DNA from: Verrucomicrobia bacterium IMCC26134
GTDB lineage: Bacteria > Verrucomicrobiota > Verrucomicrobiia > Opitutales > Opitutaceae
Assembly: GCA_000972765.1 (NCBI GenBank)
Contig: CP011265.1
Span: 620,001-684,000 of the forward strand
DNA: 64,000 bases
Direction of reading: 5' to 3'
Numbering within the stretch: position 1 is the stretch's first letter; every line of letters begins with the position of its first letter. Both the position numbers and the translations under genes were made by a program. Below, piece after piece: positions 1 through 64,000 of this stretch. The notes below the pieces were generated by a model. The model ran no database searches. It was not told the origin of the DNA and saw nothing but the letters and a program-made list of their open reading frames with translations.

Positions 1-419
1 AATCGGGCCAACTTGTCGGCCGGCTTTGCTAAAATAATTCTTTGATTAGTCGAACAAAAGAGAAGGACAAAAGTGCGTCGAAGCAGGCACTATCAACCAT
101 AATGCTCTTCGAACCTAAGACAGGGACCTGACCGTCGCAGACCACCCCTTTGTAATTCAGATCGAAAGAGCGTTTAAGAATAATTGGTAAAATGAGTTGA
201 CCTTTTAAAAGGTTGATCGCAGCTTAGCCGTGTTCCCGCATAGCGGGGACATTTTGGGGTAACCTAGAAAACAAATGGCCGGTCGCTTAGGGGTAGGCGA
301 CCGGCCAACTTATTTTATAAGGATTGAAGGGCACGTAAGCGGAATTTAACCCTCTTTAAAATTCTGAAGTATATCTGTTAGGTTTTTCTATTTCAGTAGC
401 TTAGGTGTCTTTTATACCT
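1..419. other. Non-coding, structured left edge
   Basis: I find no supportable gene here. Any gene entering from the left would end within the first 45 bases, since all three plus frames stop early. The stretch holds a short palindrome CCTTTTAAAAGG at 201-212 and a hairpin at 231-251 with 9-bp arms and one G-U pair, followed by ATTTT on the plus strand. A perfect 11-bp stem lies at 276-307. An untranslated RNA or the 3' end of a neighbouring transcript is possible, but I recognise no known RNA family. Confidence 0.4.
266..307 (-). terminator. Rho-independent terminator of the ctaA-ctaB operon
   Basis: A perfect 11-bp stem (TGGCCGGTCGC at 276-286 with GCGACCGGCCA at 297-307) has a 10-base loop. 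Read on the minus strand it is followed by TTTGTTTTC, a U-rich tract. It lies about 110 bases beyond the stop of the DUF420 gene and would end the ctaA-ctaB-DUF420 transcript. Confidence 0.6.
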
Positions 420-872
420 TCAATTCGAGGGCCACCATTGATAGAGGAAAAAGTAGACTAAAACGCCGGTCACACTGACGTAATACCAGATAGGAAACGT
501 GAATTTAGCCCAGCGTTTATGGTTAACGAAGTCCCCTTTGAAGGCGAAGGCAAAGGTTCTGGGCACGAGATAGGCGATGCTGATCGCAAGTAGTATGTGG
601 CTAATTAGCATTGTGTAATAGACCACTGCGATGGCACCGGTGCCGCCGAATTTTGTATGGACCGCTTCGCCCGGACCTAGGGTCGCGCCTTTGAGGTATT
701 TGTGGGTTAGATAACCAACAAGAAAAACGGCTGAGACAATCCCCGCCGTGAACATGCAAGCGCGATGAGCGTTTTTATTGCCTCGTTTGATAAAAACATA
801 ACCCGCTGAAATCAACACGGTAGCGAGGGCATTTAATGCGGCATTAATAGGAGGTATGTCAGATATGGTCAT
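420..872 (-). CDS. DUF420 membrane protein, cytochrome oxidase assembly (CtaM/YozB-like)
   Basis: A 150-residue polytopic membrane protein with about four hydrophobic segments (roughly residues 10-27, 42-60, 82-103 and 126-145) and a C-terminus ending QWWPSN. The segment LVGYLTHKYLKG and a later His in TMLISHILLA suit the DUF420 family. In Firmicutes, DUF420 protein CtaM/YozB is needed to assemble haem-copper oxidase. It is the last gene after ctaA and ctaB on the same strand (46-base gap to ctaB), so a role in oxidase maturation fits both family and context. The exact molecular function is not shown by the sequence. Confidence 0.75.
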   Translation of the reverse strand: MTISDIPPINAALNALATVLISAGYVFIKRGNKNAHRACMFTAGIVSAVFLVGYLTHKYLKGATLGPGEAVHTKFGGTGAIAVVYYTMLISHILLAISIAYLVPRTFAFAFKGDFVNHKRWAKFTFPIWYYVSVTGVLVYFFLYQWWPSN

Positions 873-918
873 GTGATATAAGCATTTGAGTTTACTTCAT
901 GTTTTCCGGAATGGCGTC

Positions 919-1836
919 TCAACCATTTAAAACAAGACGATCGATAACCAGCATTCCAAGCTGAAGAGGTAGCCAGCCTATGGAAGTCAAAAACAGTTTT
1001 CGAGCCTGCGTGTCGCGGGTGCTTGGGCGTGTAAAGGCAATGGCACGAAAGAGAAACCACAAGCCCAGCACGGTGGTGACGATTGCGTAGACAAGTCCTG
1101 TCATGCCGAGTGCATAGGGCAACAAGCACAGCACAACCAAGGCGACCGTATTTATCAGTGACCATCGTGCCACTTGCGCCCCATCAGGGTCTCTAACGGG
1201 GAGCATCGGGAAATTCACCGCCGCGTAATCGTGGCGGTAAGTCCATGCGACCGCCATGAAATGGGGTATCTGCCAGGTCAGAAGAATACCGAATAGAATC
1301 CAGCCCAGCGCCCCCACACGAATCACGCCACCTTCTCCCGCCGCCCAGCCGATGAGTGGTGGCAGAGCTCCTGCAACCGCGCCTAGCTCAGTGGACCAAC
1401 GGGAAACACGTTTAGCAGGCGTATAGAGAGCGAGGTAGCTTACGATGGTCGCCAACGCGAAGGCGGTAGCCAGTCCGTTCACTTTTGCGAACAGCAATCC
1501 GAGTCCTATTGCGCACAGGCCCCAGCCAAGGATAAAAGCGGAGCCTGGTGCGACCTTCCCGGTCGGAATTGGCCGGTCAGCGGTGCGTTCCATGCGCGCG
1601 TCCGTGTCACTTTCCATCCACTGGTTAACGGCTGCTACACCTCCTGCACAAGCGCAGGTGCCGGCGCAAAGATAGAAAAATTCGGCCGGATGCCATCCCG
1701 GTTTTACGGCGGCATAGCCGACGAGCGTAGTGACTACGGATAGGAAACTCAGCCGCGGTTTGGTGAGCTCCATGTAGTCGCCGAAGCGCGCTGGTGGGAG
1801 AGCCTCTTGCGTGCTCGGGGTTAATAAATCTTTCAT
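919..1836 (-). CDS. ctaB: Protoheme IX farnesyltransferase (heme O synthase)
   Basis: A 305-residue UbiA-type prenyltransferase that adds a farnesyl group to haem B to give haem O in the cytoplasmic membrane. The first Asp-rich motif is visible as NQWMESDTDARMERTADRP, and the second region carries YRHDYAAVNFPMLPVRD, the CtaB/CyoE signature. Several hydrophobic segments span the rest. Length is normal for the family. Its start overlaps the end of ctaA by 4 bases (ATGA), so the two haem A pathway genes are probably translationally coupled. Confidence 0.95.
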   Translation of the reverse strand: MKDLLTPSTQEALPPARFGDYMELTKPRLSFLSVVTTLVGYAAVKPGWHPAEFFYLCAGTCACAGGVAAVNQWMESDTDARMERTADRPIPTGKVAPGSAFILGWGLCAIGLGLLFAKVNGLATAFALATIVSYLALYTPAKRVSRWSTELGAVAGALPPLIGWAAGEGGVIRVGALGWILFGILLTWQIPHFMAVAWTYRHDYAAVNFPMLPVRDPDGAQVARWSLINTVALVVLCLLPYALGMTGLVYAIVTTVLGLWFLFRAIAFTRPSTRDTQARKLFLTSIGWLPLQLGMLVIDRLVLNG

Positions 1837-2846
1837 TTCGTGGTTTCTCCGCCGGCCAATGCATCACGGTGAATCCACCACGTCAGGGCGAACGTAAGGG
1901 CGAGCAGACAAGCCCCGACGATCACATGTGCGGTGGTGTAGTAAGGATCACGCCCGCTCCATACCGAGCCGATACCGAGAGAGACCTGCAGCACCAGCAA
2001 TCCGAGGAGTATACCTGCGCTTTGCTTATAGCCGCGAGTCGCGGCCGGTGAGCGCCAGACTGAGATAATCAAACAAGGGAGAATGCATGATAAAACCATT
2101 GCCATGAAACGATGGGTGAAATGGATGCCAACGCGAAAATCCCAGGTCGAAGGCACCAGTCCTCCCTCGGGGGTAAGCGGGAAAGTCGGGATTGCCAGGC
2201 CGGCTTGGTTGTGGCGCATCACAGCTGCGACCACCAGTTGCACCCATACGAGGGCGGTGGCGGCGAGGGACAGTCTGCGGAGGCCTGTGGAGAAGACACT
2301 CGAGCTTTCTCCTCCGTCAGTTTGTGACGTTTCAGGGACGGTGATCCAGCGTCGCGAAACACTCACGGTGATGGCGAAGAGCACGCACACAAACATCTGC
2401 GCCAGCACTCCGTGCGGGATGCGCAGCATTTGGCCGAGCGACATCTCGAATCCTGGCACTTCTATCGAGTCGAGCAGCACTCGCTTTCCACCTAAAATGC
2501 CCTGGATGATGACGATTAAGAGCGCGGTCCAACCAAGGTTGCGCAGCCAGCGACGGGATTCTGTTTTCCAGAGTGAAAATGCGAGCACGATGGATATCAT
2601 TCCCATGACCGAGCCGAACAACCGATGTGAGTGCTCGGCAAACATCGCGATATTGGTCAGCCAGCCCTCTGGGTTAAGCGATCCATTGGAGAGGGGCCAG
2701 TCAGGGAACGCCATGCCCGCGCCGATACTGGTGGTGAAAGCACCCAGCGTCACCACGCCAAATACCCAGACCGAGCCAAGCAGCGAAAACCAAGCTAGCG
2801 CAGGCCGGTATGCCGAGGTGCGGGTGGTGTATGAGTTCGATGCCAT
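1833..2846 (-). CDS. ctaA: Heme A synthase, COX15/CtaA family
   Basis: A 337-residue, roughly eight-helix membrane protein that oxidises the haem O methyl group to formyl to make haem A. Haem-ligand histidines appear in AEHSHRLFGSVMG, RIPHGVLAQM, HFTHRFMAM and TTAHVIVGA, in the paired arrangement typical of this family. It is the first gene of the minus-strand ctaA-ctaB-DUF420 operon and lies only 45 bases from the divergent SCO-like gene, so haem and copper maturation genes share one promoter region. Presence of haem A synthesis implies an aa3- or caa3-type oxidase encoded elsewhere. Confidence 0.93.
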   Translation of the reverse strand: MASNSYTTRTSAYRPALAWFSLLGSVWVFGVVTLGAFTTSIGAGMAFPDWPLSNGSLNPEGWLTNIAMFAEHSHRLFGSVMGMISIVLAFSLWKTESRRWLRNLGWTALLIVIIQGILGGKRVLLDSIEVPGFEMSLGQMLRIPHGVLAQMFVCVLFAITVSVSRRWITVPETSQTDGGESSSVFSTGLRRLSLAATALVWVQLVVAAVMRHNQAGLAIPTFPLTPEGGLVPSTWDFRVGIHFTHRFMAMVLSCILPCLIISVWRSPAATRGYKQSAGILLGLLVLQVSLGIGSVWSGRDPYYTTAHVIVGACLLALTFALTWWIHRDALAGGETTK

Positions 2847-2891
2847 GATTGGTGGGAAAGGCGCACTGAAGGGAAGAACCTGAAGGTCGCA

Positions 2892-3851
2892 ATGCCTTTG
2901 ACAAATGTTTCTCCACGGCGGAACGGTGAGGGTATGTTCAAAATGCTAGGATTTACCCTTGTTTTGGTCGCCACGCTGGCGCTTGCCGGCGGTCTTGGTG
3001 CGTGTAAGCGAGCGGACCAAGGAAACATGACGGTTGATGTCGCCGGTGAGCAGGATTTGAAACGTCATCCGATCACCGGTCGGGTCGTGGCGGTGCTCAA
3101 GGAGCGTGGCGCGCTGCTCGTGGATCATGATGAGATCCCCGGTTTCATGTCGCGAATGACGATGGAGTTTTTTGTCAACTCCGGAGACTTGGCGCTTGCG
3201 AAAGAAGGCGCGAAGCTACGCGCCGTATTGATCGAGGAAGAAGGCGGTCGCTTTAGCTTGGAAAAAGTTTGGTTCGAGGACCCCGCCGCTCAGGCCATGG
3301 TGGCAGCGGCGGCGGGCTCGCTGCGGCAGGACACGTCGATCAGGGGGCGCGGCGCCTACCGAGAGATTGGTGAAAACTTGCCGGATTTCGCGCTCTACAA
3401 CCAGGATGGGGCGGTCGTGTCGGTGGCGAAGTTTCGCGGTAAACAGATCATGCTAAATTTCATTTTCTCACGCTGCCCAGTGGCGACGATGTGCCCGGCT
3501 TCGACCCTCAAAATGATGGCCGTCCAGACTTCGGCCAAAGCAGCCGGAGTCACGAATCTGGAGCTGGTTTCAATCACGCTCGATCCTGAGTATGACACCC
3601 CGGGAATCCTCAAAACCTACGCAGTGTCCCGTGGAATCGATACGATTAACTTTTCCTTTCTCACCGGACCGGAGCGAGCCATCAAGGACCTGCTGACCCA
3701 GTTTGGCGTGCTGACTGAGGCGACACGGGACGAGTCCATTTTGAAGCACACGCTGGCGACGCTTTTGATTAACGAGCAGGGTCGTATCGTCTGGCGGGCG
3801 GACGGCTCCGCGTGGTTGACCGATGAGTTTGTGGAGAAGATGAAGCGCTAA
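2892..3851 (+). CDS. SCO1/SenC-family copper protein with N-terminal CusF-like domain
   Basis: A 319-residue exported protein. The signal segment reads LGFTLVLVATLALAGGLGAC and looks like a lipoprotein signal with Cys as the modified residue. Residues about 55-125 (HPITGRVVAVL, then GFMSRMTMEFFV with Met and Phe) resemble the CusF-like copper-binding fold. Residues about 155-315 are a thioredoxin-like SCO domain with a Cys pair in SRCPVATMCP and the downstream His in LKHTLATLLIN. SCO proteins deliver copper to the CuA site of cytochrome oxidase. The Cys spacing is CX5C rather than classical CX3C, a variant I have seen in SCO relatives of this phylum. GAAGG sits 5 bases before this ATG; an inner ATG at 2934 is an alternative start. 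Confidence 0.85.
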   Translation: MPLTNVSPRRNGEGMFKMLGFTLVLVATLALAGGLGACKRADQGNMTVDVAGEQDLKRHPITGRVVAVLKERGALLVDHDEIPGFMSRMTMEFFVNSGDLALAKEGAKLRAVLIEEEGGRFSLEKVWFEDPAAQAMVAAAAGSLRQDTSIRGRGAYREIGENLPDFALYNQDGAVVSVAKFRGKQIMLNFIFSRCPVATMCPASTLKMMAVQTSAKAAGVTNLELVSITLDPEYDTPGILKTYAVSRGIDTINFSFLTGPERAIKDLLTQFGVLTEATRDESILKHTLATLLINEQGRIVWRADGSAWLTDEFVEKMKR

Positions 3852-3855
3852 ACCG

Positions 3856-4782
3856 ATGGGCGCCAAACCAGAACGGGATGACCACGCGCAGGTGAACTGG
3901 CGTTATGCGGGCTGGCTCACGTCGGCGGCTGTGTCGGCTTACGTTTTATTCCGTCTTCTTCCCACAGGAACCAATCTACACCACATGGATTTTCGAGTGG
4001 AGGGGAAAGGCGCGCTGGAGATGTGCGATCCCTCGCGGCCTCAGTTCATCCCCGTGGTGGCGGCGCGTTCCCCCGTGACGATGCTTCTGAATCGGGCGGC
4101 AGGGAAGAACGAGTGGCTGCTCACTCTCGCCACCGTCGGCGGTAAACCCGTCGGGCCGGAAGATCTGCTGACTGTGCATACCCAAAAACTGCACCTGTTG
4201 GTGGTGGATGAAACCTTGGAGGATTATCAACATCTGCACCCGGAGCCGGGCGCTCGTCCGGGCGAGTGGCGATTCATGCACGTGCCGAAACTCGGAGGTG
4301 TATATCGGGTATTCGCAGATTTCACGCCGGCGGCAACCGGCCGCGGCTTGTATGCCTTTGCCGACTACGGGGAACCGGTTGCGGATTTGAGCCAACCCTA
4401 CTCGGGAGGCACCGTGGAAACATGGTCGGCTATCGCAGGAAAGTGGGTTTTCACGATCACGCCGGGGGCGACGGAGGGCATTCGAGCCGGTCAGGCTACC
4501 ACATTACGCTTCAAGGTGCGGGCATCGCCAGCGGGCGGTTTGGTGCCGCTCGAGCTGGTGATGGACGCTTATGCGCACTTGGTGGCCTTTGACTTGAAGC
4601 GGACGGGGTTCGCGCATCTTCATCCCCGTGCGGACGAGCAGGCTAAGCGACCGGACACCAGCCTGCCCGAGTTGAATTTCGACCTGATGATCCCCCAGCC
4701 CGGGCAGTATGTCATCTGGGCGCAGGTGAGGCTCGCGGGCGAGATGGTGTTCGCGCCCTTCCGGTTTGAGGTGAAGCCGTGA
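3856..4782 (+). CDS. Membrane-anchored His-motif protein of the copper/oxidase operon, unknown function
   Basis: A 308-residue protein with one N-terminal membrane segment (about residues 14-31) and a largely beta-type periplasmic region. Two repeated His motifs, YQHLHPEP and FAHLHPR, each follow a segment of similar layout (LHLLVVDETL and LVAFDLKR), which suggests two related domains. Other possible metal ligands are HHMDF and EMCDP near the N-terminus. I do not recognise a named family, though HLHP motifs occur in periplasmic proteins next to copper genes. It lies 4 bases after the SCO-like gene and overlaps the copper ATPase by 4 bases, so a role in copper handling is a fair inference. Confidence 0.6.
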   Translation: MGAKPERDDHAQVNWRYAGWLTSAAVSAYVLFRLLPTGTNLHHMDFRVEGKGALEMCDPSRPQFIPVVAARSPVTMLLNRAAGKNEWLLTLATVGGKPVGPEDLLTVHTQKLHLLVVDETLEDYQHLHPEPGARPGEWRFMHVPKLGGVYRVFADFTPAATGRGLYAFADYGEPVADLSQPYSGGTVETWSAIAGKWVFTITPGATEGIRAGQATTLRFKVRASPAGGLVPLELVMDAYAHLVAFDLKRTGFAHLHPRADEQAKRPDTSLPELNFDLMIPQPGQYVIWAQVRLAGEMVFAPFRFEVKP

Positions 4783-6725
4783 GCGTTTCGGATTCAACGC
4801 GGATCGCTTCGACGAGCGAACCGGGGTTGCAGGTCGATCAAAAGTTGCTGGACGGGGCTTGGCTGCGGATCGGCATCGGCGGGGCGGTGGCGGCGCAGGC
4901 GATGGTGTTCAGCCTCGCGGTGAATCTGACTCCGGCGCAGGGTGTGGCCTATTGGCTGGTGCATGGCGGCCTGGCGGCGAGCGCGTTCGCGGTGCTGATT
5001 TTTCTCGGGCGAGATCTTGTTGGGCAGGCTTGGGCGGCGGTGCGCGAACGACGGGTGACGATCGACTTGTTGTTTTTAGTTACGCTGGCCGGGGCGCTGG
5101 CGGGCTCGCTGGTGAGCACGCTGACGGGGACGGGTTCGATTTATTACGAGGTGGTCGCCGTTTTGGTGGTGGTGCACACACTGGGGAAAATGCTCGGCGC
5201 GCGCAGCCGGGTGTCGGCCTTGCGGGCGGTGGCGGAGACGGCGGAACGCTATGACCGGGCTCTTGTTCTGGCCGCCGACGGGCGTTTGGAGTCGAAGGAG
5301 GTGGCGACTTTGTCTGGCGGTGAAAAAGTGGTGGTGCCGCCCGGTGGCGTGATTTGTGTGGATGGCGAGATTTTAGAGGGAAATTCATACGTCGAGGAAG
5401 CCGCGATGACCGGCGAGTGGAGGCCGGTGGCACGTGGACCGGGCGAGTGCGTGTGGGCAGGCACGCAGGCCTTGGACGGTCGTCTGGTAATCGCGGTGCG
5501 CGCGGGCGGCGGTGGGCGGCGATTGGATGCCGTGCTGGCGGCGGTGAAGGCGGCGCGACTGGCCCCTTCCCGTCTTCAGGAGCAGGCGGACCGGCTGATC
5601 CGGTGGTTTTTACCGGTGGTCGTCGGCGTGAGTGTGCTGACCTTTTCGGGGTGGTGCGGTGCGGGGACGTGGGAGCGGGCTTTGTTCAATTCCATGGCGG
5701 TGCTGCTGGTGGCGTGTCCCTGCGCGATGGGCTTGGCGACGCCCGTAGCGGTCTGGGGCGGGCTGGCACACCTGGCCCGGTTCGGCATGGTAGCCCGCAG
5801 CGGGGATTTTTTGGATACGCTGGCACGGGTGGACACGGTGTGTTTCGACAAAACCGGAACTTTGTCCGACGCGGCGCTGGTTGTAGAGGCTTGGGAATTT
5901 GAAGCGGACTGGCAAAGCGAGGATCGGCGGGCTTGGTTAAGGTCAGCGGTAGCCGCGGCGGAGTGTGGGTTGGCGCATCCGGTGGCCCGAGCGTTGTCGG
6001 CGGAAGGAGCGAAGGGGCTTTTGCCAAGTCTTGAAACGCGGGTGACCGCAGGGAGAGGGGTGGAGGCGAGGTGGGTCGAGCAGGGGATTGGGCATGTGTT
6101 GCGAGTAGGCGAGCCAGACTGGGTGCTTGCCGGATCGTTGTGTCCGGCTGGAGCTGGGAAAAAAATATTCGTCTCGGTGGACGGAAACTATGCGGCGAAA
6201 GTAACGCTGGGCGAACGCTGGCGTATCGGGGTCGTCGAAACATTTAAGCAGCTTCGTTCCATGGGAATCGAGGTGGAGGTGCTCACCGGCGATGCGCATC
6301 CGCCCGAGGGGCTGGGCGTGCCGGTGCGCGGGGGCCTGTCGCCTGCGCAAAAGCAGGCGAGGGTGGAGGCGCTGGGGAGGGAGGGACGAACGGTTTTGTT
6401 CGTCGGCGACGGGCTGAACGACGCGGCGGCGATGGGTGCGGCGGCGGCGGCGCTGGCGGTGCGAAGCGGCAGTGAACTAGCTAGGTCGGCGGCGATGGCA
6501 ACGTGTGCGGGGGATGATCTCAGGATGTTGCCCGAGGCGTTCGCGGTCGCGCGCGGGGTGGTGTCCGGGGTGCGGGGAAATCTGCGTTTCGCAGCGGGCT
6601 ATAATCTGGCGGGCATGGCGCTGGCGGCGACGGGCTGGCTGCATCCGGTGGCCGCGGCGCTGCTCATGGTGGGCTCAAGCACGGCAGTGGCGGTGCGGGC
6701 TCTGCGCAGCGTGTCGACGAAGTAA
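4779..6725 (+). CDS. copA: Copper-translocating P1B-type ATPase without N-terminal metal-binding domain
   Basis: A 648-residue heavy-metal P-type ATPase. Key motifs are the actuator TGE in AAMTGEWRPV, the transmembrane metal site CPC at about residue 313, the phosphorylation site DKTGTLS (Asp about 357), the P1B marker HP in CGLAHPVARAL, and GDGLNDAAAM (about 544). No CxxC HMA domain precedes the first helix. CopA exports Cu(I); the related CcoI/FixI group supplies copper for oxidase assembly, which fits this operon better. It starts with GTG, overlapping the previous stop as GTGA. Metal specificity is inferred from the CPC motif and neighbours. Confidence 0.9.
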   Translation: MSVSDSTRIASTSEPGLQVDQKLLDGAWLRIGIGGAVAAQAMVFSLAVNLTPAQGVAYWLVHGGLAASAFAVLIFLGRDLVGQAWAAVRERRVTIDLLFLVTLAGALAGSLVSTLTGTGSIYYEVVAVLVVVHTLGKMLGARSRVSALRAVAETAERYDRALVLAADGRLESKEVATLSGGEKVVVPPGGVICVDGEILEGNSYVEEAAMTGEWRPVARGPGECVWAGTQALDGRLVIAVRAGGGGRRLDAVLAAVKAARLAPSRLQEQADRLIRWFLPVVVGVSVLTFSGWCGAGTWERALFNSMAVLLVACPCAMGLATPVAVWGGLAHLARFGMVARSGDFLDTLARVDTVCFDKTGTLSDAALVVEAWEFEADWQSEDRRAWLRSAVAAAECGLAHPVARALSAEGAKGLLPSLETRVTAGRGVEARWVEQGIGHVLRVGEPDWVLAGSLCPAGAGKKIFVSVDGNYAAKVTLGERWRIGVVETFKQLRSMGIEVEVLTGDAHPPEGLGVPVRGGLSPAQKQARVEALGREGRTVLFVGDGLNDAAAMGAAAAALAVRSGSELARSAAMATCAGDDLRMLPEAFAVARGVVSGVRGNLRFAAGYNLAGMALAATGWLHPVAAALLMVGSSTAVAVRALRSVSTK

Positions 6726-6777
6726 TAGGATTTGCTTAATCGAAATGCAGGGAGCTTTTCGCGGACAGACGAGTCGG

Positions 6778-7356
6778 CTAAATCGAATAGTCTGTGAGCA
6801 GGTTAGAAAGCATGCCTTCCACTGCACTTAACCGAGCCTTGCCGCCGGTCTTTTTGGCAGCGGAGGCTTGGGCACTACGTTGGCGGGCGTCGGTCGCGTA
6901 AGGCAGGGGAACTCCGTCGCGTTTCAGTTTACGAAGAGTCACCTCGACTACATCCGCGAGCGAGTAACGGTCCAGGATCCCGGCGATGGCGTTGCGGACA
7001 TCGAGCATTAACATACGCAGGCCGCAGTGAATCTCGTCGGGGCAGCTGCATTTCTCATATGCGGTCTGGCTGACGCAGCCGATGGGCGCAAGCGGTCCGT
7101 CGATCAGGCGCACGATGCTGCCGATAGTGATTTCACGAGCCGGTTTGGCGAGGGAGTAACCGCCGAACTTGCCGCGCTGGCTTTTGACGAAGCCGGCTCC
7201 TTTGAGCGTCTGCAATATCTGCTCCAGAAACTTGACCGGCATATGCTCTTTTTCGGCGAGCTCCGACACCTGGACCAAGTCGCGTTTTACTTCGGCGGCG
7301 AGTCCCAGTTCGATCAGCGCACGGAGTGCGTATTCGCCTTTCTTGGAGAGCTTCAT
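6778..7356 (-). CDS. Rrf2-family transcriptional regulator with Cys cluster
   Basis: A 192-residue Rrf2/IscR-type regulator. The winged-helix region opens with MKLSKKGEYALRALIEL, and the recognition part reads ISELAEKEHMPVKFLEQIL-like (here VSELAEKEHM). A cysteine cluster follows as CVSQTAYEKCSCPDEIHC (spacing CX8CX1CX5C), suited to an iron-sulfur cluster or thiol sensing as in IscR, NsrR or CymR. The C-terminal 40 residues are Lys/Ala-rich. It converges with the copper ATPase gene (52-base gap). Dyads upstream at 7377-7423 may be autoregulatory. The ligand cannot be assigned: iron-sulfur status, NO and sulfur are all possible. Confidence 0.85.
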   Translation of the reverse strand: MKLSKKGEYALRALIELGLAAEVKRDLVQVSELAEKEHMPVKFLEQILQTLKGAGFVKSQRGKFGGYSLAKPAREITIGSIVRLIDGPLAPIGCVSQTAYEKCSCPDEIHCGLRMLMLDVRNAIAGILDRYSLADVVEVTLRKLKRDGVPLPYATDARQRSAQASAAKKTGGKARLSAVEGMLSNLLTDYSI

Positions 7357-7376
7357 GTCTTTGGGTTAATAAGCAT

Positions 7377-7423
7377 ACTCCTTTACCGGAGTTTCAAGCA
7401 GCATGTCACGGAGTGTAATACTC
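7377..7423 (-). promoter_or_regulatory. Two short dyads upstream of the Rrf2 gene
   Basis: ACTCC at 7377-7381 pairs with GGAGT at 7388-7392, and GAGT at 7411-7414 pairs with ACTC at 7420-7423; CGGAGT recurs as a direct repeat. Rrf2 regulators usually bind such dyads near their own promoter. Operator function is inferred only. Confidence 0.3.
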
Positions 7424-7438
7424 TTTCGCCCAGCGGGA

Positions 7439-8221
7439 TCAACCGAGGGTTAGACGTAAGCCGTCATAGGCGAAGCGGACGTTTGGCGGTAGCAGGCGGG
7501 TTTCGTCGTCTTGGCTAACGGCGTGGGTGAGATGCGTCAGATAGGTAATCGGGGCGTCGATCTCAGTGGCGGCAACGAGGGCCTCGGCAATGTTCATGTG
7601 CGTCGGATGCTCGGCAGGACGCAGTCCGTCTAGCACCATGACGTCTGCCCCGCGAGCCAAGTCGAGGGCTTCGGCAGGCACCCGTTTGCAATCGGTGTAG
7701 TAGGCAAACTTACGTCCGCTGCTGCGTTCGGTGAAAACAAGTCCGAGGGTGTTCACTCCGCCATGGGGAAGGAGGGTCGAGGCGATGGTGCCTTGGGGAA
7801 ACTCAAGCAAGCCGGGCATGAGTTGCAGTTGGAAGGCGGCGTAGCCCTTGCTGATGGCACGTTCCAAAATAGCGTAGGGGTAGATCGAAAGGATACGCCC
7901 CAAGCCTTCGTCGGTCGAATAAACGGGTAACGCGACGCCTTCGCGCAGGTCGCAAAAACGGCGCAGGTCGTCCATTCCTACGATGTGGTCGGCGTGGCCA
8001 TGGGTGAGGATAAAGTGGTCGATCCGGGAAATTTTCTCCCGCACGCATTGGAGGCGGAACTCGGGAGCCGCATCCACCTGGATGTGCAGCCCGTCCATGA
8101 CAACGTGGATGGAGGCCCGCATGCGGCGATCACGCGGTTTGGTTGAGGTGCACACGGCGCAATCGCAAGCGATCATGGGAACGCCGTGGGATGTGCCGGT
8201 GCCGAGAAAGATAACCTCCAT
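7439..8221 (-). CDS. MBL-fold metallohydrolase, PhnP-like cyclic phosphodiesterase family
   Basis: A 260-residue metallo-beta-lactamase-fold protein. The start at 8221 (MEVIFLGTGTSHGVPMI) is chosen because the family begins exactly there; upstream codons in frame overlap the groEL terminator and are not protein-like. The metal motif HGHADH appears in DHFILTHGHADHIVGMDDL, with further ligands in DAAPEFRLQC, TDCKRVP and THLTHA. An N-terminal CDCAVC pair recalls the structural zinc site of PhnP. PhnP hydrolyses 5-phosphoribosyl 1,2-cyclic phosphate, but no phn genes are nearby, so the substrate stays open. GroEL lies upstream on the same strand, separated by a strong terminator. Confidence 0.85.
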   Translation of the reverse strand: MEVIFLGTGTSHGVPMIACDCAVCTSTKPRDRRMRASIHVVMDGLHIQVDAAPEFRLQCVREKISRIDHFILTHGHADHIVGMDDLRRFCDLREGVALPVYSTDEGLGRILSIYPYAILERAISKGYAAFQLQLMPGLLEFPQGTIASTLLPHGGVNTLGLVFTERSSGRKFAYYTDCKRVPAEALDLARGADVMVLDGLRPAEHPTHMNIAEALVAATEIDAPITYLTHLTHAVSQDDETRLLPPNVRFAYDGLRLTLG

Positions 8222-8288
8222 ACGCTTAGAAAACCTGTGCTTGCCACTGGTGCAAGCGGAGCGTGCCAGGAACGCCTGCAAACAGTGC

Positions 8289-8319
8289 AAAAAAACCGGC
8301 GCCCCGTGAGGAGCGCCGG
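8289..8319 (-). terminator. Rho-independent terminator of groEL
   Basis: On the minus strand a GC-rich stem (arms CCGGCGC and GCGCCGG, extended past one mismatch) is followed by seven Ts. It lies about 65 bases beyond the groEL stop and separates the chaperone transcript from the MBL-fold gene. Confidence 0.85.
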
Positions 8320-8381
8320 CTGATGGGTTTAGTTTAATCGGTTTGAACCGAGGCTGGTCCGAGGCGCGGAGGGCGCAGGAC

Positions 8382-10073
<1,692 letters not shown>

Positions 10074-10103
10074 TGGGTGCGCGGAGACTTGGGGCGCAGT
10101 GCT

Positions 10104-10400
10104 TTAGGCGACGACGCCGAGGATGTCGTCTTCGCGGACGAGGGTGAATTTCTCGCCGTCGAGCTTCACTTCGGTGCCGCCGTATTTGGAGATGAGGACC
10201 TTGTCGCCGACCTTGACCTCGAAGGGAACGGACTTGCCGTTCTCGTCCTTCTTTCCGGTGCCGAGGGCGATGACTTCGGCCTCCTGTGGCTTCTCCTTGG
10301 CGGAGTCGGGGATGATGATCCCGCCGCGGACTTGTTCTTTTTCTTCAATGTGCTTCACGAGCACGCGATCGCCGATGGGCTTGATTTTAACTTTAGCCAT
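10104..10400 (-). CDS. groS: Co-chaperonin GroES (10 kDa)
   Basis: A 98-residue GroES, the lid of the GroEL chamber. The N-terminus [19 protein letters not shown], the mobile-loop segment [20 protein letters not shown] and the C-terminal [10 protein letters not shown] are all typical, and length is normal. It sits between dnaK (113 bases upstream) and groEL (69 bases downstream) on the minus strand, giving the uncommon contiguous order dnaK-groES-groEL. Confidence 0.97.
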
Positions 10401-10513
10401 GATGTTTGTTGTTTGGGTTTGGATTACGGAACGTTGTTTTGTATTCGTTTTTTAACGACGCCTGTCCGGCGGCCTTGGTGGCCGGGGACGGGCGAAAGAA
10501 GAAAAGAAGGTGC

Positions 10514-12475
<1,962 letters not shown>

Positions 12476-12600
12476 GATGCCTACACTTATGCAGGCCGCA
12501 TGCGCGCAACTTATCAATAGATGTAACCAACTTAAGGTAAGTCTCTTAAAAATATAATTATCATTTTATTTAGCGATTACAGCGGGAGAATCTGGGACGA

Positions 12601-12629
12601 TGTGACACACTCAAGCGTGTTGCGTCACA
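12601..12629. repeat. Imperfect inverted repeat between dnaK and the Lon-domain gene
   Basis: TGTGAC at 12601-12606 pairs with GTCACA, and inner ACAC pairs with GTGT across a 3-base bulge. It lies in the divergent promoter region of dnaK and the Lon-like gene. It could be an operator or an RNA hairpin; there is no T-run to make it a terminator. Confidence 0.35.
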
Positions 12630-12699
12630 CCCGGCGCGAAACCTTGGCGCAATCGTGCGCGACAGTTGCATGCGTGTCTGACGTGACTAAGCTGCGGCT

Positions 12700-13377
12700 A
12701 TGGAAGTCGAAATCACGATTCCGCACGAAGTGGCGGTAATGACCCTGCCCAATCTAACTTTTTTTCCACAAGCGCTGCTTCCGTTGCATATCTTCGAGCC
12801 GAGATACCGCAAAATGCTCAGTGACGCGCTTGGCACGCATCGACTGTTCGCGGTGGCGGGATTGAATTCAGCCAAAGCGGGCGATGCCTTTGAGCCGCCC
12901 TACCGCATCGCGACCCTCGGAGTGGTGCGTGCCTGCCAGGGGCAGGACGACGGCACCTCCAACCTGCTTTTGCAGGGGCTCACCCGGGTTGAGTTCACCG
13001 AGATCCTAGGCGAGGAGCCCTACCGCCGGGTGCGAATCCGGGCGCTGGCGAGCGAACGGGGCGGCAGCGAAGAAGATAACACCAAGCTGCGCGCCCAGGT
13101 CTCCCGGTTGCTGAGCATGCGGCAGCGGCTGCGCGGTGAGGACGCGGGCAATCTGCAAAAGTTTCTGCGTTCGATTGATGACCCGGACACGTTTGCGGAC
13201 CTCGCGGCATTCAACCTGTGTGAAAGCTCACGTCTGAAACAACGCATCTTGGAAACGCTCGACGTGAACAAGCGTCTCGGATTGCTCAAAAGATGGGCGA
13301 AAACCGAGGTCGAGACTCTACGACTGACGAAAACGCTCCAAGGCCGGCTTCCGGACGATCACGTATCCGATAATTGA
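12700..13377 (+). CDS. Stand-alone Lon N-terminal (substrate-binding) domain protein
   Basis: A 225-residue protein that matches the Lon protease N-terminal domain: LPNLTFFPQALLPLHIFEPRYRKMLSDAL is the classic opening, and LLLQGLTRVEFTEI the second conserved block. The helical C-terminal half covers about residues 120-210. There is no AAA or protease domain, so this is the widespread short form, often annotated as a peptidase S16 or ATP-dependent protease, though it has no catalytic residues. It is divergent from dnaK, which hints at a protein-quality-control role without proving one. Confidence 0.85.
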   Translation: MEVEITIPHEVAVMTLPNLTFFPQALLPLHIFEPRYRKMLSDALGTHRLFAVAGLNSAKAGDAFEPPYRIATLGVVRACQGQDDGTSNLLLQGLTRVEFTEILGEEPYRRVRIRALASERGGSEEDNTKLRAQVSRLLSMRQRLRGEDAGNLQKFLRSIDDPDTFADLAAFNLCESSRLKQRILETLDVNKRLGLLKRWAKTEVETLRLTKTLQGRLPDDHVSDN

Positions 13378-13507
13378 TGACGGCTTTCTCGCCGCTGGTT
13401 TCGGGGAATGTGCGGCGCACCGTTTCGATCGCGATTAACATAGCGTGGAATGGTGTCCGGTCTGCGGTGAGGTGACCTAAAACACCGTAGCCTGTTTTTT
13501 AGACTTT

Positions 13508-13538
13508 AACGCAAAAACGCAGGGGCGCAGAGATACGC
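13508..13538. repeat. Short-period CGCA repeat
   Basis: CGCA occurs at 13510, 13518 and 13526, an exact 8-base period, in the style of the AACGCAGAGGCGCAGAG-like intergenic repeats seen in Verrucomicrobia and Planctomycetes. It lies between the ends of the convergent Lon-domain and SulP genes. Confidence 0.5.
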
Positions 13539-13549
13539 GCGGGGCGAGT

Positions 13550-15778
13550 TTAGAGCATCTGGCGCAGTTCCTCGTTCGAAGTGCGCAGGCGGGCGGCGAG
13601 GGTGTTGATCACAAAGCGGTGGAGCTGGGCGGCTAGGTCGGGCCGGCTGATTTCGAGGGCCTTCAATCGGTGAATCTCAAGGCGGGCGGCGCGAGACGGG
13701 ATGTCCGCCTCCACGTCGGCGCTCCGCGGGGCTTCGCCGTAGAAGCCCATCTCTCCTATGATGGTGCCAGGCCCGTAGCCGCGCAGGCGTTTGGTGTAGT
13801 CGGAGCCGGAAACATGGAGGTAGACGCTCACCTGGCCCCACAGCAGAATGTAGAGTGCGTTGGAGGGATCGCCGCGTTTGAAAAGGGCTTGTCCGGCGGG
13901 AATGTCGATCACGGTGAAATAGCCGGCGAGGGCTTCGGCGTCGGCGTGGTCGGGCAGGCTGAGTGCCTCCTGTAGGGTGATACGTGGGCGTGCGCTGGTC
14001 AGCAGTTGGGACTCGGCCCATTCGAGGCCTCGATCCAGGTCCGAAAAAAGTCGCGCGGGTGTCTTTTCCAAGGGCAGGCCGCAAGCGGCGAAGCGGGCGC
14101 GGAGCTTGTCGTCGATGCCGGTGAAGACCAACTGGGTGTTTTGTTCCCCGGCTAATCGCAGCAGCTTGCGCAGCACGATGACGGACGAGGCGTCGATCCC
14201 CTGCACCAGCCAGAAATCGATCACCAGGGCCTCGCCCTTGCCGAGGACGGCCCTGATTTCCTCCAGCAGGCTGCTGGCGGTGCCGAAAAAAATGTGTCCA
14301 TGCAGGACGAAACCATGAAGGCGTCCGCCGTGTTCGGACAGCCAGGCGAGTTCGGCGGCGGGACGCTCGACGTTTGAGCGGCGGGTGGCGGTGGTGAAGC
14401 GCTGCTTCACCACCGACTGCAGGCTGAAAGTGACCACGAAGCTCAAACTCGCGATGATGATGCCCATGATGACGCCCGGCACGATGCCGAAGGCGGCCAC
14501 GATCACGAGGATGGCCAGGACCGTGAGGTAGTCCGAGACGGGCAGTTCGCGGCGGGCGTCCCACAGCCAGTTTAGCAGCAGTGAAACACCGAGGTAGAGC
14601 ACGAGGCCGGTGAGGACTGGGCGGGGCAGGAGTGCGACCGCGCCGGGTGCAAAGATGGCGGCTCCGATCACGAGCCCTGCGCAGACGCGCGCCGCCCAAG
14701 GCGAGTTGGCGCCCGCGCGGTGGTTGAGCAGCGAACGGTTGAAGGAGTTGACCGAAACCAGTCCCCCGGCGAGGCCGCCGAGGACGTTGGCGATGCCGAG
14801 TGCCTTCAGCTCGCGGTTGAAGTCGGCCTCCTTGCCGGTGGCGAGATCGAGGCTGGTGGCGTTGAGCAGGATGGTGACGAGCACCACGAGAGTCATGGCC
14901 GCGAAGTCCTTGCCGTGGGCCAGCAGCAGGTCCCAAAGGACCTCGCCGAGGGGTTGGTTGAAGGGTGTCTGCCAGTCGCCGCCGGCAAGCGGGGGCAACA
15001 GAAGACCGGCGGCACGGGCCTCCTCCAGCGGACGGCCCAGTGCCAGCAGGGTCAGGTGGAACCCAATGACGCCGGCGGCGAGCACGGCGGGAATGATCAG
15101 GAAGTGCTTGGATATCCGCGTCGCGAGGATCAGCGCCCCACCGACGCCGATTGCAAAGACCCAGCCGAGGGCGGGCACAGCCTCGAGGTCGGCAGCCAGA
15201 GTGTGTGAGAAATTTTTCCCGATCAGCATTTTCCAGGCGCCCGCGATCAGCAGATAGCCGGTGCCGGCGAGAAAGCCGCCCACCACGGGGTGCGGGATGT
15301 AGCGGACGTAGCGCCCCCACTGGAGCCGACCGAAGAGGTAAAGCAGCAAGCCGCAGAGCACGGCCGAGCCGAAGAGAAACAAGAAGACGGTCGGAAGCAG
15401 CTGCGCGCCAGCGCCAGGCTCGCGCACGATTTCCGCGGCGATCGCGGCGGCGGGGATCGCCAGGATCGCGGATGGATTCGAGTCAGGACCACCCAGGGAG
15501 AAGCGAAACGAACTGAGGAACGACAGGGTCACCACGGTGGCACAGCTCCCGATGATGGCGGTCCAAACCCCCAGATTGACCGAGGGGGCGAGGATTCCAC
15601 CAAAAATGAGGGTCGCGAACGAGCTCGCGTAGGCGAGCATCACCAGCGCGCAAAGGGCGCCGGCGACCAGATTGGGGCCGAACGGCGTCTTCTCCGGCAA
15701 CAACTGAGGGGGCCGCGACGCAAAAGGCGGCGCGGTCGTAAACGTAGCGGCGGGAGCGGGAGTGGATTCCTGGTGCAC
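13550..15778 (-). CDS. SulP-family anion transporter with STAS and cyclic-nucleotide-binding domains
   Basis: A 742-residue protein with three parts. Residues about 30-450 are the SulP membrane domain, with the early block PHPVVGGFLAGTGYLL and many hydrophobic helices. Residues about 460-580 are a STAS domain (VLHGHIFFGTASSLLEEI, then IDASSVIVLRKLLRLA). Residues about 610-735 are a cNMP-binding domain (IDIPAGQALFKRGDPS, then GPGTIIGEMGFYGEAPRSA, the phosphate-binding cassette). SulP proteins carry sulfate, bicarbonate or other anions. The substrate is unknown, and the cNMP domain suggests control by cAMP or a related nucleotide. Confidence 0.9.
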   Translation of the reverse strand: MHQESTPAPAATFTTAPPFASRPPQLLPEKTPFGPNLVAGALCALVMLAYASSFATLIFGGILAPSVNLGVWTAIIGSCATVVTLSFLSSFRFSLGGPDSNPSAILAIPAAAIAAEIVREPGAGAQLLPTVFLFLFGSAVLCGLLLYLFGRLQWGRYVRYIPHPVVGGFLAGTGYLLIAGAWKMLIGKNFSHTLAADLEAVPALGWVFAIGVGGALILATRISKHFLIIPAVLAAGVIGFHLTLLALGRPLEEARAAGLLLPPLAGGDWQTPFNQPLGEVLWDLLLAHGKDFAAMTLVVLVTILLNATSLDLATGKEADFNRELKALGIANVLGGLAGGLVSVNSFNRSLLNHRAGANSPWAARVCAGLVIGAAIFAPGAVALLPRPVLTGLVLYLGVSLLLNWLWDARRELPVSDYLTVLAILVIVAAFGIVPGVIMGIIIASLSFVVTFSLQSVVKQRFTTATRRSNVERPAAELAWLSEHGGRLHGFVLHGHIFFGTASSLLEEIRAVLGKGEALVIDFWLVQGIDASSVIVLRKLLRLAGEQNTQLVFTGIDDKLRARFAACGLPLEKTPARLFSDLDRGLEWAESQLLTSARPRITLQEALSLPDHADAEALAGYFTVIDIPAGQALFKRGDPSNALYILLWGQVSVYLHVSGSDYTKRLRGYGPGTIIGEMGFYGEAPRSADVEADIPSRAARLEIHRLKALEISRPDLAAQLHRFVINTLAARLRTSNEELRQML

Positions 15779-15999
15779 GGTTAGCTTGGCTGGGGGCGCG
15801 TATACGTTTGCTTATGGTTTTTCCACAGCGCCAGCGGAATGGTGTTACATTATCGCGGGTGCATTTTGCGTTTAGTTGGCGTCCGTTTCCGCCCCCGGTT
15901 TTCATGGATGAACCGGCCCCCGCATTCCTCGCTTCTCGGGTTCCGGTAAATCTTACTGGTTCCGGACCCGGGGTGGGGATCCAGTTCACTCGCAGTTGA

Positions 16000-16024
16000 G
16001 GCCAGCCCGACCGATGGGCTGGCC
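16000..16024 (-). terminator. Hairpin after trpS, possible terminator
   Basis: A perfect 9-bp stem (GGCCAGCCC with GGGCTGGCC, 7-base loop) starts 9 bases beyond the trpS stop. No T-run follows on either strand, so it may stabilise the 3' end or act with another factor rather than being an intrinsic terminator. Confidence 0.4.
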
Positions 16025-16032
16025 GGTAACCC

Positions 16033-16998
16033 TTAGCGCAGGCCGCAGGCGGTGCGGGCGCGGTGCAGGACGGGCTCGGCCACGGCACGGGCGCGCAGGG
16101 CGCCGTCCCGCAGGATGGCGTTCACATGGTCCAGGTTCGCGGCCAGCTCGGTGCGGCGCACGCGGGCGGGGGCGAAGTGCGTCCAAACCTGCTCGAAGAG
16201 GATTTTCTTGAGGTCGCCGTAGCCTAGGCCGCCGGCGCGGAGGCGCTCTTCCGTGGCTGCGGCGAACTCTGGGGCGGCGACGACTTTTAGAAGCTGGATG
16301 GCGAGGTTTTTATCGGCGTCGGGTTTGGGCTCGGCGGGCGTGCGCGAGTCCATCGGGATGCCCATGATTTTTTTGCGCACGGCCTTTTCCTCGCCAAAAA
16401 GTTCTAGGGTGTTGCCGTAGCTCTTGCTCATTTTCCGACCGTCGAGACCGGGGACGACGGCGGACTCCTCGCGGATGACCGGCTCGGGAACGACGAAGGT
16501 CTCGCCGTAGGTTTGGTTGAACTTGATCGCAAGGTCGCGAGTCATCTCGAGGTGTTGCTTCTGGTCGCGGCCGACCGGGACCTTTTGGGTATCAAAAAGC
16601 AGTATGTCGGCGGCCATGAGCACGGGGTAGGCGAAGAGGCCGAAGTTGGGCGCGATGCCCTGGGCGATCTTGTCCTTGTAGCTGTGGGCGCGCTCGAGCA
16701 GTCCCATCGGCATGACGGTGCCGAGCAACCAGTAGAGTTCGCAGACTTCGGGCACGTCGCTCTGGCGCCAGAAAACGCTCTTCGCGGGGTCAAGGCCACA
16801 GGCCAGCCAGTCGAGGGCGACACCTAGGGTGTAGTCGCGGCGCAGCTTGGCGTCCGAGAGCGACGTCATCGAGTGATAGTCGGCGATGAAGTAGAAGCAC
16901 TCGTTGTCACCCTGGGCGCCAATGGCCGGTTGCATTGCGCCGAGGTAGTTGCCCAGATGAAGAATGCCCGAAGGCTGGATACCGGTGAGAGTCCGCAT
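16033..16998 (-). CDS. trpS: Tryptophanyl-tRNA synthetase
   Basis: A 321-residue class I synthetase that charges tRNA-Trp. The start at 16998 (MRTLTGIQPSGILHLGNYLGA) matches the family's beginning. The HIGH-equivalent is HLGN and the KMSKS loop is GRKMSKSYGN; FWRQSDVP and PVGRDQKQHLE are further TrpRS marks. Length is normal for the short bacterial type. No purine-rich ribosome site is visible before this ATG. It lies 44 bases after the hexapeptide-repeat gene on the same strand. The C-terminal 60 residues are Arg/Ala-rich. Confidence 0.96.
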   Translation of the reverse strand: MRTLTGIQPSGILHLGNYLGAMQPAIGAQGDNECFYFIADYHSMTSLSDAKLRRDYTLGVALDWLACGLDPAKSVFWRQSDVPEVCELYWLLGTVMPMGLLERAHSYKDKIAQGIAPNFGLFAYPVLMAADILLFDTQKVPVGRDQKQHLEMTRDLAIKFNQTYGETFVVPEPVIREESAVVPGLDGRKMSKSYGNTLELFGEEKAVRKKIMGIPMDSRTPAEPKPDADKNLAIQLLKVVAAPEFAAATEERLRAGGLGYGDLKKILFEQVWTHFAPARVRRTELAANLDHVNAILRDGALRARAVAEPVLHRARTACGLR

Positions 16999-17042
16999 GG
17001 AAAAAGGAGAAAGATCGAAAAGTGGGCGTGGATGCGCGCGAC

Positions 17043-17729
17043 TCAAGCCCGGCGTGGCATATGGCTGAGTGCTCCGCGCTGGCGGGCGATGGTATCGGCT
17101 GGCAGGTGCCCGGTGAAAACCGTGCCGGGCATGACGAGGGCGCGCGGGCCAAGCACGCTGCCGGGGTTGAGCACGGCGTTGCAACCCACCTCGGCGGCGT
17201 CGCCGAGCACGGCCCCGAATTTACGCAGGCCGGTCGCGTAGGTTTTTTGCTCGGTGCGCACCTGGATGGCTTGCTGATCGAGTCGCAGGTTGGAGCAGAT
17301 CGCGCCTGCGCCGAGGTGGGCCTTGTTGCCCAGGATGGAGTCGCCCACGTAGCTGAAGTGCGGCACCTGCACGGCGTCGAGCAGAAGGCAGTTTTTGAAC
17401 TCGCAGGCATTCCCCAGCACGCAGCCCGCCCCGACGATGACATTGCCGCGGATGTAGGCGCCGGGGCGGATCTCCACGCCCGGCCCGATCCAGGCGGGAC
17501 CAATCAAAGTCGCGTAGGCGGGGAGTTTTACTCCCGGCGAAATCCAGACCGCGCCCTCGATGTGCACACCCGGAGGCACTGCGGCCTGCCTTTCGGCGGG
17601 GAGTGGAGGCAGCGAGGCCAGTGCCGGCCCGATGCAGCGAAGCCAGGTCCAGGGTTCCGCCTGCAGATCGAAGAACGCTGCGAAGGGCGCGAGCGAGGCG
17701 GGGAAGGTGAAAAAGTCGGCGGCTTTCAT
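17043..17729 (-). CDS. Left-handed beta-helix (hexapeptide) acyl/nucleotidyltransferase-like protein
   Basis: A 228-residue protein whose residues about 55-215 form hexapeptide repeats typical of LbH transferases: VHIEGAVWISPGVKLP, then YIRGNVIVGAGCVLGN and KAHLGAGAICSNLRLD. The last motif and FKNCLLLDAVQVPHFSYVGDS match the acetyltransferase half of GlmU-like proteins. There is no N-terminal nucleotidyltransferase domain. Substrate is unknown. The start at 17729 is chosen because protein-like sequence (MKAADFFTFPASLAPF) begins there; ATGs at 17741, 17750 and 17771 are also in frame. It precedes trpS. Confidence 0.8.
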   Translation of the reverse strand: MKAADFFTFPASLAPFAAFFDLQAEPWTWLRCIGPALASLPPLPAERQAAVPPGVHIEGAVWISPGVKLPAYATLIGPAWIGPGVEIRPGAYIRGNVIVGAGCVLGNACEFKNCLLLDAVQVPHFSYVGDSILGNKAHLGAGAICSNLRLDQQAIQVRTEQKTYATGLRKFGAVLGDAAEVGCNAVLNPGSVLGPRALVMPGTVFTGHLPADTIARQRGALSHMPRRA

Positions 17730-18249
17730 GGACGTAAACCGAGGCATGGGCGATTGCATGGCCCACGGCAAAGATTCATTTCAATGCGCGTGCGAAGAGA
17801 GAGAGCGGGCGGGCGTAGGGGAACGCTACGCCGCCGACCACTGCCTGCCCGACGCTCCCCGACGGCGATCTGGTTTTCGGGCTGGAGAGCCCCGGCGACG
17901 AATCCAGTTTCTAACCCGACGAAGTTCAGTGCGACGAAGGCATCCAGCCCGATGTCGAGAGGGACTAAGCGATAAGCAAGCCGGTCGATGGAGGAAGTTT
18001 GCGAAATACTTATGAAACTTGACGCATGCGGAGGTGGGGCTTTGCGTCTACGGATGAGTCTCCGAAAGACGTTCCTCTTTGACCTGAAAACTCGCGTTTT
18101 TACGCGTGCCGCGTTCTGCGGGGTTCCGGTGTATTCCTGATTAGTCGCGGCCAACGGTCTGCGCTCGGCACGAAAACCGCTAGGTTTTTCAAACGTCCAT
18201 TAATCTCATCCCAGCCTATTTCTGGGTATAAGCCAATTTTCTAGTAGGA
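17730..18249. other. Intergenic region, no supported gene
   Basis: About 520 bases between the hexapeptide gene (minus strand) and the GGDEF/EAL gene (plus strand). Open frames run through it on both strands, but none has family-like sequence or a plausible ribosome site. The last 100 bases are less GC-rich and probably hold the promoter of the GGDEF/EAL gene. Confidence 0.4.
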
Positions 18250-20199
18250 ATGTCCAAAAACAACATCAAAGACAGCTCGCTCCCGCAGGTCACTGGAGAA
18301 GAACTCATCATCTATGATCTCCGGCGCAAGGTCATGGGAATGGCCACCGCATTAATCGCGGTTATTAGCGGCCTGTTTGCGCTGCTTATCATGTGCCACC
18401 TCATGGGCTGGCTCGTGTTACCCGGGGTAGAGCATGCAAGCACCCTCGTGCAGATCAATACCGCGATCTGCCTCAGCCTTTTCACGTTCATCGCCGCTGC
18501 GGTTAAGTTTGTGAACTCGCCGGTCGCCACGCTCCATTTCTCCCGGTTTATGAGCCTGCTACTCGCCGGCATGATTCTGCGCTTCATCCCCGAAGGGGCC
18601 TTGCTGTATACTTTCCCGCAGGGTGTCTGGTTGGGCGTCCTCTTCGCTGCCGCGACGGTGAGTTGCTCCTGGGCCGTAATCGTCGCCGTCCTGAGCTTCG
18701 CCACGCTCGCCCTGATGCATCCGCACGCGGCCGTCTTTCACAGCCCTCTCGCGTTTGCCGTCGCGTTCGTGATGCTTGTTCTCATCTTCGTCCTGCGCTG
18801 GCTCTTCGATGCCGGCCTCCGATCTGCGACCCTCTCGCACCAGCGCGTCCTCACCACCCGCCGCAAGGACTCACTCACGGGGCTCGCCAACCGCACTCGG
18901 CTCATGGAGATCCTTTCCGACCATGAAGCCGCCTCCAGCCGGTTCTCTGGCGTCGCGGTCGCCCGCCTGGATATCGACGGGTTTGGTGCACTCTGCGATG
19001 CGCTAGGCACAGCGGTCGCAGACGAAATTCTGATCGATGTCGCGAAGCAGCTCCGTTCATCGCACGGCACTTCCCTCCATGCCGCCCGCATCGGTGCCGA
19101 CGACTTTGCCGTCATCCTGCCGCCGGTCTCCGGGCAAGCTGAGGCCGAACTCCGCGCCGAAGAAATCATGCAGGTGCTGGCGGAGCCTCGGACGATCGGG
19201 GGGCGCACTTTCCGGATCACCTTCAAGGCGGGCGTGGCAGTTGGTGGCGGTGCCATCGTGGAGAGTGCAGAGGCACTGCTGCACCGGGCCGACCTCGCGC
19301 TCAGCGAGGCAAAGGTAACGGGGCAGCGCTGTCTCGTCAGTCTGCCTCCGACGGCCACCATTGCTTCAACCCGGCGCGAGTTCGAGATCTCGCAGGCCTT
19401 CGTCGGTGCCGCGGCACGCGGCGAACTCTCCGTCGTCTATCAGCCCATAGTTGACCTGGTCTCCGGTCGCATCTCCAAGGCGGAGGCACTCGTTCGTTGG
19501 AATCACCCCGAGCTCGGGATCATCGCCCCCGACGAGTTCATCCCGATGGCGGAGCAAGTCGGTGCCATCCACGAAATAGGCGATTGGGTCGCCACCGAAG
19601 CCGCCCACTTCACGGCCCGGCTACGCGCCACCTTAGACCCCGCCTTCCAGATGAGCATCAACCGCTCGCCGGTGCAGTTCCGCGCCGACGGCGACGAGGA
19701 ACCCAAATGTATCCGGATCTTTCGCGAAAACGGGCTTATGGACGGCGCCATCGTTTTCGAAATCACCGAGGGGGTGTTGCTCGATAACCGTGAGGCAAAC
19801 CGCCGCCGCCTCGCCCGGCTGCGCACCTCCGGCATAAGCCTTTCGCTGGACGACTTCGGCACCGGCTACTCCTCCCTGGCCCAGCTCCACGTCTTCGAGA
19901 TCGACATCGTCAAAATCGACCGGCGCTTTGTCGCCGGCATCGCCGAAGCCAACCGCGAACATGCCCTGTGCGCCGGCATCATCAGCCTCGCCCATTCCCT
20001 GGGCATGCGGGTCGTCGCGGAGGGTGTCGAGACCGCCGAGCAGCGCGACCTTCTCCTCGGCCTCCGCTGCGATTTCGCCCAGGGCTGGTTCTTCGGCCGC
20101 CCCCTCTCCGCCGACGCCTTCGAAGCTCTCCTCCGCAGCCGCGCCGCAGACAGCGCCTCCCGGTCCGAACCCCGGCGAAATCCAGTTACCCAATTGTAG
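18250..20199 (+). CDS. Membrane GGDEF/EAL protein, probable c-di-GMP phosphodiesterase with degenerate GGDEF
   Basis: A 649-residue protein. Residues about 30-195 hold roughly five to six hydrophobic segments (an MHYT/MASE-like sensor membrane part of no named family). The GGDEF domain spans about 208-370, starting DSLTGLANRTRL, but its active-site motif reads GADDF (282-286), so cyclase activity is doubtful. The EAL domain spans about 385-640 with EAL at 412-414, FEITEG, LDDFGTGYSSL, VKIDRRFV and VVAEGVE, all consistent with a working phosphodiesterase. The gene ends at the very base before the convergent carbonic anhydrase gene. Confidence 0.92.
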   Translation: MSKNNIKDSSLPQVTGEELIIYDLRRKVMGMATALIAVISGLFALLIMCHLMGWLVLPGVEHASTLVQINTAICLSLFTFIAAAVKFVNSPVATLHFSRFMSLLLAGMILRFIPEGALLYTFPQGVWLGVLFAAATVSCSWAVIVAVLSFATLALMHPHAAVFHSPLAFAVAFVMLVLIFVLRWLFDAGLRSATLSHQRVLTTRRKDSLTGLANRTRLMEILSDHEAASSRFSGVAVARLDIDGFGALCDALGTAVADEILIDVAKQLRSSHGTSLHAARIGADDFAVILPPVSGQAEAELRAEEIMQVLAEPRTIGGRTFRITFKAGVAVGGGAIVESAEALLHRADLALSEAKVTGQRCLVSLPPTATIASTRREFEISQAFVGAAARGELSVVYQPIVDLVSGRISKAEALVRWNHPELGIIAPDEFIPMAEQVGAIHEIGDWVATEAAHFTARLRATLDPAFQMSINRSPVQFRADGDEEPKCIRIFRENGLMDGAIVFEITEGVLLDNREANRRRLARLRTSGISLSLDDFGTGYSSLAQLHVFEIDIVKIDRRFVAGIAEANREHALCAGIISLAHSLGMRVVAEGVETAEQRDLLLGLRCDFAQGWFFGRPLSADAFEALLRSRAADSASRSEPRRNPVTQL

Positions 20200-20736
20200 T
20201 CAGCAAGACGCGGCAGCCTTGGCGGCGTGCGCCTTGGCGACCTCCACGTATTTGTGCGCGAGCTTGCGGCCTGCGCCGCGCTCCTCCTCGGTGAGGGGGC
20301 GGATGATCTTGGCGGGGCGCCCGAAAACCATGGAGTCAGGTGGACAGGTGAAGCCCTGCGTGACGAGCGATCCGGCCCCGACGATGCTGCCGGCGCCGAT
20401 CACGGCCTGGTCGAGGATGATGGCGCCCATGCCGATGAGACAGCCGTCTTCGATGACGCAGGCGTGCAGGATGGCGGCGTGGCCCACGGTGCAATGCGCG
20501 CCGACCCGCACGCCGACGCCGTCGGAAAGATGGACGATGACGTTGTCCTGGATGTTGCTGCCGTCGCCGATAACGATGCTCTCGATGTCGCCGCGCAGGA
20601 CAGCGCCGTAGAACACGCTGGTGTCACGGCCGAGCGTCACATCGCCGATGACGGTCGCGCCCTTGGCGATAAACACCGCGCCGGAGGTGGTGGGCGTTTT
20701 TGAAAGATGCCGGTCGAGTCGTTCCTGGGCAGTCAT
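20200..20736 (-). CDS. Gamma-class carbonic anhydrase family protein
   Basis: A 178-residue left-handed beta-helix protein of the gamma carbonic anhydrase family (YrdA/PaaY-like). Hexapeptide repeats run through residues 20-150. Three zinc-ligand histidines are placed as in the family: VIVHLSDG, then HCTVGHAAILHACVI. The usual marker GDVTLGRDTSVFYGAVLRGD is present. It may hydrate CO2 or be a structural or acyl-CoA-related homologue; many members show little carbonic anhydrase activity. Its stop abuts the stop of the GGDEF/EAL gene with no base between. Confidence 0.9.
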   Translation of the reverse strand: MTAQERLDRHLSKTPTTSGAVFIAKGATVIGDVTLGRDTSVFYGAVLRGDIESIVIGDGSNIQDNVIVHLSDGVGVRVGAHCTVGHAAILHACVIEDGCLIGMGAIILDQAVIGAGSIVGAGSLVTQGFTCPPDSMVFGRPAKIIRPLTEEERGAGRKLAHKYVEVAKAHAAKAAASC

Positions 20737-20759
20737 GGTAGAAGGGCGGGGTGACTGAC

Positions 20760-21560
20760 TCAGACGTAAACGTAAACGTAGATGGCGAACACCACCGCGA
20801 GCACGCCGGCGCCGGCGGCGAAGCCCCAGAGTAAATTGCGCTGGCGGGCGGCGAGGGCGAAGGTGGATACGATGACGGCGGCCTGGGCGGCCAGCATGCC
20901 GAAGAAGAAGCGCTGGCTGCGGAGGTGGTGGCGCTCGGCGCTCAGGTTGGTTTTACGGACCTGAATTTCGTAGAGGCGGGCGATGTCAGCGACGAGTTTG
21001 GCCTCCGCATCGTAGCGCGCGGCGTTAAAGGTCAGGCGGGCAAGCGGCACGGATTCGACCGCCTTGATGAGCGGCGCGGTCAGGGTATCGTAGGCGGCAG
21101 CGCGATCCTTGGCGGCCTTGAGCGCCTCGGCCAGGGGGGCGTCGGCGAGGCCCTGCAAGAGAGGATTGATCGTCTCGGGCGGGGCGTCGGCACGGGCGGC
21201 GTCGAGCGCGGCCGTCACCTCGGGGACGAGCTCCAGCGGGGCGGGTTTGGGGATTTCGGCGGAAGAACCGGAAGGCAGCTTGGAGCCGGTGGCGGTGAGC
21301 ACGTCGATGGTGTTGCGCTGCAATTCGCCGCGCAGGCGCTTGGCCTGGAAAAACGCCCACTGGTCGCCGGCCTTGGACTGGAGCTGGGCGGCGAAGGCGC
21401 GGTCGTATTGGGCCTTGGTCATCTCTCCGGAGGCCAGGCCCGCGAGGAGGGTCGCGATGACCGTCATGATCACCGGCATCGCCGTGAAGAGCTTGCCTGT
21501 TTTGGTCTGGGGCACGTCGGCTTGCTCTTGGAGTTGCTGAAGCGGGGTGGGTGTGGCCAT
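20760..21560 (-). CDS. DUF4337-family membrane protein
   Basis: A 266-residue protein with one hydrophobic segment near residues 27-42 (FTAMPVIMTVIATLLAGLA), a long Ala-rich helical middle, and two hydrophobic segments at the C-terminus (about 207-225 and 240-263, ending YVYVYV). The run AFAAQLQSKAGDQWAFFQAKRLR matches the start of DUF4337 proteins, whose function is unknown. The start at 21560 (MATPTPLQQLQEQAD) is chosen since sequence upstream in frame is not protein-like. It precedes the gamma carbonic anhydrase gene by 23 bases. Confidence 0.75.
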   Translation of the reverse strand: MATPTPLQQLQEQADVPQTKTGKLFTAMPVIMTVIATLLAGLASGEMTKAQYDRAFAAQLQSKAGDQWAFFQAKRLRGELQRNTIDVLTATGSKLPSGSSAEIPKPAPLELVPEVTAALDAARADAPPETINPLLQGLADAPLAEALKAAKDRAAAYDTLTAPLIKAVESVPLARLTFNAARYDAEAKLVADIARLYEIQVRKTNLSAERHHLRSQRFFFGMLAAQAAVIVSTFALAARQRNLLWGFAAGAGVLAVVFAIYVYVYV

Positions 21561-21597
21561 GGGTGAGGAAGTGGAGGGGATGCCGCGCGAACGGAAG

Positions 21598-22281
21598 TCA
21601 GAAACCGGGGACGGTGAGGCTCTGCCCGTTGTCCTTGCGATCGAGCTGGAGCAGGAACGGGGCGGCGACCTTCGCCCAGGTGGCGGGGTCGGGATAATCG
21701 CTCGCGCCATCGGCGTAGCACTGGCGGAGCATGGCGGTGTCGATCACGCCCGGGCTGAGCGGCACGGCGGCGAGCGGCGCGGGCAACTCCTCCGCCAGAG
21801 CCCGGGTGAGACCCTCCACGCCCCACTTGCTCGCGCAGTAGGGAGCGAAATTAGCGGAGACGGAGCGGCCCCAGCCGGAGGAAAAATTCACCACCACGCC
21901 GGAGCCGCGTTCGATCATGGCGGGCACGAACCCCTGGATAACGTGCACGACGCCTGTGAGGTTGACCTGGAAAAGCCGCGCGACCTCGGCGGAGTTTTGT
22001 TTCCAGAGCGGTGCGGGGTCAGTGAGCGACCCGGCGTTGTTGATCACGAGGTCGGGCGCACCGTGCAGGGTGAGCATGCGCTCGGCCCAGAGCTCTACTT
22101 TCTTGGCCTCGGCGACGTCGAGCACGTCGAAGCTGTTGGGCGCGGCGACGGAGAAACGCAGATCAAGGATGGCCTCGGAGTTACGCCCGCAACCGATGAC
22201 GGTGTGGCCGAGTTCGATGAATTCATCGACCAGAGCGCGACCCAGGCCTTTGGTGCAACCGGTGATGACGATTTTTTTCAT
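21598..22281 (-). CDS. Short-chain dehydrogenase/reductase (SDR)
   Basis: A 227-residue classical SDR with the cofactor motif TGCTKGLG at residues about 7-14, NNAG (VINNAGSL), catalytic Ser in NFSSGWG and YCASK (Tyr and Lys three apart). The residue after the second strand is CGR, and Arg there favours NADPH. Length is at the short end of the family. Substrate is unknown. It is followed by the DUF4337 gene on the same strand after 37 bases and is divergent from the SET-domain gene. Confidence 0.9.
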   Translation of the reverse strand: MKKIVITGCTKGLGRALVDEFIELGHTVIGCGRNSEAILDLRFSVAAPNSFDVLDVAEAKKVELWAERMLTLHGAPDLVINNAGSLTDPAPLWKQNSAEVARLFQVNLTGVVHVIQGFVPAMIERGSGVVVNFSSGWGRSVSANFAPYCASKWGVEGLTRALAEELPAPLAAVPLSPGVIDTAMLRQCYADGASDYPDPATWAKVAAPFLLQLDRKDNGQSLTVPGF

Positions 22282-22413
22282 GGCCTAAGTAACGTGAGTT
22301 CGGTGCTTAGGGTAAACTCCATACTTGAGAAGTGGTTGATTGCAGTGAAGCCGGTGCGGGCAAAATTATTAAGCTCGAAAACCGGAACGACTATAGGAAA
22401 TCAGTAACCCGCC

Positions 22414-22779
22414 ATGCACGACATTCTCGAAATTCGCCCCACCCCAGATCGTGGCACGGCGGCCTTTGTAACTCGCACCGTCCCCGTTGGTGAACTTTTG
22501 GGCACGCTGACCGGTCCCCAGATGCCCGCGCGCGGCCGTTACACCATCGAGCGCGACGGAAATCACTACGAACCGGGAGTGCCGGTGCGCTACGTCAACC
22601 ACTCGTGCGAGCCGAATGCACGTTGGGAGGGTCACGAGTTGAGGGTGCTGCGCCCACTCGAGGCCGGAGATGAGGTGACCTTCGACTACACCGAGACGGA
22701 GTCGGACTTCGCCGCGCCCTTCCTTTGCCAATGCGGCGGCGAAAATTGCCGCAAAGTGATCGGGAATCATCTCGCTTAG
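22414..22779 (+). CDS. Small SET-domain protein with post-SET cysteine motif
   Basis: A 121-residue protein made almost wholly of a SET domain, the fold of protein-lysine methyltransferases using S-adenosylmethionine. The pseudoknot motif is RYVNHSCEPNARW (NHSCxPN), followed by GDEVTFDYTETE (the FDY motif) and a C-terminal post-SET cluster CQCGGENCRKVIG, which usually binds zinc with the NHSC cysteine. The N-terminal part (RGTAAFVTRTVPVGELLG) matches the GxG region. Such short bacterial SET proteins are sparsely studied and their targets are unknown. It stands alone, divergent from an SDR gene. Confidence 0.88.
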   Translation: MHDILEIRPTPDRGTAAFVTRTVPVGELLGTLTGPQMPARGRYTIERDGNHYEPGVPVRYVNHSCEPNARWEGHELRVLRPLEAGDEVTFDYTETESDFAAPFLCQCGGENCRKVIGNHLA

Positions 22780-22907
22780 GAAACGAACGGTTCCAGCAAA
22801 CCGGCGGCCCGTTGATGGGCGGAGTTCGTCCTGCCTAGGGGCAAGCTGGCACCCTCGCCGGGTTTTTTACGTTGAGGATCCAGGAGCGGCCCGGGCGCGT
22901 AAATTCC

Positions 22908-23324
22908 TCAGCGGCTCTGCAGGCTGAATTTGCTGAGGCCGGCTTTGCGGCAGGAGTCCATGACGAAGGCGAGGGTCTTGAGCGGGGTGGTCTCGTCGGC
23001 GCGGATGAGCACCGGCATGTCTCGGTTAGCTTCGCGCACCTGGGCGAGGAGTGAGACCAGTTCATCATTGGTGATGACGCGGGGCGGCACGGAATCGGTG
23101 CCGAAGCTCAGGGTGCCCTTATCGGAAATGGCGAGGATGATGCTGCCGGCGAAGGCGTTTTTCCCCGCCGTGTCCACCCGAGGGAGCGTGATGTTGAGCG
23201 TGCCGGGCGAGCGAAACTGCATCGTCACGAACGCGAAAAAAACCAGCATCACGAGCACGTCGATGAGCGGCACGAGGTTGAGCTCGGGCCGGCGCCGGCG
23301 GCGCATTTGCAAACCCTGGCTCAT
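22908..23324 (-). CDS. exbD: ExbD/TolR-family biopolymer transport protein
   Basis: A 138-residue ExbD/TolR protein: a short basic N-terminus (QMRRRRRPELNLVPLID), a single transmembrane helix with the proton-carrying Asp in PLIDVLVMLVFF, and a periplasmic domain of about 95 residues. With ExbB it uses the proton gradient to energise TonB- or Tol-type work across the envelope. Its ATG overlaps the exbB stop as ATGA. No TonB or outer-membrane receptor gene lies beside the pair. Confidence 0.9.
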   Translation of the reverse strand: MSQGLQMRRRRRPELNLVPLIDVLVMLVFFAFVTMQFRSPGTLNITLPRVDTAGKNAFAGSIILAISDKGTLSFGTDSVPPRVITNDELVSLLAQVREANRDMPVLIRADETTPLKTLAFVMDSCRKAGLSKFSLQSR

Positions 23325-23905
23325 GCGCGGGGAGGCACGTCGGTGCGGGCGAGAAGGCGGGCGAGCAGCACGTCGAGCTGGGCGGCCTGTTTATCAACGC
23401 GGCGCTGAAGGATGCCGCCTCCGATGAGAGCGGGAATGGCGATGCAGAGGCCGATCACGGTGGCGGAAAGGGCAAGCGAGACACCGCTGGTGAACTTGGC
23501 GGGGTCGGGCATACCGGTGGAGCCGCTGATGCTGGAGAAGACGCGGATGAGCGACCAGACGGTGCCGGTCAGGCCGATGAGCGGCGCGCCGGCGTAGATG
23601 ACGTCGAGATAGGGCAGTCCGCGCTCCATGCGCGCGACCTCGAGGCGGGCGAAGGCGCGCGTGGCCTCGGGATCGCTGGGATGTTTTTGCGAGAAGGCCA
23701 GGATGCGGCCGAGCACGGAGTGTTCGCCGCCGGTGGCGGGCTGACCGGCCACGATGGCATCGGCAAGATCGTCGGGGATCACGGCCGAGCCGCGCAAGGC
23801 GACACTGCGCTCGGCGATGATGTAGACCAGCGCGATGGAGCAGAGCGCGAGCGGATAGACGAGGATGTCGGCGCCCTTGAGAAGTTCGATAAAAGCGAGA
23901 GTCAT
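23321..23905 (-). CDS. exbB: MotA/TolQ/ExbB proton channel family protein
   Basis: A 194-residue ExbB/TolQ-type protein with three transmembrane segments: about 15-32, then 103-125 (GAPLIGLTGTVWSLIRVF) and 143-165 (GVSLALSATVIGLCIAIPAL). The GLTGTV and ALSATVIGLCIAIPA blocks are the family's signature. The start at 23905 (MTLAFIELLKGADILVY) is preferred over ones inside the leuD terminator. It forms the stator with the ExbD product encoded next. Confidence 0.92.
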   Translation of the reverse strand: MTLAFIELLKGADILVYPLALCSIALVYIIAERSVALRGSAVIPDDLADAIVAGQPATGGEHSVLGRILAFSQKHPSDPEATRAFARLEVARMERGLPYLDVIYAGAPLIGLTGTVWSLIRVFSSISGSTGMPDPAKFTSGVSLALSATVIGLCIAIPALIGGGILQRRVDKQAAQLDVLLARLLARTDVPPRA

Positions 23906-23957
23906 GCGGATGAAGGTGCAGGAGGTGGACTCCCAAGGAAGCCACTTGTTTCCAAAT

Positions 23958-23986
23958 AAAGAAAAAGGCGCGGTCTCCCGCGCCTT
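23958..23986 (-). terminator. Rho-independent terminator of leuC-leuD
   Basis: A perfect 9-bp stem (AAGGCGCGG with CCGCGCCTT, 4-base loop) is followed on the minus strand by a T-rich tract (TTTCTTTATT). It lies 40 bases beyond the leuD stop and insulates exbB from leuCD. Confidence 0.88.
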
Positions 23987-24025
23987 GTCGATCCAGCCGG
24001 AAGTGTGCCGCAACGCGCGACTACA

Positions 24026-24631
24026 TCAGGCGGCGGACATGTAGGGAAGCTTGGCGGCGGTGGCTTGGGCGGCGGGGAGGCCGTCGATGAGGTCGCCGAT
24101 GGCGTCCCAGCGGCCGTTGACGAGGGCGTCGCGGGCGGACTCGCGCTGGGTGATCTTGATCTTGTCGTGGCCGTAGCGGACTTCGAGGGCTGCCACGTCG
24201 ACCGTGACCTCGAGGGCCGGGTTTTTCTCGATGGCGGCGGCGACCTTGGCGATGTCCTCACGGGCGGCTTGCACGCACGGGATGCCCAGCGTGGTGGAGT
24301 TACCGAAGAAAATCTCGGCGAAGTTTTCGGCGATGACGGCACGGAAGCCTGCCTTATGGATGGCTTGGGGTGCGTGTTCGCGGGAGGAGCCGCAGCCGAA
24401 ATTGGCGCCGGAGAGGAGGATGGTGGCACCCTTGTGCTCGGGCTTGTCGATGGGGTGGCCGGTGGGCACGCCCTCGGGTGTGTGGCGGACGTCGTAGAAG
24501 AGGAATTCACCGAGACCGTCGAACACCACGCACTTCATGAAGCGCGCGGGGATGATGCGGTCGGTGTCGATGTCGTTGCCGGGGACGTAAACGCCGCGAC
24601 CGGAGACGGAGGTGATTTTTGCGAGAGCCAT
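24026..24631 (-). CDS. leuD: 3-isopropylmalate dehydratase small subunit
   Basis: A 201-residue LeuD, partner of LeuC in converting 2-isopropylmalate to 3-isopropylmalate for leucine synthesis. It shows VPGNDIDTDRIIPARF near the N-terminus and the swivelling-domain motif NFGCGSSREHAPQA, then GIPCVQA and RWDAIGDLIDGL at the C-terminus. Length is normal. It is 106 bases after leuC, and that gap carries an ACGGAG-type repeat. The operon ends at the terminator near 23970. Confidence 0.96.
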   Translation of the reverse strand: MALAKITSVSGRGVYVPGNDIDTDRIIPARFMKCVVFDGLGEFLFYDVRHTPEGVPTGHPIDKPEHKGATILLSGANFGCGSSREHAPQAIHKAGFRAVIAENFAEIFFGNSTTLGIPCVQAAREDIAKVAAAIEKNPALEVTVDVAALEVRYGHDKIKITQRESARDALVNGRWDAIGDLIDGLPAAQATAAKLPYMSAA

Positions 24632-24658
24632 TTGAGGAAGAGGATTTTAAATTATTGA

Positions 24659-24719
24659 ACCACGGAGATTACGGAGGGCACGGAGGAGAGCGGATATGCT
24701 GCTCCGTTTGCTCCGTGGT
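24659..24719. repeat. ACGGAG short-period repeat with inverted ends between leuC and leuD
   Basis: ACGGAG recurs at 24662, 24671 and 24680, an exact 9-base period, and the complement CTCCGT occurs twice at the other side. The outer ends ACCACGGAG (24659-24667) and CTCCGTGGT (24711-24719) are perfect inverted repeats, so the element can fold back. It resembles the dispersed ACCACGGAGGACACGGAG-like repeats of Verrucomicrobia, and here sits within a two-gene operon. Confidence 0.7.
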
Positions 24720-24737
24720 AAATCGGGTTTGATGGTT

Positions 24738-26165
24738 TTAGTTGTTCGTGACCGCGAAGACTTCGCGGGCGTCGGAGACGACGCCGGTGACGGCGGCGGC
24801 GGCGACCATGACGGGGCTCATCAAGACGGTGCGCCCGGTGATGGAACCCTGGCGGCCCTTGAAGTTGCGGTTGGAGGAGGAGGCGCAGAGTTCGTCGCCG
24901 ATGAGCTTATCGGGATTCATGGCTAGGCACATCGAGCAGCCGGCGGCGCGCCACTCGAAGCCCGCTTCGGCGAGGATTTTGTCGAGGCCGAGATTCTCGC
25001 ACTGGAGGGCGACGATCTGGGAGCCGGGGACGGCGATGGCACGGACCCCGGGGGCGACCTTGCGGCCCTTGATGTATTTGGCGACTTCCTGGAAGTCAGA
25101 GAGGCGGCCGTTGGTGCATGAGCCGAGGAATGCGACGTTGATCTTGACGCCTTTGATGGGCTTGCCGGCGGGCAGCTTCATGTATTCGAGGGCCTCGATG
25201 ATGCCGGCGCGGTCATCATCGGAGGTGGCGGTCTCGGGGCTGGGGATGTTCTCGGTGATGGAGATGCCCTGGCCGGGATTAATGCCCCAGGTGACTGACG
25301 GAGCGATGTCGGCGGCGTCGATGACCATGATGTCGTCGTAGCGGCAACCGGTGTCGGAAGCGAAGGACTTCCAGCGGGTGACGGCCTCGTCCCATGCGGC
25401 GCCGGTCGGCGAGTAGGGGCGGCCTTTGAGGTAGGCGAAGGTGGTCTCGTCGGGGTTGACATAGCCGACGCGGGCGCCGCCCTCGATCGACATGTTACAG
25501 ACGGTCATACGCTCCTCCATGGTGAAGGCGTCGAAGGTGGATCCGGCGTATTCGTAGGCGAAGCCGGTGCCGCCGTTCACGCCGGTGAGGCGGATGATGT
25601 GAAGGATGACGTCCTTCGCATAGACGCCGGCGCGAAGTTTTCCGTTCACTTCGATGCGGCGGACCTTGAGCGCGCCGAGGGCCATGGTCTGGGTGGCGAG
25701 CACGTCGCGCACCTGGCTGGTGCCGATGCCGAAGGCGATGGCTCCGAAAGCACCGTGGGTGGAGGTGTGGGAGTCGCCGCAAGCGATGGTGGTGCCGGGC
25801 TGGGTGATGCCCTGCTCGGGGCCGACGATGTGGACGATGCCCTGCTTGCCGGAGGCGCGGTCGAAGAAGGTGACGCCGAACTGGGCGCAGTTTTTACGCA
25901 GCTCGTCCATCATGGCTTGGGCGAGGTTGTCCTTGTAGGGCTCGACGAGCTCGTTGGTAGGAACGATGTGGTCAACGGTCGCGAAGGTGCGGTGCGGGAA
26001 AGCGACTTTAAGACCGAGGTCGCGCAACATGCCGAAGGCCTGGGGGGAGGTGACCTCGTGGATGAGGTGGGTGCCGATGAGGAGCTGGGTCTGGCCGTTG
26101 GCCAGGGTGCGGACGGTGTGGGCGTCCCAGACTTTTTCGAAGAGTGATTTGGGTTGGGCGGACAT
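24738..26165 (-). CDS. leuC: 3-isopropylmalate dehydratase large subunit
   Basis: A 475-residue aconitase-family enzyme. The [4Fe-4S] ligands are visible in [13 protein letters not shown] and [12 protein letters not shown]. Other marks are the N-terminal [35 protein letters not shown] and [12 protein letters not shown]. The start at 26165 gives [16 protein letters not shown]; seventeen in-frame codons upstream are unlike the family. It is divergent from a LysR-type gene, 113 bases apart, the usual layout for a LysR regulator and its target. Confidence 0.96.
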
Positions 26166-26278
26166 GGGCTTTGGTTGGGTGGGTGAAAGGGGAAGACAGG
26201 GCTGAGAATAAGCCAAGGGAAAGGCAATAGCCTAGCAGACACTTGCATGACGGGGAAATACTTGTTTCCTCCTCTGTG
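26166..26278. promoter_or_regulatory. Divergent leuC-lysR promoter region
   Basis: A 113-base divergent gap holds both promoters. GGCT and AAGCC near 26195-26215 form an interrupted dyad, and ACTTG occurs twice near 26240-26265; either could be a LysR-type site. No single T-N11-A box is decisive. Confidence 0.35.
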
Positions 26279-27208
26279 ATGCCTCGTGAGTATCAATATG
26301 CCTTTGAACTTCGGCACCTCGTGTATTTCCGCGAGGTGGCGAAGCAGCTTCATTTCCGGAAGGCGGCGGAAACGCTGGCCGTGGCGCAACCGGCGCTGAG
26401 CAGGCAGATCGCGCAATTGGAGGCGTCGGTAGGCATGGCTTTGTTCGTGCGCACGCGGCGCAAGGTGGAGCTGACTCCGGCGGGGCGGCTGCTGGCCGAG
26501 CGGGTGGAGCCGATATTGCGCGGGTTGGCGGCGCTGCCGGCCGAGTTGAAGGCGTTGAGCGAAGGTGAAACCGGACATGTGCGGGTGGGCTTTACCGGAC
26601 TGGCCATGGCGACGGTGTTGCCGGGGATTTTGAGGGAGTTTCACCGGCGGTATCCGCAAATCCGTCTGGAGTTAAATGAATCGCCTACGTCGGCACAGTT
26701 GGCGGCTCTGGCGGCAGGGGAGATCGCGTGCGGATTTTTTCATCCCGATGCCACCACTCCTGGGCTGCGAACGCGCGAGCTCCTGCGCGAGAAAAACGGA
26801 GTGCTGCTGCCCGCCGATCACGTGTTGGCGCGCAGGGCTATGCTTCGTTTGCGCGAGCTGGTGGAGGTGCCTTGGGTGTTGTTTCCCCGCGCCCACAATC
26901 CCGGGTTTTACGATCGCATTCTGGCGGCGTTTTCCAAGGCGGGCGCGACGCCTCGCATCGCCGAGGAAGTGTGGCCGCGCGCGAATGCCGTTGGGCTGGT
27001 GCGGGCGGGACTGGGGGCGACCTTCATGTGCCCGAGCGAGGCCAGTCCGCTGCCGGAAGGCGTGGCGTTTCGCCCATTGGAGGGGCCGGCACCGGAGAGC
27101 CGTTTAGTCGTCGGCTGGCGTGTGAATGACGCGCTGGATCCGGCGTTGGCGTCTTTCTTGGAAGTCGCTGCGCCCGGTCTGGAGCGCCCTAGGCTCAGCG
27201 GTGGGTGA
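26279..27208 (+). CDS. LysR-family transcriptional regulator, probable regulator of leuCD
   Basis: A 309-residue LysR protein. The helix-turn-helix region is classic: LRHLVYFREVAKQLHFRKAAETLAVAQPALSRQIAQLE as one stretch, residues about 10-47, followed by the FVRTRRKVELTPAGR wing. The effector domain runs from about residue 100. The start at 26279 is chosen because the family begins a few residues before ELRHL. Divergence from leuC suggests control of leucine synthesis, with an isopropylmalate-like effector as a guess. Its last 14 bases overlap the end of the convergent PIN-TRAM gene. Confidence 0.9.
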   Translation: MPREYQYAFELRHLVYFREVAKQLHFRKAAETLAVAQPALSRQIAQLEASVGMALFVRTRRKVELTPAGRLLAERVEPILRGLAALPAELKALSEGETGHVRVGFTGLAMATVLPGILREFHRRYPQIRLELNESPTSAQLAALAAGEIACGFFHPDATTPGLRTRELLREKNGVLLPADHVLARRAMLRLRELVEVPWVLFPRAHNPGFYDRILAAFSKAGATPRIAEEVWPRANAVGLVRAGLGATFMCPSEASPLPEGVAFRPLEGPAPESRLVVGWRVNDALDPALASFLEVAAPGLERPRLSGG

Positions 27209-28196
27209 GCAGGCGGGCGAAAACGATCCGGCCGGCACCGGAGGGAAGCAGGCTGATGATCTCGGCGCAGACCGTCTGGCCCACGTGGGATAATGCGTCG
27301 TTTACCACCACCATTGAACCATCGTTGAGGTATCCGACTGCCTGGCCCTCTTCTTTTCCCGGCTTTACCACCTCAACATCGATGACTTCCCCGATCTCAT
27401 AGACAGGCTGGACGGCCCGGGCAAGGTCACGGGGATTCAAACATACAACGCCCTGAAAACTGGCCATCTTGATGAGATTCTGGTCCGTAGTCATCAGTTT
27501 GGCTTTGGATGAAGATGCGATGAAAATCAGTTTGGCGTCGATCTCACCACGCTTGGTTTCGCTCTCGTTTATGCGTAAATCGATGTTTTTTATCTGACGA
27601 AGTTCGCCCAGGACTTCGAGGCCGCGACGGCCGCGCTGACTCCGGTGCGGCTCGGGCGAATCCGCCACCGCCTGCAACTCCTGCAAGACGAACCGCGGTA
27701 TAACCAGAGCGCCCGGCGCGAATCCACTTTTGCAGATGCGGGCTATGCGACCGTCTACCAAGGTGCTCGTGTCGACCACCACGAGCGGCACGTCGACTTC
27801 ATGCGGCACGAAGCGCACGTAGGGGATAACGAGGTTGAATTCATCTTTGCCGCGCAGGGCGATCACGGCGCACAGGTAGGGCACTCCTAAAAACAAACCC
27901 AGGCGCACCAGAAAAATGACCTGGGGGTCGCCTCGTTCCAGCAAGGGCGAGATGGTGATTCCGTAAGAAATGAGTAAGCCGGTAAACAGGCCGAAGCTGA
28001 TGGCTGATAATCCGCGTAGAGAAAACCCCTTCAGCATCAAGTCGACCAGCACGAGCAACGTGCCCAAAAGAGACCCAATGACCACCGCTTTCAGGCGATA
28101 TCCATCCCACTCCGGCACGCTGTAACAGACAAGCATGCCAGCCAAGGCGCACAGCAAAATGAATACGAAACGAATAGGGAAAAGCGTGCGATTCAT
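27195..28196 (-). CDS. PIN-TRAM domain membrane protein (YacL-like)
   Basis: A 333-residue protein with four transmembrane segments in residues 1-115, a PIN nuclease domain at about 130-250 (VVVDTSTLVDGRIARI, then GEIDAKLIFIA and MTTDQNLIKMA with the acidic metal ligands), and a C-terminal TRAM domain of about 60 residues (IDVEVVKPGKEEGQAVGYL). YacL-like proteins are widespread in Gram-positives, cyanobacteria and related groups; PIN domains usually cleave RNA, but this family's substrate is not settled. A 42-residue membrane peptide gene lies 16 bases upstream on the same strand. Confidence 0.88.
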   Translation of the reverse strand: MNRTLFPIRFVFILLCALAGMLVCYSVPEWDGYRLKAVVIGSLLGTLLVLVDLMLKGFSLRGLSAISFGLFTGLLISYGITISPLLERGDPQVIFLVRLGLFLGVPYLCAVIALRGKDEFNLVIPYVRFVPHEVDVPLVVVDTSTLVDGRIARICKSGFAPGALVIPRFVLQELQAVADSPEPHRSQRGRRGLEVLGELRQIKNIDLRINESETKRGEIDAKLIFIASSSKAKLMTTDQNLIKMASFQGVVCLNPRDLARAVQPVYEIGEVIDVEVVKPGKEEGQAVGYLNDGSMVVVNDALSHVGQTVCAEIISLLPSGAGRIVFARLLTHR

Positions 28197-28212
28197 CTAA
28201 ATGTTAGAATTA

Positions 28213-28341
28213 CTACCTAAACAGCACGAAGAGCAATAGCGGCAGTATGATCATGACCGCCATCGCAATCATGAGTATGCGCCGTGCGCGGTGTGCCTCC
28301 ACGGTAAGTTCAGGTTTTGGTTCGGTCGGGTTTGCTTCCAT
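28213..28341 (-). CDS. 42-residue single-span membrane peptide, unknown function
   Basis: A small open frame translating to a 42-residue peptide: a Pro/Glu-rich start (MEANPTEPKPELTVEAHRAR), an Arg-rich boundary, then one hydrophobic helix (ILMIAMAVMIILPLLLFVLF) ending with Arg. The charge layout (positive residues before the helix) fits an inner-membrane protein. It lies 16 bases upstream of the PIN-TRAM membrane protein gene on the same strand, so the two are likely cotranscribed. No Shine-Dalgarno sequence is obvious, and I recognise no family. The coherent amphipathic-then-hydrophobic design is the main support. Confidence 0.6.
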   Translation of the reverse strand: MEANPTEPKPELTVEAHRARRILMIAMAVMIILPLLLFVLFR

Positions 28342-28369
28342 GGCAATTACGCCATTCATGGGGACTTAT

Positions 28370-28786
28370 ATGACAAACCAATACTGGTTGGTGAAAACCG
28401 AACCCGAAGCTTACGCATGGGAAACTTTTGTGCGCGAAGGCCGCACGGTTTGGGATGGTGTGAGAAACTTTCAGGCGCGCAATCATCTGCGTGCGATGCG
28501 CGTCGGCGATCAGGTTTTGTTTTACGCCAGCGTCACCACCAAGGCCGTGCTGGGCACCGCCACCGTGAAACGCACCCATTTCCCCGATCCGACCGCTAGC
28601 GAGGGCGATTGGTCGGCGGTCGAACTCTCGATCGGGGTGTCTCTCCCTCATCCCGTGTCCCTGGCCGAGATCAAGGCCGAGGCCCGTCTGGCCGAGCTTC
28701 CTTTATTGCGCCAGAGCCGCCTCTCGGTGATGCCGCTTAGCAAGCCCCACTTTGATCTTATCGTGCGACTCGGGAGCGGGAAATAA
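28370..28786 (+). CDS. EVE domain-containing protein
   Basis: A 138-residue EVE (PUA-like) domain protein. It opens with YWLVKTEPEAYAWETF, then WDGVRNFQARNHLRAMRVGDQVLFYAS, the signature of the family, and ends SVMPLSKPHFDLIV. EVE domains bind modified bases in nucleic acids and are often near stress or defence genes; the short single-domain form here (thymocyte nuclear protein-like) is usually a housekeeping protein of unknown function. The start at 28370 is chosen because the fold begins at once; the upstream frame runs antisense to the small membrane peptide gene. Confidence 0.9.
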   Translation: MTNQYWLVKTEPEAYAWETFVREGRTVWDGVRNFQARNHLRAMRVGDQVLFYASVTTKAVLGTATVKRTHFPDPTASEGDWSAVELSIGVSLPHPVSLAEIKAEARLAELPLLRQSRLSVMPLSKPHFDLIVRLGSGK

Positions 28787-28792
28787 GTCCGC

Positions 28793-28821
28793 AAAAAAGC
28801 CGGACTAGGAGAGTCCGGCTT
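28793..28821 (-). terminator. Rho-independent terminator of mcsA-mcsB-clpC
   Basis: A perfect 10-bp stem (AAGCCGGACT with AGTCCGGCTT, 5-base loop) is followed by six Ts on the minus strand, 23 bases beyond the clpC stop. On the plus strand it could also serve the convergent EVE gene. Confidence 0.9.
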
Positions 28822-28844
28822 TCGGGTGTTTTGCGTGGATTTGC

Positions 28845-31412
28845 TCAGGGCACCACGCCGGTGTCAGTCGATGGGGATGAGGCACTGGGCTCGGCCTGCT
28901 TGAACTCCAGAATCTCTCCGGCTCGAACCACGTGCAGGGTTTCACCGTCTTTTAGCTCACCACGCAGCAGGGACTCGGCGAAGGGATCTTCGAGGAAGTG
29001 CTCCACGGCGCGACGAAGCGGACGGGCGCCCATTTTCTCGTCGTAGCCTTTTTCGATCAGAAGCTCCTTGGCCTCGGAGGAGAAGGTCAGGTTGATCTTT
29101 CGTTCACTGAGGCGGGCGGTGAACTTGGAAAGCTCGATATCCACGATCTTGAACAGGTCGGTCTTCATCAGCGGACGGAAGAAAACGATATCCGAAATGC
29201 GATTAAGGAACTCGGGTTTGAAAATCTTCTTCGCCTCATCGAGCACCTTCTCGCGCATCTTCTCGTGGTCGCCGAAGGCGCCGGAGCCGGCGGCGGCAAA
29301 GCCCATCGAGGTCTGGCGCATGAGGAGCTGCGCGCCGACGTTCGAGGTCATGATGATGATCGTGTTTCGGAAGTCGACCTGACGTCCGAGCGAGTCGGTC
29401 AGGCGTCCATCTTCGAGGATTTGCAGCAGGAGTTGCAGCACGTCAGGATGGGCTTTTTCGATTTCATCGAACAGGATGACGGAGTAGGGCTTGCGCCGCA
29501 CGGCCTCGGTGAGCTGGCCGCCCTCTTCATAGCCGACGTAGCCGGGAGGCGAGCCGATGAGACGGGAGACGGCGAATTTCTCCATGTATTCGCTCATGTC
29601 GATTTGCAGGAGGGCCTCCTGCTTGCCGAACATCTGCGCGGCGACTTGTTTGGCGGTCTCCGTCTTGCCGACGCCGGTGGGGCCGACAAAGAGGAAGGAG
29701 CCGATGGGGCGGCGAGGATCTTTGAGGTCTGCGCGTGAACGGCGCAGGGCGCGGGCGATTGCGATGGAGGCGGCTTCCTGGCCGATGACGGCCTTTTGGA
29801 TCTCGGCTTCGAGGTTGAGCAGCTTCTCGCTCTCTTTCTTTTCCATGCGCGAAAGCGGGATGCCGGTCCACTCGGCGACCACCTTCAGCATCATGTCTTC
29901 TTCGATGGTCACGCGTTTTTCTTCGCGGGATTTTTTCCACTCGTCGGTGGCCTGTTCGAGGCGGGTGCGGAGCTGCTTTTCCTGATCCCGGAATTTGGCG
30001 GCCTCTTCGAAGTGTTGCTTCGCGATGGCCTCCTCCTTCTGCACGCAGACCTGCTCGATCTCTTTCGCGAAGGCTTCGAGCTCGGGCGGACGGCGCAGGG
30101 AGGTGATGCGGGCGCGTGAGCCGGCCTCGTCCATCACGTCGATGGCTTTGTCGGGGAGGAAACGTCCGGTGATGTAGCGATCCGAAAGCTTGGTCGCGGC
30201 TTCGATGGCGGCATCGGTGAAGATCGCCTTGTGGTGATCCTCATACTTGCTGCGTATGCCCTTGAGGATGGTGATGGTGTCTTCGATGGATGGCGGCTCG
30301 ACTTTCACGTTTTGAAAACGGCGGTCGAGGGCGGAGTCCTTTTCGATGTATTTGCGATACTCGTTGAGGGTAGTCGCACCGATGCACTGCAACTCGCCGC
30401 GGCTGAGGGCGGGTTTGAAGATGTTGGAGGCGTCCATCGCGCCTTCGGCGGCACCGGCGCCCACGATGGTATGGAGCTCGTCGATGAAGAGGATGACGTT
30501 CTTTGCGCGCTTGATCTCGTCCATCACTGCCTTGATGCGCTCTTCGAACTGGCCGCGGTATTTGGTGCCTGCGACCATGAGGGCGAGATCCAGCGTGATC
30601 ACTTTTTTGTCGGCTAGAATCTCGGGCACGGAGCCGGCGACAATCTCCTGGGCGAGACCCTCGACGATGGCGGTTTTGCCGACGCCTGCTTCACCGATCA
30701 GAACGGGGTTGTTCTTCGTGCGACGACAGAGAATCTGGATGACGCGCATGATCTCGTTTTTGCGTCCGACCACGGGGTCCATCTCGCCTTTGCGGGCCAG
30801 CTCGGTGAGGTCGCGGCCAAAGGCCTTGAGGGCGGGGGTTTTGACGTCTTTCTTGCCGTCTTCTCCGCGCGCTGCGCTGCCTGCGGCGGCCTCTTCGCCT
30901 GCGGAACCAGACTTGTCGGCGCCGGCGCTATCTCCGGATCCGGAGGCACCTTCCTCGCCGCCGGAAAACTGCGGGTCGAGCTCGCGGAGGATTTCGTTGC
31001 GGGTGCGCTCGATGTCGATGTCGAGTGATTTGAGCACGCGGGCAGCGACGCCCTCGCCTTCGCGGAGGAGTCCGAGCAGAATGTGCTCGGTGCCGACGTA
31101 AGAGTGGTTGAGCGCTTTCGCCTCCTTGCCTGCGAGAGCCAGAACCTTTTTGACGCGTGGGGTGTAAGGGATGGAACCCTGGTTTTTCGTCTCCTGGCCG
31201 GTGCCGACTTGCTTCTCGACGGCGCCACGAACGGTCTCGAGGTCCAGGCCCATCTTTTGGAGGACACTCACGGCGACGCCCTGACCCAGCTTGATCAGGC
31301 CGAGAAGCAGGTGCTCGGTGCCCACGTAGTTGTGATGGAAGCGGTCGGCCTCCTTGCGGGCGAGCGCAAGGACCTGTTGGGCGCGAGGCGTGAAGTTGTT
31401 CATGGGTTCCAT
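28845..31412 (-). CDS. clpC: ATP-dependent Clp protease ATP-binding subunit ClpC
   Basis: An 855-residue Hsp100. Two Clp N-domain repeats ([16 protein letters not shown] and later [16 protein letters not shown]) are followed by a low-complexity Gly/Ser/Ala linker (about 150-185), the first AAA domain with [15 protein letters not shown], a coiled UVR-type middle region ([20 protein letters not shown]), and the second AAA domain with [15 protein letters not shown]. The middle region identifies ClpC rather than ClpA or ClpB. It unfolds proteins for ClpP, including those marked by arginine phosphorylation. It follows mcsA-mcsB by 60 bases. Confidence 0.96.
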
Positions 31413-31472
31413 AAAGAGTTAGGTTCCGGGGTGGGGGAGTTGGGTTTTCGAGACAGGGAGGGGGGCAGCAGG

Positions 31473-32558
31473 TCAGGTTTTATGATGTAAGCTAAAATCA
31501 GGCCTGGCGAAAGTGGAGAACTCCTGGCGCATGCGCTCGGCGCGGAGGGCGTCGCGTTTCGCCGATTCGAGGTCTTGGCCTCCGACGGCCTGGATATGGC
31601 CGGGCTGGGCCTCGATCAGAAGGCGGTCTGTGACGGCGCGACTGCCCTCGGGGAAGAGGCCGAGGTCGATGCCAAGGCGCAGGAGTGAGAGCAGATTCAT
31701 CGCCTCGCTTGAGGTGAGCTGGTGGCAGTTTTGCAGAATGCCGAAGGCGCGGCCGATTTTGTCGAAGAGCTTGCCGGCGTCGGCATCGAGAAGTTTTTCG
31801 CGGGCGTTGAGTTCATGCTCCACGATGGACTGGAGCACGCTGCCGAGCCGTTTCAGGATGGCCTCCTCTGACTCGCCTAGCGTGGTCTGGTTGGATATCT
31901 GGAAGATCGAGCCGGAGGCGTCGGAGCCCTCCCCGAAAAGCCCGCGCACAACCATGCCGAGCTGGTTTACAGCGCGGACGACCTTCTCCATCTGGCTGGA
32001 AATGACCAGCGCGGGCAGGTGCATCATGGCTGAGGCCCTCATGCCGGTGCCGAGGTTGGTGGGGCAGGCGGTGAGGTAGCCGAGTTCCGGATCGAACGCG
32101 TAGTCGAGCCTTTCCTCAATCTCGCTATCGATGGCGTCGATCTGGGACCAAGCCTTTTTCAACTGGAAGCCGGCCCGCAGGACTTGGATGCGCAGGTGGT
32201 CCTCTTCGTTGATCATGACCGAGCACGTTTGATCGCGATTGATGATGAGGCCTGCGCCGCGTTTGGTGCCGCTCAATTCACGGGAGATGAGGTGGCGCTC
32301 GACGAGGATCTGTTTATCGAGGTCGGAGAGATCGGCCACGGGGGAGTTGACCGAACGCTTCATCGCGCTGGTGGCTCCGACGGCCTCGCGGCAGCGGGCA
32401 AGGATGTCTTCGCGCTGCGGTTCTTTTGCCCAGCCCGGGAAGGAGTGCCCGGCGAGGTTGCGAGCCAGGCGGATGCGAGTCATGAGCACGACCGCGCACT
32501 TGGAACTCGCCGTATCGGTGAGTTCGGAGGGCGTGGCCAGCAATGCGGAGATTTTCAT
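31473..32558 (-). CDS. mcsB: Protein arginine kinase McsB
   Basis: A 361-residue ATP:guanido phosphotransferase-like kinase that phosphorylates protein arginines, marking them for ClpC-ClpP. Family motifs are VVLMTRIRLARNLAGHSFPG, ISRELSGTKRGAGLIINRDQ-like active-site residues, NEEDHLRIQ, and TACPTNLGTGMRAS with the conserved Cys. The start at 32558 (MKISALLATPSELTD) follows the mcsA stop by 7 bases; longer frames overlap mcsA. The gene sits in the order mcsA-mcsB-clpC, as in Firmicutes but without ctsR. Confidence 0.95.
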   Translation of the reverse strand: MKISALLATPSELTDTASSKCAVVLMTRIRLARNLAGHSFPGWAKEPQREDILARCREAVGATSAMKRSVNSPVADLSDLDKQILVERHLISRELSGTKRGAGLIINRDQTCSVMINEEDHLRIQVLRAGFQLKKAWSQIDAIDSEIEERLDYAFDPELGYLTACPTNLGTGMRASAMMHLPALVISSQMEKVVRAVNQLGMVVRGLFGEGSDASGSIFQISNQTTLGESEEAILKRLGSVLQSIVEHELNAREKLLDADAGKLFDKIGRAFGILQNCHQLTSSEAMNLLSLLRLGIDLGLFPEGSRAVTDRLLIEAQPGHIQAVGGQDLESAKRDALRAERMRQEFSTFARPDFSLHHKT

Positions 32559-32565
32559 GACAAGA

Positions 32566-33144
32566 TCAGCGGGCGGAGGACGACGCGGCGGGGCCGGAAA
32601 GAGGAACGGAGGCGATTGCCGTTGCGGGATTTGCGGCGGCAGGCTGGCGCATGCTATGAAGTTCATCGCGCAGCCGGGCGGCGTCCTCGTATCGCTCGGC
32701 CTTGATCGCGGCGGCAAGACCCGACTCGAGCTCGGTCAGTCGCTCGTGAAAACTACGACGCTCAAGCGCCTTATGGGGCACTTTTCCAACATGGCGGGTG
32801 CCCTTGTGCATGGAGTCGAGCATAGGCGACACCATGCCGGCAAAAGTGCGGTAACACTGAGGGCAGCCAAAACGGCCGTGTTTCTTAAAATCTCCGGGAG
32901 TAAAGGCGCATGCAGGGCAGGCGGCGGCTCCGTGGGCCCCGATCTCAACCGCGCCGGCGGCATCGGGATTCATCGAGGCCTTGAGGAGCAGATCCGCCAG
33001 AGAAAAACCTCCCGGGTCCGTAACGCCTTTGGCTTGGGCACAGGCCTCGCACAGATCCACCTTGTGCATCTTGCTGTTAACAATTTGCGTGAGATGCACG
33101 GTGGCGGGCTTTCCGCAGAGATCACATTTGAGAGGACTGGCCAT
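32566..33144 (-). CDS. mcsA: McsA-type zinc-finger/UVR protein, McsB activator
   Basis: A 192-residue protein with four CxxC pairs in two zinc-binding units (CDLCGKP and CEACAQA; CPACAF and CPQCYR) and a C-terminal UVR motif (LESGLAAAIKAERYEDAARL). This is the layout of McsA, which activates the arginine kinase McsB and helps deliver substrates to ClpC. The start at 33144 (MASPLKCDLCGKPATVHL) is the family start. It is the first gene of mcsA-mcsB-clpC; the promoter must lie in the 380-base gap upstream. Confidence 0.93.
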   Translation of the reverse strand: MASPLKCDLCGKPATVHLTQIVNSKMHKVDLCEACAQAKGVTDPGGFSLADLLLKASMNPDAAGAVEIGAHGAAACPACAFTPGDFKKHGRFGCPQCYRTFAGMVSPMLDSMHKGTRHVGKVPHKALERRSFHERLTELESGLAAAIKAERYEDAARLRDELHSMRQPAAANPATAIASVPLSGPAASSSAR

Positions 33145-33523
33145 GGTGTTAAAGTAGCGAGAAGAGGGGGAATTTCGAGCCCTGAACGAATAAAACTTTT
33201 TAGAAACCGTAATAAACCAATTTGCACACACCGTGCCATGGGGAAAAGACACTCTCACGGTGGGGACGAGGCGGGTTAACCGATTTTAGCTCGGGTCTGA
33301 TAGGCTCAGGACCCAGGATGGGGTGCGCCAAAAAGACACGCTGCCACTCACTAATAGGAAGGGCGGCGTATCAACTCCCTGATTTGTCGGGATTTTTTTT
33401 ATCGTGGCAGGATGCGCAGGGTTGGTGCGCATCTTAGGCAACGCGATCACTGAAAAGTGTTCCCGGACGGCCTAACGGACCCGCTCCACTTAAAGTCAAG
33501 TGTAGCGGGGCGTGGTTACACCT
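33145..33523. other. Intergenic region between ilvE and mcsA
   Basis: A 379-base gap between two minus-strand genes. It holds the likely promoter of mcsA near its left part as transcribed and an inverted repeat at 33480-33509. No coding sequence with family-like residues is seen on either strand. Confidence 0.5.
33480..33509 (-). terminator. Hairpin downstream of the aminotransferase gene
   Basis: Two 12-base arms (CCCGCTCCACTT and AAGTGTAGCGGG) pair with one mismatch around a 6-base loop, 14 bases beyond the ilvE stop. No T-run follows on the minus strand, so termination is plausible but not shown. Confidence 0.5.
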
Positions 33524-34390
33524 TCAGATTTTGGTGCCTTCGACGATGACGCGGCGGCGGAAAGCCTCCAGCACCCGACCGGTGATGGTGCCGGGTTTGC
33601 CGCTTCCGATCTCGCGACCGTCGAGTTTTACCACCGGAATAACCTCGGCGGCGGTGCCGGTGAGGAAACACTCGTCTGCATTCCACACGTCGTAGCGGGT
33701 GAGGTTGGTCTCGCGCATGGGGATCTTCAACTCCGAGGCGATGTCGAAAATGGCATCGCGGGTGATGCCTTTGAGAGCGCCTTGCGACGCAGCGGGGGTC
33801 AGAATTTCGCCCTTATGAACAATGAATAAGTTATCTCCAGTGCACTCGGCGACATAGCCTTGGTCGTTCAGCATGATCGCCTCCAGGCAACCGGCCTGCC
33901 TGGCCTCGATCTTGGCGAGGATGTTGTTCAAATAGTTAAGCGATTTCACGGCGGGCGGGAGCGCCGCCGGATTCATGCGGCGGGTCGCCACCGTGCAGAT
34001 GCTCAGTCCCGTGGTGTAATGTTCGGCCGGATACAGCGCAATCTTGGCCGCGATGATGAAGATCGACGGCACGGGGCAAAGCCAGGGCGAGAGCCCGAGG
34101 TCGCCGACTCCGCGCGTGACGACGAGGCGGATATAGCCGTCGGTGAGGCCGTTTTGACGGCAGGTTTCGCAGGTGGCCTCGGCGATCTCGGCCCGTGACC
34201 AGGGCATTTTGAGTAGAAGGGCCTTGGCAGAGTATTCGAGACGCTCCAGATGGGCATCGAGACGGAAGATGTTGCCCTGATAAAGACGTATGCCTTCAAA
34301 TACTCCGTCGCCGTAGAGCAGGCCGTGATCAAACACGGAGATTTTCGCGTCAACTTGATCGACGAACTTGCCATCCAGATATATCTTCAT
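33524..34390 (-). CDS. ilvE: Branched-chain amino acid aminotransferase (class IV)
   Basis: A 288-residue fold-type IV PLP enzyme that interconverts branched-chain amino acids and their keto acids. The start MKIYLDGKFVDQVDAKISVFDHGLLYGDGVFEG is read in parts: KISVFDHG and LLYGDGVFEGIR are typical. The PLP lysine lies in AVKSLNYLNNILAK, and EAIMLNDQGYVAECTGDNLF gives the conserved Glu. D-amino acid transaminase and aminodeoxychorismate lyase share the fold, but YxNNIxAK-type sequence and length favour IlvE. The start at 34390 is chosen for fit to the family. Leucine genes lie 8 kb away. Confidence 0.9.
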   Translation of the reverse strand: MKIYLDGKFVDQVDAKISVFDHGLLYGDGVFEGIRLYQGNIFRLDAHLERLEYSAKALLLKMPWSRAEIAEATCETCRQNGLTDGYIRLVVTRGVGDLGLSPWLCPVPSIFIIAAKIALYPAEHYTTGLSICTVATRRMNPAALPPAVKSLNYLNNILAKIEARQAGCLEAIMLNDQGYVAECTGDNLFIVHKGEILTPAASQGALKGITRDAIFDIASELKIPMRETNLTRYDVWNADECFLTGTAAEVIPVVKLDGREIGSGKPGTITGRVLEAFRRRVIVEGTKI

Positions 34391-34497
34391 AGAAATAAAG
34401 AGTTGGTTGGCGCTGGTAAAATTGTCCAGCACTAGACCAACTTTTTGCTTGTAGAAAAAAAACCCCCGTGTCCTCGTTCAAACCTCATTCCTTCCTT

Positions 34498-35277
34498 ATG
34501 ACTACCTCCACCAAACGCCTCGCAAAAGGCTTTACTCTCATTGAATTGCTGACGGTCATCGCGATCATCGGCATCTTGGCCGCCATCATCATCCCCACCG
34601 TGGGCAAGGTGCGTGAGACCGCCAACCGCACTGTTTCCAGCAGCAACCTGCGTCAGATCGGCCAAGCCGCTTTGATCTATGCCGCTGACAACAAAGACTC
34701 TCTCCCCAAGTATACCAACGTCACCGCCGGAACTTCTTTCGGAGCTGCCTCTACCACCGCTACCGGTGAAACCGTCGAGGGCTTTGCTGCTGCGCTTTCC
34801 GTTGGCGGAGGTCTTAACGACGCTACCATTTGGGTGAACACCAACGACCGCACTGGCACCAATCTTACCGGCGCTTCGACCGTTAACACCCCCCAGACTT
34901 CCGGTTCCAAGGACTTTACCACCGGCTTCACCACCTTGACGATGGCCTATGGCGTTGTCCTTGGTCTCACTACTGGTGATCCTGCAACCACCCCGATCGC
35001 CTACACCCGTGGCATTCTCGCCTCCACCGACGGAACTTGGCAGGCTGCCAATGGTGTCTACGCCAACGATGGTGGCCACATTGTTTTCATTGGTGGTAAC
35101 GTTCAGTGGTATCGCAATTTGGGCACCGGAACGACCAGTGGCGAGTTGATCGACACCGCCGGCGCGAAGACGAGCACCATCAAGGCGACCACGAAGGCTG
35201 CTGCCACCACCAAGAAGTGGGTTGAAGAGACAATTGCTGGTGCATCTGTCACTGCTGCTGTCGGAACCGGAACCTAA
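34498..35277 (+). CDS. Prepilin-type N-terminal cleavage/methylation protein (pseudopilin-like)
   Basis: A 259-residue secreted protein. The type IV prepilin signature is [19 protein letters not shown], with cleavage expected between Gly and Phe, followed by a hydrophobic helix to about residue 35. The rest is Thr/Ala/Gly-rich, with N-terminal [18 protein letters not shown] and C-terminal [16 protein letters not shown], recalling the multi-copy prepilin-like proteins of Verrucomicrobia and Planctomycetes. Such proteins are exported by type II secretion-like machinery; their function is largely unknown. The start at 34498 is chosen over 34468. A strong terminator follows. Confidence 0.88.
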
Positions 35278-35301
35278 TTCGTTAGCGTTCTAATTTCTAA
35301 A

Positions 35302-35334
35302 AAACTCAGCCTCTTTTTGGGGCTGAGTTTTTTT
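35302..35334 (+). terminator. Rho-independent terminator of the prepilin-like gene
   Basis: A perfect 10-bp stem (AAACTCAGCC with GGCTGAGTTT, 9-base loop) runs into seven Ts on the plus strand, 24 bases beyond the stop codon. Confidence 0.92.
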
Positions 35335-36085
35335 GTGCCTCCATCTTTTGGTCTAGATTCGACTAGCTATCAGGCCTTCCCTCAAAGAAACGATCCATTA
35401 CGCTCCGAGGTGAGTTTGTTAAAAAATGAAATTCAAGGGTTTGTGGATTTCTAAACCTGAATTTTGCCGTGTATGGGATCAGTCTAAGTCCTGTAGGGAC
35501 AACGGGCTTCTCGGTCATTTTTCGTCATCCCCGAATGCGCCGATACCGGCGCGGCCCACCTGTTAAAAGACCCCGTTTGGGACGCGTAAAAAATTAACTC
35601 CACTAAATACCTGAAGAAAAGCTTTGCCTTAATTACTACTGTTTCAATGTAGTTTAATTTTGATCCATTAAACCTTTTCTTATCCGATTTCCATTACTCA
35701 TGAAACCTAGGATTTTGCTCCCCAAAATCGTGGCATCTGCCCGCTTTGACTCTGTCTTTGTAAAGTCCGCAGCGCGGTTGGATGTATCCTTGGTTCCGAT
35801 GGGAGATGTCTTTTAAGCTAAGTATTTAACCCTTCATCGCGCCCCCGCTGGTTAGGCTCAATTCCGTCACGACCAAGTCGTAGGTGGCAACGCATTTGAT
35901 AACGCCTACATTAATCAATAAGTAAATATCAAAGAGATGTTTGTGGATTTACATATGATACGCAGTTCGTGCCCGTTTTATAGCATCCGCTTCTTCACTT
36001 TACGCTTTCTGGATAACCGCACTCGACACCCGCACCTGCGTTTATCGAGTATTTCCCTCATTCTTCGCTCGCGCCCTTAGATTCC
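35335..36085. other. Long non-coding stretch upstream of cysTWA
   Basis: About 750 bases, clearly less GC-rich than the genes around it. A 38-codon frame at 35700-35816 begins with Met-Lys-Pro-Arg but has no family-like sequence. A small hairpin GCGCCG-ATAC-CGGCGC lies at 35537-35552. There is no sulfate-binding protein gene here, although one often precedes cysT. The stretch must hold the cysT promoter; a leader RNA or decayed gene cannot be excluded. Confidence 0.5.
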
Positions 36086-36913
36086 ATGTCCCGCTCTCAC
36101 CGCTCCGTCATTCCCGGCTTCGGATTGTCGCTCGGCCTCACGCTCACCTACCTGAGTTTGATCGTGCTGCTGCCGCTCTCCGCTGCTTTCATCAAGACCC
36201 TGGGGATGAGTTGGGACGAGTTTTGGACTGCGGTCGCCAGCCCTCGGGTGGTCGCGTCTTACCGCATCAGTTTTCTGGCCTCGTTCGCCGCCGCTTCGGT
36301 GAACTGCGTGTTTGGTCTCATCGTCGCCTGGGTGCTGGTTCGCTACCCCTTTCCCGGGCGGCGGGTGGTAGACGCGTTGGTGGATCTGCCCTTCGCACTG
36401 CCGACTGCCGTGGCGGGTATCGCGCTCACCGCACTCTACGCTCCCAATGGCTGGATCGGTGCCTTGGTCGCGCCCTACGGACTTAAAATCGCCTTCACTG
36501 AGCTGGGTATCTTCATCGCGCTTACCTTTATCGGCCTCCCCTTTGTCGTGCGCACACTGCAGCCGATCATCGAGGAATTGGAGCCCGAGTTTGAAGAGGC
36601 CTCGGCGAGCCTCGGTGCCAATCGCTGGCAGACGCTCCGCCGGGTTATCCTGCCGCAGCTTGTGCCCGCCTTGCTCACCGGATTCGCGATGGCCTTCGCC
36701 CGCGCGCTCGGTGAATACGGTTCGGTCGTCTTTATTTCTGGCAACATGCCCATGCGAACCGAGATCACCCCGCTGCTGATCATTACCAAGTTGGAGCAAT
36801 ATGACTACAAGGGGGCTACTGCCATAGCGGTGGTCATGCTCGTGACGTCGTTTACGCTCCTGCTCGTCATCAACCTCCTCCAAAAGTGGAGCCGCCGCCA
36901 CTACGCGGTCTGA
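36086..36913 (+). CDS. cysT: Sulfate/thiosulfate ABC transporter permease CysT
   Basis: A 275-residue ABC permease with six hydrophobic helices. Family marks are [37 protein letters not shown] read in parts ([23 protein letters not shown]), and the cytoplasmic loop [21 protein letters not shown] that contacts the ATPase. [14 protein letters not shown] is typical of CysT. It imports sulfate with CysW and CysA. It is first in cysT-cysW-cysA, all on the plus strand. Confidence 0.95.
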
Positions 36914-36950
36914 GCGACCTCGGATTTTCGAATTTCAGATTTTCGCCCTC

Positions 36951-37865
36951 ATGTCCTCTGCCGTTTCCTCACTTCAACGTGCCGCCGAAGCCGGTCACCG
37001 TCCGCTCGCCACTCGCGACGCGGCCTGGGTGCGCTATACGCTGACCGCGATCGCGCTGGGGTTCCTTGCCCTGTTTCTTTTGCTTCCTCTCGTGGCGGTG
37101 TTCGGCGAAGCATTCCGTCGCGGTGTGGGTGCCTATTTCGCGGCCTTGAGCGACCCGGATGGCATGCATGCGCTTAAGCTCACTTTGCTGACCGCCGCCA
37201 TCGCCGTGCCCGCCAACCTCGTTTTCGGCATCGCCGCCGCCTGGTGTATCGCCAAGTTCAACTTTCCCGGCAAGAGCCTGCTCATCACCCTGATCGATCT
37301 GCCCTTTGCCGTTTCGCCCGTTATCTCCGGTTTGATTTTTGTGCTGCTCTTTGGCGCGCAGGGATGGCTCGGACACTATCTCGATGCGGAGAACCCCGCT
37401 CTGCCTTGGCTCCAGGCCTGGATCATTGAACAGGATTTCAAAATCATTTTCGCCGTGCCTGGCATCGTGCTCGCCACGGTATTTGTGACCTTTCCCTTCA
37501 TCGCCCGCGAACTCATTCCGCTGATGCAGACGCAGGGCAACGATGAGGAGTATGCCGCGATCACGCTCGGCGCGAGCGGCTGGCAAACCTTCTGGCGGGT
37601 CACGCTGCCCAATATCAAGTGGGGCCTTTTCTATGGCGTCATCCTTTGTAACGCGCGCGCGATGGGCGAGTTCGGCGCGGTGTCCGTTGTTTCGGGACAC
37701 ATTCGCGGTGTGACCAACACCCTCCCGCTTCATGTGGAGATCCTATACAACGAATACCAGTTTGTCGGTGCTTTCGCCGCTGCATCCATCCTCGCCCTGC
37801 TCGCCCTCGTCACCCTCGTGCTGAAGACCCTCGTCGAGTGGGCCCACGCCCGCCGCCACGCCTGA
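36951..37865 (+). CDS. cysW: Sulfate ABC transporter permease CysW
   Basis: A 304-residue permease, partner of CysT. It shows AAWCIAKFNFPGKSLLITLIDLPFAVSPVISGL in parts (DLPFAVSPVISGL), the ATPase-contact loop EYAAITLGASGWQTFWRVTLP, and the CysW-type GEFGAVSVVSGHIRG. Its N-terminus has a longer cytoplasmic lead (about 28 residues) than many homologues. The loop FGAQGWLGHYLDAENP includes a small insertion. It starts 37 bases after cysT and ends 30 bases before cysA. Confidence 0.95.
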   Translation: MSSAVSSLQRAAEAGHRPLATRDAAWVRYTLTAIALGFLALFLLLPLVAVFGEAFRRGVGAYFAALSDPDGMHALKLTLLTAAIAVPANLVFGIAAAWCIAKFNFPGKSLLITLIDLPFAVSPVISGLIFVLLFGAQGWLGHYLDAENPALPWLQAWIIEQDFKIIFAVPGIVLATVFVTFPFIARELIPLMQTQGNDEEYAAITLGASGWQTFWRVTLPNIKWGLFYGVILCNARAMGEFGAVSVVSGHIRGVTNTLPLHVEILYNEYQFVGAFAAASILALLALVTLVLKTLVEWAHARRHA

Positions 37866-37895
37866 TCCAGCCACTAGCTTCCAGTCCCTCGCATC

Positions 37896-38984
37896 ATGTC
37901 CATCATCGCCCGCAACATCACCAAGACCTTTGGTGCCTACACCGCGCTCAACGACGTCTCCCTCGATGTCCCGGCCGGCAAGCTGGTCGCCTTGCTCGGA
38001 CCGTCCGGATCGGGCAAGACCACGCTGCTGCGCATCATCGCCGGTCTCGAGTTTGCCGATGCCCAGTCTGGCCGCATCGATTTCCATGGCACCGATGTCA
38101 CCGACTTTCCCGCCGGCAAGCGCGGGGTCGGCTTCGTTTTCCAGCATTATGCGCTTTTCCGTCATATGACGGTCGCGCAAAACATCGCCTTCGGCCTCAC
38201 CGTCCAACCCCGCCGGTTGCGTCAGACGAAGGAGGCTATCGCTGCACGCGTGCAAGAGCTGCTCAAGCTCATCCAGCTTCCCGAGCTCGGTAACCGCTAC
38301 CCCTCGCAACTCTCCGGCGGACAGCGCCAGCGTGTCGCCCTCGCCCGCGCGCTCGCCGTGCAGCCCAAGGTGCTTCTCCTCGACGAGCCTTTTGGCGCGC
38401 TCGATGCCCAGGTGCGCAAGGACCTCCGTCGCTGGCTCCGTCACTTTCAACGGGAGATCGGGGTTACCACCATCTTCGTTACCCATGATCAGGAGGAGGC
38501 GCTTGAACTCGCGGACGAGGTCGTGGTGATGAACAACGCCAAGATCGAGCAGGTCGGCACTCCGCAGGAGGTTTATGACCGGCCCGCCTCCCCTTTCGTC
38601 ATCGAGTTTTTAGGCAACGTGAACCGCTTCGCCGGCCTTGGTCATCGCCTTCCCGGAGCAGGTCAGGACGTGCTCTATGTTCGCCCGCACGACGTCGACA
38701 TCCTCCGCGAATACCACGGCAAGCACGCCATCCGGGTGCAGGTTCAGCACGTGTTCTCGGCCGGAAACTACGGCCGGATCGCCCTCGTCCGCGCCGACAC
38801 CGGCGACACGATTGATGCCGAGCTTTCACGCGTCCGCCTTGCCGAGTTGAATCTGGTCGCAGGTGATGAGGCCTTCGTGGTTTTCCGCCACATCCGGCTC
38901 TTTCCCGCCGGGGCCTTTTCCGAGCGCGATGTTGCAACTGACGACACGTCCCCGGCCGTGGTGGATGCCGGTCGTGACATCTGA
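37896..38984 (+). CDS. cysA: Sulfate/thiosulfate ABC transporter ATP-binding protein CysA
   Basis: A 362-residue ABC ATPase. Walker A is GPSGSGKTT (35-43), the signature [15 protein letters not shown], Walker [12 protein letters not shown] and the switch His in [14 protein letters not shown]. The C-terminal 110 residues form a TOBE-like regulatory domain (YVRPHDVDI). With CysT and CysW it drives sulfate uptake for cysteine synthesis. The periplasmic binding protein gene is missing from the locus and must be elsewhere. It converges with the DMT gene after 14 bases. Confidence 0.96.
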
Positions 38985-38998
38985 TTTTTTGACACGGC

Positions 38999-39994
38999 TC
39001 AGCTCAGCTTTTTCACGGGCTTAACCTGGATCAATACATTCGCCACCGTGATCAGGCCTCCGCCTACGAGCAGGGGCCATGTCGATGTTTCGTTCGCGTA
39101 GTCGATGAGCGCCCAGGCGGATAAAATCGCAGGCAAAAAGAGCGCGAATACGGAACCGAAGATCGGCTCCGCGCAATACACCAGCCCCGCCTCGGTCGCA
39201 GTGATCTTTGGCTGCCAGGCGTTCATCAGGCCATACGCGCCGACGGTGCAAACAACGGTAAGCACCAACGTAAACCCGACCCAAAGCCCCGAGGTCCAAG
39301 GGGCGAGCAGGGCGGTCACGATTTCGCCGCTAGGGGCGAGCAAGACGAGCAACAAGGAGTAGATTGCCGCCTGCGTAATAAACATCGTGAGCGAGATACG
39401 TCCGGGCCGGTTTGCGGAGAACACCGGGCGTTCAAGCCACAGGATCTGGCCCATAAAAAAACATGAGGCGATGATCGTTTCGACTTCTCCTCGGCCCAGA
39501 TGCATTTCAGTCCAGTCGAAGCGACCGAGTATCGCCACGCCTGCAAGCACCAGTCCGCTGCATGTCCACACGACTAAGCCCGGATTCCTCTTTGAGCGAA
39601 GCGCTACAAATATTGGAATGAGGATCGCGTAGAATTGGGTAAGGAAAGCCGAGGTGGACGCTGCGGTATAGTGCATGCCATCGCACTGAAAGAGCATGCC
39701 GGCCGAGGAGAAAACTCCGAGACCGACACCTTGGTGCCATTCGCTGCGCCGAATGCCAGTCTTGATCAAGCCGCGCCATTGCCAGACGGCGAGCAGTGCT
39801 GCGGCGAGCGCAAAGCGGGGGGCCAGCACGTAGACGGTGACAAACCACGAACCCGCTGTCGGCGAGAGTTGCTCGTGGAGAAGCATCAACGCTTTGATCA
39901 GTGGAAAACTGAGACCCCAAAATGCAGTCGTTAACACCAGCAGGCTGAGCGCTCTAGAGCGTAAAGCGGCGGTAGTGTCGGCGGAGTTGATCAT
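38999..39994 (-). CDS. EamA/DMT-superfamily transporter
   Basis: A 331-residue membrane protein with ten hydrophobic segments in two EamA repeats. The opening LLVLTTAFWGLSFPLIKAL is the DMT signature, and the second repeat ends in YCAEPIFGSVFALFLP, typical of drug/metabolite exporters. A hydrophilic stretch between helices contains RSKRNPG. Substrate is unknown: amino acids, nucleosides and metabolites are all carried by relatives. It stands alone between cysA (convergent) and the RND operon. Confidence 0.88.
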   Translation of the reverse strand: MINSADTTAALRSRALSLLVLTTAFWGLSFPLIKALMLLHEQLSPTAGSWFVTVYVLAPRFALAAALLAVWQWRGLIKTGIRRSEWHQGVGLGVFSSAGMLFQCDGMHYTAASTSAFLTQFYAILIPIFVALRSKRNPGLVVWTCSGLVLAGVAILGRFDWTEMHLGRGEVETIIASCFFMGQILWLERPVFSANRPGRISLTMFITQAAIYSLLLVLLAPSGEIVTALLAPWTSGLWVGFTLVLTVVCTVGAYGLMNAWQPKITATEAGLVYCAEPIFGSVFALFLPAILSAWALIDYANETSTWPLLVGGGLITVANVLIQVKPVKKLS

Positions 39995-40108
39995 GCGGGA
40001 GTGTTGTAATTCATCCTAGTTGTCATGGGGTTGCCCGCACCAGTGAATTGTCCACTGAGTTATATTTAGTGACTCCGCTCACGGCCTTATGCGTCGCCGG
40101 ATACAGCG

Positions 40109-43100
40109 CTATGTCGCGGTGGCGGAGCGCTTGTTGGCCATGTAGTAGAGAACAGGCACAGCCATTCGGCTTATGAGCAGCGAGGCGATCTCGCCAAACA
40201 TGAGGCTGATCGCAAGGCCTTGGAAAATCGGGTCGGCTAGAATCACGCTCGCGCCAACGATGACCGCGAGAGCAGTCAGGAGCATGGGACGGAAGCGAAC
40301 CGCGCCTGCCTCAATCACGGCATCTCGCAGAGGCAATCCGTGGGCGCGGCGGAGCTCGATAAAGTCGACGAGGATGATGGAGTTTCGCACCACGATGCCC
40401 GCGCCAGCCATAAAACCTATCATTGAGGTGGCGGTAAAAAAAGCCCCCAGCGCCCAGTGCGCGGGCAGGATGCCAATGAGGGAAAACGGTATGGCGGCCA
40501 TCACTACCGGCGGCGTGATATAGCTCTTAAACCAACCGACCATGAGCATGGCGATAAGCACGAGCACTGCGGCGAAAGCCAAACCCAGGTCGCGGAAAAC
40601 CTCAAGGGTGACGTGCCATTCGCCGTCCCACTTGAGCGCGGGTCCAAGCTCATTGTCTGGCACGTTGAGATGAGTGATGGGTAATTTAGCGGAGCTGCCG
40701 CCAAAGTGGCGGGCATCGAGCCTCATCAAGGCGAGGTGCATCGGGATCATCGCGTAAGCCGGACTTTCGATTTCACCTGCAACGTCGGCAGTGACGTAGG
40801 TGACGGATTTCAGGTTTTTCCGGTAAAGGGAACGAAGACCGGAATCGGTGTGCAGGGTTACGAGCTCGGAGAGTGCGATGGCGGGAGCTTCCGGGTGGCT
40901 GGACGAGCGCACGCCGAGAGAGAGCAAGGCGTCCGGGCTGGAGCGGTCGGCGCGGGCGATTTCGAGCACGATGGGGACGTCTTCGCGTTCGGCCGGCAGG
41001 TGAAACAGGTCAATAGCGGAACCCTGCGTGCCGAGCGAGATCGTGCGGGCTATATCGGTCTGGGTGATGCCGTGAACGGCGGCTTTTTCCTGATCGACGA
41101 CGTAGCGGATTTTCGCCTGGTTGGCCTCCACATACCAATCGATATCAACCACGCCCTTGGTCTTTTCCATCAAGGTTCGGACCTCGCGGGCCAAGGCGAG
41201 GCGGGCGGTCTCTTCGGGGGCGTAGATCTCGGCAACGATGGATTGGAGCACAGGCGGCCCGGGCGGGACCTCGGCTACGGCCACGACCGCACCGTAGCGG
41301 GCTGCGATGGGTGTGACCAGCTGGCGGGTGCGCTTGGCAATGGCGTGACTCTGGTCGGTGCGGTCGCCCTTGGGCACAAGGTTCACCTGGATGTCGGCGA
41401 CATTTGGGCCGCGCCGCATAAAGTAATGGCGCACGAGGCCGTTGAAATTAAAGGGCGACGCCGTTCCTGCGTAGATCTGATAGTCGCGCACCTCTGGCTG
41501 GGTTCGGAGTGCTGAGGCCATTTCCTGGGCGATTCGGACGGTTTGTTCGAGAGTGGTGCCTTCGGGGGTGTTGAGGATGACTTGAAACTCCGACTTATTG
41601 TCGAAGGGCAGCATCTTGATCGTGACCGCACCAGTCAGCACGAACGCGATCGCGCCGAGCAGCAGGGCGACGATGCCTCCGAGAAAAGCCCATCTCCATG
41701 CCACCCGATCAAGCAACGGGGTCATAACCCGGTGGTAGAGACGGGTAAACCAGTCTGAAGGCACGTGATCGTGATCTGCGGTAGCGGCTTCAGGGCATTT
41801 CCCTGAGTTAATAAAAGATGCATCACTTGGGCCTTTTAAGGCGGAGCAATCGACTAGGTTGCTTTGTTTTGGGATACGGCGGCGCAGGACACGAACTGCG
41901 GCCCAAGGTGTGATAGTGAAGGCGATGGCTAGCGAAAATAGCATCGCGGCGGTCGAGCCGATCGGGATCGGACGCATGTAGGGGCCCATCAAGCCGCCGA
42001 CGAAGGCCATGGGTAGAATAGCCGCGATAACCGCCCACGTGGCGAGGATTGTGGGGTTGCCCACCTCGTCAACTGCCTCAAGCGCGACGCGCCCCAGATC
42101 TTTTCCAGCTGCACCCGGAAGGCGTAGATGACGGACGATGTTTTCAACTACGACGATCGCATCGTCCACCAGAATGCCGATGGAAAATATCAATGCGAAG
42201 AGCGTGATGCGGTTGAGGGTGTATCCGTAAAGGTAGAACACCAGCAAGGTCAGCGCCAGCGTGGTAGGAATGGCGAGCAGCACGATCAATGACTCGCGCC
42301 AGCCAAGGAAGAGCAGGATGAGCATGGCCACCCCGAAGACGGCGATGCTCATGTGGAGGAGGAGCTCGTTACTTTTCTCGGCGGCGGTGTGACCATAATC
42401 GCGCGTGATGCCGACCTCGACGTCGGAGGGAAGGAGGGTGCCGCGAAGGGCCTCGACCTTTGCAAGCACATGCTCGACTACGGTGATGGCGTTGGCGCCG
42501 GGACGCTTGGCTAAGCTGAGGGTGACGGCTGCTTCCAGTTCTCCGTCGCGCGCACCATGCAACACGATGTCGGCAGGCTCGGACGCGGTGTCGCGAATTT
42601 TGGCGACGTCCCGCAGGTGAACCGGCCGGCCGTCGAATACGCCCAGCACGATAGCTTCAATGTCGGTGACGTCATGCAGGAACGCACCGGTTTCGAGCAG
42701 GATTTCTCGGTTGGCGAAGGGGCGTGAACCTGCGGACTCGACTCGGTTAGTGGCTTGCAGGACGGGGGCGATTTGAGCGACGGTGAGATTGCGGGCGGAG
42801 AGCGCGGTTGGATCGAGTTCGACTCGGACGGCACGGCGGGCACCGCCTATAAGGGTTGTTTCGGCGACTTCGGGCACGGATTTGACGGCTTCCTCAATCT
42901 GAAGGGCGAGGCGGCGCAAGGTAAGATGATCCTGCGTGCGGCTGTGCAGGGTGAGGGCGAGGATGGGGACATCGTCGATGGTGCGCGGCTTTACCAAAGG
43001 GGCGGATGCGCCAGCCGGTATGCGGTCGGCGTTGGTCAGGAGTTTTTGGTTGAGGCGCACGAGCGCGCTTTCGATATCGGTGCCGACAAGGAAACGCACG

Positions 43101-43435
43101 ATGACCATGGATTGGCCGGGCGAGGATGTGCTGTAGAGGTATTCTACTCCGGGGATTTCCCAGAGGAGCTTTTCAATCGGGCGGGTCACGCGGTTCTCGA
43201 TCTCGGCAGGTGTTGCGCCTGGCATGGCGACGAACACGTCCACCATTGGAACCTTGATCTGCGGCTCCTCTTCGCGTGGCAGCTGGAGCACGGCGAAAAG
43301 ACCGAGTAGGATCGAGGCGATCACCGCGATGGGTGTAAGCTTAGATCCTACGGTGAAGGCGGCGAGACGACCAGCTATGCCGAACTTGGCCGGTATCTGT
43401 TCTGGGGACGAAAGGTGCGAATCATTTGGTTTCAC
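40109..43435 (-). CDS. RND-family efflux pump, inner-membrane permease
   Basis: A 1108-residue RND permease with twelve transmembrane helices and two large periplasmic loops. The helix-4 proton relay is seen in SIGILVDDAIVVVENIVRHL (two Asp), and the repeat-2 helix carries GFMAGAGIVVRNSIILVDF. PGATPAEIENRVTRPIE near residue 80 is the usual family mark. It begins with GTG overlapping the adaptor stop as GTGA. Helix 4 lacks the charged pattern of HME metal pumps, so a drug or solvent type (HAE-like) is more likely. No TolC-type gene is in the window. An ArsR protein likely controls it. Confidence 0.92.
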   Translation of the reverse strand: MKPNDSHLSSPEQIPAKFGIAGRLAAFTVGSKLTPIAVIASILLGLFAVLQLPREEEPQIKVPMVDVFVAMPGATPAEIENRVTRPIEKLLWEIPGVEYLYSTSSPGQSMVIVRFLVGTDIESALVRLNQKLLTNADRIPAGASAPLVKPRTIDDVPILALTLHSRTQDHLTLRRLALQIEEAVKSVPEVAETTLIGGARRAVRVELDPTALSARNLTVAQIAPVLQATNRVESAGSRPFANREILLETGAFLHDVTDIEAIVLGVFDGRPVHLRDVAKIRDTASEPADIVLHGARDGELEAAVTLSLAKRPGANAITVVEHVLAKVEALRGTLLPSDVEVGITRDYGHTAAEKSNELLLHMSIAVFGVAMLILLFLGWRESLIVLLAIPTTLALTLLVFYLYGYTLNRITLFALIFSIGILVDDAIVVVENIVRHLRLPGAAGKDLGRVALEAVDEVGNPTILATWAVIAAILPMAFVGGLMGPYMRPIPIGSTAAMLFSLAIAFTITPWAAVRVLRRRIPKQSNLVDCSALKGPSDASFINSGKCPEAATADHDHVPSDWFTRLYHRVMTPLLDRVAWRWAFLGGIVALLLGAIAFVLTGAVTIKMLPFDNKSEFQVILNTPEGTTLEQTVRIAQEMASALRTQPEVRDYQIYAGTASPFNFNGLVRHYFMRRGPNVADIQVNLVPKGDRTDQSHAIAKRTRQLVTPIAARYGAVVAVAEVPPGPPVLQSIVAEIYAPEETARLALAREVRTLMEKTKGVVDIDWYVEANQAKIRYVVDQEKAAVHGITQTDIARTISLGTQGSAIDLFHLPAEREDVPIVLEIARADRSSPDALLSLGVRSSSHPEAPAIALSELVTLHTDSGLRSLYRKNLKSVTYVTADVAGEIESPAYAMIPMHLALMRLDARHFGGSSAKLPITHLNVPDNELGPALKWDGEWHVTLEVFRDLGLAFAAVLVLIAMLMVGWFKSYITPPVVMAAIPFSLIGILPAHWALGAFFTATSMIGFMAGAGIVVRNSIILVDFIELRRAHGLPLRDAVIEAGAVRFRPMLLTALAVIVGASVILADPIFQGLAISLMFGEIASLLISRMAVPVLYYMANKRSATAT

Positions 43436-44466
43436 GGCTGAATCTCCACCACCTGGCCGTCTTTTAACGAGGCTGGGGAGGCAAGGATTACCGTTTCGCC
43501 AGCTTCCAGTCCCGCGGCGACGATCAGACGGCCCGATGTGATTCCAGAGGTTTTTACGAGGCGTAACTGGGCGCGTCCTGCGGTGACTACATAGACACGT
43601 TCCATCTGGCCTACGTTGCACACTGCATCGATGGGCACGGTGATCGCAGCCGATTCGCCTGCAGGCCAAAGAACACGGACAAAGTCACCGGAGCCGGTGT
43701 TACTAGCATCAGTCGGTAGCGATAGTTTGGCGAGGCGTGTGCGTGAAATCGGATCGGCGGCGGGTGAAAACTCAGTGAGAGTGCCATTGGTGGTGAACGC
43801 GCTAAGTTGCACGGATACGGAGGTGCCGATAACGATGTCAGGCAATGAGGCCGGCACTTCAACTTCAGCGCGAAGACCGCATTCGGCTTCGATGGCAAAA
43901 AGAGCCTCCCCGAGAGTAGCGAGGTCTCCGTTTTGGATATATTTACGGGTGATTATCCCTTGAAAAGGCGAGGTGACGCGGGTGTAACTCAGCAGGACCT
44001 CTGCTTCCTGCACGGCGGCCTCGGCGCCGCTACGATGGTCGGCCAAGGCTCGAACTGATTCACTGGTCACAACGCCTTTGGTGAGGAGTCCTGCCTCGCG
44101 TTCGTGGTCACGCACCGCCTGGCTGAGCACTGCTTGGGCTTGTTCGAGACGTGCGTTCAGTTCAGCTGCATTGATGGTTAGCAGTGGTTCGCCGGCGGCA
44201 ACGCGTCGTCCCAAAGTGAAATCAGCACCTATGATCGTCCCCATGATGCGGGCTGACACGATTGCATGGTCTGCAGGGCGCAATGTGCCTGCGACTGGTT
44301 GGTGGCGATGCACCTGGCGGAGTTCAGCGACGGCAACATGCACTGCGACTGGTGAGTTTTTACTCCCGTATTCCGGCGCATCAGAACGACTGCATCCTGA
44401 TGACAGCAACGCGAAGATCACGGCGACCCCCGCCCGCTGGGGAAATGATAGACGATAAAGGCTCAT
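43432..44466 (-). CDS. RND efflux periplasmic adaptor (membrane fusion) lipoprotein
   Basis: A 344-residue HlyD-type adaptor. The N-terminus has a lipoprotein signal (VAVIFALLSSGCSRSD, with Cys 25 as the lipid site). Next come a lipoyl half (VSARIMGTIIGADFTLGRRVAAGEPLL), a short coiled-coil hairpin of about 65 residues, and the second lipoyl half (YTRVTSPFQGIITRKYIQNGD). The beta-barrel and membrane-proximal domains end at GQVVEIQP. It bridges the RND pump encoded next to an outer-membrane channel. It starts at the base just before the DUF2892 gene ends. Confidence 0.92.
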   Translation of the reverse strand: MSLYRLSFPQRAGVAVIFALLSSGCSRSDAPEYGSKNSPVAVHVAVAELRQVHRHQPVAGTLRPADHAIVSARIMGTIIGADFTLGRRVAAGEPLLTINAAELNARLEQAQAVLSQAVRDHEREAGLLTKGVVTSESVRALADHRSGAEAAVQEAEVLLSYTRVTSPFQGIITRKYIQNGDLATLGEALFAIEAECGLRAEVEVPASLPDIVIGTSVSVQLSAFTTNGTLTEFSPAADPISRTRLAKLSLPTDASNTGSGDFVRVLWPAGESAAITVPIDAVCNVGQMERVYVVTAGRAQLRLVKTSGITSGRLIVAAGLEAGETVILASPASLKDGQVVEIQP

Positions 44467-44676
44467 CTATACGTTGTCCTTGGGGTTTTTTTTGACGAAG
44501 CCTATTTTACGCGCGAGCCATTCTGGCGGGCAGAAACCAGTGAAGGCAGACTGGATCAAGTTTAGTCCTATAAAGCAGGTAAAAAGCAGCCACCACGGGC
44601 TGACGAAATGAGCGAGCGCCACGCTTATCAGAATCATGATGCCGGCGAGAACACGGATAAAGGAGTCGGATTTCAT
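44467..44676 (-). CDS. DUF2892 (YgaP-like transmembrane) protein
   Basis: A 69-residue protein with two hydrophobic helices, residues about 8-23 and 27-44, and the family motif SAFTGFCPPEWLARKIG. DUF2892 domains are found alone or behind rhodanese domains (YgaP) and are tied to sulfur or metal stress loci; their role is unclear. It is the first gene of the minus-strand DUF2892-adaptor-RND unit, transcribed away from an ArsR gene with a palindromic operator between. Confidence 0.88.
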   Translation of the reverse strand: MKSDSFIRVLAGIMILISVALAHFVSPWWLLFTCFIGLNLIQSAFTGFCPPEWLARKIGFVKKNPKDNV

Positions 44677-44686
44677 ATTTGACTAA

Positions 44687-44723
44687 TTGAGTATATACTC
44701 AAATACTTGAAATTATGTCAAGT
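44687..44723. promoter_or_regulatory. Palindromic operator between the ArsR gene and the DUF2892-RND operon
   Basis: TTGAGTATATACTCAA at 44687-44702 is a perfect 16-bp palindrome. A second dyad, ACTTGA at 44705-44710 with TCAAGT at 44718-44723, follows at once. It lies in the short divergent gap, where an ArsR/SmtB repressor would control both directions. The palindrome is read directly; binding is inferred. Confidence 0.8.
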
Positions 44724-44741
44724 GTTTGTTTCCTCGCCGCC

Positions 44742-45077
44742 ATGGCCAAAAAGAATCGACCCTTGAGTGATGAAGCCCTCGTGCTGGTGGCGCGACGATT
44801 TGCGGTTTTGGCCGAGCCCATGCGACTGCGTTTGTTGCAGTCGTTGATGGCAGGTGAAAAATCAGTAGGAGTCGTGGCGGAAGGGACCGGCGGCACGCCG
44901 GCAAATATATCGCGTCATCTACAGACGTTGGCGGAGGCAGGAATGGTGAGCCGGCGCAAGGAGGGCTTGCAGGTGTTTTACGCTATCGCAGACCCGACGA
45001 TCTTTGAATTGTGCGAACTGGTGTGCGGGAGCATCGACCAGCAGATGCAGTCGCGGGCGAAAGCGTTCCAAAAGTAA
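44742..45077 (+). CDS. ArsR/SmtB-family transcriptional regulator
   Basis: A 111-residue winged-helix repressor. RRFAVLAEPMRLRLLQSLMAGEKSV and NISRHLQTLAEAGMVSRRKEGLQVFY (each read in parts) are the ArsR fold; the recognition helix lacks the CxC metal site of ArsR proper. A C-terminal LCELVCGS offers a Cys pair that could sense thiols or metals. An ATG at 44715 is in frame, but it lies inside the second dyad, so 44742 (MAKKNRPLSDEALVL) is preferred. It is divergent from the DUF2892-adaptor-RND genes, its likely targets. Confidence 0.87.
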   Translation: MAKKNRPLSDEALVLVARRFAVLAEPMRLRLLQSLMAGEKSVGVVAEGTGGTPANISRHLQTLAEAGMVSRRKEGLQVFYAIADPTIFELCELVCGSIDQQMQSRAKAFQK

Positions 45078-45082
45078 AGCCG

Positions 45083-45502
45083 TTACTTCAGCGCAAGCAA
45101 CACTGCGCCCAAGGCGATCAAGGTGCCTCCGAGCACGGTTTTTAAAGTAGGGATTTCATCCAAAAAAACCGCTGCGAAAACCAGAACGAATACCACGCTT
45201 AGCTTGTCGATCGGCGCGACCTTTGAGGCTTCGCCAAGTTGTAGCGCGCGAAAGTAGCATAGCCAGGATAGCCCAGTCGCGATACCGGATAAGACGAGGA
45301 AAAGCCAGGTTCGCTTCTAGAAGTCATACATGGCGCCGACTGGACCTGTCGCCAGCGAAACGCCCCAGGCAAAAACCAGAATCACGGTCGTTCGCACTGC
45401 GGTGGCCAGGTTGGCATCCACCCCCTTTACGCCGACCTTAGCGAGAATCGCGGTGATTCCGGCAAATACCGCGGCGAGTAACGACCACGCGAGCCAGTTC
45501 AT
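45083..45502 (-). pseudogene. EamA/DMT small transporter interrupted by an in-frame TAG
   Basis: From ATG at 45502 the frame gives MNWLAWSLLAAVFAGITAIL and continues as a typical five-helix half-size EamA protein (about 140 residues). A TAG at 45317-45319 stops it after residue 61, in GPVGAMYDF. Beyond it the same frame goes on without further damage as KRTWLFLVLSGIATGLSWLC, then GEASKVAPIDKLSVVF, and ends at 45083. So one base change, amber readthrough or a sequencing error explains the break. It starts 13 bases after the ClC gene on the same strand. Confidence 0.85.
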
Positions 45503-45515
45503 GGAGGACAGACTG

Positions 45516-46799
45516 TCACTTGGTGAGATGTTTCTGCAACCCATGAAGCTGCGCCGTGTAAATACCGGCGTGGCCGCTGAAGTAGTAACTAAAAAAACAG
45601 GCCACAGCAAAAAGAGGAGCGTGCGTCGCGCCAAAGAGTTCTATTCCCATCAAGGTGCACGCCAGGGGCGTGTTGCTCGCGCCGGCGAAGATTGCGATGA
45701 AACCCAGTCCTGCAGTCAAATCCACCGGCAATCCGAGGGGGCCGGCCATCACATTTCCCAAGGCGGCGCCTATAAAAAAGAGCGGAGTGACTTCTCCTCC
45801 TTTGAAACCGAACCCGAGAGTGATCGCGGTAAATGCCAGTTTCCAGAACCAACTCCAATGACCTGCGCCGCCGGCCCTGAAGACCGATGACAGAGTGACA
45901 TCGTTGTTGTCGGGGCTCCAGCTGCCCAGGCCAAGAAACTCTCTGGTGCCGAGTGCGTAGGTCATGGCGATGATCAGCGCAGCTCCGACGGCGGGTCGAA
46001 GCCAGAAAACCGTGATGTAGTGCTTGCTCCAGGCACTCACGCCATGCGTGGTGATGGAGAATAATCGGGCACACAGGCCAAACACCGCACCAGCCACTGC
46101 CACTTTGCTCATTACCGCGATATCCAGATGGCCGATCATGAAAGCACTCGCGGGTAGCGACGGCATGAGGGTGTAAACCGGATGAAGGATACCCCACGCA
46201 GCGCAGGTGCAGTCGCCGATGAAGGAGGCCAGCAGACAGGGCAAAATAAATTCGTAGCGGATCCGTCCGACGGTCAGCACCTCCAACGCAAAGATTGCTC
46301 CTGCGAGTGGCGTTCCGAAAACCGAACCGAAACCCGCCGCAACGCCGGCCATAAGCAAAAGACTGCGGTGCTGCATCGGAATGCGGAATACTCGCGCAAA
46401 GGCGCTCGCGATTCCGCCTCCCATTTGCACGGCTGTTCCTTCGCGTCCAGCCGACCCGCCGAAGAGATGGGTCACCAGAGTTGCTCCTAGCACGAGAGGC
46501 GTGATGCGCGCCGGCACACCGCCTCCCGGCTGGTGGATTTCGTCTATGAGCAAATTAGTGCCACGATCCGCGTTTTTACCGGCCGCATGGTAAACCCAGA
46601 CGATAACGATGCCTGCCATGGGAAGGAGCCATAATAACCAAGGGTGATCGAATCGCTTCACCGTCACCCATTCTAGTAAAAACAGGAAAAAAGCACTCGC
46701 CGACCCCGCCAGCACCCCCACGGGAGCGACTAGCAAGAACCACAAACTCAGCTGGCGAAGCGCGGCAGCGGTGGTGCGTAGGGCGGGTTGAGGTATCAT
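45516..46799 (-). CDS. ClC-family voltage-gated chloride channel/antiporter
   Basis: A 427-residue ClC protein with many hydrophobic helices. The selectivity-region motif appears as GGSAGREGTAVQMGG, with the gating Glu, and the second conserved block as GFGFKGGEVTPLFFIGAALGN. GVAAGFGSVFGTPLAGAIFALE is also typical. Such proteins exchange chloride (or fluoride) for protons. The start at 46799 (MIPQPALRTTAAALRQLS) is the only sensible ATG before the first helix. It heads a unit with the broken EamA gene. Confidence 0.92.
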   Translation of the reverse strand: MIPQPALRTTAAALRQLSLWFLLVAPVGVLAGSASAFFLFLLEWVTVKRFDHPWLLWLLPMAGIVIVWVYHAAGKNADRGTNLLIDEIHQPGGGVPARITPLVLGATLVTHLFGGSAGREGTAVQMGGGIASAFARVFRIPMQHRSLLLMAGVAAGFGSVFGTPLAGAIFALEVLTVGRIRYEFILPCLLASFIGDCTCAAWGILHPVYTLMPSLPASAFMIGHLDIAVMSKVAVAGAVFGLCARLFSITTHGVSAWSKHYITVFWLRPAVGAALIIAMTYALGTREFLGLGSWSPDNNDVTLSSVFRAGGAGHWSWFWKLAFTAITLGFGFKGGEVTPLFFIGAALGNVMAGPLGLPVDLTAGLGFIAIFAGASNTPLACTLMGIELFGATHAPLFAVACFFSYYFSGHAGIYTAQLHGLQKHLTK

Positions 46800-46928
46800 G
46801 GGCTGAAAAGGTGCTAATGAAATAATGGAAAGTGGCACATGTATTTTTTCGGCGCTTCGCAGCAGTTCCGGTGCTTGAGGATGATAAGCTTGTTGCCGTG
46901 CGACCATCACGCCACGTAGCTCTGCTGG

Positions 46929-47672
46929 ATGCTGCCTACCCAACAGGGTTCCATCCGCCTTTTCCGCTTCCTCGGCATCCAGGTCTATCTCCACTGGTCG
47001 TGGTTCTTCGTGGCGTTCTACACGGTCTCGACGCGTGGGGACCAATACAGTTCGCCCGTCTGGAACGTCGCCGAATACCTCGCCCTCTTCCTGCTCGTGC
47101 TCATGCACGAGTTCGGTCACTCGCTGGCCTGCCGCTCGACGGGTGGCCAGGCCGATCAGATCGTGCTTTGGCCGCTCGGGGGTGTCGCTTACGTAGCCCC
47201 GCCGCAGCGCCCCGGCGCACAACTCTGGAGCATCGCCGCCGGCCCTTTGGTCAATGCAATGCTCGTGCCGGTTTTCTACCTTGCTGTGCGTGTAGCCTTC
47301 GGGCGCGGACTCGACGAAACCCACCCCGACCTCTTCGAGTGTCTGCGCACTATCCAGTTCATCAACCTCGCTCTGCTAATCTTCAATATGCTGCCCGTCT
47401 ATCCGCTCGATGGCGGCCAGATCCTGCGGTCCGTGCTCTGGTATTTAGTGGGTCCGGCCAATAGCCTTATCGTCGCCACCGTGATCGGTTTTCTCGGCGG
47501 CGGCGCGCTCTTCGCCTACGGCCTCTATAATCGCTCCACTTGGAACATGGTCCTCGCCGGTTTTCTCCTCTTCAACTGCTGGAAATCCTTCCAATACGCC
47601 CGGCAACTACGCGCCCATCTGCGTAACATGCCGCCTGTCCCTCCTGCGGCCTTCACCACAACGGATTCCTAA
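46929..47672 (+). CDS. Site-2 protease (M50) family membrane metalloprotease
   Basis: A 247-residue intramembrane zinc protease homologue. The metal site is HEFGH in LLVLMHEFGHSLACRS, with the third ligand in NMLPVYPLDGGQILR. About six hydrophobic segments are present and there is no PDZ or CBS domain. It may cut membrane-anchored regulators. The opening GSIRLFRFLGIQVYLHWSWF is the usual start of the SpoIVFB-like class. The AAA ATPase gene begins 36 bases downstream on the same strand. Confidence 0.9.
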   Translation: MLPTQQGSIRLFRFLGIQVYLHWSWFFVAFYTVSTRGDQYSSPVWNVAEYLALFLLVLMHEFGHSLACRSTGGQADQIVLWPLGGVAYVAPPQRPGAQLWSIAAGPLVNAMLVPVFYLAVRVAFGRGLDETHPDLFECLRTIQFINLALLIFNMLPVYPLDGGQILRSVLWYLVGPANSLIVATVIGFLGGGALFAYGLYNRSTWNMVLAGFLLFNCWKSFQYARQLRAHLRNMPPVPPAAFTTTDS

Positions 47673-47708
47673 CTCGCGTTGTTGTTATTTTGAGATGATC
47701 ATGCCCAT

Positions 47709-48713
47709 GTGATCGCTTCCGTTGCATTCCGGAATTTCAAGGCTCTGCGTTCCGCGCAGCTTGTGCTCGCGCCGTTCAATCTCATCATTGGACCCAACGG
47801 TTCGGGGAAAACCAGTCTCATCCAGGCACTGCTCCGTCTGCGGTCGCTTGCCAGACTGCCCCTGCGGGAGCCTGTTCCCGAGGGCGAGCGCCTGCCCGAG
47901 GCCGCCGAGATCAGTTTTCGTTTCAACCCGCCGCATGACGGCTTGGAGGCTGTGCTGGCCTGCGTGGACGAGGCGAGCTGCGACCTGCTGCAGTTAACGC
48001 CATTACCGCGCGGAGAAGGAGTCGATGACTGGCCTGGACTGCGCACCCGGCTGCTGACTCTGCGCAGCTACGTGCTTGATCATCTTGCCATTACCTCGAC
48101 CGGTGCGGGCCGGTCGAATGGCAATAAACTGGCCTCGCATGGAGGTAATCTGGCGGCCGTGCTCGCTGTTCGCCGCGAACTTGCGCCCGGTTACTACACC
48201 GCCTTGTGCGAGGAGCTGACGGAGCTTTTCCCGGAGTTTTCGGATTTGGTTTTATTGCCTGAACTCGGTTCGTTCGGTCTGCGACTGCGAGATGGCGGTG
48301 ACATCGTGCCGGCGGATAATCTTTCCCAGGGCACGCTTTATACCCTCGCCCTTCTTGCTATCGCCCACGATCCGACGCCTCCCGCCATCGTATGCATCGA
48401 GGAACTTGATCGAGGGCTGCATCCGCGTCTGTTGCGGGGGGTGCGGGATGTCTTATACCGCTTAAGCTATCCGTCCGATTATGGGCATGACCGTGCTCCG
48501 GTGCAGGTGATCGCAACCACGCATTCACCGCTGATGCTCGATCTCTTCCGTGATCATCCCGAGGAAGTCGTGATCGCCGACAAGGTCGGTCGTGCCGCGA
48601 CCTTTGCCCGTCTCGCCGATCGTGCCGACCTTGCCGATTTACTGACCGAGGGTGCCAGTCTCGGCGACCTCTGGTATTCCGGCATTCTGGGCGGCGTGCC
48701 CGAGGAGCCATGA
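47709..48713 (+). CDS. AAA family (ABC/OLD-like) ATPase of a two-gene cassette
   Basis: A 334-residue ATPase of the RecF/OLD-like AAA_21 kind. Walker A is GPNGSGKTS (28-36), the ABC-type signature LSQGTLYTLALLA, Walker B with two Glu in IVCIEELDRGLHPRLL, and the switch His in VIATTHSPLMLD. There is no TOPRIM domain on this chain, unlike full OLD proteins. It starts with GTG and overlaps the next gene by 4 bases (ATGA), so the two products are very likely partners. Similar ATPase plus small partner pairs occur in antiphage or genome-maintenance modules, but the role here is inferred. Confidence 0.82.
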   Translation: MIASVAFRNFKALRSAQLVLAPFNLIIGPNGSGKTSLIQALLRLRSLARLPLREPVPEGERLPEAAEISFRFNPPHDGLEAVLACVDEASCDLLQLTPLPRGEGVDDWPGLRTRLLTLRSYVLDHLAITSTGAGRSNGNKLASHGGNLAAVLAVRRELAPGYYTALCEELTELFPEFSDLVLLPELGSFGLRLRDGGDIVPADNLSQGTLYTLALLAIAHDPTPPAIVCIEELDRGLHPRLLRGVRDVLYRLSYPSDYGHDRAPVQVIATTHSPLMLDLFRDHPEEVVIADKVGRAATFARLADRADLADLLTEGASLGDLWYSGILGGVPEEP

Positions 48714-49375
48714 GCTCTCCGGCCTCGCGTCCTCTGCGTCTCGCCCTGCTCGGCGAGTCCATGGTGGACGAGGCTGCTTTATCCATTCTGGTCGAGGCGG
48801 TGCTGGGGGCGCCCTTTGTTCGGGTGCAGCCCAACCTCCGTGCACGCGGCTGGCCGTCGGTGTTGCAAATCCTGCCAGCCATCGCCCGCCATCTCCATTT
48901 CAATACCAATGCCGACGGTCTTATCGTGCTTGTGGATGCCGACGATACCGAGATTCACACCGCCGCGCACGAAGCGCCCGGTTATTTTCACCCGCGCTGC
49001 CGTATGTGCCAACTGCGCAGCTCCTTTCGCCGCGCCACTAAAACGCTTCCACCCGCGCATGGACGCACTCATATGCTTCGCGCCATCGGCCTGGCGGTGC
49101 CGGCGGCCGAGGCTTGGTATCTGTGCGGTCTCGACGAGTCGGTGGGCGAGGCCGCCTGGCTCGCGGCGCGCGAGGAGGGCCGGACGCCGTATACGCGCAG
49201 GGAACTCAAAGCCCGTGTCTATGGCACCGAGAGACCCAATCTTCCTCAAGCGGTCGCTTTTGCCACTGCCGCCGCCCGTCGCCACGCCGTTGATTTGCGG
49301 AGGCTCGAGTATGATTTTCCCGGTTTCGCTTGCCTCGCAGATGACCTGCGTAATTGGGGTAAAGTTAACGGTTGA
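48710..49375 (+). CDS. DUF4276/TOPRIM-like partner of the AAA ATPase, unknown function
   Basis: A 221-residue protein. The N-terminus LALLGESMVDEAALSILVEA has the spaced Glu/Asp-Glu pattern of TOPRIM- or DUF4276-like proteins, and GLIVLVDADDTEIH supplies the Asp-x-Asp acidic motif after a hydrophobic strand. A Cys pair sits in RCRMCQLR, and AAEAWYLCGLD follows, a region seen in DUF4276-like proteins. This suggests a metal-dependent nuclease or phosphoryl-transfer fold, but the match is by eye. It overlaps the ATPase by 4 bases. Its stop codon lies inside the palindrome before marR. Confidence 0.55.
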   Translation: MSSPASRPLRLALLGESMVDEAALSILVEAVLGAPFVRVQPNLRARGWPSVLQILPAIARHLHFNTNADGLIVLVDADDTEIHTAAHEAPGYFHPRCRMCQLRSSFRRATKTLPPAHGRTHMLRAIGLAVPAAEAWYLCGLDESVGEAAWLAAREEGRTPYTRRELKARVYGTERPNLPQAVAFATAAARRHAVDLRRLEYDFPGFACLADDLRNWGKVNG

Positions 49376-49384
49376 CATGTCAAC
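49371..49384. promoter_or_regulatory. Palindromic operator upstream of marR
   Basis: GTTGACATGTCAAC is a perfect 14-bp palindrome, 24 bases before the marR ATG. MarR proteins bind such dyads, so autoregulation is likely. It overlaps the stop of the TOPRIM-like gene, so binding could also affect readthrough from the cassette. Confidence 0.7.
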
Positions 49385-49408
49385 GATCTGTCGGTCGGAT
49401 TTGCGGTC

Positions 49409-49867
49409 ATGAACACTGAAATTGCTCAAAAAGTGATTCGTGAAATCGTTGCGACGGCAGATGTTTTTCTTCGTGAGAGCCATCGTCTGTTTCGTCCGCA
49501 CGGACTGACGGCACCGCAATATAACGTGCTCAATATTCTCGCCGGCACCAGGGATGTAAAGGGACTGAGTCAGCGTGAACTGGGCGATATCCTGGTGGTA
49601 GATCGTTCAAATGTGACGGGGTTGTTGGACCGCATGGAAAAATGCGGTTGGGTGCGGCGTGCGGATGACGCGAAGGATCGGCGTATCTACCGCGTCGAAC
49701 TCACCGCGAAGGGCCGGAAACTCTGGACGCGAGTGGAGCCTCTTTATGCCGAGGTCGTTCGTCAGCTGACGGAAGGTGCCGACCAGCGGCAGATGCAAGC
49801 CGCGTTGGTGTTATTGGCGGAGTTGCAGTCCAAAGCGGCGATCTGGTCGTTGTCCGATTCACGCTAG
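49409..49867 (+). CDS. MarR-family transcriptional regulator
   Basis: A 152-residue winged-helix regulator. The core shows HGLTAPQYNVLNILAG, then LSQRELGDILVVDRSNVTGLLDRMEKCGWVRR read in parts, and the wing DDAKDRRIYRVELTAKGRKL. These are textbook MarR features; length is normal. The effector is unknown (often phenolic compounds or oxidants). It is followed after 23 bases by the DUF2339 gene, a likely target, and preceded by a perfect palindrome. Confidence 0.93.
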   Translation: MNTEIAQKVIREIVATADVFLRESHRLFRPHGLTAPQYNVLNILAGTRDVKGLSQRELGDILVVDRSNVTGLLDRMEKCGWVRRADDAKDRRIYRVELTAKGRKLWTRVEPLYAEVVRQLTEGADQRQMQAALVLLAELQSKAAIWSLSDSR

Positions 49868-49890
49868 GTAAAGCGGGAAACAAATTTAAC

Positions 49891-52800
49891 ATGAACACGC
49901 GATACGAACTCGACCAGTTGCGGGAACGGGTGAATCGCATGGATCAGGAAGTCGACGAGACCCGCCGCTTGATCGTCGCGATGGAAGCGAGACTGACGGA
50001 AGAGGCGCGCAGGGTGGAGACTGCCGGAGATCAGGACCCGCTTGAGCAGACTATTCCGGAGGCTACGCCTGAAATCACCTGTGAGCCAATGGCAGTGCAG
50101 ATTGCGAGTGCAGCACTGGCCGGAACCTTGCAGATGCCGCCTCCTCTGCCGCCCATGCCGGTGGTGGCGGTGGCTGCGCCGTGCTCGCCCTCCGTGACGT
50201 TTGGCGCGAAGCAGCGGGAACCTGCTGCGCCTGAGGAGCCGTCGCAGGTGCGTGTGTGGTTGCAGCACTTGCAGCTCTGGCCGCCGGCGGGAGAGGATAA
50301 TACCGAGGTGAGGCTGGGCGCTTGGTGGGCTACGCGGATCGGCGCGCTGCTGGCGGTGATCGGCGTGGTGTTCTTCGGCGTTTATATTTCGCTGGATACT
50401 CCGCCTTGGGTGAAGCTTGCCGAGCTCGCGGTGATCGCTTTGGGGGTATCGGCGCTGGGGCTTTGGCTGGAGCGCAAAGTAGAAGCCTTCGGCGCGGTGG
50501 TGTTTGCCGGCGGTCTTTCGCTGGGCTATTTTACCGCGTTCGCGGCTTATGTGCTGCCCGCGGTCAAGGTGATCGACCGTGTGTGGGTTGCAACGGTGTG
50601 GCAGATTATCGCGGTGACAGTGCTGGTGGCGGCTTCACTCTGGCGGCGCTCCTCCATGATCGCTACCCTGGCGTTAGGGCTGGGATTTGTGACTGCGGTG
50701 TTTTCGCGCAACGGCGGACTCAGCGAGTTTGCCGTGTTAACGGCCGGACTGCTGGGCTTGGTTGCGGTGGCGCTGCGCCGGACCAAAAAATGGGAAGGAC
50801 CCTCGGTTGTTGCGATGCCGTCTGCCTATATGACTTTCGGGTTGGTTTGGCAGGGGGCTTTACAACGGGATGCCGTGCCTGCCTCGGCCTGGGCTTGGGT
50901 TTTCCTAGCGGTGCTGCTCGTGGTGTTTTTTTTCCGGGATTGGCGCCGGGTCAAGGTCATTGCGGCTGAGGTGCCGTCGGCGGAGCGCTGGTTTCAAGGT
51001 GTCAATTCGAGCCTGGCGGTGTTGAGCGGGGTCGTGGTGACGCTGCTCTGTTATCGCGCGGAGCTGGCGGAGTTTTATTTCGGCACGGCGTTGGTGTTGA
51101 CGGCGCTGGCCTGGCTGCGTTCACGGCAGGTGGAGCGGGACGCGGTGTCGGCGATGCTCCTGGCAAAGGCCACCGGTGCGCTGACCTTGTGGGTAATCGA
51201 GATCGCCGAGGCGCGCACGATCGCGATCGCGTTGATGGTGCAGGCCTGGGTGATGGCCTGGACGGCCCGTCGTGTGGAGTCGCGCGTGCTGACCGTCGGC
51301 ACCTTCGTAGTCGTCACGCTGGCGGCAGGTTTCCATTTTTGCGAAGGCATCGCGCCGACCGCTATCCTTTCGCCCGGTGCATTGCAGTCGGTTGCCTTTG
51401 TGCTCGGTCTGGTCGCCCTCGCTCAGGAGGCCGGACGATGGCTGCTCAATGATGCCACGGCGCGGCGTCAGATCGGGTGGCTCGGTGCGGTCGTGGCGGG
51501 TGCGGTTGCCGTGGCGGCAGTGATACAGTGGACCCCGGCAGGCTGGTCGCCGGCGCTGCTGGTCGGGATGACGGCGTTGTTCGGCTTGATGGGATGGCTG
51601 CGGCGAGGCGCGGCTCCGGGGTGGGCGGCGGCGTCCACCTTGCTCGCAGCCAACGCCATCCTCTGGGGCCATGCCTTCGCCGCCACTTATGATGCCAGTC
51701 TCGCGTTGAATGCGACGTTCGTGCTCGGCGCGACAGGAGGTGTTTCCTGGGTCTTGGGCGGCCGCGAGCTTTGGCGGCGCTCGGGTTGGTTTGCCGGAGT
51801 CGTGACGGTTATCGGAGCGGTGCTGACGGCATTCAACCTCTACGGGCCGGCGATCGCATTCGGGCTGACGGCTGGCGGCGCATTGCTTCTGACTGTATTC
51901 GCGCCCAAGGCGCCCGGCCGGGTGTGGTCCGAGTTGGCGACACTGGCGGCGGGCCTCGGGTTGTGTTGCTGGGTGGAATCCGGGCTGGCGGCTTCTCCGC
52001 GGCTTTGGCTGGCGGGCGCGGCGGCGGCGTTGTGGGCGTTACCGATGGTGCGGCGTGTAAACCACAATACCGACTCACCGGTGACGACGCGCGTGTTGGA
52101 TGCTTTGCAGCTCAGCTTCTCAACTGTCGTTACTCTGCGCTTGTTGTGGGTGCAGTTTCATGGCGCGGCCTTGGGGACTGCTCTGGCTGCGGTCGCAGCC
52201 GCGGTTTTCACCCTCGGTTTGTGGCCGGGAATCAGGTCGGCGGTGCCGGTCTCGCGGATATTCAGCGTCGGGGCGGTTTTTGCCGTGGCGAATCTGCGCG
52301 TCTACCCGTTAAGCCACCGTTCTTGGATTTGGCTGGGCATGGCGGTGGTGCTGTGCTGGTGGCCGGCGTGGGCTTGGACACGCTTTGGGCAGACGGGAGC
52401 GAACGAGGGCGGTTGGTGGCGGCGCAACGTGGCGGGAGTGGAGACCGTGCTGGCGACGTTGCTGAGCGCGCTGGCGGTCTGCCATGGCTTCACGGGGATG
52501 CCTGAGTTGTTGGCCTGTGTTACGGTGACGTTCATCGCCCTCGGCGTTTTGCGCCTCGGTCGGGTGCGGGCGGCGCGACGAGGGACGGTGGCGCTGGCGG
52601 TTCTACTTGGGTTTACCACCTTGAGTTTCATTAACCGTGGCGTGGAAACGAGTCGAGGTTCGGAGTTGGCTGCGGTCGCACTGGTGGCGTTGCTGATCAC
52701 GCTCCTGCCGCGCTGGATGGCCGGAGGCCCGGCGGCGTGGGAAACGCCGATGCGGCGCAGGGCTGATTGGTTGGGCGGCGGCGCCGGCCTAGGGCTGTGG

Positions 52801-53103
52801 TTTGTCGAGTGTTTGGCCAAAAAAGGCGAACTCGCACCCTACGCCACCGTGGGTTGGGGGATAGCGGCAGCGCTTTGGTTCATGGGCGGACTCGTGCTGC
52901 GCACCACGCCTTACCGGTTGCTCGGCTTAATCGGGTTGGGCCTTTGTATTCCGCGAGTCTTTTTCGTGGATCTGCAATCCACGCTTTATCGCATCGTGGC
53001 TTTCATGGTTATCGGCGTAGTGCTGCTTTGGGTGGGATTTTCTTACCATCGTTTCCGTTACTTGATCATCGAGTCTGGAGACGAGGCAGAACAGAAACGC
53101 TGA
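49891..53103 (+). CDS. Large DUF2339 polytopic membrane protein
   Basis: A 1070-residue protein. Residues 1-40 form a coiled coil (LDQLRERVNRMDQEVDE), 60-120 a Pro/Ala-rich linker, and from about 145 on come more than 25 hydrophobic helices. The family block is AWWATRIGALLAVIGVVFFG followed by GAVVFAGGLSLGYFTAFAAY. DUF2339 proteins are large, common in Gram-negative bacteria, and of unknown function; some are near cell-envelope genes. Here it is likely cotranscribed with marR. Codon use and GC content look like the neighbours. Confidence 0.88.
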   Translation: MNTRYELDQLRERVNRMDQEVDETRRLIVAMEARLTEEARRVETAGDQDPLEQTIPEATPEITCEPMAVQIASAALAGTLQMPPPLPPMPVVAVAAPCSPSVTFGAKQREPAAPEEPSQVRVWLQHLQLWPPAGEDNTEVRLGAWWATRIGALLAVIGVVFFGVYISLDTPPWVKLAELAVIALGVSALGLWLERKVEAFGAVVFAGGLSLGYFTAFAAYVLPAVKVIDRVWVATVWQIIAVTVLVAASLWRRSSMIATLALGLGFVTAVFSRNGGLSEFAVLTAGLLGLVAVALRRTKKWEGPSVVAMPSAYMTFGLVWQGALQRDAVPASAWAWVFLAVLLVVFFFRDWRRVKVIAAEVPSAERWFQGVNSSLAVLSGVVVTLLCYRAELAEFYFGTALVLTALAWLRSRQVERDAVSAMLLAKATGALTLWVIEIAEARTIAIALMVQAWVMAWTARRVESRVLTVGTFVVVTLAAGFHFCEGIAPTAILSPGALQSVAFVLGLVALAQEAGRWLLNDATARRQIGWLGAVVAGAVAVAAVIQWTPAGWSPALLVGMTALFGLMGWLRRGAAPGWAAASTLLAANAILWGHAFAATYDASLALNATFVLGATGGVSWVLGGRELWRRSGWFAGVVTVIGAVLTAFNLYGPAIAFGLTAGGALLLTVFAPKAPGRVWSELATLAAGLGLCCWVESGLAASPRLWLAGAAAALWALPMVRRVNHNTDSPVTTRVLDALQLSFSTVVTLRLLWVQFHGAALGTALAAVAAAVFTLGLWPGIRSAVPVSRIFSVGAVFAVANLRVYPLSHRSWIWLGMAVVLCWWPAWAWTRFGQTGANEGGWWRRNVAGVETVLATLLSALAVCHGFTGMPELLACVTVTFIALGVLRLGRVRAARRGTVALAVLLGFTTLSFINRGVETSRGSELAAVALVALLITLLPRWMAGGPAAWETPMRRRADWLGGGAGLGLWFVECLAKKGELAPYATVGWGIAAALWFMGGLVLRTTPYRLLGLIGLGLCIPRVFFVDLQSTLYRIVAFMVIGVVLLWVGFSYHRFRYLIIESGDEAEQKR

Positions 53104-53116
53104 GCTATATATCATT

Positions 53117-54355
53117 ATGAACGACGCTGGTTTTTTTACCCCCTCCTACGCGCCCGTTTGGCTGGCCTGGCCGTTGACTGTAATCGCACGCCTGCTTTAT
53201 CGGGTGCGGACGCGCGGCGCGGAGCGCATTCCCGAAGGCGGGGCCTTGTTGCTCGCCAATCACCTTTCGTATGTGGACGTAGTTGCGCTGCAACTGGCCT
53301 GCCCGCGCCCGATCCGCTTCGTCGGGCACGAGGGGTTGACGCGGGCGCACTGGTTATTCCGGCTGGCGTTCAAGTTGACCGGCACCATCCCGGTATCGCC
53401 GATGAACGCACTGGAAACGATGCGGCGTGTGACGGCGGCGCTAAAGGCGGGTGAACTTGTCCTCTTGTTTCCCGAGGGCGCAATCTCCCGCACCGGACAG
53501 TTGATGCGCTTGGAGCGCGGGTTTGAGTTGATGGCGCGCAAGGCTGGGGTGCCGGTGGTGCCGGTGGCGCACGACGGCTTCTGGGGCTCGGTGTTCTCGT
53601 TTTCGGACAACAAATATCTTTTCAAATATCCGCGGATGCGGCGCACGCACGTTTTTGTCGTCTGGGGCGAGCCGATTCCTCCCGCGGAAACGACTACGGT
53701 GGCGGTGCGGCGGGCCTTGTTGGACCTTGGATCAGTGGCGTTCGCGGAGCGGCCTCAGCTCAGGCGCCATATCGGACGCGAGATGGTGCGGAGATTATCG
53801 CGGCGTCCCGCCCGACTGGAGTATGTGGATCGCACGGCGGGACGGCGCCCCATACGGGCGGCGGATTTGCTCGCCGCCTCTGCCGCTCTCTCGCGCCATT
53901 TGAGGCGCACGATAACCTCGCGCCGGGTCGGCGTCGTGCTGCCGCCGGGAGCGGGCGCGACTATTGTTAATCTCGCGTTGGTTTGCGCCGGAAAGGTGCC
54001 GGTAAACCTCAACTTCACCGCAGGACGCGCGGCGCTGGAGGCCAGCCTTTGTATCGGTGAGATTGACACCGTCATCACCGCGAACGCGATGAAGGATAAG
54101 CTGCCCAATTTTCCCTGGCCGGAACGCACGCTTGATTTGAAGACCGAGATGGTGGCTTTGGGCGGGACGCGCGCGCTGTTGCCTTGGTTTGTCGCGGCCT
54201 GGGTGTTGCCGAATCAGTGGACGGCCGGGCTGCTCGGGCTCCCGCGTTACGGCGACCACGAGGAGGCGGGGGTGATTTTTACCAGCGGTAGCTCTGGCGA
54301 ACCCAAGGGCGTCGTGCTGAGCCATCGCTCTCCATCCTGCCCGAATCTGCGGTGA
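53117..54355 (+). CDS. 1-acylglycerophosphate-type acyltransferase fused to truncated AMP-ligase N-terminus (split gene, part 1)
   Basis: A 412-residue product. Residues about 20-215 are a PlsC-type acyltransferase with NHLSYVDVVAL (HX4D) and FPEGAISRTG. Residues about 250-412 begin an adenylate-forming ligase domain, reaching the P-loop TSGSSGEPKGVVLSHR, then shift out of frame and stop. In relatives such as Aas the ligase domain continues. The next frame resumes as SILPESAVMLACLPIFHSFG, but about 12 residues are missing. So this is the 5' part of a broken Aas-like gene, or a naturally split one, since the halves overlap as GTGA. Confidence 0.8.
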   Translation: MNDAGFFTPSYAPVWLAWPLTVIARLLYRVRTRGAERIPEGGALLLANHLSYVDVVALQLACPRPIRFVGHEGLTRAHWLFRLAFKLTGTIPVSPMNALETMRRVTAALKAGELVLLFPEGAISRTGQLMRLERGFELMARKAGVPVVPVAHDGFWGSVFSFSDNKYLFKYPRMRRTHVFVVWGEPIPPAETTTVAVRRALLDLGSVAFAERPQLRRHIGREMVRRLSRRPARLEYVDRTAGRRPIRAADLLAASAALSRHLRRTITSRRVGVVLPPGAGATIVNLALVCAGKVPVNLNFTAGRAALEASLCIGEIDTVITANAMKDKLPNFPWPERTLDLKTEMVALGGTRALLPWFVAAWVLPNQWTAGLLGLPRYGDHEEAGVIFTSGSSGEPKGVVLSHRSPSCPNLR

Positions 54356-55338
54356 TGCTGGCCTGTCTGCCGATTTTTCACAGTTTCGGATTCACTGTCA
54401 CGATGTGGTATCCACTCCTGCGCGGGTGTCGCGTCGTGAGTGTGCCCAGCCCGCTGGAGACCGGTAAGATCGTTGATGCGATCCGAGAGGAAGGGGTGAC
54501 GGTATTTGTCGGTGCCCCGACTTTTCTACGTCCCGTGGTGAGGAAAACGAAACCGGGTGACCTGCGTTCGTTGGAAGTGGTGGTTTCCGGCGCGGAGAAA
54601 TTGCCGATGGATCTCTACGAAACCTTTCTGGAGAAATACCACATCGAGATCATGCAGGGCTATGGCCTGACTGAAACATCACCGGTTTCCAACGTAAACC
54701 AGCCCGATCCGGCCATACCCACGCCAACAGCCTCCCGCCAGCCGGGGCGTCGGCGCGGCACGGTTGGCCGTATGATGCCCGGCATGACGGCGCGTATTCT
54801 AAATCCTGAAACAAAGGCGGAGCAGGCAGTCGGCGAGCCGGGTATCGTGGCATTTCGTGGCGATAATATTTTCTCTGGCTACCTGAAGGATCCGCAGAAG
54901 ACCGCCGAGGCGTTTCACGATGGCTGGTTTGTGACGGGAGACCTTGGACGTTTTGACGACGATGGTTTTCTTACCATCGAAGGTCGTTTGTCACGGTTCT
55001 CAAAAATCGGCGGCGAGATGGTGCCTCATGGCACGGTAGAGGCGCGTATTGTCGAGGCTTTCGGCTGTGACGAGACCGACGGTTACGCTGCAGTGGTCAT
55101 GGGCGTGCCGGACGCGACCAAGGGTGAACAGCTTGTTCTCTTGTCCACGCGGGACGAAATCACCCCGGAGGCGGTGCGCGAAAAACTCACCGAACTCGGC
55201 TTGCCCAATCTCTGGATCCCCAAGGTGGTAAAGCGAGTGAACAAGATTCCCGTGCTCGGCACCGGAAAACTCGATCTCAAAGCGGCGAAAGAAATGGCCC
55301 TTGCCGTGTCTACGGAAACCAAAGTCTTAGCCCCGTAG
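54352..55338 (+). CDS. AMP-dependent ligase C-terminal part (split gene, part 2)
   Basis: A 328-residue frame holding the rest of the acyl-ACP/acyl-CoA synthetase domain: ACLPIFHSFGFTVTMW, VVSGAEKLP, the QGYGLTETSPV motif, GWFVTGDLGRFDDDG (adenylate-binding Asp) and the C-terminal catalytic Lys in LGTGKLDLKAAKE. It lacks the P-loop motif, which is in the preceding frame, so alone it should not be active. An Aas-like enzyme would reactivate fatty acids and re-acylate lysophospholipids. The GTG start at 54352 overlaps the previous stop. Confidence 0.75.
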   Translation: MMLACLPIFHSFGFTVTMWYPLLRGCRVVSVPSPLETGKIVDAIREEGVTVFVGAPTFLRPVVRKTKPGDLRSLEVVVSGAEKLPMDLYETFLEKYHIEIMQGYGLTETSPVSNVNQPDPAIPTPTASRQPGRRRGTVGRMMPGMTARILNPETKAEQAVGEPGIVAFRGDNIFSGYLKDPQKTAEAFHDGWFVTGDLGRFDDDGFLTIEGRLSRFSKIGGEMVPHGTVEARIVEAFGCDETDGYAAVVMGVPDATKGEQLVLLSTRDEITPEAVREKLTELGLPNLWIPKVVKRVNKIPVLGTGKLDLKAAKEMALAVSTETKVLAP

Positions 55339-55344
55339 ACTCGT

Positions 55345-56332
55345 ATGCGTATCGATTGCCATGTCCACGTCATCGGCACCGGGAAATATGGCTCTGGCTG
55401 CTGGTATCACCCGCGCGGGCTGACTCGGATCGGCGAGCCCGTCCTGCTTCGGGCCATGGGGCTTCGCGCGGCGGATTTACGCGCAGATTTCGAGACGATC
55501 TACGTTGAGGCTTTGCTGGCCCAGGTGCGCGAGGCCGAACTCGATGCGGTGGTCATCCTCGCCCAGGAGGAACCTTATCGCGATGACGGAACCCTGATTG
55601 CCGATACGGGCTCGTTCTACGTGCCCAACGACTACGTGCTCGGCCTCGCGAAAAAGCACCCCGAGTTTCTGCCCGCCGTCTCGATCCACCCCGCGCGGCG
55701 CGATGCGCTGGACGAGTTGGAGCGCTGCATCGAGGGCGGCGCAGTCATGTTGAAATGCCTGCCGAACTGCCAGAACATGGATTGGAACGACCGCCGTTAC
55801 CGTCCGTTTTTGGAACGCATGGCCGAGTCGGGTCTCATCCTGCTCGCGCACACCGGCAGCGAGCGGACGATGCCTCTTCTCCGCCCCGATCTCGCCACGC
55901 CGCGCATGCTGACTCAGGCCCTTGAGGTCGGCGTCACCTGCATCGCAGCGCATTGCGGCACGGGCATGATCGCGCTCGATCCCGACTACTTCGATGACTT
56001 CGTCTCGATGACAAAACGTTATCCCAATCTCTACGGGGACAACAGCGCCCTCGCCGGCCTCAGTCTGCGATTCCGGCCTCGTCAGATCCGGCGAATTCGC
56101 GAGGACGAGGAACTTGCCGCGCGCATCCTCTACGGCAGCGACCTTCCCGGTGCCGCCAAGCGGATTGGTGATGGCGGCCTTTGGCATGATGGGGTGGGGC
56201 GACTATCTGGCGTCACGCCGTCACGAAAACCCGCTGGCCCGGGATGTGATGCTGAAACGCGCCCTCGGTTTTCGCCCCGAGAGCGAATCACGTTTAGCCG
56301 CCCTTCTGCGTCCGCGAATAGCGGCGGTGTAA
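55345..56332 (+). pseudogene. Amidohydrolase (PF04909-like) with a +1 frameshift near the C-terminus
   Basis: A TIM-barrel amidohydrolase. DCHVHVIGTG gives the first metal His pair, LLAHTGSE and IAAHCGTG further His ligands, and ILYGSD the catalytic Asp. Right after that Asp the frame turns to Arg/Pro-rich nonsense running to 56343. Dropping one C at 56142-56143 restores FPVPPSGLVMAAFGMMGWGD, then NPLARDVMLKRALG, ending at 56332. This restored tail matches the family, so a one-base insertion or a sequencing error is likely. It follows the split ligase by 6 bases and is probably in the same operon. Confidence 0.82.
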
Positions 56333-56376
56333 CCTTAGTTTAAAAACTATAGGCGAAATTCAGCCGACAGGTTTTA

Positions 56377-56410
56377 GCCACTAAAGAACTCAAAGGGCAC
56401 AAAGAAAAAG
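56377..56410. repeat. Short-period AAAG repeat
   Basis: AAAG recurs at 56383, 56392 and 56401, an exact 9-base period, within a CCACTAAAGAACTCAAAG context. It is of the same style as the CACAAAGAACACAAAG-like intergenic repeats of Verrucomicrobia. Confidence 0.5.
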
Positions 56411-56560
56411 CCACCTCTGTATGTCATTGCGTCTTATGCGTTTTTTCGCGGCTACACTTCCGGTTAGAATGCGATAAGAAGGCACGACGGTTCCGACCTA
56501 CCTCAAGGCCGAAGGCAGATGGGGCGATTGGGGCACGTAACCGCGCGTTGAGGCGAAACG

Positions 56561-56627
56561 GTGTAGCCACGCCCGTGTCGGGCGTATTCAGGAGTAAGGA
56601 AAACGTCCGACACGGACGTGGCTACAC
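56561..56627. repeat. 25-bp inverted repeat, MITE/REP-like element
   Basis: The left arm (56561-56585, beginning GTGTAGCCACG) and right arm (56603-56627, ending CGTGGCTACAC) match at 23 of 25 positions as inverted copies around a 17-base spacer. The outer 11 bases are perfect. It resembles a small palindromic dispersed element with no coding capacity. It lies between convergent genes, where it could also terminate transcription. Confidence 0.8.
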
Positions 56628-56644
56628 AAGACCCGGACACGGCT

Positions 56645-57343
56645 TCAGCCATCACTCGGTGGAGTGCCGTGGTGGGCGCGGTAGGAGGCGTAGGCGTTGG
56701 CGTCGGCCAGCGCGGAATCAAGCGCCGCGACCAGAGGGGCGAGGCGCCATACGCCGGAGAGCACGATTTTATCGCCGATCTCATTGGTGACCACGAATGC
56801 GGGGCGTTGCGAAATCTTGAGATCGAAAAACTCCGCCGTGGAGGCATCGACCCGTTTGCGAATGGCGGGCGAGGTAGCGGCGGCGCGCAGTTTGGCCGCC
56901 GTGATTTTTCCTCCGAGTGCGGCGGCGGCGATGCGGGAGGCGTCGGCCAGATCGCCGATGCGCCGCCCTTCCAGCAAGGCGGCGTGCGCGAGGGCGAGGC
57001 GCGCGCGATCATCGCCGGGCGGCAGGAAATCGCGCGCGGCCTCGGCGACGAGATTAGGAATCTGATAGGCGGCCCGATCACTCTCCAACCAGCCGGAGTT
57101 TAGCATGACGGCGGACCCTATGATGGTGCCGCTGCGGCGGTAGAACCAGTCGCACTGCGCGCGGGACGCGGGGAAGTCGTCGGGCCGCATGAGCGCGATG
57201 CGCCAGTCGAAATTCACGCGACCGTCATAGCGGGCGCGAAGCTCGGCCCACGCGGGTTCCGCCCAGTGGCACCACGACGAGTAGGTCTCGATGAAATAGG
57301 TGATCGAAACGGGAAGGGGCGAGGCAGGGGAGTTGCGCGGCAT
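56645..57343 (-). CDS. DsbA-family (DSBA oxidoreductase-like) protein
   Basis: A 232-residue thioredoxin-fold protein of the DsbA/FrnE/HCCA-isomerase group. SITYFIETYSSWCHWAEPAW gives the active-site position with a single Cys (SSWCHW, no second Cys), and RPAFVVTNE holds the cis-Pro loop. An inserted helical domain spans about residues 80-170. Lack of signal peptide points to a cytoplasmic enzyme. A one-Cys site suggests glutathione- or isomerase-type chemistry, not disulfide formation. It precedes nothing obvious: glnS is upstream on the same strand but the order is glnS, then this gene after 133 bases. Confidence 0.78.
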   Translation of the reverse strand: MPRNSPASPLPVSITYFIETYSSWCHWAEPAWAELRARYDGRVNFDWRIALMRPDDFPASRAQCDWFYRRSGTIIGSAVMLNSGWLESDRAAYQIPNLVAEAARDFLPPGDDRARLALAHAALLEGRRIGDLADASRIAAAALGGKITAAKLRAAATSPAIRKRVDASTAEFFDLKISQRPAFVVTNEIGDKIVLSGVWRLAPLVAALDSALADANAYASYRAHHGTPPSDG

Positions 57344-57476
57344 GGGGAAACCCTGAAATCGAAGGACGGAGACGTCAATTTGGGCGTGAGCGCTGGACGC
57401 GCCGAGTTTGGGTTGTGAACCCTCTGACGGATTCGCGGCGAGCCCGGCGGTCTCGCCCTACCTCTAAGGCACCAGC

Positions 57477-59297
57477 TCACTTCGCGGACCAGGTGTCTTT
57501 GAGGGTGATGGTGCGGTTGAAGACGGGGCGGCCGGGGGCGCTGTCTTTTGCGTCGGGAGTGAAGTAGCCCAGGCGTTCGAATTGGAAGCGTTCGGCCGGG
57601 GTGGCAGCGGCGAGGGACGGCTCCAGTTTCGCGGTGAGAACTTCGAGCGAGCGCGGGTTGAGGTGGCTTTTGAAATCACCGTCGGCGTCGGGCTCGGCTT
57701 TGGTGAAGAGGCGGTCGTAGAGGCGCACCTCGGTGTCGATCGCGGTGGCGGCGGAGACCCAGTGGATGGTGCCTTTGACCTTGCGGTCGCAGTTGGCCTG
57801 GCCGGTGCGGGTGCTTAAGTCGGCGGTGCAGCGAATCTCGGTGAGGTTGCCGGCGGAGTCTTTGACGAGCTCGTCGCACTTGATGATGCAGGCGTATTTG
57901 AGGCGGACCTCGCCGCCCGGCTTGAGGCGGAAATATTTGGGCGGCGGCACCTCCGCGAAATCCTCGTTCTCGATGAACACCTCGCGGGTGAGGGCGAGGG
58001 TGCGAGAGCCGGCGGCGGGGTCGGCGGGGTGGTTGCCGGCGGTGCATTCGATGGTCTCGCCGGCGGCGATGTTGGTGAGCACGAGCTTGAGCGGGCGTAG
58101 CACGGCGAGTCGGCGGTGGGCGAGGCCGTTGAGGCTGTCACGCACGGCGTTTTCGTAAACGGCAAGCTCGGTCAGACTGTCGAACTTGGTCACGCCGACG
58201 CCGGTGACGAAGCTGCGCAGGGCGGCGGCGGGGACGCCGCGGCGGCGGATGCCGGAGAGGGTGGGCAGGCGGGGATCGTCCCAGCCGCTGACGTGGTTCT
58301 CCTGCACGAGCTGCATGAGCTTGCGCTTGCTGACGATGGTGTAGGCGAGGTTCAGTTTTGCGAACTCGTATTGGCGGGGGAGGGCGCGGGGCAGATCGAG
58401 GGACTCGAGCAGCCAGTCGTAGAGGGGGCGGTGGACCTCGAACTCGAGGGTGCAGATCGAGTGGGTGATGCCTTCGATGTAGTCGCTTAGGCAGTGGGCG
58501 AAATCGTAGAGCGGGTAGATGGGCCAGCTGGTGCCGGCGTGGTGGTGGGCGACGTGGCGGATGCGGTAGAGGAGGGGGTCGCGCAGCCAGATGTTGGGCG
58601 AGGCCATGTCGATCTTGGCGCGCAGGGTGCGGGCGGCGTCGGCGAACTCGCCGGCGCGCATGCGTCGGAAGAGGTCGAGGCTCTCGGCGACAGGGCGGTC
58701 TCGGAAGGGGCTGTTTTTACCCGGGGTGTCGGGCGAGCCGCGGTAGGTCTCGGTCTCGGCGGGGGTGAGGTCGCAGACGTAGGCTTTGCCCCGTGTGATG
58801 AGCTGCTCGGCGTAGTTGTAGAGGGCTTCGAAATAGTCGCTGGCGAAGAAGGGCTCGGTGGCGGCGGGGTCGGCGTTGGTGACGACTGGAGCGGTGGTGG
58901 CGAGCAGGTCGGGACGGGGGCTGCCGGGGACGGGGGAGGGGAGGGCACCGCGGACTTTAAGCCCGAGGATGGAGTCGGCCCAACCGGCGATGAGCCAGCG
59001 CACGTCGGTGGTGATGGAGTCGACGTATTCGATGTCCTCCTTTACCGGATTGGTGTCGTCCATGCGGAGGTGGCAGCGGCCGCCGTTTTCGAGGGCGATG
59101 CCGAAGTTGAGGCAGATGGACTTGGCGTGGCCGATGTGGAGATAACCGTTGGGTTCGGGGGGGAAGCGGGTGACGATGCCGGCCGGGTAGCGTTGTTCCG
59201 CGACATGTTGCGCGACGATTTCGCGGATGAAATCGCTGGGGAGCGCGGGAGCTGCGGGTGGTGTGGGCTCGCTGGTGGCGGAGGGCTCGGCGGTCAT
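57477..59297 (-). CDS. glnS: Glutaminyl-tRNA synthetase
   Basis: A 606-residue class I synthetase that charges tRNA-Gln directly. The HIGH motif is PPEPNGYLHIGHAKS (46-60), the KMSKS equivalent is VSKRKLMQL, and DDTNPVKEDIEYVDSI is typical. The start at 59297 (MTAEPSATSEPTPPAAP) adds a short Pro/Ala-rich lead. An extra segment of about 38 residues, rich in Pro and Ala, lies at about 107-147, where Escherichia coli GlnRS has a short loop before SSDYF. Presence of GlnRS means the indirect GatCAB route is not the only source of Gln-tRNA. Confidence 0.95.
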   Translation of the reverse strand: MTAEPSATSEPTPPAAPALPSDFIREIVAQHVAEQRYPAGIVTRFPPEPNGYLHIGHAKSICLNFGIALENGGRCHLRMDDTNPVKEDIEYVDSITTDVRWLIAGWADSILGLKVRGALPSPVPGSPRPDLLATTAPVVTNADPAATEPFFASDYFEALYNYAEQLITRGKAYVCDLTPAETETYRGSPDTPGKNSPFRDRPVAESLDLFRRMRAGEFADAARTLRAKIDMASPNIWLRDPLLYRIRHVAHHHAGTSWPIYPLYDFAHCLSDYIEGITHSICTLEFEVHRPLYDWLLESLDLPRALPRQYEFAKLNLAYTIVSKRKLMQLVQENHVSGWDDPRLPTLSGIRRRGVPAAALRSFVTGVGVTKFDSLTELAVYENAVRDSLNGLAHRRLAVLRPLKLVLTNIAAGETIECTAGNHPADPAAGSRTLALTREVFIENEDFAEVPPPKYFRLKPGGEVRLKYACIIKCDELVKDSAGNLTEIRCTADLSTRTGQANCDRKVKGTIHWVSAATAIDTEVRLYDRLFTKAEPDADGDFKSHLNPRSLEVLTAKLEPSLAAATPAERFQFERLGYFTPDAKDSAPGRPVFNRTITLKDTWSAK

Positions 59298-59405
59298 AAA
59301 CGGGAAGTTATGCGGGAGGCGGCGGTGCGGAGGCAAGCGCGCGGGAGAGCGCAGCAAAACGGGAGGTTTACGCGGCTCGCCGTGCTGGTCGCGGCGGCGA
59401 GGTGG

Positions 59406-61130
59406 TTACGAGCCTGACTTTTGCGCCGAGCCGCGATGGACGGGGGTGAGGCCGTCGCTGATGAGCTCGCGCAACAAGGTGGACAGGTAGGGAATGAGTT
59501 GTTTTTTGCGGCTGACGATGCCGGGCAGGTCGAATATCTCTCCCTCTTCGACGCTGGGATAAGTGATACGGCTGGTGATCTCAGGGTCGCCCTTGAAAAG
59601 GAGGAGAGAGTTTTGGGTGTTGATATCTGTGACCAGCAGGCAGGCGAAGCAGAGTTTTTCCTGGGTGCAGAGTTCGTCCAAGGCGCGGAGAAGCTGCCGG
59701 GAGTTTTGCCAGAAATTGCCGAAGCCAAGTTCTTCGACTTGGGAGACGGAGAAGCGGGCCGTATCCTCTTCGTAGATTTTGTAATCAGTGCGAATGACCT
59801 TCTCGGCCGGGTTGGCGAGGATGACTGAGCCGGAGCTAAATATGAGGTCGGCGAGCTGGCGTGGGTCGATGGAAGCGACCTGCGAGAGCCAGGTGAGGAG
59901 CACGGTGTCCTTCTCGGTGGATGTGGGGCTGTTTAGGTGGAGCGTATCCGAAATGATACCGCTCATCAAAATGCCGGCGATTTGCGGGGTTGGGTCTAGT
60001 CCATCGCGGCGGAAAAGCTCGGCAATGATCGTGCAAGTCGAACCGACGGGATCGTTGATAAAGAGAATCGGCTGCTGGGTGGAGAGGGAGCCAAGGCGAT
60101 GGTGGTCGATAATCTCGGTGATGATGACCTCTTCGGCGCCGGTGACGGCTTGTGTCATTTCGTTGTGATCAACGAGCACCAGCCGGGTGCGGGAGGGTTT
60201 GAGGATATCGGTGCGGGTAAGGATCCCCTGGAGGCGGCCATCATCCCCCATCACCATGAAGGCGGCGGTATTGTGGTTGTTGATTTTCTTGCGCAGGTCG
60301 GAGATGCGCAGATCCGGTGGAAGCGAGGCGTATTTACGATCAATAAGGCGGCTGAGCTTCGTGGCGGAACGGATCAACCATGCCGATGTGGCGGTGTCGT
60401 AAGGGCTGATGATAAGCGCCACCCCGCGTTTAGTGGCGGCGACAATGATGTCGTCCTCGACAGGCAGATTGCCTGTGACAACCAGCAAGCGGACGCCCAT
60501 CTCAATGGAGCGAAGCTGAATATCGCTACGATCGCCCACGATGATGATGGATTGCTCGGCGAGTATGCCGTCGGATGCGGCAGCCTTGCCAAAGGATTTG
60601 ATGTCCATCGCGCCGACGCGGACGAAGAGCTCCTCTTCACGAGTGGGCTCAGGGAGGTGAATGGTGTTCGCATGGAGGGCGCGGACGATGTGGTTGAGGC
60701 TGGTGTGAACCTTGCGCATTTCGCGTGGGGCATGGACCTTCGGCACGAAAAAACCTCCGAGTTGAAAGATGGAGACGGTGCCGAGCACGCGTTGATCGTC
60801 AGCCAGCACTGGGAGGATGCGCACGTCATGAGCATCAATCAACTCGAGGGCTTCGGCACAGGTGGCGTTATGCGATGCACTGACGACGTTGGAAACCATC
60901 AAATCACGCACGCGCGGAGTTACATCGGTGAGGAGCAGCGGTAGCGGGTGCTGGAAACGGTTGAGGATGGCATCGATGCGGGCGTTGGAGTTGCCGCAAC
61001 GGGCTGCTATATATCCGGTAAATCCATGCGCCTCTTTATAAGCGGCGTAGGCAATGGCGGCGCAGATCGAGTCGGCGTCAGGGTTCTTGTGGCCGATTAT
61101 GTAAGTGGGCGAAAACGGAGCGGTGGACAT
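59406..61130 (-). CDS. ppaC: Manganese-dependent (family II) inorganic pyrophosphatase with CBS and DRTGG domains
   Basis: A 574-residue protein. The DHH phosphoesterase core is split by a regulatory insert: IIGHKNPDADSICAAIAY at the start, then two CBS domains flanking a DRTGG domain (about 70-310), then IIDHHRLGSL and NDPVGSTCTIIAE, and the C-terminal DHHA2 domain with the substrate motif SRKKQLIPYL. This is the layout of CBS-PPases, which hydrolyse pyrophosphate and are inhibited or activated by adenine nucleotides. The start at 61130 (MSTAPFSPTYIIGHKNP) is used. It precedes glnS on the same strand but 108 bases apart. Confidence 0.93.
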   Translation of the reverse strand: MSTAPFSPTYIIGHKNPDADSICAAIAYAAYKEAHGFTGYIAARCGNSNARIDAILNRFQHPLPLLLTDVTPRVRDLMVSNVVSASHNATCAEALELIDAHDVRILPVLADDQRVLGTVSIFQLGGFFVPKVHAPREMRKVHTSLNHIVRALHANTIHLPEPTREEELFVRVGAMDIKSFGKAAASDGILAEQSIIIVGDRSDIQLRSIEMGVRLLVVTGNLPVEDDIIVAATKRGVALIISPYDTATSAWLIRSATKLSRLIDRKYASLPPDLRISDLRKKINNHNTAAFMVMGDDGRLQGILTRTDILKPSRTRLVLVDHNEMTQAVTGAEEVIITEIIDHHRLGSLSTQQPILFINDPVGSTCTIIAELFRRDGLDPTPQIAGILMSGIISDTLHLNSPTSTEKDTVLLTWLSQVASIDPRQLADLIFSSGSVILANPAEKVIRTDYKIYEEDTARFSVSQVEELGFGNFWQNSRQLLRALDELCTQEKLCFACLLVTDINTQNSLLLFKGDPEITSRITYPSVEEGEIFDLPGIVSRKKQLIPYLSTLLRELISDGLTPVHRGSAQKSGS

Positions 61131-61246
61131 CTTGTTGCCATAATGAGAACGAGCCAAGCCCACTGCGGCAAGGGGGAGTGAGTGACGAATGTGAATAACT
61201 TTATCGAGTTTTGGGTGATCAAAAGAGGACTTTCTCTTGACCATAG

Positions 61247-61280
61247 TGGGCTAAAATGGGATGAAATGGGGCGTCGTGGG
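61247..61280 (+). promoter_or_regulatory. MraZ-box operator (four TGGG repeats)
   Basis: TGGG occurs at 61247, 61257, 61267 and 61277, exactly 10 bases apart, ending 22 bases before mraZ. This is the known MraZ binding pattern in front of the dcw cluster. A TTGACC at 61237-61242 may be the -35 box of the same promoter. Confidence 0.85.
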
Positions 61281-61301
61281 GGTAGCTCGCGGCCGCAATA
61301 A

Positions 61302-61751
61302 ATGTCATCTATTAGCAAACCGTTCTATACCGGACTCTTCCGGCATACCTTGGACGACAAGAATCGTTTAACGATTCCGTCGGCCTGGCGGGCTGCGCAC
61401 GCAGATAGCGATATGTTTCTGGTTGTGCCGCTCGAGGGCTGCTTAAGCGTTTTACCTCCCGACGAGGCCGCCAAACTTCACGAAAAGGTCTCGGCGAAGA
61501 GCCTTTCTGATTCCGAAGCCCAGGAGGCCATCGCAGATTTCTTCTCCAAAACCCTCGCCTTCACTTTTGATAAGTCGGGTCGGGTAATGTTGACGCCGGA
61601 ACTCTGCGCACATGCGGGAATCGGCAGGGACGTCGTGCTCTCGGGCTCGATGAATAAGTTTAACCTCTACAGTCCAGAGGAGTGGACACGTGTGCAGGCC
61701 GCAAATGCCGCGCAAAAGGCCGGCGACCGTCTGCGTCGCATAGGTATTTGA
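61302..61751 (+). CDS. mraZ: Transcriptional regulator MraZ
   Basis: A 149-residue protein with two AbrB-like MraZ domains: GLFRHTLDDKNRLTIPSAWR in the first and KSGRVMLTPELCAHAGIGRDVVLSG in parts in the second. It binds TGGG repeats in its own promoter and represses the division and cell-wall (dcw) cluster. The four boxes at 61247-61280 fit autoregulation. It is the first gene of the cluster, followed by rsmH after 9 bases. Confidence 0.95.
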   Translation: MSSISKPFYTGLFRHTLDDKNRLTIPSAWRAAHADSDMFLVVPLEGCLSVLPPDEAAKLHEKVSAKSLSDSEAQEAIADFFSKTLAFTFDKSGRVMLTPELCAHAGIGRDVVLSGSMNKFNLYSPEEWTRVQAANAAQKAGDRLRRIGI

Positions 61752-61760
61752 TCTGCCGCC

Positions 61761-62708
61761 ATGCACCCTGCCGTGCTCCCTCTCATGTCCACGCCCGGCC
61801 ACACCTCTGTCCTGCTTGCCGAGACGATCGCTCTGCTCGCCCCGCGGGCCGGCGGGCATTATCTTGACTGCACCTTTGGCGGAGGTGGGCATACGCGGGC
61901 GATTTTAGAGGCCGCCCCGGATTGCCGCGTCACCGCGCTTGACCGCGATCCGGACGCGGCTCCTCGCGCCAAGGAATTGCACGCGGCCTATCCCGGACGT
62001 CTCACGCTGCTTGATCGTGACTTTGGTGATCTGGCCGCGCTCAAGTTCTCCGGTCTGGATGGCATTCTCTTCGATTTGGGCGTGTCTTCTTTTCAGCTCG
62101 ACGAAGCCGAACGTGGATTTTCTTTCCGGGCTGATGCTCCGGCCGATATGCGCATGGATCCGCGTCACGGTGTGCCGGCCTCGCTCTGGCTCGAGACCGC
62201 TACCGAGGAGATGCTCTACCGTGCCGTTGGCACTTATGGAGAGGAGCGACATGCAGGACGAGTGGTGCGCGCCATCCTCGCCGCACGCGGCACCAGCGCG
62301 CTGGCTCGCACCGCGACACTCGCGGAGCTGATTTCCAATGCCATACCTCCGCGAGATCGTTTCACTTCTCGCATTCATCCTGCCACCCGCGCCTTTCAGG
62401 GCATTCGGATTGCAGTAAACGACGAACTTGGCGCGCTCGAGCGTGCCTTGCCTGCCGCATTTGCGGCTCTCGAGCCCGGAGGAGTGCTTGCCGTCATCAG
62501 CTTTCATTCGCTCGAGGACCGTCCTGTGAAGCAGGCCTTTCGCCGGCTTTGCGGGCAACCTGAGACGCGGAATGACCACCGCCCCGCCGATCTCCGCACC
62601 GCAGTCGCTGATGCGCTCACCCGCAAGGCAGTCGTCGCGGGCGAACTCGAGACCTCCGTCAATCCCCGCAGCCGTTCCGCCCGCCTCAGGGCTGTTCGCA
62701 AGCTTTGA
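61761..62708 (+). CDS. rsmH: 16S rRNA (cytosine(1402)-N(4))-methyltransferase RsmH
   Basis: A 315-residue SAM-dependent enzyme (MraW) that methylates C1402 in 16S r[17 protein letters not shown] opens the family, [16 protein letters not shown] is the SAM site, [20 protein letters not shown] follows, and [17 protein letters not shown] is the late motif. The ATG at 61785 ([14 protein letters not shown]) is an alternative start. It is second in the dcw cluster, between mraZ and the ftsL candidate. Confidence 0.95.
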
Positions 62709-62804
62709 ACAGTTATTAACAAACCGCTCACCACCGTATCCGCCTCTAAACGACGTATTCATCGCTCACTTACTCACAACTTCTTCGCCAATCGTATCCC
62801 GCAC

Positions 62805-63209
62805 ATGAATACTCGCGACACTAGCGCCTTTGCCACCCAGCTTTTCGTATCCGTGCTTTTGATGCTCGGGGTGGGAGGAGGGCTTGGCTTTTCCATTGTT
62901 GATTTACGTCAGCGTATCTCTGTTTCCGCAAACAACGCGCGTATCCTTGATCAAAAAACCGCCGAGGCAGGCCGGCGTCTCGCCGAACTTGGTGGCTCGG
63001 TGGCAGCAGAGCAATCGCCCGAAGTGCTGCAGCGTCGCAATCAGTCCCTCGCACTGGGTTTGGGGCTGCCGCGCGAGGCCCAGGTAGTGCGCGTGGGTGT
63101 CTCCGCCGGCGAGCGTCTCGCGGCCAAGCGTAACGCAGAGATATTCCAGTCGGAACACGGTCTCGTATCCATCCCGGTCCATTTCAACCTTGGAGGCGCG
63201 CCGCGTTGA
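62805..63209 (+). CDS. FtsL-position small membrane protein of the dcw cluster
   Basis: A 134-residue protein with a short cytoplasmic tail, one hydrophobic helix (about 11-32, QLFVSVLLMLGVGGGLGF) and a coiled-coil-prone periplasmic part. Its position between rsmH and ftsI, size and topology match FtsL, a divisome protein with poor sequence conservation. No motif proves it. The start lies 96 bases after rsmH. It ends 4 bases before ftsI. Confidence 0.7.
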   Translation: MNTRDTSAFATQLFVSVLLMLGVGGGLGFSIVDLRQRISVSANNARILDQKTAEAGRRLAELGGSVAAEQSPEVLQRRNQSLALGLGLPREAQVVRVGVSAGERLAAKRNAEIFQSEHGLVSIPVHFNLGGAPR

Positions 63210-63213
63210 GCTG

Positions 63214-64000
63214 ATGACCGCTCGTGGATTTGCCACCAATATCCGACTTGGCCTGGTCGCCGGCCTTGTCCTCCTCGGTTTCGGGGTGCTTGCCGCTCGG
63301 TTGGTGCAACTGCATGTGGTGGATCGCGAACACTACCTCGCCCAAATTCAAAATTCCCGTCACGATATAGTCTCCGTCATCGCTCGGCGTGGCGATATTT
63401 ATGACACACGGCGCGATATACTCGCCACCAGCCAGACCGAAATAACGCTCGCGGTTGATCCATGGGCCGTCTCGAAAAAAATCGAGTTTCAGCGCACGCC
63501 GGCGCAGCGCGAGCGGCTTGCCGCCAAGGAGCGCGAAAAAAGGGCCAAACTTGCTTCGGAGCTCGGAATTTCGGTTGTCGAAATTGAAGCTTTTTTCACC
63601 CCTACCTGGAGGGATTTGCCTGTCGCTCAGGATACGCGGGACGAAGCCGCCGACGGTCGCGTGCGGGTCGAGTGGAAGAAACTCCGCGAAGGCGTGAGCG
63701 AGGAAGCGTTCGCCCGCATCGAGGCCATGCATGTCACGGGCCTCACCGCTGACCGCTCTTATCGTCGAGTCTACCCGCATAACGAGCTCGCCGCCCATCT
63801 TATCGGGTTTCTTAACAAGGAGGGAGCTGCCTCTGGCGGAGTGGAGTCATTCGCCGATCTTTACCTCAGTGGTCACGATGGCTGGCGCGAGGTCGAGCGT
63901 GATGCCCGACGCACAGAGTTGGCTCAGTTCAGGAACCGCGAAGTTGCCCCTTCAGACGGTTGGGGTGTGGTGCTTTCAATCGATACCGCCATCCAGCACA
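63214..64000 (+). CDS. ftsI: FtsI/PBP2-type peptidoglycan transpeptidase, N-terminal part
   Basis: From ATG at 63214 an unbroken frame runs to the window's right edge (262 codons seen). It starts with a membrane anchor (LGLVAGLVLLGFGVLAARLV) and continues into the PBP dimerisation domain: RRGDIYDTRRDILATS is the usual block, with YRRVYPHNELAAHLIGFLN and GVESFADLYLSGHDG further on. The transpeptidase domain lies beyond the edge. Position after rsmH and the ftsL candidate identifies FtsI (PBP3). A charged helical insert (about 90-120, QRERLAAKEREKRAKL) is longer than usual. Confidence 0.9.
   Translation, partial: MTARGFATNIRLGLVAGLVLLGFGVLAARLVQLHVVDREHYLAQIQNSRHDIVSVIARRGDIYDTRRDILATSQTEITLAVDPWAVSKKIEFQRTPAQRERLAAKEREKRAKLASELGISVVEIEAFFTPTWRDLPVAQDTRDEAADGRVRVEWKKLREGVSEEAFARIEAMHVTGLTADRSYRRVYPHNELAAHLIGFLNKEGAASGGVESFADLYLSGHDGWREVERDARRTELAQFRNREVAPSDGWGVVLSIDTAIQH

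What the first reader, a model, noticed from the sequence alone, without database searches (positions are those of the whole stretch)
47709..49375. AAA/OLD-like ATPase coupled to a TOPRIM/DUF4276-like protein
Two genes overlap by ATGA and form a closed pair. The first has Walker A, ABC-type signature, double-Glu Walker B and switch His. The second has a spaced acidic N-terminal motif and Asp-x-Asp after a hydrophobic strand, plus a CxxC. An ABC-type ATPase with a separate TOPRIM-like partner recalls PARIS- or OLD-type antiphage modules (established families), though the sequences here are not a clear match. It lies in a stretch with broken genes and repeats. No phage or integrase gene is close, so a housekeeping role is also possible.
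Basis: partly seen in the sequence, partly recalled or inferred. Interest (0 to 1): 0.62.

Follow-up and report, generated by a model that had tools for sequence, protein, structure and literature searches.

The report
Inherited split ATPase and nuclease pair
Two overlapping genes encode an ATP-driven switch protein and a probable partner nuclease of a kind usually met in phage-defence systems, but in this bacterial family the pair is passed down from parent to offspring, mostly at one fixed place in the chromosome, so it may serve the cell itself.

Summary
Window 47709-48713 encodes an SMC/Rad50/OLD-type ABC ATPase head (AAA_21 E 4.7e-31; fold Z 16-18 to PtuA, SMC, Rad50, AriA, OLD). Window 48710-49375, overlapping by ATGA, encodes a TOPRIM-like protein: E16, D20, G47, D76, D78 and E134, counterparts of TOPRIM and class 2 OLD metal-site residues, are unchanged in 93 of 93 distinct sequences, as is a His/Cys cluster.

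The defence-island reading is not supported. 78 of 120 family genomes hold both genes, always adjacent; two hold one, explained by a contig end and by a different pair. The same downstream gene follows in 59 of 79 carriers. Genera cluster in the pair's tree. Seven of 20 non-carrier loci show the flanks joined directly, without remnants. No clear relative of gene 2 was found elsewhere in a phylum sample, on plasmids, phages or viral contigs.

Best reading: a split OLD-like, ATPase-gated nuclease, vertically inherited and sometimes lost whole; cell-serving (like archaeal Cran1) or resident immunity. Nuclease activity, substrate and trigger are inferred. New variant of a known kind.

The parts
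47709..48713 (+). Gene 1: 334-aa ABC-type ATPase (SMC/Rad50/OLD/PtuA-like head), GTG start
   Evidence: AAA_21 E 4.7e-31; PADLOC HEC-01A 2.8e-39; PDB profile search best TsOLD 3.3e-9; AF2 pLDDT 88.3, fold Z 16-18
47790..47813 (+). Walker A GPNGSGKT (residues 28-35)
   Evidence: K34 in 89/89 distinct sequences
48321..48335 (+). ABC signature LSQGT (residues 205-209)
   Evidence: S206 88/89, G208 89/89
48399..48404 (+). Walker B double acidic E231-E232
   Evidence: acidic in 89/89 (E231 88 E + 1 D; E232 84 E + 5 D)
48522..48524 (+). switch histidine H272
   Evidence: 87/89 (2 Gln)
48710..49375 (+). Gene 2: 221-aa TOPRIM-like predicted nuclease, start overlaps gene 1 stop by ATGA
   Evidence: AF2 pLDDT 87.7; VIA rows 2 and 3 are OLD C-terminal regions 6njv/6njw, Z 7.7/7.3, under the trust limit of 8; active-site-type residues conserved
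48755..48769 (+). TOPRIM glutamate E16 and, four residues on, D20 (counterparts by order and spacing of E400 and E404 of BpOLD)
   Evidence: each 93/93; BpOLD ligands from passages of PMC6755086
48848..48850 (+). candidate TOPRIM glycine G47
   Evidence: 93/93
48935..48943 (+). DxD motif D76, D78
   Evidence: each 93/93
48956..49009 (+). His/Cys cluster H83, H87, H94, C97, C100 (possible zinc site, inferred)
   Evidence: each 93/93
49109..49111 (+). E134 in V-P-A-x-E-[AG]-W (counterpart by spacing of E508 of BpOLD)
   Evidence: 93/93
53117..55338 (+). Neighbour conserved near the pair: acyltransferase + AMP-ligase gene, here in two ORFs (53117-54355 and 54352-55338)
   Evidence: downstream within 8 kb, same strand, in 59 of 79 carriers; Pfam domains of an unbroken relative, L030

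Best explanation
A split OLD-like module. Gene 1 is an ABC-type ATPase head that is expected to dimerise on ATP and hold gene 2, a TOPRIM-like metal-dependent nuclease whose site is E16/D20/D76/D78/E134; ATP binding, hydrolysis or an engaged ligand would gate the nuclease. It was fixed early in this family (taken to be Opitutaceae), mostly at one chromosomal site, is inherited vertically, and is sometimes lost whole. The likeliest use is a cell-resident nucleic-acid processing or surveillance function (comparable to archaeal Cran1) rather than an exchangeable phage-defence cassette. Shown: gene coupling, fold class of gene 1, conservation, purifying selection, synteny, genus-level vertical descent, clean empty sites. 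Inferred: complex formation, nuclease activity, substrate, trigger, cellular role, zinc binding, and that absences are losses rather than repeated gains.
For: Both genes in 78 of 120 family genomes, in all 78 on one contig and strand, ATPase first, -13 to 269 bp apart between matched stretches; the two singletons are G416 (partner cut at a contig end) and G462 (ATPase hit beside a DUF4276 gene, a different pair). One copy each apart from genes split into fragments and one second, distant ATPase hit in G443. Acyltransferase/AMP-ligase gene downstream in 59 of 79 carriers. 15 of 16 genera with several rows need one change on the pair's tree (13 of 14 in the table, two more drawn as clades; g6 and g14 with low support, g223 needs two; 59 of 78 carriers used). 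Distances follow RsmH (39 genomes: rho 0.35 and 0.45; 1 and 0 of 2000 permutations as high). Seven of 20 non-carrier loci with direct flank-to-flank joins, 15-182 bp, and nothing better than E 0.31 to either protein in any of the 20. dN/dS 0.04-0.17. Active-site-type residues 93/93, counterparts of BpOLD and RNase M5 residues. No relative of gene 2 on plasmids, phages or IMG/VR. Of 10 flanking window proteins only two regulators match PADLOC models, through generic winged-helix stretches. By contrast DUF4276 matches reach E<=0.001 in only 8 of 120 genomes, 4 over the cut-off. Precedent: Cran1, an order-wide OLD that is apparently not antiviral (abstract and passages).
Against: Not universal: a third of the genomes lack it, with 14 minimal and 7 forced changes on a weak single-gene tree, so it is dispensable, which also suits immunity. 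All PADLOC relatives are defence models, though that library holds only such. The TOPRIM call rests on motifs plus a middling Z 7.7; Foldseek found no match at E<=0.001; no Thr506 or Lys562 counterpart was shown. Distance correlations are moderate; on the 18 genomes with the ligase gene held they are weaker (ATPase-RsmH 0.10, 433 of 2000 as high; ATPase-ligase 0.29, 97 of 2000; partner-ligase 0.26, 33 of 2000; RsmH-ligase itself 0.39, 2 of 2000). In 2 of 61 genomes with pair and ligase on one contig the arrangement differs. No experiment.
Confidence: 0.5

Rival explanations
1. A resident antiphage system (HEC-01/PARIS-like) that happens to be vertically maintained: gene 1 senses infection and releases gene 2 to cut DNA or tRNA and stop growth.
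For: Best profile relatives are HEC-01A, AriA and PDC models, with mad3 further down, for gene 1 and HEC-01B, mad4 and PDC 'B' models for gene-2 relatives, all 9 models touched being of such partner genes by name. Absence as a clean unit suits a costly, dispensable defence.
Against: Mostly fixed site, genus clades, no mobile element seen, no clear defence neighbours, no phage or plasmid copies of gene 2; the gene-2 match to HEC-01B is only 0.057 for this protein and 2e-4 at best.
Confidence: 0.35
2. A regulatory or lipid/envelope-linked pair: conserved near an acyltransferase/AMP-ligase gene and an AcrB-TolC-type efflux set, gene 2 having lost catalysis.
For: Operon-like run of eight ORFs with gaps of -4 to 36 bp and conserved neighbours.
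Against: The catalytic-type residues are 93/93; genes between pair and ligase vary and the ligase gene persists without the pair in non-carriers.
Confidence: 0.1
3. A RecF/RecR-type repair substitute.
For: RecF-like ABC head (NCBIfam recF 4e-8 over residues 2-42) plus TOPRIM-like, CxxC-bearing partner recall RecF/RecR (likeness to RecR recalled).
Against: A separate full-length RecF is present (G000:C1:2068711-2069709, E 7e-92) and 104 of 120 family genomes have a RecF over the cut-off, carriers and non-carriers among them. RecR was not searched.
Confidence: 0.05

Closest known systems
HEC-01 (PADLOC candidate defence system, HEC-01A/HEC-01B)
   Same: Two-gene ATPase plus partner; gene 1 hits HEC-01A at 2.8e-39; 14 of 37 alignment members of gene 2 hit HEC-01B PDLC04202, best 2e-4
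   Different: Gene 2 itself hits only at 0.057; family-wide, syntenic, vertical here. Whether HEC-01B shares the His/Cys cluster was not tested. No paper on HEC-01 itself was found in the held library; one paper mentions HEC-06 and the origin of the HEC set (PMC12988326, passages)
PARIS (AriA/AriB, class 4 OLD)
   Same: ATPase and TOPRIM on adjacent genes (PMC12796447 and PMC10568477, passages); AriA profile 3.4e-30; AriA-AriB structure 8v46 Z 16.2 for gene 1
   Different: No AriB model or DUF4435 match at E<=1 (that AriB is DUF4435 is recalled); not seen on mobile elements
OLD family nucleases, classes 1-3 (TsOLD, BpOLD/XccOLD, GajA)
   Same: TsOLD is the best PDB profile hit of gene 1 (3.3e-9); gene-2 residues parallel five BpOLD metal-site residues in order and spacing
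   Different: Two separate chains instead of one; His/Cys cluster (its absence from OLD proteins was not tested)
Cran1 (class 5 OLD, Sulfolobales)
   Same: Lineage-wide, conserved neighbourhood, apparently not antiviral (abstract and passages)
   Different: Single chain, archaeal, could not be deleted; the present pair is absent from a third of its family
DUF4276 (PF14103) partners of AAA ATPases
   Same: Similar order of motifs (Glu near N-terminus, DxD or DSED, E-x-W) seen by eye
   Different: No Pfam match at E<=1; profile-profile comparison failed (only 7 DUF4276 rows); DUF4276 matches are sparse in the family (8 of 120)

Membership tests
SMC/Rad50/OLD-type ABC ATPase | Walker A, LSGQ-like signature, Walker B acidic pair, switch His, ABC head fold | tested here: met
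TOPRIM nuclease | Invariant Glu, Gly after strand 2, DxD | tested here: met
   E16, G47, D76/D78 each 93/93, strands from the model; motif definition from passages of PMC6755086
TOPRIM nuclease | TOPRIM fold | tested here: inconclusive
   Confident alpha/beta model; OLD C-terminal regions second and third of the VIA rows, Z 7.7/7.3, below the limit of 8; no Foldseek match at E<=0.001
OLD nuclease active site (class 2) | Six side chains E400, E404, D455, D457, T506, E508 | tested here: inconclusive
   Five counterparts by order and spacing (E16, D20 - an Asp for Glu -, D76, D78, E134); no Thr counterpart shown; placement in space not examined
PARIS (AriAB) | AriB (DUF4435) partner | tested here: not met
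   No AriB model or DUF4435 match at E<=1
HEC-01 | Both HEC-01A and HEC-01B | tested here: inconclusive
   A: 2.8e-39; B: 0.057 for this protein, 2e-4 best relative; the tool gives no PADLOC cut-offs
DUF4276 (PF14103) | Match to the Pfam model | tested here: not met
   No DUF4276 match at E<=1 in the 37 alignment members, P0002 included; none in G000; hhalign probability 0.3%
Mobile antiphage defence cassette | Patchy, mobile, defence-island context | tested here: not met
   absence from a third of genomes is the one patchy trait
Antiphage system | Protection from phage | not testable with these tools
   Needs an experiment

The most novel reading that the evidence does not exclude
A bacterial counterpart of Cran1: a two-chain OLD-type ATPase-nuclease, with an invariant His/Cys (zinc?) element in its TOPRIM partner, that left the defence world and works in chromosome or RNA maintenance in one bacterial family.
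Probability: 0.35. Interest if true: 0.62.

Novelty: new variant of a known kind. Interest (0 to 1): 0.42.

Why it matters
OLD-type ATPase-nuclease pairs are mostly filed as phage defence. A family-wide, vertically inherited pair under purifying selection, mostly at one site, with natural carriers and clean natural nulls at that site, is a good test case for whether such modules also serve the cell, and a warning that profile hits to defence libraries do not by themselves show a defence role.

Tried and rejected
DUF4276 membership by profile-profile comparison: failed, although the motif order looks alike by eye. Significant structural match of gene 2: none by Foldseek in PDB or BFVD at E<=0.001; VIA gave only Z 7.7, shared by an uncharacterised Pyrococcus protein (2p62) and an OLD C-terminal region, with unrelated folds such as lumazine synthases close behind at 6-7. 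Sequence profile of gene 2 against PDB: nothing at E<=10. Mobile or viral relatives of gene 2: none (gene 1 was not searched there). Relatives outside the family: in the phylum sample of 387 genomes the 27 clear matches are all of the own genus or family; three further matches of about 36 residues at E about 0.008 in another family I take for chance. RecF substitution: a true RecF is present. Identity to the window's genes alone was a weak test of vertical descent (64 genomes, rho 0.39, p 0.001, and 0.24, p 0.055), so trees and synteny were used. Literature: searches for DUF4276 with AAA and TOPRIM, HEC-01, MADS mad3/mad4, DUF4276, OLD/PARIS terms, Hma-embedded candidates, Opitutaceae with defence/OLD terms, and Opitutus with TOPRIM showed nothing on this pair in the listings seen. 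tRNA scan of the window found none.

Full report
WHAT IS THERE. Window 47709-48713 (334 aa, GTG start) and 48710-49375 (221 aa) overlap by ATGA. They sit in an operon-like run of eight ORFs on the + strand, with gaps of -4 to 36 bp: M50 peptidase, ATPase, partner, MarR, DUF2339, two ORFs of a split acyltransferase/AMP ligase, amidohydrolase-like (Pfam for the M50, ATPase, MarR and DUF2339 genes; ligase domains from an unbroken relative; 'amidohydrolase-like' is my reading). The genome is one contig of 4.0 Mb. The 27 named related loci are titled Opitutaceae, Opitutus, Opitutales, Opitutae, Opitutia or Verrucomicrobia/Verrucomicrobiota, so I take the family to be Opitutaceae.

GENE 1. AAA_21 at 4.7e-31, HEC-01A at 2.8e-39 and AriA at 3.4e-30. 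The profile's best PDB chain is TsOLD, 3.3e-9. The model (pLDDT 88.3) matches retron/Septu PtuA, SMC, Rad50, AriA and OLD heads at Z about 16-18. At 334 aa it is an ABC head with no room for the long coiled coil of SMC/Rad50.

GENE 2. The protein has no Pfam, NCBIfam or PHROG match at E<=1; its relatives give only scattered unrelated Pfam hits, best 0.017. Among the 37 members of the alignment (itself included), nine PADLOC models are touched, all named as second genes: HEC-01B (five models; PDLC04202 in 14 of 37, best 2e-4; PDLC04205 in 11), PDC-M38B and mad4 (3 each), PDC-M31B and PDC-M25B (1 each). Of ten members looked at singly seven had a hit; the stretches mostly cover the N-terminal Glu motif and/or the DxD. 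The model is confident (pLDDT 87.7), but structural matches are middling: 2p62 Z 7.7, XccOLD C-terminal region Z 7.7 and 7.3, with no Foldseek match at E<=0.001. The residue evidence is stronger. Passages of PMC6755086 define TOPRIM by an invariant Glu, a Gly after strand 2 and DxD, and give BpOLD ligands E400, E404, D455, D457, T506, E508; RNase M5 D31 and E110 align with E404 and E508. Gene 2 has E16, D20 (+4, as in BpOLD, but Asp), G47, D76, D78 (D76 60 after E16; 55 in BpOLD) and E134 (58 after D76; 53 in BpOLD). All are unchanged in 93 of 93 distinct sequences. Counterparts of T506 and of K562 were not shown. H83, H87, H94, C97 and C100 are also 93/93; a zinc site is inferred only.

DISTRIBUTION. 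In 120 family genomes gene 1 (E<=1e-20) and gene 2 (E<=1e-5) are each found in 79. 78 have both, in all 78 on one contig and strand in the same order, -13 to 269 bp apart between matched stretches. G416 has only a partner cut by a contig end, and G462 an ATPase hit beside a DUF4276 gene (L109). In a phylum sample of 387 genomes the partner profile finds 27 clear matches, all in the own genus or family. The marker RsmH is found in 118 of 120, so absence is mostly real. DUF4276 matches reach E<=0.001 in 8 of 120 and the cut-off in 4, the sparse pattern expected of exchangeable modules. The plasmid, phage and IMG/VR collections gave no relative of gene 2.

SYNTENY AND DESCENT. The acyltransferase/AMP-ligase gene lies downstream, same strand, within 8 kb in 59 of 79 carriers; 2 have it elsewhere on the same contig (G388 far away, G422 convergent), 11 on another contig, 7 have no match at E<=1e-120. 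In the 68 loci (48 carriers, 20 non-carriers) an AcrB-type gene was seen in 23, a TolC-type gene in 25 and a gene of about 1000 aa without Pfam match in 31 (Pfam on one member each). In six carrier loci (L044, L045, L048, L053, L179, L187) the 1000-aa gene stands directly before the ATPase and the ligase gene directly after the partner (in L044 with a 90-aa opposite ORF between). Among the 20 non-carrier loci seven (L221, L225, L228, L231, L233, L234, L235) have the 1000-aa gene directly before the ligase gene, 15-182 bp apart; two more (L222, L224) have only a small unsupported ORF between; the other eleven have other genes there or other flanks. Nothing better than E 0.31 to either protein was found in any of the 20. 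In the tree of both proteins (59 rows) 13 of the 14 true genera listed need one change, and the two unlisted ones (g213, g226) are drawn as clades at 100; g6 and g14 have low support and g223 needs two changes (the group 'gx' there is a leftover label, not a genus). Distances correlate with RsmH over 39 genomes (ATPase rho 0.35, 1 of 2000 permutations as high; partner 0.45, 0 of 2000) and with each other (0.33, 0 of 2000), but on an 18-genome subset the ATPase-RsmH value is 0.10 (433 of 2000). On an RsmH tree of 90 genomes presence/absence needs 14 changes (7 forced by starred branches; shuffled mean 24, 0 of 500 as low): early gain with several losses is the simplest story, but the tree is weak, root and gains are not settled, and some absences may be assembly gaps. 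dN/dS is 0.04-0.17 (dS above 1 in three of ten comparisons, so rough).

DEFENCE CONTEXT. Of ten flanking window proteins only two regulators match PADLOC models at E<=0.001: Csa3, CasR, CARF and PDC-M05A models for 44715-45077, CARF models for the MarR gene. I read these as generic winged-helix matches and do not count them as defence genes. A separate full-length RecF is present, so the pair is no RecF replacement.

HOW IT MOST LIKELY WORKS. Gene 1 dimerises on ATP and carries gene 2, whose two-metal site cuts nucleic acid when released or aligned by the ATPase. This is by analogy with OLD, Gabija and PARIS (passages); none of it was tested. The vertical, mostly fixed-site pattern makes a cell-serving or resident-surveillance role likelier than an exchangeable cassette. 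Cran1 (PMC12796447, abstract and passages) is the precedent for an OLD protein that is conserved in an order and apparently not antiviral. Unlike Cran1, this pair is dispensable in its family. Clean absence also fits a costly immunity, so I keep that rival at 0.35.

NOVELTY. A new variant of a known kind: split OLD-like, related to HEC-01 by gene 1 and probably by gene 2, but with an invariant His/Cys element and a vertical, syntenic history. The library searches listed under Tried and rejected showed no description of this pair.

Noticed in passing
window 53117-55338: The acyltransferase/AMP-ligase gene is in two ORFs (53117-54355, 54352-55338) where most relatives have one ORF; the break lies inside the AMP-ligase part. 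Whether it is real or a sequencing error is not known.
   Followed up: partly
L045:3805-6915 and 30 further loci: A conserved gene of about 1000 aa upstream of the pair's site, directly or with genes between; the one member scanned has no Pfam match at E<=1e-5.
   Followed up: no
L109:853-1425, L117:1501-1914: DUF4276 genes occur sparsely in the same family (8 of 120 genomes at E<=0.001, 4 over the cut-off); these two lie next to ATPases related to gene 1 at 42 and 40% identity.
   Followed up: partly
genomes G388 and G422 (L189, L192): The pair lies far from the ligase gene (G388) or faces it convergently with a 27-bp gap between matches (G422), showing local rearrangement.
   Followed up: no
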